Shown here one piece after another: positions 1-31,698 of a DNA stretch of 31,698 nucleotides. Numbering within the stretch: position 1 is the first letter of the stretch; each line of letters starts with the position of its first letter. The position numbers and the translations under genes are program-made. Source of the DNA: a virus; IMG/VR virus record IMGVR_UViG_3300009085_000067, positions 1 through 31,698 of that record. One strand, 5' to 3'. The notes beneath the pieces were generated by a model that had not been told where the DNA came from, did not search any database, and saw only the letters and a list, made by a program, of their open reading frames with translations.

Positions 1-115
1 CTACGGCTCCGGCTCCGGCTACGGCTCCGGCGACGGCTCCGGCTACGGCTACGGCTCCGGCTCCGGCTACGGCTCCGGCGACGGCTCCGGCTACGGCGAC
101 GGCGACGGCGACGGC
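1..115 (+). repeat. Tandem hexanucleotide repeat (GGCTCC / GGCTAC / GGCGAC)
   Basis: About 19 tandem six-base units run from the window edge to 115. Each is GGC followed by TCC, TAC or GAC and encodes Gly-Ser, Gly-Tyr or Gly-Asp. The repeat lies wholly within the coding frame, so gain or loss of units keeps the frame. Such tracts are prone to slippage, so length variation between isolates would be expected. Confidence 0.9.
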
Positions 116-586
116 GAAAAGATCAAGCGTATCAACGGAAAGCCAGTCTATTATGTCGATTCCATTCCGTGCGTGTTCGAGTCTGTACACGATACATGGG
201 CGGCGGTCAACGTGATAAACCGCGAGGACTACACGACGAAACCGGCGTTCATTGCAAGGCAGGACGGATATTTCGCACACGGCGAGACGATACGAGAAGC
301 GTTCGCCGCCGTTATTGAGAAAGTTATGGATAACATGGACTTTGAGGAAAAGAAAGCATCTTTCCTTGATAAGTTCCCCGCCATGGAAACTAAGTATCCG
401 GCAATGGACTTCTTCTCCTGGCATCATGTCATAACAGGGTCGTGCGAGTTTGGACGCAAGCAGTTCGCCGAAGAACACGGCATTGATCTTGATGGCACGA
501 TGACTGTCAAACGGTTTTTCGATCTAACCCGCGAGTCGTATGGAGGCGACAGAATCAGGGAGCTTGAAGAACTATACGTAATATAG
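2..586 (+). CDS. C-terminal part of a phage protein with a Gly-rich repeat tract (5' end outside the window)
   Basis: The reading frame is open from the first bases, so the gene starts upstream; the GTG at 173 lies inside the frame and has no good ribosome binding site. The visible part begins with about 38 residues of alternating Gly with Ser, Tyr or Asp, then a globular domain of about 155 residues starting near KIKRINGKPV. That domain is rich in aromatic residues and has a WHH motif followed by TGSCEFGR. I recognise the arrangement (low-complexity Gly/Ser/Tyr/Asp tract, then this domain with HGETIREA and CEFGRKQFA motifs) as a recurring phage protein type of unknown function. It ends with TAG at 584-586, just before a promoter. 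The frame is certain; the function is unknown. Confidence 0.75.
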   Translation, partial: YGSGSGYGSGDGSGYGYGSGSGYGSGDGSGYGDGDGDGEKIKRINGKPVYYVDSIPCVFESVHDTWAAVNVINREDYTTKPAFIARQDGYFAHGETIREAFAAVIEKVMDNMDFEEKKASFLDKFPAMETKYPAMDFFSWHHVITGSCEFGRKQFAEEHGIDLDGTMTVKRFFDLTRESYGGDRIRELEELYVI

Positions 587-589
587 GTC

Positions 590-619
590 TTTACAGAAAA
601 GCAAAAAGCGGTTTATACT
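590..619 (+). promoter_or_regulatory. Sigma-70-type promoter reading into the non-coding region
   Basis: TTTACA at 590-595 and TATACT at 614-619 are separated by 18 bases, giving 5/6 matches to each consensus hexamer. The start of transcription would be near 626, just inside the 840-base stretch that lacks a convincing gene. The same hexamer pair, with 17-base spacing, occurs upstream of the leftward early operon (26333-26361). This is pattern matching only. Confidence 0.55.
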
Positions 620-687
620 GCTATTGTTAACTTCCAGACAGACCGTGCCGGTTCGGGCGAGTTGCGCCGTTGGCGATGACAAGCAAA

Positions 688-794
688 ACCGGATAACGCC
701 CGGTAGTTCAGTTGAAGAACAGCAGGAGAGATACCTGTATGGGCTGGTTCGTTACCAGCTCGGGCGAAACCCAGAGGACCCGTTCGACTCGGGT
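688..794 (+). other. tRNA-like fold without a matching acceptor stem
   Basis: Consecutive hairpins mimic a class II tRNA: a D-arm-like stem GTTC/GAAC (706-720), an anticodon-arm-like 5-bp stem with a 7-base loop (722-738), a long variable-arm-like stem of 6 bp (743-748 with 754-759) and a perfect T-arm (778-794, 5 bp, loop TTCGACT). The seven bases after the T-arm do not pair with those before the D-arm, the anticodon-like loop lacks U33, and the D-loop lacks the GG pair. It is therefore not a normal tRNA gene. It could be a decayed tRNA or a structural module of the larger RNA. Confidence 0.4.
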
Positions 795-1318
795 ATAGAG
801 TGTGACGGCCATAGGCACGCTGGGCATGAGTGAACCGAGCTTGTGCAAGTTAATTTCGGTATTGGTTGATTCCGGTCGCGAACGGATAGGCAGACGCGTT
901 TTTCCGGCGATACGGAGATAATGAGCGAGGCCGCAAGGTGTAAGGCGGCACAGTCCTCGGAATAGGGCTAATACTGGAACACTGTTCGCTGGGTCAACGC
1001 CGGAAGCTCATTATAGCCCGTATGGGTGAACAAACTGGGGTAGCCGTTAGACCCGACACAAAACGCAAACGGAAAATTAATATATATACCGGCATGGCTC
1101 CGTTGGAGATTGCCGGAAGCCGGTCGTCAAGGGGCGCACTCGAGAGAGCGAAATGCGCGAGACGACACAAGGACTGTGGACGTAAGCGGAAACGTCACTG
1201 AGCAACGTGCTGAAATATCGCACGCGTTAAAGCCAGATGAATGCAAGATTCGATCCCTTGCCGGTTCAAGACCATCCCTGTGAAAGGTTTTACTCGATGT
1301 GGACCTTTCCGGGTGGTA

Positions 1319-1424
1319 GCGCATGATGCAGGGTGTGTTTATACGACTTTACACGTGGATAACACACAAGACATGGGTAGAACACCTTACTACTCCTAAT
1401 CGGGTTCGATTCCCGATGTGCGCA
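1319..1424 (+). other. 106-nt cloverleaf-like element with a true T-arm, at the 3' end of the candidate ncRNA
   Basis: Bases 1319-1325 (GCGCATG) pair with 1417-1423 (TGTGCGC), two pairs being G-U, like a 7-bp acceptor stem, and A1424 sits in the discriminator position. Inside are a 7-bp stem 1333-1339 with 1361-1367, a 6-bp stem 1375-1380 with 1390-1395 (9-base loop), and a perfect T-arm at 1400-1416 (loop TTCGATT). Length, loop sizes and the missing D-loop Gs rule out a standard tRNA. It may be a tRNA mimic that marks the RNA for 3' processing. Confidence 0.4.
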
Positions 1425-1429
1425 AATAC

Positions 1430-1457
1430 TTGACAATGTAAAGAAATCTGTTAGAAT
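1430..1457 (+). promoter_or_regulatory. Strong promoter placed for leaderless transcription of the HTH gene
   Basis: TTGACA (1430-1435) is a perfect -35 box and TAGAAT (1452-1457) a 5/6 -10 box, with 16 bases between. The expected transcription start is about 1464, which is the A of the ATG of the downstream HTH gene. No good Shine-Dalgarno sequence precedes that ATG (only TGGAACC). The mRNA may thus be leaderless, as for lambda cI transcribed from PRM. Confidence 0.6.
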
Positions 1458-1463
1458 GGAACC

Positions 1464-1739
1464 ATGAAAACGGTACAGGAAAAGCTTAAGCAGGCACGGT
1501 TTAGTAAAGGGCTTACAACCAGGGAGGTAGGCGCGGCGGTCGGGATCTCAGCAAATATGGTCAGCCTTGCCGAGAACACGAAGGCGCAAGAGCTTTCACC
1601 TCGGGTGATTCGCCTTCTTTCTGGACTCTACCACCTCGACGGGGAAAAGCTCGTCAGCCAGTACGCGAAAGAGCATTCCGCATATATGGCAAAAAAGAAG
1701 GCCGAGCCTTCGGCAAACACCGAGACGGCGGCAGGATGA
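1464..1739 (+). CDS. XRE-family helix-turn-helix transcription regulator
   Basis: The 91-residue protein carries an HTH_3/XRE domain over residues 4-62: an LKQAR helix, then TTREVGAAVGISANMVSLAE as the helix-turn-helix, then the SPRVIRLLSGLYHLD scaffold helix. The tail is short and charged, with no peptidase or dimerisation domain, so it resembles small phage regulators. ATG 1464 lies six bases after a -10 box, suggesting leaderless expression. The stop overlaps the next gene's start (ATGA). It sits at the head of the late genes rather than in the early region, so it may control packaging and virion genes; that role is inference. Confidence 0.8.
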   Translation: MKTVQEKLKQARFSKGLTTREVGAAVGISANMVSLAENTKAQELSPRVIRLLSGLYHLDGEKLVSQYAKEHSAYMAKKKAEPSANTETAAG

Positions 1740-2098
1740 ACATTCCATCACCAATGCTGCTAGATATATTCGTCGAGATAGCAAACGAACGGGCCCGGCA
1801 GGATGAGCTCCACCCGTGGGACGGAATAAAGGTTGCGTTTACAATCGACGACGAGGCAGATAAAACACCCCAGCGCAACGTCCTTGACTCATACCGCCGA
1901 ATAAACGATAACAGGGAAGCGCAGGGAATCATCATTGTGGATAGCCTTGTCTGCGAGGAACTACTTGAGGCACAAACCGAAGAGGACGAATTGAAGGCAG
2001 ACGGCGAGATCATGCAGGCCGCGACAGTTCTAATTCGTTACCTTGAATGGAGAAAGGCGCGGAGGATAATTGGTGGCGACGCGAACAGGAAGGCCTGA
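1736..2098 (+). CDS. MazG-like all-alpha NTP pyrophosphohydrolase-type protein
   Basis: The 120-residue protein has the pattern seen in short phage MazG-like proteins: an N-terminal ERARQDELHPWD motif (residues 17-28), then an acidic helix CEELLEAQTEEDE, and a final helix ADGEIMQAATVLIRYLEW. Family members use acidic EExxE and ExxD residues to bind Mg and hydrolyse NTPs. The first helix motif is clear, the rest less so, and the insert rich in Asp at residues 33-45 is unusual. Start ATG overlaps the preceding stop by four bases, indicating translational coupling. The activity is inferred from pattern only. Confidence 0.5.
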   Translation: MNIPSPMLLDIFVEIANERARQDELHPWDGIKVAFTIDDEADKTPQRNVLDSYRRINDNREAQGIIIVDSLVCEELLEAQTEEDELKADGEIMQAATVLIRYLEWRKARRIIGGDANRKA

Positions 2099-2474
2099 AA
2101 ACTTAATACCACAATCAAAGAGAACCCCGGAAGAAGCCCGAGAAATGGGACGCAAGGGAGGCATAGCGTCAGGAAAGGTTCGCCGCGAGAAGAAACGAAT
2201 AAGTCAGATCCTTTCAGAATACCTTCAAAAAGAACATAACATCATTTTACGGAACGAAAACGGCGTAATAATAAAAACTGAGAAGCTATCGGCACCTGAA
2301 CTGATCGACAGGACGATTACCGAAGTATTATCGCGCGGAGATTCGGCAAGCGTGTCGATGATTAAGGAAATCCGAGAAGCAACAGAAAAAGATAACGATA
2401 ATGACGAGCTTACGCAAAAGCTTGATGCAATACTTTCCGGAGTAAAGGATCAGGCCGGTGCAGCTAACCGATAA
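2073..2474 (+). CDS. terS: Probable terminase small subunit
   Basis: This 133-residue basic protein lies directly upstream of, and overlaps by 17 bases, the terminase large subunit, the usual place for TerS. It has a KGGIASGKVRREKKRISQIL segment (residues about 29-48), a motif common in small DNA-packaging or DNA-binding phage proteins of this kind, followed by predicted helices. GTG 2073 is preferred over TTG 2070 because GGAGG at 2061-2065 is then seven bases away. No characterised TerS domain is obvious, so the name rests mainly on position. Confidence 0.55.
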   Translation: MATRTGRPENLIPQSKRTPEEAREMGRKGGIASGKVRREKKRISQILSEYLQKEHNIILRNENGVIIKTEKLSAPELIDRTITEVLSRGDSASVSMIKEIREATEKDNDNDELTQKLDAILSGVKDQAGAANR

Positions 2475-3654
2475 ACAGCGCGACTTCATCAAAAACGCTA
2501 GCCATCGGTGGAACATAAAGACGGGTGCGACCCGAAGCGGGAAAACATACCTTGACCTGAACTACACAATCCCGGCACGAATACGGGAGACGGCTGGAAT
2601 GCCCGGCATGAATGTGATTCTCGGCTACACTCAGGGGAATATCAAGCGGAACATCATTTCCCCGCTTCAAGACATCTGGGGCGGGCTTGTATCGAACATC
2701 AACACGAACGGTATATCGTTCATGTTTGGGGAGCCGGTCCACTGCCTCGGAGCCGATAAGGTAAATGCCGTCAACAGGGTACGCGGTTCGGGATGGAAGT
2801 ACCTATATGGTGACGAGTTCGCGACATGGAACAGCGAATTGTTTGAGATGGCGAAAAGCCGTTTGGACAAGCCGTACTCTCGAGCTGACCTCACCTGCAA
2901 TCCAGATAGCCCGGTCCATTGGGCGAAGAAGTTCATAGACTCCGATGTAGACAAATACGTACAGGAGTATTCGCTCTTCGACAATACTTCCCTCGACGAG
3001 AAGGTCGTAAAGAATCTTTGCCGGGAATATGCGGGCACGGTCTATTATGAGCGTTACATCCTTGGGAAATGGGTCAGGGCCGAGGGGGTCTGTTTTCCTT
3101 CCTTCGGTGAAAAGAACATCCTCGACGATATGCCGAAGAACATTCTATTCGTCGAGATAGGTGCGGACATCGGTGGCAGCGGGTCGGCGACGGTCTACAC
3201 GGCGGTCGGGTACTTCAAGCCAGCGGGAAGGCCGCTATCAATCGTCGTGCTTGATGAGTTCTACGACAAAGACAACTACAGCACCGAGTCTATACTGATA
3301 AACTTTAGGAAGTTCGTCGAACGTGTTAAAAGGCAATGGCAGTGTGTAGATGCTTACTGCGACAGCGCGGAGCAGTTGATCCTCAAGTCCATGCGTAACC
3401 TCGGCGTGGTAAACGTCGGAAACTCCGTGAAATACCCAATCATCGACCGTATCCGTTTCTGGGATATGATGTATTCGACCGAACGGGCTTTCATTATGCG
3501 TGGTTGCCAGAATGCGATTACTGCCGTACAATCCGCCGTATGGGACGAGAAGGCCGAAAAAGATACCAGACTGGACAACGGGACAACGAACATCGACAGC
3601 CTTGACAGCATGGAATACGCGGTTGAACGCCGGATGAAGGAGCTAATACTATGA
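2458..3654 (+). CDS. terL: Terminase large subunit (packaging ATPase and nuclease)
   Basis: The 398-residue protein powers DNA packaging into the prohead and cuts concatemers. Walker A is GATRSGKT at residues 23-30, and Walker B is the hydrophobic run ending YLYGDE at about 115-120. The C-terminal RNase H-like nuclease shows its acidic residues in GADIGG (D237), CDSAEQ (D302) and DSLDS (D380/D383). Length and motifs fit the PBSX/SPP1-type TerL group common in Firmicutes and spirochaete phages. Start is GTG 2458, overlapping terS. The stop overlaps the portal start. Function is confident. Confidence 0.95.
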   Translation: MQLTDKQRDFIKNASHRWNIKTGATRSGKTYLDLNYTIPARIRETAGMPGMNVILGYTQGNIKRNIISPLQDIWGGLVSNINTNGISFMFGEPVHCLGADKVNAVNRVRGSGWKYLYGDEFATWNSELFEMAKSRLDKPYSRADLTCNPDSPVHWAKKFIDSDVDKYVQEYSLFDNTSLDEKVVKNLCREYAGTVYYERYILGKWVRAEGVCFPSFGEKNILDDMPKNILFVEIGADIGGSGSATVYTAVGYFKPAGRPLSIVVLDEFYDKDNYSTESILINFRKFVERVKRQWQCVDAYCDSAEQLILKSMRNLGVVNVGNSVKYPIIDRIRFWDMMYSTERAFIMRGCQNAITAVQSAVWDEKAEKDTRLDNGTTNIDSLDSMEYAVERRMKELIL

Positions 3655-5051
3655 CGATAAGGGGAGTAGCAAAGATGATATGGAACAAGATAACCGGAAA
3701 GGACATCTCGAGCGACGTACTGAATTGTGAAAGCCGCGTCGATCTGTGGCGGCGGGTGTACGCCGGACGCGCAGACTGGCTCGAATACAGCTACCCGACG
3801 CTTACCGGGCATTTGCAGAAGCGCATCAGAAAGTCAATGAAGCCCGCTTACCTCGTCGTATCGGAGATTGCCGGTCTCATCTGGTCAGAACGCCCGGAGC
3901 TTACGGTTGACCCGTTCACCATGGACGTGCTTGTCCGCGAGAACTTCATTGGGACCATGCAGCGGGAGACGGAATACCTTCTCGCCCTCGGGGCCGTTAT
4001 CCCGAAGCTCTACGTGGAGAATGGGAAAATCAAGATTGATTTCGTAGGTGCTGACCGCTTTATCCCGATCTCGTGGGACTCAACGGGAATCCATGATGCA
4101 GACATCATCGACCGCCGAATCATCAAGAAGCGCCAGTATATCCGCGTGGAGAAACACCGCAGGCAGGCAGACGGAACGTATATCATAACCTCGGAGACAT
4201 ACGAGGAGATTGGGGCAACGCTGGTTCCGGCACAGCTTTCACTGTTCGGCATCGAGGACGCGGAATCATATTCACCGGTAAAGCTCTTCCAGTACATCGG
4301 AGTGCCGGGCGGGAATAATCTTGACATTGAATCACCGCTTTCTATCTCCGTGTTTGCCAATGCGCTCGACACAATCGAATCGCTCGACATCGCCTTCGAT
4401 GCGCTGCAGTCGGAAATTGTGCTCGGAAAAAAGCGCATCATTGTCCCGGCATCGGCGGTTCGGACAGTCATTGATGCGGAGACCGGAAAGCCCATCCGGT
4501 ACTTTGACCCCTCCGACGAGGTTTATCAGGCATTCTCCGGCGATGACAAGGAGCAGCTCAAGATTACCGATAACACGCTCGACCTGCGAATCGAGGAAAT
4601 ACGTCTCGCCATCAAGACTCTCGTCGACATTCTTTGCATCCAGACCGGCGTGAATCCCGGCTATCTCTCCTTTGATGGCCAGTCAATGAAAACAGCGACC
4701 GAGGTGATAAGCGAGAACAGCAAGACCTTCAAGACGAAGAAGGGACTTGAGAACGCGATCGGTGACGGGATCGTCGAAATGTGCATGTCCATCCAGATAC
4801 TCGGCGCATACCTCAAGGAGTCTGTTGGCTCCGTCGTCCCGTCAATCGAGTGGGATGATTCCGTGATCGAGGATCGGAACAGCGCGGCGACCTATTACCA
4901 TTCCCGCATGACTGGCGGAACCATTGAGTCATGGCGGGCGATCATGAAGCTCGACGGTTGCACCGAGGAAGAGGCAAAAACGCGGGCGGCTGAGATCAAG
5001 AAGGAAAAAGCAACGGTTGACGTTGGGGCATTATTCGGAGGACAGGGATGA
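3651..5051 (+). CDS. Portal protein (SPP1 gp6-like)
   Basis: The 466-residue protein forms the dodecameric channel at the capsid vertex through which DNA is packaged. Position directly after TerL, length, and features such as DLWRRVYAG near the N-terminus, GVPGGNNLD and a long helical segment around QTGVNPGYLSFDG fit the SPP1/PBSX portal family. ATG 3651 overlaps the terL stop by four bases (ATGA), and the stop overlaps the next start in the same way, so the packaging genes are translationally coupled. Confidence 0.88.
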   Translation: MTIRGVAKMIWNKITGKDISSDVLNCESRVDLWRRVYAGRADWLEYSYPTLTGHLQKRIRKSMKPAYLVVSEIAGLIWSERPELTVDPFTMDVLVRENFIGTMQRETEYLLALGAVIPKLYVENGKIKIDFVGADRFIPISWDSTGIHDADIIDRRIIKKRQYIRVEKHRRQADGTYIITSETYEEIGATLVPAQLSLFGIEDAESYSPVKLFQYIGVPGGNNLDIESPLSISVFANALDTIESLDIAFDALQSEIVLGKKRIIVPASAVRTVIDAETGKPIRYFDPSDEVYQAFSGDDKEQLKITDNTLDLRIEEIRLAIKTLVDILCIQTGVNPGYLSFDGQSMKTATEVISENSKTFKTKKGLENAIGDGIVEMCMSIQILGAYLKESVGSVVPSIEWDDSVIEDRNSAATYYHSRMTGGTIESWRAIMKLDGCTEEEAKTRAAEIKKEKATVDVGALFGGQG

Positions 5052-5230
5052 AAGCAAAGTTCATTGGTAAACGAATCAGAGGAAGGGCCGTCGGTTCTGT
5101 TTACCTTGAAATAAACGGCGAATATGTCGAAATCGAAAGAGTGACTGACATGAGTTTTTTAGCAGGAAGTAAAGACATCGGAAAAATCGAGCTTCTTGTT
5201 GATTTCACCGAAATAAAGATAGAGGGATAA
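5048..5230 (+). CDS. Small hypothetical protein
   Basis: A 60-residue protein between portal and minor capsid genes. Its start overlaps the portal stop (ATGA) after GGAGGACAGGG, a good ribosome binding site, which supports it as real. Sequence alternates beta-like segments (VYLEINGEYVEIERV, IELLVDFTEIKI), suggesting a small beta-rich fold. I do not recognise a family. Confidence 0.65.
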   Translation: MKAKFIGKRIRGRAVGSVYLEINGEYVEIERVTDMSFLAGSKDIGKIELLVDFTEIKIEG

Positions 5231-5232
5231 AC

Positions 5233-5514
5233 ATGAAAGACGCAGGCACCGGGCAACTCACCGGGAAGCAGAATAGGAACAACAGCCGTGCGGCGCGGGC
5301 AGCGGTAATAGCCTTCGAGAAACAGCAGGCGGCATACTTCGGGTATCGCCCTCTCGGGTGGTATATCAAGCTCATGCCGACGAAGACGCTCCGGGCGTAC
5401 ATGGAAGCGCGGTACAACGAACAGCCAGAAGGTGCAAAGCGCCGTTTCGGACGGGCTGTTATCCGGCAGACGAACAACAACAAAAAGCGAATACGGAAGA
5501 TGATCAAGAAATGA
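5233..5514 (+). CDS. Small basic hypothetical protein in the head gene cluster
   Basis: A 93-residue protein, rich in Arg, Lys and Asn, that begins two bases after the previous stop and whose stop overlaps the next gene's ATG. The basic character suggests nucleic acid contact or assembly with the acidic scaffold, but no motif shows this. The tight coupling on both sides supports it as a gene. No family recognised. Confidence 0.7.
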   Translation: MKDAGTGQLTGKQNRNNSRAARAAVIAFEKQQAAYFGYRPLGWYIKLMPTKTLRAYMEARYNEQPEGAKRRFGRAVIRQTNNNKKRIRKMIKK

Positions 5515-6557
5515 CCGCCCTCGAATTGCTCTACCAGATCGAAACCGAGATGCTTGCCAATATGCTCCGATTGCTCAACCGTGGTGCAATCGGTTCGGCA
5601 GTCTGGCAGGCTGAAAAGCTGTCCCAGATCGGCACACTACAGGCCATGAACCGCGAGGCGATAGAGCAAAACCTACGTAAAGCGATAGAGGCGGCTATGC
5701 AGGAAATCGAGGCGAGGACACGGGAAGGGGCGCAGGTGGTCGATACCGAGGTCAATACCCGGAACCTCGCCGAAGTCCTGCCTATCGAGTCAAGCGCAAA
5801 GCTCAAGGCCGTTACGAGCGCTTGGGCGCGTATATCAGCCGACAGCATGAACCGCATGAGTGCAACCATGCTCAAGTCAGCCGCCGACGTTTACACAAAG
5901 ACAGTCGAGACAGTTACCGCCGAAGTACTTACCGGGAACCTCACCGGCCGACAGGCAATCGCGCAGACATCCGCGAAATGGGCGCAGAATGGAATCAACG
6001 CTTTCGTTGACAGCGCCGGCAGGAACTGGACGACCGAAGCATACGCGCAGACGATCATCCGGACGACCACGCGCAATGCCAGGCGGGAGGCACAATTCGA
6101 GAGGATGGACGAATACGGGTTCGACCTCATACTGGTATCAAGCCACATCGGGGCCCGTCCCGGTTGCGCACCGTATCAGGGGAAGGTGTATTCGAGAACA
6201 GGAAAAACACCTGGGTATCCGACTCTTGCTACAACATCATACGGTGAACCGGCTGGTCTGTTCGGTATCAACTGCGGACATACTTCATCGATATACGTGC
6301 CCGGAACCGAAAAGGCATATAAGCCATATCCCGCGAAAGAGAATGCGGAGGCCTATAAGGAATCGCAGGTTCAACGCGGGCTTGAGAGGGCGATCAGGCG
6401 CGACAAGCGGGCCCTATACTTCGCATCGATTGACGGAGGCGATGACCAGATAGCGCACTACAAGAAGCAGGTGGCCGACAGGCAGGCAGTCATGAGAGAG
6501 TTTATAGACGAATCGGGGCGAACGCGCCGCCGAGATCGTGAGCAGATATACCAATAA
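5511..6557 (+). CDS. Phage minor capsid protein 2 family (head morphogenesis)
   Basis: The 348-residue protein has the C-terminal signature of the Phage_min_cap2 family: SSHIGARPGCAPYQGKVYS, then YGEPAGLFGINCGHTSSIYVPG with paired Cys and His residues. The N-terminal half is helical. Family members are minor head proteins encoded next to the portal, comparable in position to SPP1 gp7 or MuF. The frame is open further upstream, but ATG 5511 overlaps the preceding stop and follows GGAAGA, so I place the start there. No toxin domain is fused at the C-terminus. Confidence 0.85.
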   Translation: MTALELLYQIETEMLANMLRLLNRGAIGSAVWQAEKLSQIGTLQAMNREAIEQNLRKAIEAAMQEIEARTREGAQVVDTEVNTRNLAEVLPIESSAKLKAVTSAWARISADSMNRMSATMLKSAADVYTKTVETVTAEVLTGNLTGRQAIAQTSAKWAQNGINAFVDSAGRNWTTEAYAQTIIRTTTRNARREAQFERMDEYGFDLILVSSHIGARPGCAPYQGKVYSRTGKTPGYPTLATTSYGEPAGLFGINCGHTSSIYVPGTEKAYKPYPAKENAEAYKESQVQRGLERAIRRDKRALYFASIDGGDDQIAHYKKQVADRQAVMREFIDESGRTRRRDREQIYQ

Positions 6558-6567
6558 GGAGGAAGTG

Positions 6568-6705
6568 ATGAAAAGATTTTTTGAGAGGATGATACCAAAG
6601 ACGTATCGTTCGCATTACAGGGACGGCGTTGGAGCGAAACACTTTGCCGTATGGTGTCAGTGGTTCGACAAAATATGGAACTACGAAGACGTACTGATAA
6701 AGTAA
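6568..6705 (+). CDS. Small 45-residue hypothetical protein
   Basis: ATG 6568 follows a perfect ribosome binding site (AAGGAGG at 6557-6563) and the frame closes with TAA at 6703-6705. The protein is basic at its start and rich in aromatics (FFERM, WCQWFDKIWNY). It fits exactly between the minor capsid gene and the scaffold gene. The strong ribosome binding site is the main support. No family recognised. Confidence 0.6.
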   Translation: MKRFFERMIPKTYRSHYRDGVGAKHFAVWCQWFDKIWNYEDVLIK

Positions 6706-6718
6706 TAAGGGGGAATGT

Positions 6719-7324
6719 ATGAAGTTTGAAAGAGTGTTTTACGCCGCAGACGGTGCGGATGGTGGAAGCGGAGCGGGACCGGCCGCAGTTGTCGGAAGTG
6801 GTGAATCTGGAACCGCCGGCACCGCGGGCCAGTCCTCCGGAGCCGACACAGAGAAGCCAGCAGGACGGACGTACAACGATGAGCAGGTGAACGCGATGAT
6901 TCTCCGCGACTCGAAAAAGGAAGTGGCAAAGTTCCTGCGAGAAGCCGGACTCGAGCCTACCGGAGACGTGAAGGCCGATCTTGCGGGATTCAAGGAATGG
7001 AAGGAAAGCCAGAAAACGGTAAATGACAAGCTGAAAGATCAGGAGACCGCAACGGAGACCGCCCGGCGCGAGGCTCGTGAAGCCAGAACGGAGGCAGAAG
7101 CACTGCGGCGCGGAGTATCTGACAAGCTCCTTCCTCGCTTCCTCAAGCTGGCCAGCGGGTACGAAGGCGAGACCGTCGCCGACCAGGTAGCCGCCGCGCT
7201 TGCCGATTTCCCCGAGTTCGCCGGCGCTGAAAAGAAGGACATTGGGGCCGGATCAAAGAATCAGCAGATCGACGGAAACGATGCCGCGTTGAACGCGCTG
7301 AAAAAGCAATATATGCACCGTTGA
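6719..7324 (+). CDS. Probable capsid scaffolding protein
   Basis: The 201-residue protein sits just before the major capsid gene. It begins with a Gly/Ala/Ser-rich tail (residues 10-45), followed by a charged helical region (about 60-130) with heptad-like Glu/Arg/Ala runs typical of scaffold coiled coils, and ends with a basic LKKQYMHR. This matches the phage minor structural GP20/DUF4355 type of scaffold, which directs MCP assembly and leaves or is cleaved before packaging. Ribosome binding site AAGGGGGAATGT precedes ATG 6719. The stop codon overlaps the -35 box of the next promoter. Confidence 0.75.
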   Translation: MKFERVFYAADGADGGSGAGPAAVVGSGESGTAGTAGQSSGADTEKPAGRTYNDEQVNAMILRDSKKEVAKFLREAGLEPTGDVKADLAGFKEWKESQKTVNDKLKDQETATETARREAREARTEAEALRRGVSDKLLPRFLKLASGYEGETVADQVAAALADFPEFAGAEKKDIGAGSKNQQIDGNDAALNALKKQYMHR

Positions 7325-7349
7325 CAGAAAAAGTATTCGGGTAGATAAT
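7321..7349 (+). promoter_or_regulatory. Promoter for the major capsid gene
   Basis: TTGACA (7321-7326) is a perfect -35 box, spaced 17 bases from GATAAT (7344-7349), a 5/6 -10 box. The -35 overlaps the scaffold stop codon. A start near 7356 would give an untranslated leader of about 120 bases before the MCP. Together with the terminator at 8686 it makes the MCP a separate transcription unit. Confidence 0.6.
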
Positions 7350-7467
7350 CCGAATTACCGGCTCGGCGTATCCGAGGAAAGGGCTTGACCGATTATCAAG
7401 GGTTAATGCTTCCGTATGGGAGCCAATCACTTATATATTCGGGCAGGCTCTTTCTTTTTGCTTGCCC
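7335..7467 (+). promoter_or_regulatory. Structured leader of the major capsid mRNA
   Basis: The non-coding gap before the MCP holds several perfect or near-perfect hairpins: 7335-7340 with 7350-7355 (overlapping the promoter), 7362-7366 with 7372-7376, and 7441-7447 with 7461-7467 around a pyrimidine-rich loop just before the ribosome binding site. They could stabilise an abundant mRNA or tune translation. There is no U-run after the last hairpin, so it is not a simple terminator. Confidence 0.4.
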
Positions 7468-7479
7468 AAAGAAGGCAAC

Positions 7480-8679
7480 ATGGCAAACACTGTTGAAAAG
7501 GCGAAAGTCTACCAGACCTATCTCGATCAGGTCGTGCAGGCTTCGCTCACCTCGGGCGACCTCGTCGCAAATCCGAACAACATCCGCTTCAACGGCGGAA
7601 ATACCGTATCCATCGCCACGGTGGAAACTACCGGAATGCTGAACTATGACCGCAACGGCGGCTATACTCGCGGCTCCGGCAACCTCACTTGGAAGGATTA
7701 CGTCATCCCCTACGACCGCGCCTATGAGTTCCTTGTTGACGTGATGGACGAGGACGAATCGAACGGCGTATTCTCCGCCGGCGCACTCCTTACCGAGTTC
7801 GGCGCGAACGATGAAGCACCCGAGCTTGACTGTGTGCGGTACTCCGCAATCTTTCAGGCAATCGTTGACGACACCACCGCCCGCTTCGGGTACTACACCC
7901 CCGCCGCCGCGACCGTCGTACAGACCTTCAATAACGATGTCGCGAAGGTGCGCAAGGCAGTTGGCCGCGCTTCCCCTCTCAAGGCGAAGATCTCCGAAAC
8001 CGCATTTTCTTACTTCACCAATTCGACCGAACTTTCGAAGCAGATGGTGGTGCAGGAAGTCAACGGTGATTCGGTATCTACCGAAATCTTCAAGCTCAAC
8101 GGAGTGGAGCTGATGCCCGTGCCGGATGACCGTATGAAAACCGAATATGCCCTGCTCAATACGGGAAATGGCGGATATTCGGTGAAAGACTTCGCGCAGG
8201 AAATGAACTGGATTCTCTACTCTCCGCAGGCAGTCATCGCTTTCGAGAAGCACAGAAACACGAAGGTATTTGCCGCGGGTACGCACACCGATGGAGATGG
8301 CGATCTCATCCAGGGGCGGCTTGTGCACGGTTGCTTCATCCTCGAGAACAAGCACAATATGCTTTACGTCTCGCTCAAGACCGCAACAATCACCGCCCTC
8401 GGAGCGACCACTACCACAGGAGTGACGAACATCACCTACACCCTCGGCACCCTGTACACCAATCGGGATACCGGGCACAAGTTCTACTACATCACCGCTG
8501 CCACTGTTGCCGCTACCACGGCCCCGGCCTGCTATGACGACTTCGCGGTGACCTCGTATACCGAGATCACCACTGCGGACGCTGTAGCAAAGACGGTAAC
8601 GTCTGGATACTTCGGTGCCCTGGTCGAGCTTGACGAGAACGGACGCGCCGTGAAGTTCGAGACCCTGAAAGCGGCCTAG
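7480..8679 (+). CDS. Major capsid protein with extra C-terminal domain
   Basis: The 399-residue protein is placed directly after the scaffold and has its own promoter and terminator, as expected of the most abundant virion protein. Residues about 1-285 fit an HK97-fold core of the kind found with Phage_min_cap2 heads (for example LTWKDYVIPYDRAYEFLVDVMDEDE in pieces, and FAQEMNWILYSPQAVIAFEKHR). Residues about 290-399 are Thr-rich and beta-like and look like a decoration or Ig-like domain facing outward. ATG 7480 is chosen because GAAGG lies five bases upstream; the frame is open to a TTG at 7462. Confidence 0.88.
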   Translation: MANTVEKAKVYQTYLDQVVQASLTSGDLVANPNNIRFNGGNTVSIATVETTGMLNYDRNGGYTRGSGNLTWKDYVIPYDRAYEFLVDVMDEDESNGVFSAGALLTEFGANDEAPELDCVRYSAIFQAIVDDTTARFGYYTPAAATVVQTFNNDVAKVRKAVGRASPLKAKISETAFSYFTNSTELSKQMVVQEVNGDSVSTEIFKLNGVELMPVPDDRMKTEYALLNTGNGGYSVKDFAQEMNWILYSPQAVIAFEKHRNTKVFAAGTHTDGDGDLIQGRLVHGCFILENKHNMLYVSLKTATITALGATTTTGVTNITYTLGTLYTNRDTGHKFYYITAATVAATTAPACYDDFAVTSYTEITTADAVAKTVTSGYFGALVELDENGRAVKFETLKAA

Positions 8680-8685
8680 CCGCTG

Positions 8686-8724
8686 ACCGGCCCAGTCTTA
8701 AACGGCTCGGGCCGGTTTTCTCTT
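8686..8724 (+). terminator. Rho-independent terminator after the major capsid gene
   Basis: ACCGGCCC (8686-8693) pairs perfectly with GGGCCGGT (8709-8716), followed by TTTTCTCTT. It starts seven bases after the MCP stop. The loop sequence resembles that of the terminator after the major tail gene. Confidence 0.85.
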
Positions 8725-8738
8725 GAAAGGGACCCAGA

Positions 8739-8867
8739 ATGAAAGACGAGAAGAAGCATGGCGATGAAAAGAAGCCGATTGATGTGAAAATGACTCGCGG
8801 AAGCGTGACGAAGATCATCCCGGCAAAAGATGTCGAGAAGAAGAAATCCGAAGGGTGGAAGGTGTGA
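8739..8867 (+). CDS. Small 42-residue charged protein
   Basis: ATG 8739 follows GAAAGGGA with a good spacing, and TGA 8865-8867 overlaps the start of the next gene (GTGA). The protein is mostly Lys, Asp and Glu, ending VEKKKSEGWKV, a tail seen in some small phage proteins encoded after the capsid gene. It is the first gene after the MCP terminator. Function unknown. Confidence 0.6.
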   Translation: MKDEKKHGDEKKPIDVKMTRGSVTKIIPAKDVEKKKSEGWKV

Positions 8868-9403
8868 GCGTCAGAGATTACGCGAAGCCCGGAGAGTTCT
8901 ATAGTGCAGATTATTTGCGGTATGTGAACCTCGACGCATCGGCATCCTTTCAGACAATGTTCGGACTCATCCGAATGGTGCAGAAAAGCGCGAGCGATTC
9001 GGACGTGATCTCAGTCGACAAACGATTTCCAGAACTCGGCATTCCGGATATTTCACCGGTTTACCGTGTTTTCTCACGAAACACCGAAAAGTTTTGGCGG
9101 TCGTATGAGTTCAGCTCGAGCCAAACGGCGGCAGAGATTGCCCCGAAAGCTCCGGCCGGAACACAGATGATCGTCGAATATGCCTCGATAAGAACGGTTG
9201 CAAATACCGGAGAGGCGTACTTCCACAATGATGATTCGAGCATTGTTTTCGGAAAGCTTTTCATCTCGAATCGTTCTGACTTTATTGGTGCAAACGTCTA
9301 TATCCCTATCGGAGACGGTAAGGGAATCTATCTCACTTCAACGCAAGGCGCATCGAAACTATACGCCGCAATCAATGTACAGTTTGAACAGTTAAGGGCA
9401 TAA
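8864..9403 (+). CDS. Unknown head-region protein
   Basis: A 179-residue protein when begun at GTG 8864, which overlaps the preceding stop by four bases; GTG 8855 in the same frame is possible. Position between the MCP and the connector genes suggests a head decoration, head-fibre or connector role. It is rich in aromatic and beta-prone residues with a few conserved-looking turns (PELGIPDISP, HNDDSSIVFG). I do not recognise the family. Confidence 0.7.
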   Translation: MSVRDYAKPGEFYSADYLRYVNLDASASFQTMFGLIRMVQKSASDSDVISVDKRFPELGIPDISPVYRVFSRNTEKFWRSYEFSSSQTAAEIAPKAPAGTQMIVEYASIRTVANTGEAYFHNDDSSIVFGKLFISNRSDFIGANVYIPIGDGKGIYLTSTQGASKLYAAINVQFEQLRA

Positions 9404-9404
9404 C

Positions 9405-9782
9405 ATGGCATACGCGACTCTGACCTATTACAAATCGACATACGGCGGGAAATCGGTAGACGATACCGAGACCACGAAATGGCTCAACCGGGCAAGCGAT
9501 ACGATCGACATGGCAACCGGCGGGGTAATCGATACTTCGACGCTCTCGACATACCAGAATGATATGCTGCAAAAAGCCTGCTGTGCACAGACCGAATACT
9601 ACGTCGTAAATGGCGATGACTATAATACTTCAGGAGTCTCGAGTGCGAGCATCGGTAAGTTCTCGTATTCCAACGGCTCGACCACGAAAACGCCATCATT
9701 GGTTGATCGGGCGATGCAGTATCTCGAGTTGGCCGGGCTGACGTTCCGGGGTATCAACCGCGCCGGGGCTTACTATGTTTAA
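9405..9782 (+). CDS. Head-tail connector protein (adaptor type)
   Basis: The 125-residue protein lies first in the block of four short connector genes. It has an alpha-helical opening (TLTYYKSTYGG, DDTETTKWLNRASDTIDMATGG) and a closing helix (SLVDRAMQYLELAGL) typical of gp6/gp15-type adaptors that dock on the portal. The next gene overlaps it by eight bases. Assignment is by order plus these helices. Confidence 0.65.
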   Translation: MAYATLTYYKSTYGGKSVDDTETTKWLNRASDTIDMATGGVIDTSTLSTYQNDMLQKACCAQTEYYVVNGDDYNTSGVSSASIGKFSYSNGSTTKTPSLVDRAMQYLELAGLTFRGINRAGAYYV

Positions 9783-10113
9783 CCAGATTCCTCGATCTCT
9801 TATGCCGCACTCGGCAACTTACAAGAAATTGACCGGACTAGATGCATGGGGAAAAAAGACATACGCCACAAGCGTTACGCTGAACTATATCAGGATTGAA
9901 CGCGCAAAGAAAAACGCACTGACCGCACTCGGCGAGCAGAAAAATGACAGCCTGGTACTGTTTTTTGATTGCGTGAACAGTCTGCCAGTCGGAACCAGTT
10001 TCTCTCCGGGCGACGTTATTACATTCGGAACGCAGGACTACACGGTTCGGGAGCAGGTTGACGAATACACCGTATATGGAACGCCTCATCATTACGAGGT
10101 GGCACTCGTATGA
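9775..10113 (+). CDS. Minor capsid / head-closure protein (Minor_capsid_1-like)
   Basis: The 112-residue, beta-rich protein begins with HSATYKKLTGLDAWGKKTY and ends with DVITFGTQDYTVREQVDEYT and HHYEVALV, the pattern of stopper proteins that close the head after packaging. It is the second of the four short connector genes and overlaps both neighbours. Ribosome binding site is inside the upstream gene. Family assignment is from pattern and synteny. Confidence 0.7.
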   Translation: MFNQIPRSLMPHSATYKKLTGLDAWGKKTYATSVTLNYIRIERAKKNALTALGEQKNDSLVLFFDCVNSLPVGTSFSPGDVITFGTQDYTVREQVDEYTVYGTPHHYEVALV

Positions 10114-10436
10114 GAATCGAACTTGACGAACAGGCGATAAAACACAAGATCGGGGCCCGCGTTGACCGCGCTCAACTCGCGCTTGATGAGGCAGTAGCCG
10201 CCGATAGCAATTACTTTTGCCCGGAGGATACCGGCGACCTTATTCAGTCGGTATTCCCGGTAGAAGGCAATGGAACGCTTGAATGGAACGCGCCCTATGC
10301 GAAGAAGCAATACTATGAAGCACCGAATAAGAGCCACGACAAAAACCCGAACGCATCGCCAAAATGGTTCGAGCAGGCGAAAGCTCGGTTCATCGAAAAA
10401 TGGAGGAAGATAGCAAATGAAGCTTATTCTGGCTGA
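10110..10436 (+). CDS. Minor capsid protein (Minor_capsid_2-like, tail-terminator region)
   Basis: The 108-residue protein shows the family layout: an N-terminal helix (ARVDRAQLALDEAVAADSNYFCPEDTGDL), the motif WNAPYAKKQYYE, and PKWFEQAKARFIEKW near the end. The DTGxL and APYA motifs are typical of HK97 gp10-like and Minor_capsid_2 proteins at the head-tail joint. Start overlaps the upstream stop (ATGA). Confidence 0.75.
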   Translation: MRIELDEQAIKHKIGARVDRAQLALDEAVAADSNYFCPEDTGDLIQSVFPVEGNGTLEWNAPYAKKQYYEAPNKSHDKNPNASPKWFEQAKARFIEKWRKIANEAYSG

Positions 10437-10809
10437 CCTTTCCGCGTATATCACGGCGCATCTTACCGTTTACTCCTTGCCGATATACATGAATGTGTTT
10501 CCGACAAGCACGGGCGAGGCCGTCATGATGAGGGCTGACCCTGGGAACCCGGTCGAGACCCGCTACCTCGATGGATCGCGTACCGGCGCATTTCCGTTTT
10601 CCATCTTCGCCCGAAGCGCTGATTCACAGAAAGCGTATGATCAACTTTGCGATATGCAATCGGCACTCGACATAGCAGACGTTGACTTGACCGATGAAAC
10701 TAGGGTATCAATCGTACCGACCTCTCAACCGACTCTGGTTCAGAGAACTGAGGCGGGCGAGAGTACATATACAGCCGGGTTCCGGCTGGAATACTTTACC
10801 AGGGGGTAA
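10417..10809 (+). CDS. Minor capsid protein 3-like / tail completion protein
   Basis: The 130-residue protein overlaps the previous gene by 20 bases, with GGAGG upstream of ATG 10417. Its layout, an N-terminal helix, NVFPTSTGEAVMMR, a middle FPFSIFARSADSQKAYDQL and an FRLEYFTRG end, fits tail-terminator proteins that cap the tail tube below the head (Minor_capsid_3 family). It directly precedes the major tail gene, as usual. Confidence 0.7.
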   Translation: MKLILADLSAYITAHLTVYSLPIYMNVFPTSTGEAVMMRADPGNPVETRYLDGSRTGAFPFSIFARSADSQKAYDQLCDMQSALDIADVDLTDETRVSIVPTSQPTLVQRTEAGESTYTAGFRLEYFTRG

Positions 10810-10812
10810 AAA

Positions 10813-11526
10813 ATGGAGTTTGGACTGAATTACAAGTTCCTTCACATGATCGACATCACTCCGACCGGAGCGACGCGCACGTGGAAGCGGCTCGGAGTTG
10901 GTATCTCGTCAATGGTCGAAGGGCTCAATGACAACGTGGACCAGACGCCGTATATCAACGGAAACGGGTTCGGCTCGTCCGACAAGATCGGAATGCAGTA
11001 CATCGTCACGGGAACCGGGCATCGTGTATTCGGGGATTCTGCGCAGGATTTTATCTCCTCGCTGAGGCTCCTCCTCGGCGACGACGTAAAGACCAATTAC
11101 AAGATGTACAACCAGTACGGCGACCTCATCCAGATTCCCGTCACGGTGTGTAACGTGGTCGAGTCTGGCGGAGACGCACAGGGGAAGGTAGACTTCTCCT
11201 TCGAGCTGCACGGCAACGGAGAGCCTGCGGAGACTCCCGCAGCCGGAGCCGCCGCGCTTACCGCGACAATCGCCGCAGGAAGCGCCGCGGGGACGACGAA
11301 GTTCACCGCGACCGCAGGAGCCGGAAATACGCTCGGGTACAAGCTCACCGCCGCCGCACTCGCGCCGAACGGTTATAGCTATCCGGGCAACCTGGTTGCG
11401 TACACCTCTGGAAGCAACATTACCGCGAGCGTCGGTCAATACCTCAATATGTTTGAGATCGACGAATACGTCCGCGTGAGCAAGTTCGCTGTTGAACTGC
11501 TCGAGTCCGGGGACTTCCCGGTATAA
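10813..11526 (+). CDS. Major tail protein (tail tube)
   Basis: The 237-residue protein forms the tail tube. The first ~140 residues are the tube domain (WKRLGVGISSMVEGLNDN, YIVTGTGHRVFGDSAQDFI). Residues about 145-237 form an Ala/Thr/Gly-rich domain (ALTATIAAGSAAGTTKF and AAGNTLGYKLT-like segments) resembling Ig-like decorations often fused to tube proteins. It is followed by its own terminator. Position before the tail assembly genes fits. Confidence 0.85.
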   Translation: MEFGLNYKFLHMIDITPTGATRTWKRLGVGISSMVEGLNDNVDQTPYINGNGFGSSDKIGMQYIVTGTGHRVFGDSAQDFISSLRLLLGDDVKTNYKMYNQYGDLIQIPVTVCNVVESGGDAQGKVDFSFELHGNGEPAETPAAGAAALTATIAAGSAAGTTKFTATAGAGNTLGYKLTAAALAPNGYSYPGNLVAYTSGSNITASVGQYLNMFEIDEYVRVSKFAVELLESGDFPV

Positions 11527-11543
11527 GGGCAAGCACAAAGGAT

Positions 11544-11575
11544 GGCCGGGGCTTAACCGCTCCGGCCTTTATTTA
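11544..11575 (+). terminator. Terminator after the major tail gene
   Basis: GGCCGG (11544-11549) pairs with CCGGCC (11562-11567), followed by TTTATTTAA. It begins 17 bases after the stop. The loop contains CTTAACCGCTC, close to CTTAAACGGCTC in the MCP terminator. Confidence 0.8.
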
Positions 11576-11597
11576 ATTCCTAAGGAGGGAATACATA

Positions 11598-11939
11598 ATG
11601 GCATCAATTCAGCTTAAAAGCGGAATAAAGACTCAAGAGTTCGTAAATGAAAAGGGAAAGAAGCTCTCGCTTTCGGTGAACATCGGTGACACCGACAAGT
11701 ACGCCGACTGGCTCGACAAGGCCGACAAACTTGAATCGATCACAGAAAAGATGACCGACGCGGAGACCATGAGAAAGCTCAAGCCGCTTGCTCGCGACCT
11801 CGTAGCAATGATTTTTGGTGTCCGCTCGTGGCGCAAGATAAATCGCTTCTGCGGTAACAACATCTTCGCCGTAATGAAGATCATCGAGGCATTCTCATCC
11901 ATCATCAAAGATGGCGTGATGGAAAATGTCGGCAAGTAA
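11598..11939 (+). CDS. Tail assembly chaperone-type protein
   Basis: The 113-residue, Lys-rich protein sits between the tube and tape-measure genes, where assembly chaperones are encoded. It has a helical C-terminal half (KLKPLARDLVAMIFG, NNIFAVMKIIEAFSSII). A good ribosome binding site, AAGGAGGG, precedes ATG 11598. The next gene starts 14 bases before its stop in the +1 frame. I found no convincing slippery site, so a programmed frameshift is not proposed. Confidence 0.65.
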   Translation: MASIQLKSGIKTQEFVNEKGKKLSLSVNIGDTDKYADWLDKADKLESITEKMTDAETMRKLKPLARDLVAMIFGVRSWRKINRFCGNNIFAVMKIIEAFSSIIKDGVMENVGK

Positions 11940-12462
11940 AAGCATTCTGACTGATGCCCTGCAAACGAAACTTTGCGGGCATCCGTTCAACTCTGATTAC
12001 CGCTCGATTATTCGTTTCTTTGAGATTCAGGGAAACGAAGATATGAGCGAGGAAGAAAAGGCTCGAGAGATTGTCACCGTTCTTTTTCCGGCAGGCGCGC
12101 CGGATTCAGAAAAGCTCGGCGACGAACTTCGGTCTTTCATAACGATGGGCGAGGACACGCACGATGACGGTGAAAAGGTTTTCGATTTTAGGATCGACGC
12201 TTCCCGCATTTATGCTTCTTTTTATCAAGCGTATAAAATCGACCTGTCAAAAGAAGCATTGCATTGGTGGGCGTTTATCTCACTTTTCAACGCATTGCCC
12301 GAAGATACGATAATCCGAAAAGTGATTGACATAAGAACGAAGAAAATTGACCCAAAGATGAGCGAGAAAGAAAGAACAGCGCTCGTCCGGGCGAAAGATA
12401 GATTCTCGCTCAACAAGGCGAGCGATGATCACGGGCTTGGCGTGTTATTCCGGAGGAAGTAA
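11926..12462 (+). CDS. Phage Gp15-family tail assembly protein
   Basis: The 178-residue protein carries the Gp15 family signature: FYQAYKIDLSKEALHWW, FISLFNALPEDTIIRKVIDIRTKKID in sequence at residues about 97-140, ending with a basic tail. These proteins lie just before the tape measure gene, overlap the upstream chaperone, and are thought to be the partner chaperone. The stop is directly adjacent to the tape-measure ATG. Confidence 0.85.
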   Translation: MSASKSILTDALQTKLCGHPFNSDYRSIIRFFEIQGNEDMSEEEKAREIVTVLFPAGAPDSEKLGDELRSFITMGEDTHDDGEKVFDFRIDASRIYASFYQAYKIDLSKEALHWWAFISLFNALPEDTIIRKVIDIRTKKIDPKMSEKERTALVRAKDRFSLNKASDDHGLGVLFRRK

Positions 12463-15171
12463 ATGGCAGATGGAAGCATTGTAATTGATACGAAAATAGA
12501 CCAGTCCGGGCTCACGACTGGCTTGAAAGCAACTAAAACAAATCTGATGTCCACCTTCGGCATGATGCGCGATGTCATGCAGGGTCCTATAGGTGCCTTT
12601 AAGCTCGGAGCCGATGCAGTAATGAAAGTCGCGGATGAGATAAACAAGCTCACCGAAGCGTACAAGGGGCAGATCAGGGCGGAAACTCAGCTTATAAGCG
12701 CGGCACAAAATAACCCGTATCTTACCGCGGCTTCCGTAAAAGCACTCAAGGCATACGCATCAGAGATTCAGTCATATACGACATACGGAGATGAAGAACT
12801 GCTCCCGATGATGGCGAAGCTGGCGGCTGCAGGACGGACCCAGGACGAGATCATGAAAATCATGGCAACCGCTGTTGATATGGCCGCTTCCGGTGCGTTT
12901 TCTCTCGATGGGGCTGTCAATAATCTCAACAAATCTTACGGCGGTTTGTCCGGAGAGCTTGGTGAGTCAATCCCTGAAATTAAGTCACTCACCGAAGAAC
13001 AGCTCAAGAATGGTGCTGCTGTCGAGCTGCTTGCAGAGAGATACAAGGGCATTGCGAAAGATGTCCGCGATAACGTTGGCGGTGCCGAGGCTCTTGCAAA
13101 CTCCCTGGGCGACGCACGGGAAGAGCTTGGAGCCATGTTCACCGATGCAACCGAGCCGATGAATAATTTATTCGCGGCACTCATCGGGAATTGGGCAGCT
13201 GCAAAGAAGGCGCAGCGCGAATACCGGGAAGAGGGCGCAAAGGCAGTTGAGGCCGCAGGGCTTGATAAAAAGACCGAAGCGAAGATCAAGAAGGGATTGC
13301 AGGTATATTCTGCAGGGCTTTCAGCAGCCGAAGCCGCAGGAGATCAGGAGAAGGTTAAAAAGATTCTTGGAGAAGTTGCCGAGGCTTTCGGTGTAACCGA
13401 CCTTGCCGTTGCCGGTGTGGCAGCAAAGTATCATATCCTTTCTGACGAGATTACGAACTTCCAGAGTAAATACGACACATTTGTTGCAACAACAGAAAAA
13501 AAGCCGCCGCTTAAAAAAGCAGAGGAATCTCTTACCGGATTCGCCATGGCAATTCGGCAAGGATTCGGGGAGACGATCGGAGCGGAAGAGATATTCATTG
13601 ACCTCGATAAAAACCTCATGTCTCCGCTCATAAAGAGTTTCAAGACTGCCGGTGAATTATCCGCGAAGTCATTTATGACGGAGACAAAAAACGGCTTTCT
13701 TGAAAACCTACACATAGCCACGGCTCAGGCGAAGAAAGTAGCAATTCAAATAGGCGCGGCAATATCAAAAGGAATTTCCATAGCCGGTACAGTTATATCC
13801 GGAGCGATGTCTGTTATTTCTTCGCTTGTCGCGCTCACGCCGGATGATCTGCTTGAAAGCATGGAAGACATTCTTGATGGACTGACGACATTCTTCACGG
13901 AAACGCTCGGGAGCCTGCCGATATTCATTGATGCCGGATTGACAATGATTGAGAGCTTTATATCGGGGATTCTTTCAAATCTTCCCGCTATCATTGAAAC
14001 AGCAAATAATGTAATTTCGTACCTTGCTGAACAACTAAAAACAAGAGGCGCGAAAATAGCGAGCGCGGCTGTAACCATAATCATGGCGCTCGCTACCGCA
14101 ATAATAGACAATCTTCCTGAAATTGTTACAGCGGCAATTGCAATATCACTTGCTGTCTTGACCGGAATACTCGTCGGGCTTCCAGAAATAATCAAGGGAA
14201 TTGCCACGGCTATGCCGCTGATTATAAAAGCACTTACAGACGCGGTGCCCTTGGTTATACAAGCACTCGCCGACAATATCGACGAAATACTGATAGCTTA
14301 TGCAGAGGCATTACCGCAAATAATCGTTGCCTTGATGATGTATCAGCCGATGCTCATTGCCGCGATAATTTTGGCCGCACCTGATATTGCCGCGGCGCTT
14401 ATTGAAGGTTTGATAAACGGTTTAGTAAACGGTATTCCTGCCTTAATATCTGGAATGATTAAAGCATTTAATCTGTTCATCAGTGCGGTAAAAGATTTCT
14501 TTGGGATTCATTCGCCTTCAACCATATTCGCCGGATTCGGAGTGAATCTCATTGAAGGGCTTATCGAAGGGATGCTTTCGGCCGGCGCGCTTATCTGGGA
14601 TGCAGTGAAAGGTATATTCACGGGATTGCTCGAGAACATAAAGAATGTATTTGCCGGAATTGCCGATGTAGGATCATCAATCATAAACGGAATTGTTTCC
14701 GGAGTGACGAGTGCCGCTGAGTCGGCGGGTGGCATTGTAAGCACAGTGGGAAGTGCGATCGTCTCCGGTGTATCGACGGCTGCAAGTGCGGTAGGTAGCG
14801 CGGCTTCAACGGCAGGCAGCGCTGTTGTATCTGCTGGTTCAAGCGCGGTCAACTTCGTAAAAAGCTGGTTCGCAAATGGCACATCATCGGCACCGGGTGG
14901 ACTGGCAGGAATAAACGAAAAAGGCGCAGAGCTTGTAACACTACCGTCTGGCTCGAAGGTTATGACCGCAGCGGCCACGGCAGAGATATTTGGCAAGGGC
15001 ATAGCTTCAATACTTTCCGGAATCGGAAGCATGGGAATGCCGTCGATGACTCCGGCACTGGCTGGTGGCGGGTCAATCACGATACATAACCAGATTACCG
15101 CGCCTGTAACTATTGATGGATACCAGACGGCCCGCGCAGTATATGAAAATTGGGACAAGGTGGCGAGATGA
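12463..15171 (+). CDS. Tape measure protein
   Basis: The 902-residue protein is the longest here and sets tail length. The N-terminal part is helical and charged. Residues about 420-700 contain repeated hydrophobic segments (for example GTVISGAMSVISSLVALTP, PLIIKALTDAVPLVIQALAD) that could insert in the host membrane on DNA entry. The C-terminal region has a Ser/Ala-rich stretch and the GLAGINEKGAELVTLPSG motif common in tape measure proteins. By the usual rule of about 1.5 angstrom per residue a tail of roughly 135 nm is expected (inference). GGAGG precedes the start. Confidence 0.93.
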   Translation: MADGSIVIDTKIDQSGLTTGLKATKTNLMSTFGMMRDVMQGPIGAFKLGADAVMKVADEINKLTEAYKGQIRAETQLISAAQNNPYLTAASVKALKAYASEIQSYTTYGDEELLPMMAKLAAAGRTQDEIMKIMATAVDMAASGAFSLDGAVNNLNKSYGGLSGELGESIPEIKSLTEEQLKNGAAVELLAERYKGIAKDVRDNVGGAEALANSLGDAREELGAMFTDATEPMNNLFAALIGNWAAAKKAQREYREEGAKAVEAAGLDKKTEAKIKKGLQVYSAGLSAAEAAGDQEKVKKILGEVAEAFGVTDLAVAGVAAKYHILSDEITNFQSKYDTFVATTEKKPPLKKAEESLTGFAMAIRQGFGETIGAEEIFIDLDKNLMSPLIKSFKTAGELSAKSFMTETKNGFLENLHIATAQAKKVAIQIGAAISKGISIAGTVISGAMSVISSLVALTPDDLLESMEDILDGLTTFFTETLGSLPIFIDAGLTMIESFISGILSNLPAIIETANNVISYLAEQLKTRGAKIASAAVTIIMALATAIIDNLPEIVTAAIAISLAVLTGILVGLPEIIKGIATAMPLIIKALTDAVPLVIQALADNIDEILIAYAEALPQIIVALMMYQPMLIAAIILAAPDIAAALIEGLINGLVNGIPALISGMIKAFNLFISAVKDFFGIHSPSTIFAGFGVNLIEGLIEGMLSAGALIWDAVKGIFTGLLENIKNVFAGIADVGSSIINGIVSGVTSAAESAGGIVSTVGSAIVSGVSTAASAVGSAASTAGSAVVSAGSSAVNFVKSWFANGTSSAPGGLAGINEKGAELVTLPSGSKVMTAAATAEIFGKGIASILSGIGSMGMPSMTPALAGGGSITIHNQITAPVTIDGYQTARAVYENWDKVAR

Positions 15172-16595
15172 CAATCACTGTTGAAATAGATGGAGTTGAA
15201 TATAACGCAGCGGATAATTACTCAGTCAGGCAGCAGGCCGGGGCAATCTCAACGACAAATATTGACATCAAGGTTGAACCAGGACAATCGGTACCGGTAT
15301 CACTCGCCGCTCTAGTTTTTAAAGTTGACGGAGTAGCGCAGTTTACGGGAATAATCCAGACCGTCGATAGCCCTGGCTTCTCAACATCGAAAGAGGTCGC
15401 GCGTTACCGTGTAACGGTCAAGAGCAAGGAATCAATTTTCTCGAATCGCCTTGTCTCGGAGGCATTCGAAAATAAGCTGACACATGAAATTGTAGCATCT
15501 CTTTTTACGAACTACATCGCAGAAGAAGGCATAACACTCGGAACAGTTTCGGTCAGTACGCTTAATTATGAAAATTATAACTGCAGTTACACGAAACTTT
15601 CAGATGTGCTAGACGAACTGGCCGACGATATCGGCGCAAGCTATTACGTAGATGCAAATGATGTGTTTCACTTTATTACCCGGGACACGTTCGTTCAAGT
15701 CGATGCACCTGAGGCAATCACCGGGCTTGCGATTGCAGAGGATGCGACGGACGTAAGGACTGTACAGATCGTTACCGGAGCAAGCGAAGAAACAAGCACG
15801 CAGACCGAGGGTGCCTTCTGGCTCGAAGATCAAACCGCATGGGTACTCGGCTATCAAGTCTCGGCGGTTTTGGGATTTACAATCAATGGCGTTATCGTTG
15901 GATATGGCATAAAGGGTATCGATGAGTCAGATACATCAAAGACCTTTCTTTATGAGGTTGGCTCAAACTCTATCACGCTCAATTCAAGCGCGACAACAAA
16001 ACCGGAAACAGGCGATGAAGCTGTAATTGTCTACAAAGGCTTCTATGACGTTGTGGTAACTACTACAAATGACGCGCTCGTCGGAGAAATATCTGGACTC
16101 AACGGCACGTCGGGAAAAATTGAATCTGTTTACACGGACGAAACGATAGACAACTATCAGGACGCAGACAGCAAGGCATCGTCTTTGCTCGGGCAATATG
16201 GCGAACGAACGAAGGAAGTAACATGCTCGACTCGTGATCTTGAATCAACCGAACTATACACCATGTGGCAAATATCGCGGCCAGACCTTAATATTGAAGG
16301 TCAGTTTGTTGTAGTCGAGCGAACCATATCGGCATTCGGGCCCAATGAGTTTTGGATAAAAGTAAAACTCAAAAATAAAGGTTTTTTCTCACGGTACGGA
16401 ACAACACTCAAGACAACAACAAAGACGAAGGGTGCGACGACGAAGGTTTACAAGACAACAGTATTCGGTGACTCGGTATCAGTATCAGACTCGGTGCAGA
16501 TAGATCATTGCGGATTGCTTTTTTGGCCGACTGATGGCACACTGCTGACAGATCCGGAACTTTCCGGATTTTATCCATTGGGGGATTCATGCTAA
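15168..16595 (+). CDS. Tail hub / baseplate-type protein
   Basis: This 475-residue protein follows the tape measure gene, where distal tail and hub proteins lie. It starts at ATG 15168, overlapping the previous stop (ATGA) after AAGGTGG. The segment YTKLSDVLDELADDIGASYYVDANDVFHFI (in parts) matches the fold of gp27/gp44-like hubs, in which similar motifs recur. The middle is beta-rich, and residues about 415-445 are Lys/Thr-rich. The C-terminus differs from typical hubs and may carry a fibre-docking domain. Confidence 0.65.
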   Translation: MTITVEIDGVEYNAADNYSVRQQAGAISTTNIDIKVEPGQSVPVSLAALVFKVDGVAQFTGIIQTVDSPGFSTSKEVARYRVTVKSKESIFSNRLVSEAFENKLTHEIVASLFTNYIAEEGITLGTVSVSTLNYENYNCSYTKLSDVLDELADDIGASYYVDANDVFHFITRDTFVQVDAPEAITGLAIAEDATDVRTVQIVTGASEETSTQTEGAFWLEDQTAWVLGYQVSAVLGFTINGVIVGYGIKGIDESDTSKTFLYEVGSNSITLNSSATTKPETGDEAVIVYKGFYDVVVTTTNDALVGEISGLNGTSGKIESVYTDETIDNYQDADSKASSLLGQYGERTKEVTCSTRDLESTELYTMWQISRPDLNIEGQFVVVERTISAFGPNEFWIKVKLKNKGFFSRYGTTLKTTTKTKGATTKVYKTTVFGDSVSVSDSVQIDHCGLLFWPTDGTLLTDPELSGFYPLGDSC

Positions 16596-17026
16596 ATGAA
16601 AAGGTAATCGTAAAAGGCCATTGGCTGATTGAAGGGTGCGACGGAACACGGCTTGAATGGGACAATGTTGTCGTGCAGGGATTTTTTACGAACGTCATTT
16701 CACGGCTTAACGGCGGAAGCGCCGCGCTCAATGTGACGCATATTGCTACCGGAACCGGGACGAACGCGGCCGCAAAATCAGACACCGCGCTGCAGACTGA
16801 GTTTTTCAGGAAAGCGCTATCGTCAAAGTCTACGACCGCAACAACATTTGTCGCAAAGCTTTCTCTTGCGCCTTCCGAGAGCGTGACGACCATACGGGAG
16901 CTCGGTGTGTTCATTGACGCGACAGACACGGCCGGAAGCGGTACTCTTCTTTCTCGGTGCAATGTAAGCTTTACCAAAAACGCATCTACTCAGTACCTCA
17001 TGACTTATACACTCACGATACAATAA
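16589..17026 (+). CDS. Tail fibre or baseplate-associated protein
   Basis: The 145-residue protein opens with a beta-rich segment and ends IRELGVFIDATDTAGSGTLLSRCNVSF in parts, a pattern found in small tail-fibre or upper baseplate proteins of many siphoviruses. It overlaps the hub gene by seven bases and precedes the large fibre gene. Role is inferred from position and pattern. Confidence 0.6.
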   Translation: MLNEKVIVKGHWLIEGCDGTRLEWDNVVVQGFFTNVISRLNGGSAALNVTHIATGTGTNAAAKSDTALQTEFFRKALSSKSTTATTFVAKLSLAPSESVTTIRELGVFIDATDTAGSGTLLSRCNVSFTKNASTQYLMTYTLTIQ

Positions 17027-17038
17027 GGAGAAAAACAG

Positions 17039-18814
17039 ATGGCTACATATATTAAGCAGAACTGGCTTAAAAGACTCGGAACCGGGCTTAACAAGTTTTT
17101 GAAAACTAATGAAAATCTTTCATCGGTTGAGCTGACGAACTCGCCCGACACGATCACGCAGGCGGGAACTCCGTTCAGTGAAACTCTCATGAACCACATG
17201 GAAGAAGGTATATATAACGCCCACGTCATCGGTACGCCCATCGACCGCACTTCAACAATCTTCGACCTAACCGGCGATGGAGTGCCAGACGACCCGGATG
17301 ACCCTAGTGGCGTAATATATCGGCCAACGTTTTCAACAGTAGATGGATGGTATACAGATACAGGTGGAAGTGTTTTTGTTAGTAGTGGTGTATTATCGTC
17401 AACGGCAACAACTTCAAGCGTTAATGCCATTAAAGCAGGTGCGTTTGGTTCTGGACGTACTGTGTGTGGTCTGGTCAAGTCAACGTCTGCGCAGAATGGG
17501 TACATAGAAATTAAAGGCACGGTCGGAGGGGTGTTTAATGTCTTGATAGCCACGATACCATACACAACTCCGGGGGTGTTTGTTCCGTTTTCAGCCTATG
17601 TATCAGACTCGCTTGACGCGATTTATTTCTTACAAAGTTCTACTGTCAACGGTGACGTATTAAGCGTAAAGGATTTCTACATCGGCACCGGTGCATATCT
17701 CTCCAAAGTACCAAACAGGGCTGGCGGTGAAGGGTTTTCTAACTCAGGCGTCACGCCGGTATCTTCAATATTTGGCAAGGCGCTCAAGGGCAATGGCGCT
17801 GGCTATCTTGTTGGCCCAGCGATAAGTGGAGATGCTTGGACGCTGAATATAAAATATAAGCATACAAGTGCGTCAACTGGATTTCTCATTGGAAGCCCCG
17901 GTTCATTCCCTTATAATAACATTTATATGTATCTTGATTCAGGAGGAGTGACGACAAATATAGGGATGTCAGATTCGGATGAATCATGCGGTACTGGCAT
18001 TGTTTCAGCATTAAATGCATGGAACACATTGTCATTTGTCTATCAAGGCGTGGGACAAAACGTACTTGTATATAAAGATGGATCATACATAAAATCATTC
18101 GCCTATACCCCTTCGTCTAACCCATCGCCATCTGCGACGTGGTTGTTTAATTCTGCGGGGTTTCCCAAATATGACGGCGAATTGATTGCCATGGCAACCG
18201 CTCGCGTCATGACAGCTGGCGAGATATACAAATGGTATGTTGACCCGACGAGTGTGGATAGTCAAATTGGAAAGCGCGTCACCCAGACTACCGATGGGCT
18301 GATGGCATTCTCCGACAAAGTAAAACTCGACGAAGCAACATCGGATGCAACTGCCAATAAACTCGCCGTGCGTGATGCCTATGGAAAGTTGCACGCTACC
18401 GGAATTGAATTGCCGTCAGGAACTCTTTATGATTATAGAACAGTTAGTGCGACGATAACTATAAGGGTAGGCATGACGAGCGTCGGTACAATCAGCGCGT
18501 CGTTTACGAGAATCGGGCGCGTTGTCTTTGTTAGCGGTTCAGGAGAGGCCGCAAAGGGATCATACTCAGGAATAATTTCTCTTTATGGGATACCTTTCGC
18601 CGGTGATGCGCAGAGAATGCTACAATTTACATTCGATGGACCATCAACGTTAAGCAGAATGGGTTCCGCTGCAGTTCAAGGAGATGGATGGGCACCGATG
18701 TATGTTAGTTATGACAATTCGGGCAACTGGGATGAGACGACGATGAATGAAACACACCTGCAATCTGGATCTGCTACGATAAGGCTTTTCGGGTGCTTCA
18801 CAATTATTGAGTAG
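17039..18814 (+). CDS. Tail fibre / receptor-binding protein with laminin-G-like domain
   Basis: The 591-residue protein is last in the virion block and is followed by a terminator. Residues about 1-60 include an MNHMEEGIYNAH motif typical of fibre N-terminal anchors. Residues about 230-400 (FGKALKGNGAGYLVG, WTLNIKYKHTSASTGF, WNTLSFVYQG, LVYKDGSYI) look like a concanavalin/LamG fold that binds sugars. The segment MAFSDKVKLDEATSDATANKLAVRD is a common fibre linker, and the last ~130 residues form a Gly/Ser-rich tip. It is the best candidate for host recognition. Confidence 0.75.
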   Translation: MATYIKQNWLKRLGTGLNKFLKTNENLSSVELTNSPDTITQAGTPFSETLMNHMEEGIYNAHVIGTPIDRTSTIFDLTGDGVPDDPDDPSGVIYRPTFSTVDGWYTDTGGSVFVSSGVLSSTATTSSVNAIKAGAFGSGRTVCGLVKSTSAQNGYIEIKGTVGGVFNVLIATIPYTTPGVFVPFSAYVSDSLDAIYFLQSSTVNGDVLSVKDFYIGTGAYLSKVPNRAGGEGFSNSGVTPVSSIFGKALKGNGAGYLVGPAISGDAWTLNIKYKHTSASTGFLIGSPGSFPYNNIYMYLDSGGVTTNIGMSDSDESCGTGIVSALNAWNTLSFVYQGVGQNVLVYKDGSYIKSFAYTPSSNPSPSATWLFNSAGFPKYDGELIAMATARVMTAGEIYKWYVDPTSVDSQIGKRVTQTTDGLMAFSDKVKLDEATSDATANKLAVRDAYGKLHATGIELPSGTLYDYRTVSATITIRVGMTSVGTISASFTRIGRVVFVSGSGEAAKGSYSGIISLYGIPFAGDAQRMLQFTFDGPSTLSRMGSAAVQGDGWAPMYVSYDNSGNWDETTMNETHLQSGSATIRLFGCFTIIE

Positions 18815-18818
18815 CTTT

Positions 18819-18877
18819 ACCGTGCCGCCTGCCGGTGGTAGTCCTCCTTCTATCGCTGGCAGGTAGCGCGGTTTTTA
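18819..18877 (+). terminator. Terminator after the tail fibre gene
   Basis: CCTGCC (18828-18833) pairs with GGCAGG (18858-18863), extended outward by partial pairing between ACCGTGC and GCGCGGT, followed by GTTTTTA. It starts five bases after the fibre stop and closes the virion gene block. Confidence 0.75.
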
Positions 18878-18897
18878 TAAAATAAACAGGGGATAAA

Positions 18898-19218
18898 ATG
18901 GCACCGAAATCAGTTTGCGACGCACATGAATTACTGATACAAAACATTGAGCGGATTCAAAAAGGTCAGGGTCAGCTTTACGACCTCGACCGCGAGAAAG
19001 CGGCAGAGCTTGCGGATATAAAAGTCTCTCTAGCGAAGCTCACAGAAAATATGTCATCTGGATTCCAGGCGATGACAGAGCAGAATGAATTGCTTCGCAA
19101 GATGATACAGTCGCAATCCGGGCACAAGTGGAAGCCGGGGCACATGGTCGCACTCGCTGGAACATTCTTCGGCTCGGCAAGCGTGGTGGTAGCCGCATGG
19201 CTACAAAGGAAGCAATGA
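18898..19218 (+). CDS. XhlA-like membrane protein of the lysis region
   Basis: The 106-residue protein has a helical coiled-coil-like body (residues about 10-75, rich in Glu, Leu and Lys) and one C-terminal membrane segment, VALAGTFFGSASVVVAAWL (about 84-102), followed by QRKQ. This matches the haemolysin XhlA family, which acts with holins. The gene follows the tail terminator and begins the lysis cassette. The next gene overlaps its stop. Its role as holin or holin partner is inferred. Confidence 0.65.
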   Translation: MAPKSVCDAHELLIQNIERIQKGQGQLYDLDREKAAELADIKVSLAKLTENMSSGFQAMTEQNELLRKMIQSQSGHKWKPGHMVALAGTFFGSASVVVAAWLQRKQ

Positions 19219-19685
19219 TGCAGGACAAAATCAAACGGCAGAATGACCTATGGCTTATCGCTTACATCGGAAAATACGGGTGCTTTTTTATGTGCCTTGT
19301 GTATTACTACTCTCTATGGCTCAAAATGCCGGAGCTGGATCACTACGAACTGAACGACATCTGGGAAACAGCAATCAATACCGGGGTAATATCGGGCGAC
19401 CTGAACCACGACGGAGATTTAGACGATGCAGGTGAATGCCTTGTTCGCGACAAGGAGGAGCTTCTCAGAATCGCCGGAATAAATGCAAAGTACGAACTTG
19501 CCGACGCAAAATATATTTCAAAGCTCGGAGATTATCTCATCGCTGAAATGTTCAACAAAAAAACAAACTTCACTCATTTTGTCGTTATTGACGGCAAGCG
19601 CAACGTTATCTATGATCCGATAAAAGATTCAATTACAGCTCGAGACGGAATTATCAAGACAATCCGCGTATTAAGGAAGGTATAA
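19215..19685 (+). CDS. DUF261-like protein, putative C39-like cysteine peptidase (candidate lysis enzyme)
   Basis: The 156-residue protein starts MMQDKIKRQN and continues with KYGCFFMC (Cys23), FTHFVVID (His121) and VIYDPI (Asp134). The order Cys-His-Asp with these flanks matches papain-like C39/NlpC-type peptidases, and I associate this arrangement with DUF261, found on Borrelia and Treponema elements. Residues 62-70, DLNHDGDLD, form a dockerin or EF-hand-type calcium loop, an unusual insert. Position between two membrane proteins suggests an endolysin. ATG 19215 follows AAAGGA and overlaps the upstream stop. No signal peptide; release would need a holin. Activity is inference. Confidence 0.55.
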   Translation: MMQDKIKRQNDLWLIAYIGKYGCFFMCLVYYYSLWLKMPELDHYELNDIWETAINTGVISGDLNHDGDLDDAGECLVRDKEELLRIAGINAKYELADAKYISKLGDYLIAEMFNKKTNFTHFVVIDGKRNVIYDPIKDSITARDGIIKTIRVLRKV

Positions 19686-19686
19686 A

Positions 19687-19851
19687 ATGTTTGACAAAAT
19701 TATTGACAATTGGCTCCCTGTTCTCGCGCTTCTCGGCGGACTGTCTGCCATGGCAGTTATCGCAACGGCTTGTCTAATCGCATGGCGCAAGGCTGGCGGG
19801 GGTGACATCAAAGCGGGACCAGTAGACATCGACGTAGACGGGAAGGAGTGA
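19687..19851 (+). CDS. Small one-TM protein of the lysis region
   Basis: The 54-residue protein has one long hydrophobic segment (residues about 9-33: LPVLALLGGLSAMAVIATAC and onward), then a polar tail with KAGPVDIDVDGKE. ATG 19687 follows AAGGAAGG, and its TGA lies next to the ATG used by the next genes. Size and context fit a holin or holin-like protein. No family assigned. Confidence 0.6.
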   Translation: MFDKIIDNWLPVLALLGGLSAMAVIATACLIAWRKAGGGDIKAGPVDIDVDGKE

Positions 19852-19853
19852 CG

Positions 19854-20255
19854 ATGTGCGCAAGAAAATTATTTGCCTTATTGTTGCTTGCCTGTTGTTT
19901 GTTGCCTTCTTCTGCGCAGGCTTCGCAGTCTCCGAAAGAAACAATAAGCGCGACGCTATCGGGTATGAAAATAGACTTGCAGCTATTGCAAATCTCAATG
20001 ACGAGCTACGAGCAGAAAATAAGCGAGTTGCAGAGCTTAATAAATCAATCAACGATCGACTCGAGCGAGCAAGCGAAATTGTTGCAGGACTCGGCGGACA
20101 AGTTGGAAGTGACAAGGATACAGTTCAGCGCCTTATCGACTCAGTACGAATCCTTGAAGAAGCATTCGCGGTTCTATTCCAGGGTGATTAAATACGGCGG
20201 GATTGTATCGGCGGCCATCATACTTACCGAAGGGGTTATCATTGCCATAAAGTGA
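19854..20255 (+). CDS. Unimolecular spanin-like protein (signal/lipobox, coiled coil, C-terminal TM)
   Basis: The 133-residue frame from ATG 19854 has a positively charged start (MCARK), a hydrophobic core and a possible lipobox LLAC (residues 11-14), or alternatively a signal peptidase I site after AQA. A coiled-coil-like body (residues about 35-100) and a C-terminal TM helix GGIVSAAIILTEGVIIAI follow. The total length and N-lipid/C-TM layout match u-spanins such as T1 gp11, which join outer and inner membranes. GTG 19848 is an alternative start. It shares its ribosome binding site, AAGGAG, and nearly all of its DNA with the i-spanin-like frame starting at 19856. At least one of the two must be real. 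Confidence 0.55.
   Translation: MCARKLFALLLLACCLLPSSAQASQSPKETISATLSGMKIDLQLLQISMTSYEQKISELQSLINQSTIDSSEQAKLLQDSADKLEVTRIQFSALSTQYESLKKHSRFYSRVIKYGGIVSAAIILTEGVIIAIK
19856..20191 (+). CDS. i-spanin-like protein in an overlapping frame
   Basis: GTG 19856 lies two bases after the ATG of the previous entry, with the same ribosome binding site (AAGGAG at 19843-19848, seven bases away). It opens a second frame of 111 residues. The product has an N-terminal TM helix (residues about 5-25), then a coiled coil with Asn/Glu/Leu heptads (LNDELRAENKRVAELNKSI in part), and a polar end. This is the layout of Rz-like inner-membrane spanins. In lambda, Rz1 is nested in Rz in another frame, so such overlap has precedent, but here both start at one point and cover each other's signal segment. 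Confidence 0.5.
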   Translation: MRKKIICLIVACLLFVAFFCAGFAVSERNNKRDAIGYENRLAAIANLNDELRAENKRVAELNKSINDRLERASEIVAGLGGQVGSDKDTVQRLIDSVRILEEAFAVLFQGD

Positions 20256-20272
20256 TCACGCAGATTATTAAA

Positions 20273-20325
20273 AAGCCCGACTCCGTGCGATGAACACGAC
20301 GGCCGGGCTTCTTTCATTTCTCTTT
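20273..20325. terminator. Bidirectional terminator between convergent operons
   Basis: AAGCCCG (20273-20279) pairs with CGGGCTT (20304-20310), with further CCGT/ACGG pairing inside. On the plus side it is followed by CTTTCATTTCTCTTT; on the minus side the exit sequence is TTTTTAATAAT. It ends the rightward lysis genes and the leftward early and cassette genes. Confidence 0.8.
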
Positions 20326-20382
20326 GCTACAGTAAAAGACCCAGAACGCGGCAGAGAAAAAGTCACGGAAAAACTTAAACAT
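20314..20382 (-). CDS. Possible 22-residue aromatic peptide
   Basis: On the minus strand an ATG (20382-20380) follows a perfect AAGGAG (20395-20390) with seven bases between. It encodes a 22-residue peptide, MFKFFRDFFSAAF and onward, very rich in Phe and ending SKEK. It lies between the truncated attC and the bidirectional terminator and would be last in the leftward transcript. The ribosome binding site is the only support; it could be a membrane-active peptide or the remnant of a longer gene. Confidence 0.4.
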   Translation of the reverse strand: MFKFFRDFFSAAFWVFYCSKEK

Positions 20383-20401
20383 GGTCGATCTCCTTCGTCG
20401 T

Positions 20402-20423
20402 CGAGTTGAGGCAGTTGTTAGAT
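20402..20423 (-). repeat. Truncated attC site (left half only)
   Basis: On the minus strand the site reads ATCTAAC then AACTGCCTCAACTCG, equal to the R'' and L'' part of the complete attC sites downstream of the other cassettes. The second half (L', R') is missing; the sequence changes at once to a ribosome binding site and the small peptide. Its R'' box is complementary to GTTAGAT, the opening box of its own cassette. The array end has therefore been eroded or fused to phage sequence. Confidence 0.75.
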
Positions 20424-20627
20424 GTGCTTAAACCCTACTTGTGTTTTTACCGTATCTGCGCCAACTAAAAACTCATAATCACAGAACCAAGTCTCTTTAT
20501 ACGAACCGATTTCATAGTACGAAATACCGTATGTAATTCTATTATCTCTGATAGTAATACCGGTTATAACCCCAGAATATTCTGATCTTTTTAGAATAAC
20601 TTCTGTTCCGCAAGGTATTAATTCCAA
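20418..20627 (-). CDS. Cassette D: small SH3-like beta-barrel-type protein
   Basis: The 69-residue protein starts at TTG 20627, seven bases after AGGAG. Its stop lies in the R'' box of the truncated attC, so the gene fills its cassette. The sequence GTEVILKRSEYSGVITGITI followed by ISYYEIGSYKETWFCDYEFLV is beta-rich and reads like a small SH3 or KOW-type barrel. Integron cassettes often carry such short orphan proteins. No function can be assigned. Confidence 0.7.
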   Translation of the reverse strand: MELIPCGTEVILKRSEYSGVITGITIRDNRITYGISYYEIGSYKETWFCDYEFLVGADTVKTQVGFKHI

Positions 20628-20647
20628 CTATTTCTCCTGTTCGCAGT

Positions 20648-20671
20648 CCGTGTTTTGTATTCTAAACACGG
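20648..20671 (-). other. Leader hairpin of cassette D
   Basis: An 8-bp perfect stem (CCGTGTTT with AAACACGG) and 8-base loop lie between the recombination site and the ribosome binding site. It matches in position, but not in sequence, the hairpins of the other three cassettes. Confidence 0.7.
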
Positions 20672-20680
20672 CAAGAATCC

Positions 20681-20738
20681 ATCTAACATTTGCTTAACCT
20701 GCATCCGTTAGGATGTCAGGTTGAAGCAGTTGTTAGAA
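20681..20738 (-). repeat. attC site of the rtcB cassette (58 bp)
   Basis: Minus strand: R'' TTCTAAC and R' GTTAGAT (a full match to GTTRRRY). The plus-strand hairpin pairs TCTAACA/TGTTAGA (20682-20688, 20731-20737), TGCTT/AAGCA (20691-20695, 20724-20728), AACCTG/CAGGTT (20696-20701, 20717-20722) and CATCC/GGATG (20702-20706, 20711-20715). G20723 and T20716 are left unpaired, as extrahelical bases are in attC sites. Length equals the classic 59-base element. Confidence 0.88.
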
Positions 20739-20742
20739 ACTC

Positions 20743-21852
20743 TTATTCCCCTCCGGACTTGAAGTTATAAACAGGCTTCACCATTTCGATTACGTCAACA
20801 GTTTCCTTGATATTTTCAAGGATTATTGCCATATCCTTGTATGCGTCTGGCGATTCGTCGAGCGTCCCGGCATTCGCGGTAGTCGTATAAACTCCCGCTT
20901 GTTTCATGTCTTCCTGAAAGTATTCAACGTCGAGAACCGCCTTTGCTTTTGACCGCGAGAGAATACGCCCAGCCCCATGAGGTGCGGAATAGTTACACTT
21001 CTTGTTTCCTTTCCCGGTGCAGATTGCCAAACCGTCGCGCATATTGAACGGGATAATTACGCGCTGGCCTTCATGCGCGGGGGTAGCGCCTTTGCGAATC
21101 ATGCCGGATTCATCGATGAAGTTGTGAACGGATTCTATTTCGTCAACTGGTTCCTTGCCGAAAAATCCAGTCAATCGGCGCATCATCTCGAAACGGTTTT
21201 CGCTTGCATAACGCGCACCAATAAGCTGATCGTGTATATAATTTTGTCCTTCCGGTGAATCGACAACAAGAAACGGAATACCCTGTGTATCAGCGCCCCA
21301 TTTCGTGCAAAGCTCCTTTGCTACGATTCCGTGATATTTTGCGACCTGCAAGCCGAAATTGCGCGAACCGGAATGAATCGTTACCCACAATTTACCGTCG
21401 TTTCCATAACCGGCTTCGATGAAGTGATTCCCGCCGCCGAGCGAACCGATAGAGCGAATGGCACGTGCTTCGTCCATTCCGATCTTTTTTACCGTTTCAG
21501 TGAAGAAGTCTTCACCGCGATACGGCTTGTCATTGACGGAAAAACCGGACGGGATATGCTCTTTTATAAACGCATCGAAAGCAGGAATGTTTAAACTTTC
21601 AGCATCGAACTTTGCAGAAAGCATGCCGCAACCGATATCAACGCCGACAACATCGGGAATAATCCGATCATTCATCTGCATGGTAAAGCCAATGCACGAA
21701 CCAGCTCCCGCATGACAGTCCGGCATAATTGCTATATACGATCCGTGAAAAGACGGATTATTTACGAACCCCTGAATCTGCCCGCGCGTGGTTTCGTCAA
21801 TATCGTCGATCATGACGTTCGCCGAATTGTACTTACCTTTGACTATCTGCAT
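20743..21852 (-). CDS. rtcB: RtcB-type RNA ligase (cassette C cargo)
   Basis: The 369-residue protein joins RNA 2',3'-cyclic phosphate or 3'-phosphate ends to 5'-OH ends using GTP and Mn. Visible motifs: MPDCHAGAG (residues 43-51), GVDIGCG with metal ligands D72 and C75, GSLGGGNHFIE (H143), THSGSR-like IHSGSRNFG (H160), SVHN (H243) and PHGAGR with H292, the guanylylated His. It is shorter than E. coli RtcB (408) but keeps every catalytic residue. GGAG precedes ATG 21852. It lies alone in a cassette between two attC sites, five bases from the downstream site. In a phage it may repair tRNA or rRNA cut by host defence nucleases (inference). Confidence 0.93.
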   Translation of the reverse strand: MQIVKGKYNSANVMIDDIDETTRGQIQGFVNNPSFHGSYIAIMPDCHAGAGSCIGFTMQMNDRIIPDVVGVDIGCGMLSAKFDAESLNIPAFDAFIKEHIPSGFSVNDKPYRGEDFFTETVKKIGMDEARAIRSIGSLGGGNHFIEAGYGNDGKLWVTIHSGSRNFGLQVAKYHGIVAKELCTKWGADTQGIPFLVVDSPEGQNYIHDQLIGARYASENRFEMMRRLTGFFGKEPVDEIESVHNFIDESGMIRKGATPAHEGQRVIIPFNMRDGLAICTGKGNKKCNYSAPHGAGRILSRSKAKAVLDVEYFQEDMKQAGVYTTTANAGTLDESPDAYKDMAIILENIKETVDVIEMVKPVYNFKSGGE

Positions 21853-21881
21853 CTTATTCTCCTTTTCTTCCCGCGAAGCGT

Positions 21882-21902
21882 CCGCGTATGTCTAATACGC
21901 GG
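21882..21902 (-). other. Leader hairpin of the rtcB cassette
   Basis: A 7-bp perfect stem (CCGCGTA with TACGCGG) and 7-base loop precede the ribosome binding site, ten bases after the R' box. It is equivalent to the hairpins in cassettes A, B and D. Confidence 0.7.
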
Positions 21903-21912
21903 CGCAGAGTCG

Positions 21913-21973
21913 TTCTAACATTTGCTTAACTCGCAAGGCTATTCGCCGAGTCGAGTTGAAGCAGTTGTTAGGT
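21913..21973 (-). repeat. attC site of cassette B (61 bp)
   Basis: Minus strand: R'' ACCTAAC, R' GTTAGAA (one mismatch at the last base of GTTRRRY). The arms share TAACATTTGCTTAA and TTGAAGCAGTTGTTA with the other sites. Pairs include TGCTT/AAGCA (21923-21927, 21959-21963) and AACTCG/CGAGTT (21928-21933, 21952-21957), with G21958 unpaired at the same place as in the other attC sites. The stop of the upstream cassette gene (21968-21970) lies inside the R'' box. Confidence 0.85.
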
Positions 21974-22165
21974 ACTCTTAATCTCAAGCTCGTCTTCAAA
22001 AAACATTATTCCGCCATTCTTTTTGTCCATGTCTATAAATTGAGCGGGAACAGAATCGAGATGTACTCGATATCGTTTTATCCTTAAACTTATTATCTCT
22101 GGTGGAACGCTGGTGACAACACCTTCCCCGTGAATCGTATTAACTCTATTTCCTTGTTTTAGCAT
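21968..22165 (-). CDS. Cassette B, second gene: small SH3-like protein
   Basis: The 65-residue protein starts at ATG 22165, overlapping the stop of the first gene by one base (TAATG), with GGGGAGG just upstream. The sequence MLKQGNRVNTIHGEGVVTSV and the end FFEDELEIKST suggest a small beta-barrel; the V-x-T-x-x-G-E-G turn recalls SH3-type folds. Its stop reaches into the attC. Function unknown; with its partner it may form a two-gene unit. Confidence 0.65.
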   Translation of the reverse strand: MLKQGNRVNTIHGEGVVTSVPPEIISLRIKRYRVHLDSVPAQFIDMDKKNGGIMFFEDELEIKST

Positions 22166-22383
22166 TATGCCTCCCCAGCAGGTTTGTTTATTTCGCGATA
22201 TTTGCCATAATGCAAACAATTTGCGGTAATCTCTTCGTTAAATTGAAAATCCCTAAACTTTGAAAGTGTGTTTCCAGGAGCCTCGATGGAACAAACAAGG
22301 TTGTGGCCGTCACCCGTACTTCTAAGAATTGTTGCGTTGTACCTTTTTAACAGCTTTTCTAGCTCATTAAAAAACTGTTTCAT
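22165..22383 (-). CDS. Cassette B, first gene: small hypothetical protein
   Basis: The 72-residue protein begins MKQFFNELEKLLKRYNATI, a helix followed by a mixed alpha/beta region. ATG 22383 follows GGGAGG with about six bases between. Its stop overlaps the start of the second gene, so the two form one translational unit in a single cassette, an arrangement seen in integrons for toxin-antitoxin pairs. I see no toxin or antitoxin motif, so this is only a possibility. Confidence 0.65.
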   Translation of the reverse strand: MKQFFNELEKLLKRYNATILRSTGDGHNLVCSIEAPGNTLSKFRDFQFNEEITANCLHYGKYREINKPAGEA

Positions 22384-22403
22384 TTTTTCCTCCCGTTCGA
22401 TGT

Positions 22404-22430
22404 CGGTCTAGTCGCAAAGCGGGTAGACCG
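22404..22430 (-). other. Leader hairpin of cassette B
   Basis: A 7-bp perfect stem (CGGTCTA with TAGACCG) encloses a further CGC/GCG pairing around AAA. It lies between the R' box and the ribosome binding site, as in the other cassettes. Confidence 0.65.
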
Positions 22431-22439
22431 CGAGAATCG

Positions 22440-22492
22440 ACCTAACATTTGCTTAACCTGCACGAAGTGTCAGGTTGAAGCAGTTGTTAGCT
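22440..22492 (-). repeat. attC site of cassette A (53 bp)
   Basis: Minus strand: R'' AGCTAAC, R' GTTAGGT (a full match to GTTRRRY). Pairs include TGCTT/AAGCA (22450-22454, 22478-22482), AACCTG/CAGGTT (22455-22460, 22471-22476) and CAC/GTG around GAA, with G22477 and T22470 unpaired. The stop codon of the lipoprotein gene overlaps the R'' box. Confidence 0.85.
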
Positions 22493-22856
22493 ACTCTTTA
22501 TCTTTCTGCCTTATTCGTGGCTGTTCGTCTAAATCATTTTCAGTCCGTTCGTACCAACCGCCAATCTGCGCGAGATCGTAAGTATCGTGTGTAACCCATA
22601 CGGTAGCGGAATCCCATTTGTGACTTTTTTCGTTAAAAGCGCGATAGCTTATGTGCCACGAGTCAGGATAGAAAAAGCACATTGGAAAGAGTGTTGTATA
22701 TGTAGTTTTGCCAGCTGAGTGAACAATTGGCATTAAAATTACTGTCGTATGTGCCGGGTTGTAATCCTTTGAATATACTTCGCCTTCTTTTATTTTCGGT
22801 GTGCAAGAGGTAAGCAGAATGGTAAAAACCGCAACAATAAAAACCGCTTTCTTCAT
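22491..22856 (-). CDS. Cassette A: small lipoprotein
   Basis: The 121-residue protein begins with a short basic n-region (MKK), a hydrophobic core and lipobox LLTSC (residues about 14-18), so Cys18 would be lipidated. The mature part has many aromatics (FFYPDSWHISYRAF, WDSATVWVTHDTYD) and a charged tail. GGAG lies upstream of ATG 22856. A lipoprotein exposed at the surface or in the periplasm could change phage adsorption, for example in superinfection exclusion, but no sequence feature shows this. I do not recognise the family. Confidence 0.75.
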   Translation of the reverse strand: MKKAVFIVAVFTILLTSCTPKIKEGEVYSKDYNPAHTTVILMPIVHSAGKTTYTTLFPMCFFYPDSWHISYRAFNEKSHKWDSATVWVTHDTYDLAQIGGWYERTENDLDEQPRIRQKDKE

Positions 22857-22884
22857 GATCTCTCCTTTTCTTCCCGCAACTTGT

Positions 22885-22908
22885 CCGCCTTCGATTTATT
22901 GAAGGCGG
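22885..22908 (-). other. Leader hairpin of cassette A
   Basis: An 8-bp perfect stem (CCGCCTTC with GAAGGCGG) and 8-base loop lie ten bases after the opening box and before the ribosome binding site, as in the other cassettes. Confidence 0.7.
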
Positions 22909-22918
22909 CTGGTTGTCG

Positions 22919-22949
22919 AGCTAACATATATTAGACTGAACAGCCTAAC
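22919..22949 (-). other. Array head: attI-like or residual attC boundary
   Basis: On the minus strand GTTAGGC (22949-22943) is followed by GTCTAAT and then GTTAGCT (22925-22919), the box that opens cassette A. An inverted box four bases before a GTTRRRY-like box resembles the simple L/R core of an attI site. The site lacks the long arms of the other attC sites. It may be an attI, a secondary insertion site in the phage, or a deleted attC; I cannot decide. Confidence 0.35.
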
Positions 22950-22964
22950 TTCCCGGAACACTGC

Positions 22965-23141
22965 CTATCTCCCGCCGTCAATCTTCTGCCGTTTCGCACG
23001 GCCAACTCTTGCCTCGCGCCTTTTCAGCCATTCCTCGAAAGCTTTACGAGCCATTATCCCGATTTCCTTCTCGTGTTCACCGAGTGAAACGAATCGTGAA
23101 ACCTGTTCGTCTGTCGCGTCAAAAACCACCCTTCTAGCCAT
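22965..23141 (-). CDS. Small RHH-like DNA-binding protein
   Basis: The 58-residue basic protein starts at ATG 23141 eight bases after a perfect AAGGAGG. MARRVVFDATDEQVSRFVSL followed by the helix IMARKAFEEWLKRREARV has the strand-helix-helix layout of Arc/MetJ-type ribbon-helix-helix repressors. A promoter (23172-23200) lies just upstream. It is the first gene upstream of the cassette array and could regulate the early transcript. The fold is inferred by eye. Confidence 0.6.
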   Translation of the reverse strand: MARRVVFDATDEQVSRFVSLGEHEKEIGIMARKAFEEWLKRREARVGRAKRQKIDGGR

Positions 23142-23171
23142 GTAAATTACCTCCTTTATGTAACTAGATGA

Positions 23172-23200
23172 ATTGTACTACAAGATTGAAGGCCTGTACA
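23172..23200 (-). promoter_or_regulatory. Promoter for the RHH-like gene and cassette array
   Basis: Minus strand TGTACA (-35 region, 4/6, at 23200-23195) and TACAAT (-10, 5/6, at 23177-23172) are 17 bases apart. It could drive the RHH-like gene and the cassettes beyond it. Confidence 0.4.
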
Positions 23201-23242
23201 GGGTTGCGCCTTATAGAGCGGCCTATGCGCAAGATATAAATG

Positions 23243-23896
23243 CTATTTGTTTGCTTTTTTCATATGTGCGTGAAAATCGTCAATAATCGCCTTGACGAAG
23301 CCGTCATTCCATCGGTTCCGGCCCATATCTTCCAGCTCGTCAATCTTCGCTTTTATCAGGTCAGAAAAGCGAACGGTGTCCCAGAAACTGGAAGTCTCCT
23401 GGAATACGAGGTGATACGTACCGTCGCCGTTGTCGATCTTCTTGACCAGGTGCCCGCGGATTTTGTCCTCTCCCATCTCCGCGACGAGAATGAAAGCTGA
23501 AACGAGGTTGTCCGGTACGTCGATTTCATGTATCGGCGCGTAGTCCTCCATGTCTTTGTCGTAAAGCTGTTGGACGGTAACTCGTGCGCGGGGATCTTCA
23601 TGGTTCAGTATCTCAGCGATATTGGAATAGATTTTCCAAAGTAAGGCATTTTCAAGCACCGTCCGATCATCGTAGCGCGCCTTGATTGTGATTTCTAGCT
23701 CTACCGGCTCCTTTCCTTTCGCTATCCGCTTGTCATTTACATCAAACGTATTCTTGATCCAGTCACGGAATATCTGCTTATATCCCAGATCGTAGCGCGC
23801 AATAAATACGTTTTCAGCAAGCCCACGCGAATTGGTAGAAACGAAACGTCGGTAATCGTCGAGAGATAAGGTTCCACGAAAGAAAAGTTTTTTCAC
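23243..23896 (-). CDS. Unknown early phage protein
   Basis: A 217-residue protein begun at GTG 23896, six bases after AAGGAG; the frame is open further upstream but without a better site. It opens KKLFFRGTLSLDDYRRFVS, and has a middle helical region and a C-terminal charged helix (IIDDFHAHMKKANK). It lies after ssb in the leftward early operon, so a role in replication or recombination is possible. No family recognised. Confidence 0.75.
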   Translation of the reverse strand: MKKLFFRGTLSLDDYRRFVSTNSRGLAENVFIARYDLGYKQIFRDWIKNTFDVNDKRIAKGKEPVELEITIKARYDDRTVLENALLWKIYSNIAEILNHEDPRARVTVQQLYDKDMEDYAPIHEIDVPDNLVSAFILVAEMGEDKIRGHLVKKIDNGDGTYHLVFQETSSFWDTVRFSDLIKAKIDELEDMGRNRWNDGFVKAIIDDFHAHMKKANK

Positions 23897-23946
23897 CGAT
23901 TTCTCCTTGAATGCTCCCGCCCGGTATTGAGCGGGAGCGGTGTGCA

Positions 23947-24387
23947 TCAGTACAGAATGTCATCCGGGAAATCGGAGGGAACTGAGTCATCAGGCGGAGC
24001 GTCGTTCTTTGTTTCGTTTGCCAGAGAACGCTCCTGCTGTGCAGAATTACCCTTAGCTTTATCTAAACCACCGAGAAGCTGGATGTTGTTCGCGTTGACT
24101 TCGATCTTTGATCGAGCCTGCCCATCCTGCTCCCATCGGTTCTGATGAAGCTCTCCTTCGACGGCGACCTGCTTTCCTTTCACCAGATACTGGTTAAGAG
24201 CCTCGCCGGTTTTCCCCCAGCACACGATGTCAAAAAAACTTGTTTCTTCAACCCACTGCTCTCCCTGCTTTTTGCGCTTGCAGACTGCGATAGCGAACTT
24301 GCACACTGCCATACCGCCGCTAGTGTATTTAAGCACCGCGTCTCGCGTAAGCCTGCCGATTAAAAGAACGTGATTTACGTCTGCCAT
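23947..24387 (-). CDS. ssb: Single-stranded DNA-binding protein
   Basis: The 146-residue protein has the OB-fold SSB pattern: NHVLLIGRLTRDAVLKYT (residues 5-22), FAIAVCKRKK, FFDIVCWGKTGEALNQYLVKG and VEGELHQNRWEQDG. A disordered acidic tail ends PSDFPDDILY, an acidic tip comparable to the DDDIPF partner-binding tip of bacterial SSB. It protects ssDNA in phage replication and recombination, and lies beside a Rad52-like annealing gene, as usual. GGAG precedes ATG 24387. Confidence 0.93.
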   Translation of the reverse strand: MADVNHVLLIGRLTRDAVLKYTSGGMAVCKFAIAVCKRKKQGEQWVEETSFFDIVCWGKTGEALNQYLVKGKQVAVEGELHQNRWEQDGQARSKIEVNANNIQLLGGLDKAKGNSAQQERSLANETKNDAPPDDSVPSDFPDDILY

Positions 24388-24389
24388 AT

Positions 24390-25280
24390 TTACTCCTCTA
24401 CCTTTTCGTAGGTAATTCCGTTGTCAATCATGTACTGCCGCAAGGCGAACAGCACTGATTTCTTTCCCTTGAAGCGCATTGTGTAAGTCATTACCGGGTC
24501 AAGGTCTGCCGTGTCTCCATTCGCCTGCGCGGACAATGTTGCAATAGGCTCGTTTTCCTGCGCCTTGACCTCCTCGCGGCCGAGTTCTTCTTGAGCTTCG
24601 CGCCTTGACTTTGCTTCCTCGCGCTCTTTTCGTTCTGTCTCCTCGCGGGCAAGACGTTCGCGGTTTTCCTTGATTCGGTTCCACTTTTCGGAGGCCTTGC
24701 TGATGTCGAGCGTGTCAAGGAAAAAGGGTTTGAGAATTGCGAGTGCCTCTGTGTCGATTCCGAGCGTTTCGAGCGTCTTGATCCCGGCATAAATGTCGGA
24801 AATCTTCTTTTCGATCTCGGCATACACGTCTTTGTTTTTCGCTGTTTTATTCAACCAGCGGTCATCGAAAATCTTTTCGAGTGATACGAGATCGAAGTTT
24901 TGACACTCCCAAAACTGCTTTATCTGCGCACGCTTGACGGCCTTTTCTCCCTCTTCCCTTGTCTTGACGATTGCGTCAAGCTCAAGAGCGGCGGCATCGA
25001 TGTCTTTTTCGACCTTCTTGCACCGCGTCTCGAAAGAGTCGATCTTAAATCGCGCCATTGCATTTTTTATGATCTCGATCCGCTTCATCGAAACGGTATT
25101 CTTTGAAGTGTTCAATGTAGCGCGGTCTTTTTTTGCCGCGTCTGCATCGCCCTTGTAGTTTTCCGGAGCATACGCTACCAGTTTCTCGGCAACGAACCTT
25201 TCAAGATCGTCGATGTTTGTTACCAGCACGCCTTCATTTGATTCGATCTCGATAAGCGCAATTTCTTTTGACTCGCTCAT
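24390..25280 (-). CDS. DUF1351-family protein (recombination cluster)
   Basis: The 296-residue protein is mostly helical and charged: KKDRATLNTSKNTVSMKRIEI (residues about 50-70 in part), KDIDAAALELDAIVKTREEGEKAVKRAQIKQFW, and a long Glu/Arg coiled coil (about 205-245). The last 50 residues form a small alpha/beta part. This is the DUF1351 pattern; such genes accompany phage annealing proteins, and the protein probably helps recombination. Start overlaps the previous stop by four bases. Confidence 0.8.
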   Translation of the reverse strand: MSESKEIALIEIESNEGVLVTNIDDLERFVAEKLVAYAPENYKGDADAAKKDRATLNTSKNTVSMKRIEIIKNAMARFKIDSFETRCKKVEKDIDAAALELDAIVKTREEGEKAVKRAQIKQFWECQNFDLVSLEKIFDDRWLNKTAKNKDVYAEIEKKISDIYAGIKTLETLGIDTEALAILKPFFLDTLDISKASEKWNRIKENRERLAREETERKEREEAKSRREAQEELGREEVKAQENEPIATLSAQANGDTADLDPVMTYTMRFKGKKSVLFALRQYMIDNGITYEKVEE

Positions 25281-25912
25281 TTACATGTCTCCTGTTTTTT
25301 CGCCCAGTCAATCCACTGGATTATCTTCTCAATGTTTCCATTCTTTACCGCGTTACCGGCACGAATGGCATTTTCTGAATCAAACTTCCCTCCCGCAATT
25401 AGGGCCTCAAGTTCAACGGTGCGCTTTTCAAGCTCGACGTTTTTCTGATTCGGCTCTACATCGTCGGCGTATTTAGCGCCATCCCAGCGTCCGGAATAGA
25501 TGTCAGCCGCAACTCCGAGCATCTTGAGTGCGGTTCCGAGCGCGTCGGTGATAGCCATTTTGTACCCTTCATCGTTTGGCTTTGCGCGCTTTGGGCCGTT
25601 CTGCTCGTATCCCTTGACCATATCGACAAGTGTGTTGCCACCTGCCGCCGGTATCGGGTCGCTCCATTTGTCACCATCCTTGACGAATACGTTTACCTGC
25701 GCGAATGCAAGTACCGTTCCGTCGGAGGTAGGATAGTCCCATAGCTTGACTACTTCATACTTCCACGCAGTTCCGCATGGGCCGAAAACCTTGTCCATTA
25801 TCTCATACCGCCATTGAGGATTGATGTCGGTCTTGCCCTTGAGGTCGCCTGCCTGAATCTGGCGCAACGCGGATACCGGCGGGCGGCGCAACTTGTCGTA
25901 GTTCTCGCTCAT
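25277..25912 (-). CDS. Rad52-superfamily-like ssDNA annealing protein
   Basis: The 211-residue protein has INPQWRYEIMDKVFGPCGTAWKYEV (residues about 30-54 in part), PIPAAGGNTLVDM and NDEGYKMAITDALGTALKMLGVAADIYSG. This set of motifs is typical of phage Rad52/22-like annealing proteins, where the TDAxxxALKxLG helix is the strongest mark. Such proteins anneal single strands in phage recombination together with SSB. The next two genes (DUF1351, ssb) complete the module. Confidence 0.75.
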   Translation of the reverse strand: MSENYDKLRRPPVSALRQIQAGDLKGKTDINPQWRYEIMDKVFGPCGTAWKYEVVKLWDYPTSDGTVLAFAQVNVFVKDGDKWSDPIPAAGGNTLVDMVKGYEQNGPKRAKPNDEGYKMAITDALGTALKMLGVAADIYSGRWDGAKYADDVEPNQKNVELEKRTVELEALIAGGKFDSENAIRAGNAVKNGNIEKIIQWIDWAKKQETCK

Positions 25913-25923
25913 ATATCTACTCC

Positions 25924-26025
25924 TTAAAAAGTGAATCCGTTTTCAATAAGATGGCTGATGAAAGAAGCGATGGCAACCGTGACGGCGACGAAGCCCGCAG
26001 CGAAAAGCACCCTGAACACTTTCAT
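25924..26025 (-). CDS. 33-residue single-TM peptide
   Basis: ATG 26025 overlaps the stop of the upstream gene (ATGA), and the frame ends at 25924. The product has a basic start (MKVFR) and one hydrophobic segment (VLFAAGFVAVTVAIASFI), then SHLIENGFTF. Coupling to the upstream gene supports it; the ribosome binding site is weak. A membrane peptide of unknown role. Confidence 0.5.
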   Translation of the reverse strand: MKVFRVLFAAGFVAVTVAIASFISHLIENGFTF

Positions 26026-26309
26026 ACCGGCCGCTCTCCCGTCATGACGCGTCCCGTCTGGCTCTTGAGGTAAGAAATATCACTGGCGATCAATCCGGCA
26101 AGGAGCTCCTTTTCCTCCGGGTAGCGGAACAGCCGATCAGCGTGAACGGTATCCGACTCGCCTTTCTTGAAGCCGGTAACGTGCTTGATGTCAACACCGA
26201 ATCCGAGGCGTGTTCCTGGATTCGCCACGATCTCGACCAGCTCGACAATGCCGGAAAGATGATAATTCCAGCACACTTCCCCGGCTTCCAATGCTTTTCC
26301 CTCGTCCAT
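26022..26309 (-). CDS. Hypothetical protein, first gene of the leftward early operon
   Basis: A 95-residue acidic protein starting at ATG 26309 with GGGGG seven bases upstream. It contains LSGIVELVEIVANPGTRLGF and DVKHVTGF-like beta segments and a helix EEKELLAGLIASDISYL. It directly follows a near-consensus promoter, so it should be made early and strongly. No family recognised. Confidence 0.7.
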   Translation of the reverse strand: MDEGKALEAGEVCWNYHLSGIVELVEIVANPGTRLGFGVDIKHVTGFKKGESDTVHADRLFRYPEEKELLAGLIASDISYLKSQTGRVMTGERPV

Positions 26310-26332
26310 CTAAGTGCCCCCTGATATTTGAA

Positions 26333-26361
26333 AGTATAATACAACATTATAAACGTGTAAA
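26333..26361 (-). promoter_or_regulatory. Strong promoter of the leftward early operon
   Basis: Minus strand TTTACA (26361-26356) and TATACT (26338-26333), spaced 17 bases, 5/6 matches each. The start of transcription lies near 26326, about 17 bases before the first gene. The hexamers equal those of the promoter at 590-619. Confidence 0.7.
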
Positions 26362-26399
26362 GTATAAAATGCACAAATAGCAGAAATATATTAGCAAAT

Positions 26400-26502
26400 C
26401 GGTTATATATAAGTAAACACGGTATATATAGAAGAGAAGCAGAAAAACGCTCAAAAATAGTGAAATAAAATGCTTATAATACTGGACGGAAATATATAAC
26501 CG
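26400..26502. promoter_or_regulatory. AT-rich divergent control region with repeated CGGTTATATAT motif
   Basis: The 225 bases between divergent early genes (26310-26534) hold no gene. CGGTTATATAT occurs at 26400-26410 and inverted at 26492-26502; a one-base-shorter copy, CGGTATATATA, starts near 26420. These could be operators for an early regulator, or unwinding and initiator repeats of an origin. Confidence 0.45.
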
Positions 26503-26511
26503 TGCTATATT
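26483..26511 (+). promoter_or_regulatory. Possible rightward early promoter
   Basis: TGGACG (4/6) at 26483-26488 and TATATT (5/6) at 26506-26511, spaced 17 bases. It lies just before the first rightward gene and overlaps the inverted CGGTTATATAT copy, which would suit repression. Confidence 0.4.
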
Positions 26512-26534
26512 TAACACATACAGGAAGTGCAGAA

Positions 26535-26783
26535 ATGAAAGCAGTCAGCGGAAACATAATCGTCAATCACGTGGCAATGGCACTCTTCGGGAGCGCGGGA
26601 AGCGTCCGCCGTGTACACGCCGAACTTCTTTCCTACTCGCCAGACCGCTGGGGGCACAAGGTGGAAATCCGACTGGTTGACGGAACGTTTGTTTCCGGTC
26701 GGTACTCTCGCGGGCATCGGTTCAACGGAACGGTTACGAAAAACGGTCAGGTCAGGGCGCACCGCTCATTTCGGGCGGCATAA
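26535..26783 (+). CDS. Small early hypothetical protein
   Basis: The 82-residue protein from ATG 26535 (AGGAAG upstream) is Arg/His/Gly-rich and basic, with VRRVHAELLSYSPDRWGHKVEIRLVDGTFVSGRYSRGHRF as a probable beta-rich middle. It is the first gene of the rightward early region. The frame is open further upstream without a ribosome binding site. No family recognised. Confidence 0.6.
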   Translation: MKAVSGNIIVNHVAMALFGSAGSVRRVHAELLSYSPDRWGHKVEIRLVDGTFVSGRYSRGHRFNGTVTKNGQVRAHRSFRAA

Positions 26784-26826
26784 ATACATAAACACGCCGG
26801 GAGCGCATCCCGGTAAAGGAAACACC

Positions 26827-27003
26827 ATGAATGTAAAAGCAAGATCAATCGGATGGCTACACAACGAAGATGAAGGTACGGTAACGCTCACGATCGTTCC
26901 TGATGGCGGGACACTCCCAATAAGGAAAAAAGTAAGTAAACGTGATTTTTTTGCCGTAAAGGAAGACAAAAAACTGCTAGATTCTTTTATTAAGGCGTTA
27001 TGA
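26827..27003 (+). CDS. Small early hypothetical protein
   Basis: The 58-residue protein starts at ATG 26827, preceded by AAAGGAAACACC, and begins MNVKARSIGWLHNEDEGTV; the rest is charged and alpha/beta. An upstream extension of the frame exists but would overlap the previous gene and lacks a start signal. Function unknown. Confidence 0.6.
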   Translation: MNVKARSIGWLHNEDEGTVTLTIVPDGGTLPIRKKVSKRDFFAVKEDKKLLDSFIKAL

Positions 27004-27025
27004 TTTTATCAATTGGAGCATCAAT

Positions 27026-27256
27026 ATGACAAGTAATGATGAAGTACTAAAAGACCGGCGCGTCCGTTTCGCAATACAGAAAGGCGAGTATAGCCGTGCG
27101 ATAAGTTTATTCTTACAGATAAAGTTTCCCGGCAAGGCACTCGAAGAACTTGCAAGACTCCCGAATGACGCGATCCGCGGAGCTCAGGTAGCAGTAGACA
27201 ATGCGTTTCACGAAAAATGGACGAGAGAAAAAGAGATGGCAAAGGAGATGAGATGA
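27026..27256 (+). CDS. Small early hypothetical protein
   Basis: A 76-residue charged, mostly helical protein (MTSNDEVLKDRRVRFAIQKG, then LEELARLPNDAIRGAQVAVD). TTGGAG lies eight bases before the ATG. Its stop overlaps the next start (ATGA), beginning a run of four tightly coupled small genes. No family recognised. Confidence 0.65.
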   Translation: MTSNDEVLKDRRVRFAIQKGEYSRAISLFLQIKFPGKALEELARLPNDAIRGAQVAVDNAFHEKWTREKEMAKEMR

Positions 27257-27486
27257 AAACAGACGGCACAATACAGGCTTTTCCTTTTCAGTCAGTAAGC
27301 CCGAGCGGAGAACCGAATAGTCCAGAATTAGGCGTGACCCTCCGCGACTATTTCGCCTTACACGCAAGCGATGGAGATATTCTAGATATGCAGACAAGCA
27401 AGCCTTCTGGATATATAAACCGGCAGTGTGCGAGGTACATGGTTGCTGATGCCATGCTTGCCGAGCGCGAGAAGGTGGCAGAATGA
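27253..27486 (+). CDS. Common small phage protein with TLRDYFA and MVADAMLAER motifs
   Basis: The 77-residue protein starts at ATG 27253. It contains GVTLRDYFALHA (residues about 27-38) and CARYMVADAMLAEREK near the end, a pairing seen in many small phage proteins of unknown function. Both ends overlap neighbours by four bases. Confidence 0.7.
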   Translation: MKTDGTIQAFPFQSVSPSGEPNSPELGVTLRDYFALHASDGDILDMQTSKPSGYINRQCARYMVADAMLAEREKVAE

Positions 27487-27587
27487 AACGCGAGAAAGGG
27501 ATCTACTACATCAAGTACCGTGGAGACTGGCTCTTCATCGGCGGAAACCTACATGACGCAATGGAAAATGCGAGGCTGTTTCTATGA
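27483..27587 (+). CDS. 34-residue hypothetical protein
   Basis: ATG 27483 overlaps the previous stop, and its own stop overlaps the next start. The product MKREKGIYYIKYRGDWLFIG and a short helix is aromatic and basic. Its place in a coupled chain of four genes supports it. Confidence 0.5.
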   Translation: MKREKGIYYIKYRGDWLFIGGNLHDAMENARLFL

Positions 27588-27757
27588 CCGGCAAGTGTCT
27601 TTATTACCAGTCAGGAAAGTGCGTTTTCGAGTACCCATGTGCCAAAAAGATCGGTGCCGGGCATCCGGTTCCGTGCAGGGTAAAAGGCAATCTCGACTTC
27701 GACAGAATACAGGCGGCAGAGAAAAAAGCCGGTATGTCCGCGGATGGTACGAAATAG
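27584..27757 (+). CDS. Small cysteine-containing protein, possible zinc binder
   Basis: The 57-residue protein has Cys at positions 5, 13, 20 and 31 (MTGKCLYYQSGKCVFEYPCA), spaced as in small zinc-binding modules though matching no family I know. It ends the coupled early chain; a promoter follows at 27778. Confidence 0.55.
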   Translation: MTGKCLYYQSGKCVFEYPCAKKIGAGHPVPCRVKGNLDFDRIQAAEKKAGMSADGTK

Positions 27758-27777
27758 GCGCAGTAGGGTATCGGCGA

Positions 27778-27806
27778 TTGACGGCAGTATAAAACCGTGG
27801 TAATAT
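27778..27806 (+). promoter_or_regulatory. Promoter of the replication genes
   Basis: TTGACG (5/6) at 27778-27783 and TAATAT (4/6) at 27801-27806, spaced 17 bases. Transcription would start near 27813 and run through the terminator-containing leader to the replication genes. Confidence 0.5.
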
Positions 27807-27816
27807 TCAGAGGTCA

Positions 27817-27943
27817 GGAACGGCAATTCTTGACAACCGTTTCCCTGTACTGGGAAAATGACAGAGCCTTTATTGAATCTTTGGTGTGACCAGTACCACG
27901 CCTTAACCTTGCCGGGGGATTCAATAAGGGCTTTATTTTTTTT
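27817..27943 (+). terminator. Transcription attenuator (leader with terminator and competing helix)
   Basis: The non-coding stretch 27758-27956 holds this leader. Bases 27865-27879 pair with 27918-27932 (15 bp, one G-U), followed by eight Ts at 27936-27943: a strong terminator placed before the next gene. A 7-bp helix GTACTGG (27847-27853) with CCAGTAC (27890-27896) crosses it and would be exclusive with it, or would form a pseudoknot. An earlier hairpin lies at about 27817-27844. The layout suits attenuation or a riboswitch-type control of the replication genes. Confidence 0.6.
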
Positions 27944-27956
27944 CCAGAGGTGGACG

Positions 27957-28049
27957 ATGGACGAAATCATCAAGATCGAAGAACGCGAAGGAATCAAGAC
28001 TGTCGTTTGTCAGCGCGGGCTTGATTTCATTCTCAAGGCGGTAAAGTAA
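27957..28049 (+). CDS. 30-residue peptide resembling the start of an antirepressor
   Basis: ATG 27957 follows GAGGTGG and encodes MDEIIKIEEREGIKTVVCQRG plus nine more residues, ending one base before the next gene's ATG. The opening resembles the N-terminus of AntA/Rha-type phage regulators, but the DNA-binding part is missing. It may be a remnant whose main role is coupling translation into the initiator gene. Confidence 0.5.
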   Translation: MDEIIKIEEREGIKTVVCQRGLDFILKAVK

Positions 28050-28829
28050 ATGAGCGATACGATAATCAGAAAAGCAGAAAAGACCGAAAACTTCACAATA
28101 GTCGATAATGAAGTACCGAGAAGGTGCGACATATCTGCGAGGGCAAAAGGCATTTACTTCTATCTCATGACGCTTCCGAAGAACTGGGAGATTCACAAAG
28201 AAGAGATATACACACACTTCATAGAGGGACGCGATGCACTCGATACAGCCTGGGCGGAACTGGTGAATACTGGTTATATTCAAAAAGAAATTGTAAGGGA
28301 AAAAGGCATAATAACTGGAACGCGCTGGATAGCCAATGAATCCAGCCGAATCACTGGAAAACCGTCAGACGGGAAACCAGTGACTGGAAAACCGAAATCG
28401 GATAATCCGCAGCTATTAAGTACTGATTCTTTACTAAGTACTGATAAACAAAGTACTAATAATATACCAGCAAAACAGGAAAGGCCGAAGAAAGAGAGAA
28501 AGTCATTCACTCCACCAACTCAAGAAGAAGTCATTGCGTATGTTCTCGAAAAGAAACTTGTAACAAACCCTTATACATTTTTCGAGTACTACGAAAAGCT
28601 CGACTGGAAAGACAACCAGGGAAATCCGGTGAAAAGCTGGAAAGGAAAGGCGGTGACGTGGGATTCACGTGAGAAAGTGAGAAGCCCGAACGCTCAACCG
28701 TATTCCCTTCCCGTCTCTTCCTCTCCGAAAAAGAAAATACAATGCCCCCGCTGCGGCGCGGAAGTCATCGCCGGTCTTTGCACGAAATGCCGAACGCCTG
28801 TTGATTCTGACGGAAAGGAATTGAAATAA
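28050..28829 (+). CDS. Phage replication initiator (HTH protein, origin-binding type)
   Basis: The 259-residue protein starts with a winged-helix-type N-terminal domain (residues about 1-100: AEKTENFTIVDNEVPRRC, ISARAKGIYFYLMTLPKNW, IHKEEIYTHFIEGRDAL), the common phage replisome-organiser layout. A low-complexity linker (about 105-150) follows, whose DNA carries iterons, then a helical part, and a C-terminal zinc ribbon CPRCG and CTKC (residues about 232-250). It lies directly upstream of the DnaB helicase, which it would load at the origin. Confidence 0.75.
   Translation: MSDTIIRKAEKTENFTIVDNEVPRRCDISARAKGIYFYLMTLPKNWEIHKEEIYTHFIEGRDALDTAWAELVNTGYIQKEIVREKGIITGTRWIANESSRITGKPSDGKPVTGKPKSDNPQLLSTDSLLSTDKQSTNNIPAKQERPKKERKSFTPPTQEEVIAYVLEKKLVTNPYTFFEYYEKLDWKDNQGNPVKSWKGKAVTWDSREKVRSPNAQPYSLPVSSSPKKKIQCPRCGAEVIAGLCTKCRTPVDSDGKELK
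28353..28460 (+). repeat. Iterons in the initiator gene, candidate replication origin
   Basis: ACTGGAAAACCG occurs at 28353-28364 and 28383-28394 (30 bases apart). AAGTACTGAT occurs at 28418-28427 and 28436-28445, and AAGTACTAAT at 28451-28460. The palindrome CGGATAATCCG lies at 28399-28409. All lie in the low-complexity linker of the initiator gene, the place where lambdoid and similar phages keep their origin. Confidence 0.55.
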
Positions 28830-28830
28830 A

Positions 28831-30117
28831 ATGCAGTTCATAAATAACGAAGCTGAACGGTGCCTACTGGCATCGATGGTAATGGACAATTCGATCATCG
28901 AAAACGTGTTCATGAGCATCAACGATGGGGACTTCGGTGTTCAGGCGAACCGGGCGATATACGGCGCAATTCAGTCACTCAAGACAAAGCGCGTCGGGGT
29001 GGATATAACAACTATTTTCGAGGAGCTGAAAGGGTCGATAGTATCACCGGCGGAGATTGCGACGCTCACCGATATTGTCCCTTCCGGCGCGAACTGGGAA
29101 TACCACGCGACTGCTGTGAAGGAAACATCCCTCATTCGCGGATACTTCGCGGCAATCGACGAGGCGCGGCAGTATGACCCGGTAGGCGGGAAAGACATTT
29201 CCGAGCAGATCATGCAGATAAATAAAACGCTTTCGATGCTTTTTGAGTCAGCCGGTACCGAGAAGATTGAAAAGACGATGTATCAGGTAATGCTTGCAAC
29301 CGAAAAGAAGATTGAGTTTTATATCAAGAACAAAGGGAATCTTACTGGATATAAAACCGGATTCGGGAAGCTCGATTTCTACACCGATGGAATCCAGCAC
29401 AATTTGATCATCATCGGAGCAAGGCCGAGTATCGGAAAGACCGCACTCCTCGAGACACTTTTAATCAACATCGCAAAGCTGAATAACGTCCCGGTCGGTC
29501 TATTCGAGATCGAGATGACGGAGGAGCAGATCGGACTCCGGGCAATCGCCGGCAATGCCAATATCAATGTCAGGCAGATAAAAAGCGGCCGGATAAACCC
29601 TATCGACAGCAAAGAGACTCATTACCGGATGAGCGAAACTATGGTCGAGCTTTCAACATTGAAGTTTTACCTGGACGATAAAACAAGCGAGATCCACAAG
29701 ATCGCCGCAAGGATACGGTACATGGCCCGGTGCCTCGGCGTGAATGTTTTCGGGATAGACCACCTTTCAATCGTCGAAAACAAAAACAACAAGAAGCCGC
29801 GACACGAGCAGATGGCCGAAGTTGTCGAAACTCTCCGCGCGCTAAAGAAGGAATTGGGCGTGACAATCATCCTTCTTGCGCAGTTGACACGGGCGGCAGA
29901 GGGAGAAAAGCCCACGCTTGCTGACCTTCGGGAGACGGGCGTTGCAGAGCAGAGCGCGGAGGATGTCTGGATGCTTTACCGCGACCGGCAGGCTGGCATC
30001 GACCAGAAAATCATACCGACAAAGTTGATGATAATGAAACAGCGCGAAGGACCGTGTGGGGATATTGATCTCATGTTCAATACAGAGATCGTCAAATACT
30101 TTGAGTCGGAGGTGTAG
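28831..30117 (+). CDS. dnaB: DnaB-type replicative helicase
   Basis: The 428-residue protein unwinds DNA at the replication fork. An N-terminal DnaB domain (NNEAERCLLASMVMDN) precedes the RecA-like core with Walker A GARPSIGKT (residues 196-204), a hydrophobic strand ending FGIDHLSIVEN (Walker B), HEQMAEVVETLRALKKELG and LLAQLTRAAE, and DLRETGVAEQSAEDVWMLYR. All hexameric helicase motifs are visible. It begins one base after the initiator stop. Confidence 0.93.
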   Translation: MQFINNEAERCLLASMVMDNSIIENVFMSINDGDFGVQANRAIYGAIQSLKTKRVGVDITTIFEELKGSIVSPAEIATLTDIVPSGANWEYHATAVKETSLIRGYFAAIDEARQYDPVGGKDISEQIMQINKTLSMLFESAGTEKIEKTMYQVMLATEKKIEFYIKNKGNLTGYKTGFGKLDFYTDGIQHNLIIIGARPSIGKTALLETLLINIAKLNNVPVGLFEIEMTEEQIGLRAIAGNANINVRQIKSGRINPIDSKETHYRMSETMVELSTLKFYLDDKTSEIHKIAARIRYMARCLGVNVFGIDHLSIVENKNNKKPRHEQMAEVVETLRALKKELGVTIILLAQLTRAAEGEKPTLADLRETGVAEQSAEDVWMLYRDRQAGIDQKIIPTKLMIMKQREGPCGDIDLMFNTEIVKYFESEV

Positions 30118-30119
30118 GA

Positions 30120-30365
30120 ATGAAAATAGATACAGTAGCAATCGGGTATCAGGCCTGTACCGCGACAAAAGAATGCGGAAAATGCTACCAGAGCGAAATA
30201 GCAAATGAATATACAGAAATGGGATGCACATTGACGCAATTATGGTGTCATCAATACGACCTTCCTACTCGACGCGGGATGATGTGCAAACTGTTTGGCT
30301 CAGGCAAACCGAAAGAAGAAAAGACGCAAGAAACACAAAACGAACTATTTGGAGATGAGAAATGA
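30120..30365 (+). CDS. Small Cys-rich hypothetical protein
   Basis: The 81-residue protein, with GGAGG before ATG 30120, has Cys at about 13, 19, 22, 36, 43 and 56 (ACTATKECGKC, MGCTLTQLWCH), probably metal-binding. The tail is acidic and Lys-rich and ends NELFGDEK. Function unknown. Confidence 0.6.
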   Translation: MKIDTVAIGYQACTATKECGKCYQSEIANEYTEMGCTLTQLWCHQYDLPTRRGMMCKLFGSGKPKEEKTQETQNELFGDEK

Positions 30366-30544
30366 TCGAATCAAACGAAAATACCGCCATTGTAGACTTC
30401 ACCTACCGCGACCACGGAAATATGTGCGAAGGTACGGCGCTTATCCGATGCGAGCGCGGGGAAGAAAAGATGTACCTTGAGCGCGTGAAGCGAGTAAGAA
30501 GGGTTGAGATAAAAAACATAATTCGGCATATAAAAGCACTTTAA
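30362..30544 (+). CDS. Small hypothetical protein
   Basis: A 60-residue protein whose ATG overlaps the preceding stop. It is alpha/beta, with a basic end (RVKRVRRVEIKNIIRHIKAL) that may bind nucleic acid. No family recognised. Confidence 0.6.
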   Translation: MIESNENTAIVDFTYRDHGNMCEGTALIRCERGEEKMYLERVKRVRRVEIKNIIRHIKAL

Positions 30545-30547
30545 TGC

Positions 30548-30576
30548 TTTACAGTATTATAAACATATAGTAATAT
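30548..30576 (+). promoter_or_regulatory. Possible promoter for the last early genes
   Basis: TTTACA at 30548-30553 and TAATAT at 30571-30576, spaced 17 bases. It lies in a short AT-rich gap between genes. Confidence 0.5.
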
Positions 30577-30606
30577 ATAAATGAAATAATACAAAGGAGC
30601 GTACAG

Positions 30607-30831
30607 GTGCCAAGGAGAAAAAAGACGGCCGACTTCACCGAAGCCGAGTTTGTCACGGTCGGCGGGATAAAGTTGCCCGGGCCAGACTACCAGACAATCA
30701 AGGAAGCGGTCAGGACGCTGGAAACAAACGCGGATACTGGGATGCCAATGAGCCTGTCGGCTTACCTTTCCCGGTATCTTCAATCAGTAGCGGCAGACAT
30801 TCGCGCCGGAAAGCGGATGAAGAAATACTAA
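30607..30831 (+). CDS. Small hypothetical protein, possibly DNA-binding
   Basis: The 74-residue basic protein starts at GTG 30607, with AAGGAG about nine bases upstream (a rather long gap). It begins MPRRKKTADFTEAEFVTVGG and ends with a helix, SAYLSRYLQSVAADI, and RAGKRMKKY. The layout vaguely suggests a ribbon-helix-helix protein; no firm family. Confidence 0.55.
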   Translation: MPRRKKTADFTEAEFVTVGGIKLPGPDYQTIKEAVRTLETNADTGMPMSLSAYLSRYLQSVAADIRAGKRMKKY

Positions 30832-30840
30832 GGAGTTTCT

Positions 30841-31110
30841 ATGGCAAACGATAAAGAGTGTGGGTTAGAGATAACAAAAGAGTTTGACATCATGGGCAGC
30901 ATCGACAATCAAAAATGCGGAAAGGGTAAAAAACTCATCCTTACGCTTACAATCGATGACGACGAGGAAATCGTAAATATCCTTGACGCGCGTGGATGCG
31001 TCTGTATGTTTCATGTTGCGGTATCAAAGAGATTGCCGGATGTTGAAAGCAGCGATGGTCAACAGGAATTGTCATTGACCGACGCTCTTCCCGATTCGGA
31101 CGAGGAATAA
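30841..31110 (+). CDS. Small acidic hypothetical protein
   Basis: An 89-residue acidic protein with a good AAGGAG upstream. It contains ILTLTIDDDEEIVNILDARG and a tail of Asp, Glu and Ser. Four Cys occur in the first 60 residues. No family recognised. Confidence 0.6.
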   Translation: MANDKECGLEITKEFDIMGSIDNQKCGKGKKLILTLTIDDDEEIVNILDARGCVCMFHVAVSKRLPDVESSDGQQELSLTDALPDSDEE

Positions 31111-31115
31111 ACACC

Positions 31116-31667
31116 ATGATAATCAAGCCGCCGGAGAATCTTAACTTTGTGATTGTAGACCCTTCCTTGAGATCTTCCGGTGTGCTTGTGTGCCGAGACG
31201 GGATAGTCTCGACATACGCGATACAGCGAAAAGATGAACGACTGAAAGTACTTGGCTGGTACGTAAAGCACTTTGCATGCCTGGCGAAAGAAAGATCCTG
31301 GGATTTCATGCTGATTGAGAATTACGCCTTCGGGGCATCATCCAGGTCGGTTACAGGTCAGTCAGAGATTGGCGGCATTATCCGCGCCTGTTTCGCATCG
31401 TACTCAATACCGATAATCGAAATGGCTTGCGGAACATGGAAGTCAATAACGGGAATTAAGCTGAAAAAAAACAGTGTTACCGAAAAACGCGAGTATAAAA
31501 ATGCAGTCATTGAAAAATATGGGATGGAACTGGATTCAACGGACGAGTGCGACGCATACCTGATGCTCGTCGCCATTTCCGCAATCTCGCGCGGTAACTT
31601 CAAGAGGACGCAGGAAGGCGCGGGAGTGATAAGAGAGGAGCTTGAACGGCTCAAGGTAGTTTTTTGA
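31116..31667 (+). CDS. RuvC-like Holliday junction resolvase
   Basis: The 183-residue protein shows the RNase H-like resolvase pattern: FVIVDPSLRSSGVLV (Asp15), MLIENYAFG (Glu68) and STDECDAYLMLVAI with two acidic residues near 146-149. These catalytic acids bind Mg and resolve branched DNA before packaging. Length fits phage RuvC-like enzymes. It follows the helicase and small-gene cluster. Names and residue numbers are by eye. Confidence 0.85.
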   Translation: MIIKPPENLNFVIVDPSLRSSGVLVCRDGIVSTYAIQRKDERLKVLGWYVKHFACLAKERSWDFMLIENYAFGASSRSVTGQSEIGGIIRACFASYSIPIIEMACGTWKSITGIKLKKNSVTEKREYKNAVIEKYGMELDSTDECDAYLMLVAISAISRGNFKRTQEGAGVIREELERLKVVF

Positions 31668-31698
31668 TCTGCCAATTCTGCGGGCGGCCTATTAAATC
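31664..31698 (+). CDS. Start of a small zinc-ribbon protein (runs off the window)
   Basis: TTG 31664 overlaps the resolvase stop by three bases and opens MICQFCGRPI, the first half of a zinc ribbon (CxxC). The frame is still open at the window end. Only 11 residues are visible, so this is a tentative call. Confidence 0.4.
   Translation, partial: MICQFCGRPIK

Follow-up and report, generated by a model that had tools for sequence, protein, structure and literature searches.

A tailed-phage record with a probable integrase-less integron, an attI-like site and covarying cassette leaders

Cassette arrays of the integron type have already been described in phage genomes. The available sections of Qi et al. 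2023 (PMC9892861) include an array in phage TJE1, whose attC1 and attC2 sites recombined with attI1 through IntI1 in E. coli. Like the array described here, the Vibrio, P1 and Shewanella cases treated in the same sections have attC arrays within phage genomes. They differ in being chromosomal fragments, class 1 integrons on P1 or complete integrons, and those sections describe no conserved attI-like site or leader for them. The other close relatives are the Treponema-type sedentary chromosomal integrons (PMC3607928; L091-L096, L106), which encode IntI, have long arrays and carry the attI sequence GGAAGGGTCGAAGGAAT before GTT.

The window analysed here is an entire viral record of 31,698 bases that encodes terminase, portal, head and tape-measure proteins along with replication genes. 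Its minus strand carries attC sites at 20400-22925: three are full, with lengths of 53, 61 and 58 bp, and one is a left-half site, just as the first-pass annotation of this DNA had claimed. The features of the locus, in the order in which they are read on that strand, are as follows.

23243..25912, minus strand: recombination module of the phage, situated upstream of the array (NinB-like, SSB, DUF1351 and exonuclease/Rad52-like genes)
22965..23141, minus strand: 58-aa ORF lying immediately upstream of the attI-like site, with a 43% identical ORF at the equivalent place in viral record L127
22919..22948, minus strand: attI-like site, made up of the dyad TTAGGCTGTTCAGTCTAA (22948-22931), a 5-nt spacer and the core box GTTAGCT (22925-22919)
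22447..22925, minus strand: cassette 1, leader plus a 121-aa putative lipoprotein (ORF 22491-22856; weak lipobox match, E-value: 0.4), boxes GTTAGCT/AGCTAAC
22868..22925, minus strand: leader hairpin of cassette 1 (model R1 E-value: 3.6e-10; sequence in the R1 training set)
22440..22492, minus strand: attC site 1, 53 bp (model R3 E-value: 3.2e-15; DNA fold z -4.1)
21920..22446, minus strand: cassette 2, with a leader and two ORFs that overlap (72 aa at 22165-22383 and about 65 aa at 21968-22165), boxes GTTAGGT/ACCTAAC
22387..22446, minus strand: leader hairpin of cassette 2 (R1 E-value: 5.9e-14; in the training set)
21913..21973, minus strand: attC site 2, 61 bp (R3 E-value: 4.3e-13; DNA fold z -4.4)
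20688..21919, minus strand: cassette 3, leader plus an RtcB RNA ligase of 369 aa (20743-21852; PF01139, E-value: 7e-63), boxes GTTAGAA/TTCTAAC
21865..21919, minus strand: leader hairpin of cassette 3 (R1 E-value: 5.6e-11; in the training set)
20681..20738, minus strand: attC site 3, 58 bp (R3 E-value: 1.7e-16; DNA fold z -9.0)
20418..20687, minus strand: cassette 4, leader plus a 69-aa ORF with a TTG start (20418-20627), boxes GTTAGAT/ATCTAAC
20631..20687, minus strand: leader hairpin of cassette 4 (R1 E-value: 7.6e-10; in the training set)
20400..20423, minus strand: left-half attC site (R'' and L'' only) at the array end

No confident protein family was found for the two ORFs of cassette 2 and no family match for that of cassette 4, and a promoter scan of the array gave results at chance level.

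The attC sites have the hairpin structure expected of integrons, with R''/L''/L'/R' boxes and an extrahelical base. Covariance model R3, which was trained only on spirochaete-array sites located beside integron integrases and so avoids circularity, matches exactly the three full sites of the window, plus their opposite strands (E-values: 1.7e-16 to 4.3e-13). In each, the recombining strand forms the expected hairpin, and a single bulged G occupies a position common to all three, which agrees with the unpaired G reported from the sequence earlier. The left-arm 15-mer of these sites has four copies in the record, all of them in the array (up to two mismatches allowed). On the box matching and R3 scores, a reading of the sites as terminators or ordinary repeats was rejected. 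Half sites similar to the one ending the array are found in several related phages, in either terminal or internal positions.

Each cassette is bounded at G|TT, and its opening box is exactly complementary to its own closing box and not to that of its neighbour in all four window cassettes. For the window alone this result has a permutation chance of 1 in 24. Among 39 cassettes from the window and related phages, the match is exact in 31, where shuffling gave 3.8 on average and never more than 13 in 20,000 shuffles, and part of the eight exceptions can be traced to missed intermediate sites. The cassette-specific complementarity first seen in the window thus extends across the phages.

The window encodes no detectable integron integrase: a search with family TIGR02249 gave no match in it, as previously stated, or in 12 other viral records. 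Accordingly, it does not qualify as a complete integron for want of an intI gene. It does meet the definition of a CALIN (at least two attC sites and no integrase), and its attI-like site exceeds what is usual for one. The window is best read as an integrase-less phage integron of the published kind; that phages carry arrays from this family, and that the attC sites in them function, was previously known. The TJE1 CALIN (NC_019930) shares its attC family, leader hairpins, the kind of dyad found before the first cassette, the lack of an integrase and an SSB gene adjoining the array; it differs in its backbone and in its cassettes, which carry a methyltransferase and unknown genes. The Treponema-type integrons share the attC consensus TTCAACCTGAC...GCAGGTTAAGC and cassette starts made of a box plus a hairpin. 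They differ in that their leader hairpins are only short and simple and mostly travel with related cassette bodies. Three features go beyond the published kind, namely the conserved attI-like site, the covarying cassette leader and the decoupling of leaders from ORFs; none had been noted in the first-pass annotation. No description of these three was found in the open-access literature.

Every cassette begins with a leader built in the order box, NGAY, outer stem, inner hairpin, A-C/T and outer 3' strand, after which come the ribosome site and the start codon. When 34 leaders were aligned on sequence only, each of the eight inner-stem pairs had changes on both sides and 93.8% of cells paired. 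Inner-stem covariation is 0.595, compared to 0.153 +/- 0.021 for shuffled and at most 0.134 for slid alignments. For the outer stem the score is 10.06, a value that none of 2000 shuffles reached, and swapped partners give 8.16 +/- 0.41. The case for the leader rests on this covariation because single-sequence RNA fold z-scores are unremarkable for three of the four window leaders. In 466 kb of phage-related sequence a two-helix leader model matches at 65 places, every one of them within an array as far as inspected. It matches only weakly in Treponema arrays, where cassettes begin with a short simple hairpin. There was no Rfam match in the window at the gathering threshold, and no account of the leader is given in the available part of the TJE1 paper (PMC9892861). 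This covarying structure appears to be an RNA element not yet described. Its function, which is inferred only, is probably to isolate the ribosome-binding site of the cassette from upstream attC or attI sequence. The hairpin could instead act as DNA, as an accessory site for the integrase, given that it always follows the recombination box and that chromosomal Treponema cassettes have simpler hairpins at that position. This remains rather doubtful, as the hairpin ends immediately 5' of the ribosome-binding site and recurs with many different ORFs.

Immediately ahead of cassette 1 the sequence reads TTAGGCTGTTCAGTCTAA-TATAT-GTTAGCT, such that the core box of the attI-like site doubles as the opening box of the cassette. 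A dyad with the consensus TTAGGCTGwwCAGTCTAA-N5-GTTRRRY abuts the first cassette, and a search of the viral collection with this consensus returned only five stretches, all located immediately at cassette heads of the window's family. The more general geometry TTA-N12-TAA-N5-GTT heads 15 of 18 phage arrays; the arms vary yet are largely symmetric. The related arrangement GAACAGTCTAA-N5-GTTAG lies beside the intI remnant of a decayed integron from a spirochaete MAG. A search for the phage form in 393 Spirochaetota genomes gave nothing but one chance-like match, and attI sites of the oral-Treponema type differ from the phage dyad. The dyad is read here as attI, a putative activity inferred from sequence without recombination data. 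It is unlikely to be an operator or terminator instead. Such a role would suit its palindromic form, the predicted-terminator label given to the TJE1 version in the available text of Qi et al. (PMC9892861) and the putative DNA-binding ORF that adjoins it in the window (the 58-aa ORF, possibly a ribbon-helix-helix protein as judged by eye). However, the distance between dyad and GTT cut is constant at 5 nt in those 15 arrays, no T-run follows the dyad, and G005 has a promoter-like sequence just upstream, as for a cassette promoter (by eye).

The same attC family was found in 13 stretches of 12 viral contigs, and with later finds included, arrays like that of the window are present in at least 17 further viral records. 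In genomes, the strict attC pattern had no match, and a looser pattern identified arrays of the same kind in six contigs. One of these belongs to a Spirochaetales MAG that encodes an intact IntI (420 bits). This MAG also contains an array-bearing prophage matching viral record G004. The intI gene of G015 is not put forward as the acting enzyme, being internally deleted as judged by eye. Among the viral records, G009 is Tetrasphaera phage TJE1, the two sequences being identical across the 4,500 bases compared; the host of TJE1 is an actinobacterium. The similarity of the attC sites and the SZUA-475 prophage point to a spirochaete host for the window phage, an inference that is not settled given the actinobacterial TJE1. 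The window portal protein had no relative in 387 Spirochaetota genomes (uninformative, as there was no positive control), and a search with the tape-measure protein found no relatives.

Cassettes of this family turn over between phages. The RtcB cassette is also present in viral record G412: the two proteins are 87% identical, the box is unchanged and the attC site differs little, and on both sides the cassette is flanked there by cassettes other than those of the window. Viral record L127 shares with the window an operon of exonuclease, DUF1351, NinB and small-ORF genes. At the same locus in L127, an inserted GIY-YIG-like gene is followed by three different cassettes, one of which encodes a Dam-like methyltransferase (both genes named by eye). 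On these grounds the locus is a cassette hotspot in related phages. The interpretation that phage RtcB homologues in general are cassettes was rejected: except in G412, viral homologues have no attC site or leader nearby (two of these are cut near the record start).

Leaders and ORFs are decoupled in the phage cassettes. In 56 pairs the leaders are at least 80% identical, many of them 95-100%, and no relationship between the ORFs was detected in 55. The leader of cassette 1 is present in another phage (98.5% identity) with a different ORF, one phage pair has the leader and attC end in common and not the ORF, and the leaders of the two RtcB cassettes differ. In Treponema arrays, by contrast, shared leaders accompany related bodies in 127 of 161 pairs. 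These comparisons are limited by short ORFs and by a small, assembly-dependent sample. In an excised circle, the attC site and leader would be contiguous, and joining a new ORF to this attC-plus-leader block could produce a new cassette. Alternatively, the decoupling may result from annealing recombination by the adjacent phage genes; neither route has been shown. A broader version of the latter, in which cassettes change mainly by phage annealing recombination (Rad52/ERF-like, SSB, NinB) and the attC and leader repeats serve as short homologies, draws on the position of the recombination genes immediately upstream of the array, the 55 of 56 pairs and the pair sharing leader and attC end. It is nonetheless improbable as the main process, since exact box matching within cassettes is a signature of circularisation at G|TT and the attC hairpins have retained their structure and extrahelical base. 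A phage-adapted cassette lineage, with a phage-carried attI, borrowed integrases, a reusable head module of box plus leader RNA to which new ORFs become attached, and new cassettes assembled in phages, is possible and is offered only tentatively.

The model favoured here, which is likely though not certain, is that a tailed phage carries an integrase-less integron with an attI-like docking site and four genuine cassettes, on which an IntI acts in trans. The array lies at the end of the phage recombination-gene operon. The integron of the infected host, or a co-resident element, would supply the integron integrase that adds and exchanges cassettes at G|TT, and the leader would let a cassette be translated at any position. 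A G|TT-recombined array is supported by the attC scores, the box matching, the RtcB cassette in a second phage and the differing syntenic phage. To this extent the earlier proposal that the phage gained cassettes by integron integrase action is upheld; the acting integrase and host have not been shown, and with an attI-like site of its own the phage would not need to lift cassettes from a host array. Action in trans is an inference, and the model as a whole draws on the R3 matches, the 31 of 39 boxes, the attI-like geometry, the absence of an integrase and the cassette turnover, together with the prophage in the IntI-encoding spirochaete MAG and the reported IntI1-mediated recombination of TJE1 attC sites with attI1 (PMC9892861, available part). 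The covariation of both leader stems is also counted in its favour. Counting against the model, no integrase-attI pair is tied to the window phage, the oral-Treponema-type attI differs and the phage form is lacking in the Spirochaetota searched, one host type does not explain a family that includes TJE1, and the decoupling of leaders and ORFs goes beyond integrase action alone.

A passive origin, in which a piece of a host chromosomal array was acquired by ordinary recombination and is now an immobile relic, would fit the missing integrase, the truncated last attC site, a G+C content of 44% in the array versus 50% in the remaining window and the phages with chromosomal-integron fragments reported in the available part of PMC9892861, but is quite improbable given that the attI-like site abuts most arrays and was not found in the hosts searched, that strong scores with the two-helix leader model are confined to phage arrays, that L127 has different cassettes at the same locus and that the fetched host arrays (a limited sample) yielded none of the phage cassette ORFs.

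If the integrase-in-trans model is correct, phages that have a docking site and lack an integrase would hitchhike on the integrons of their hosts. As the system is common to a spirochaete prophage and an actinobacterial phage, such phages could move cassettes between distant bacteria. To our knowledge, how integron cassettes are first assembled is an open question, and near-identical cassette heads before unrelated genes in different phages provide natural intermediates for its study. Counter-defence functions are suggested, without proof, by cargo such as RtcB, a Dam-like enzyme and DNA methyltransferases. An SSB gene also adjoins the arrays of several other phages and of one spirochaete prophage.

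An attC site reduced to its left half (R''-L''-CTGAC) is found, in a terminal or internal position, in the window and in several other records, including the viral records G004 and L127, the latter syntenic with the window.

Window 20400-20423: left-half attC site
G001:10733; G004:20325; G005:11018; G010:16504 and 17670; L066:6700; L127:10364: left-half attC sites

In several cases a ribosome-binding site and start codon follow the half site directly. These sites look like the product of cassette fusion or a locked array end.

In L127 an inserted ORF separates the small DNA-binding-like ORF from the array.

L127:8050-8691: 213-aa ORF, which by eye resembles a GIY-YIG endonuclease

In this record, a second window-type attI-like site, which is broken, immediately precedes the one in use.

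Cassettes of the Treponema-type spirochaete chromosomal arrays beside intI (L091-L096, L106) likewise start with the box, then NGAY and a short hairpin. This start may be a less elaborate relative of the leader seen in the phages. Several of these cassettes have a longer 5' region in common.

L057 and L022, from a MAG labelled Acholeplasmatales Tener_01, hold arrays of the same attC family, with sites of about 110 bp; the label or binning of this MAG may be wrong. A decayed spirochaete-type integron is present in the G015 MAG, labelled Borreliella garinii; this label looks wrong because of the genome size (3.4 Mb) and source (a cave sample).

The window also carries a tRNA gene.

Window 697-767: phage-borne tRNA-Ser gene (anticodon AGA)
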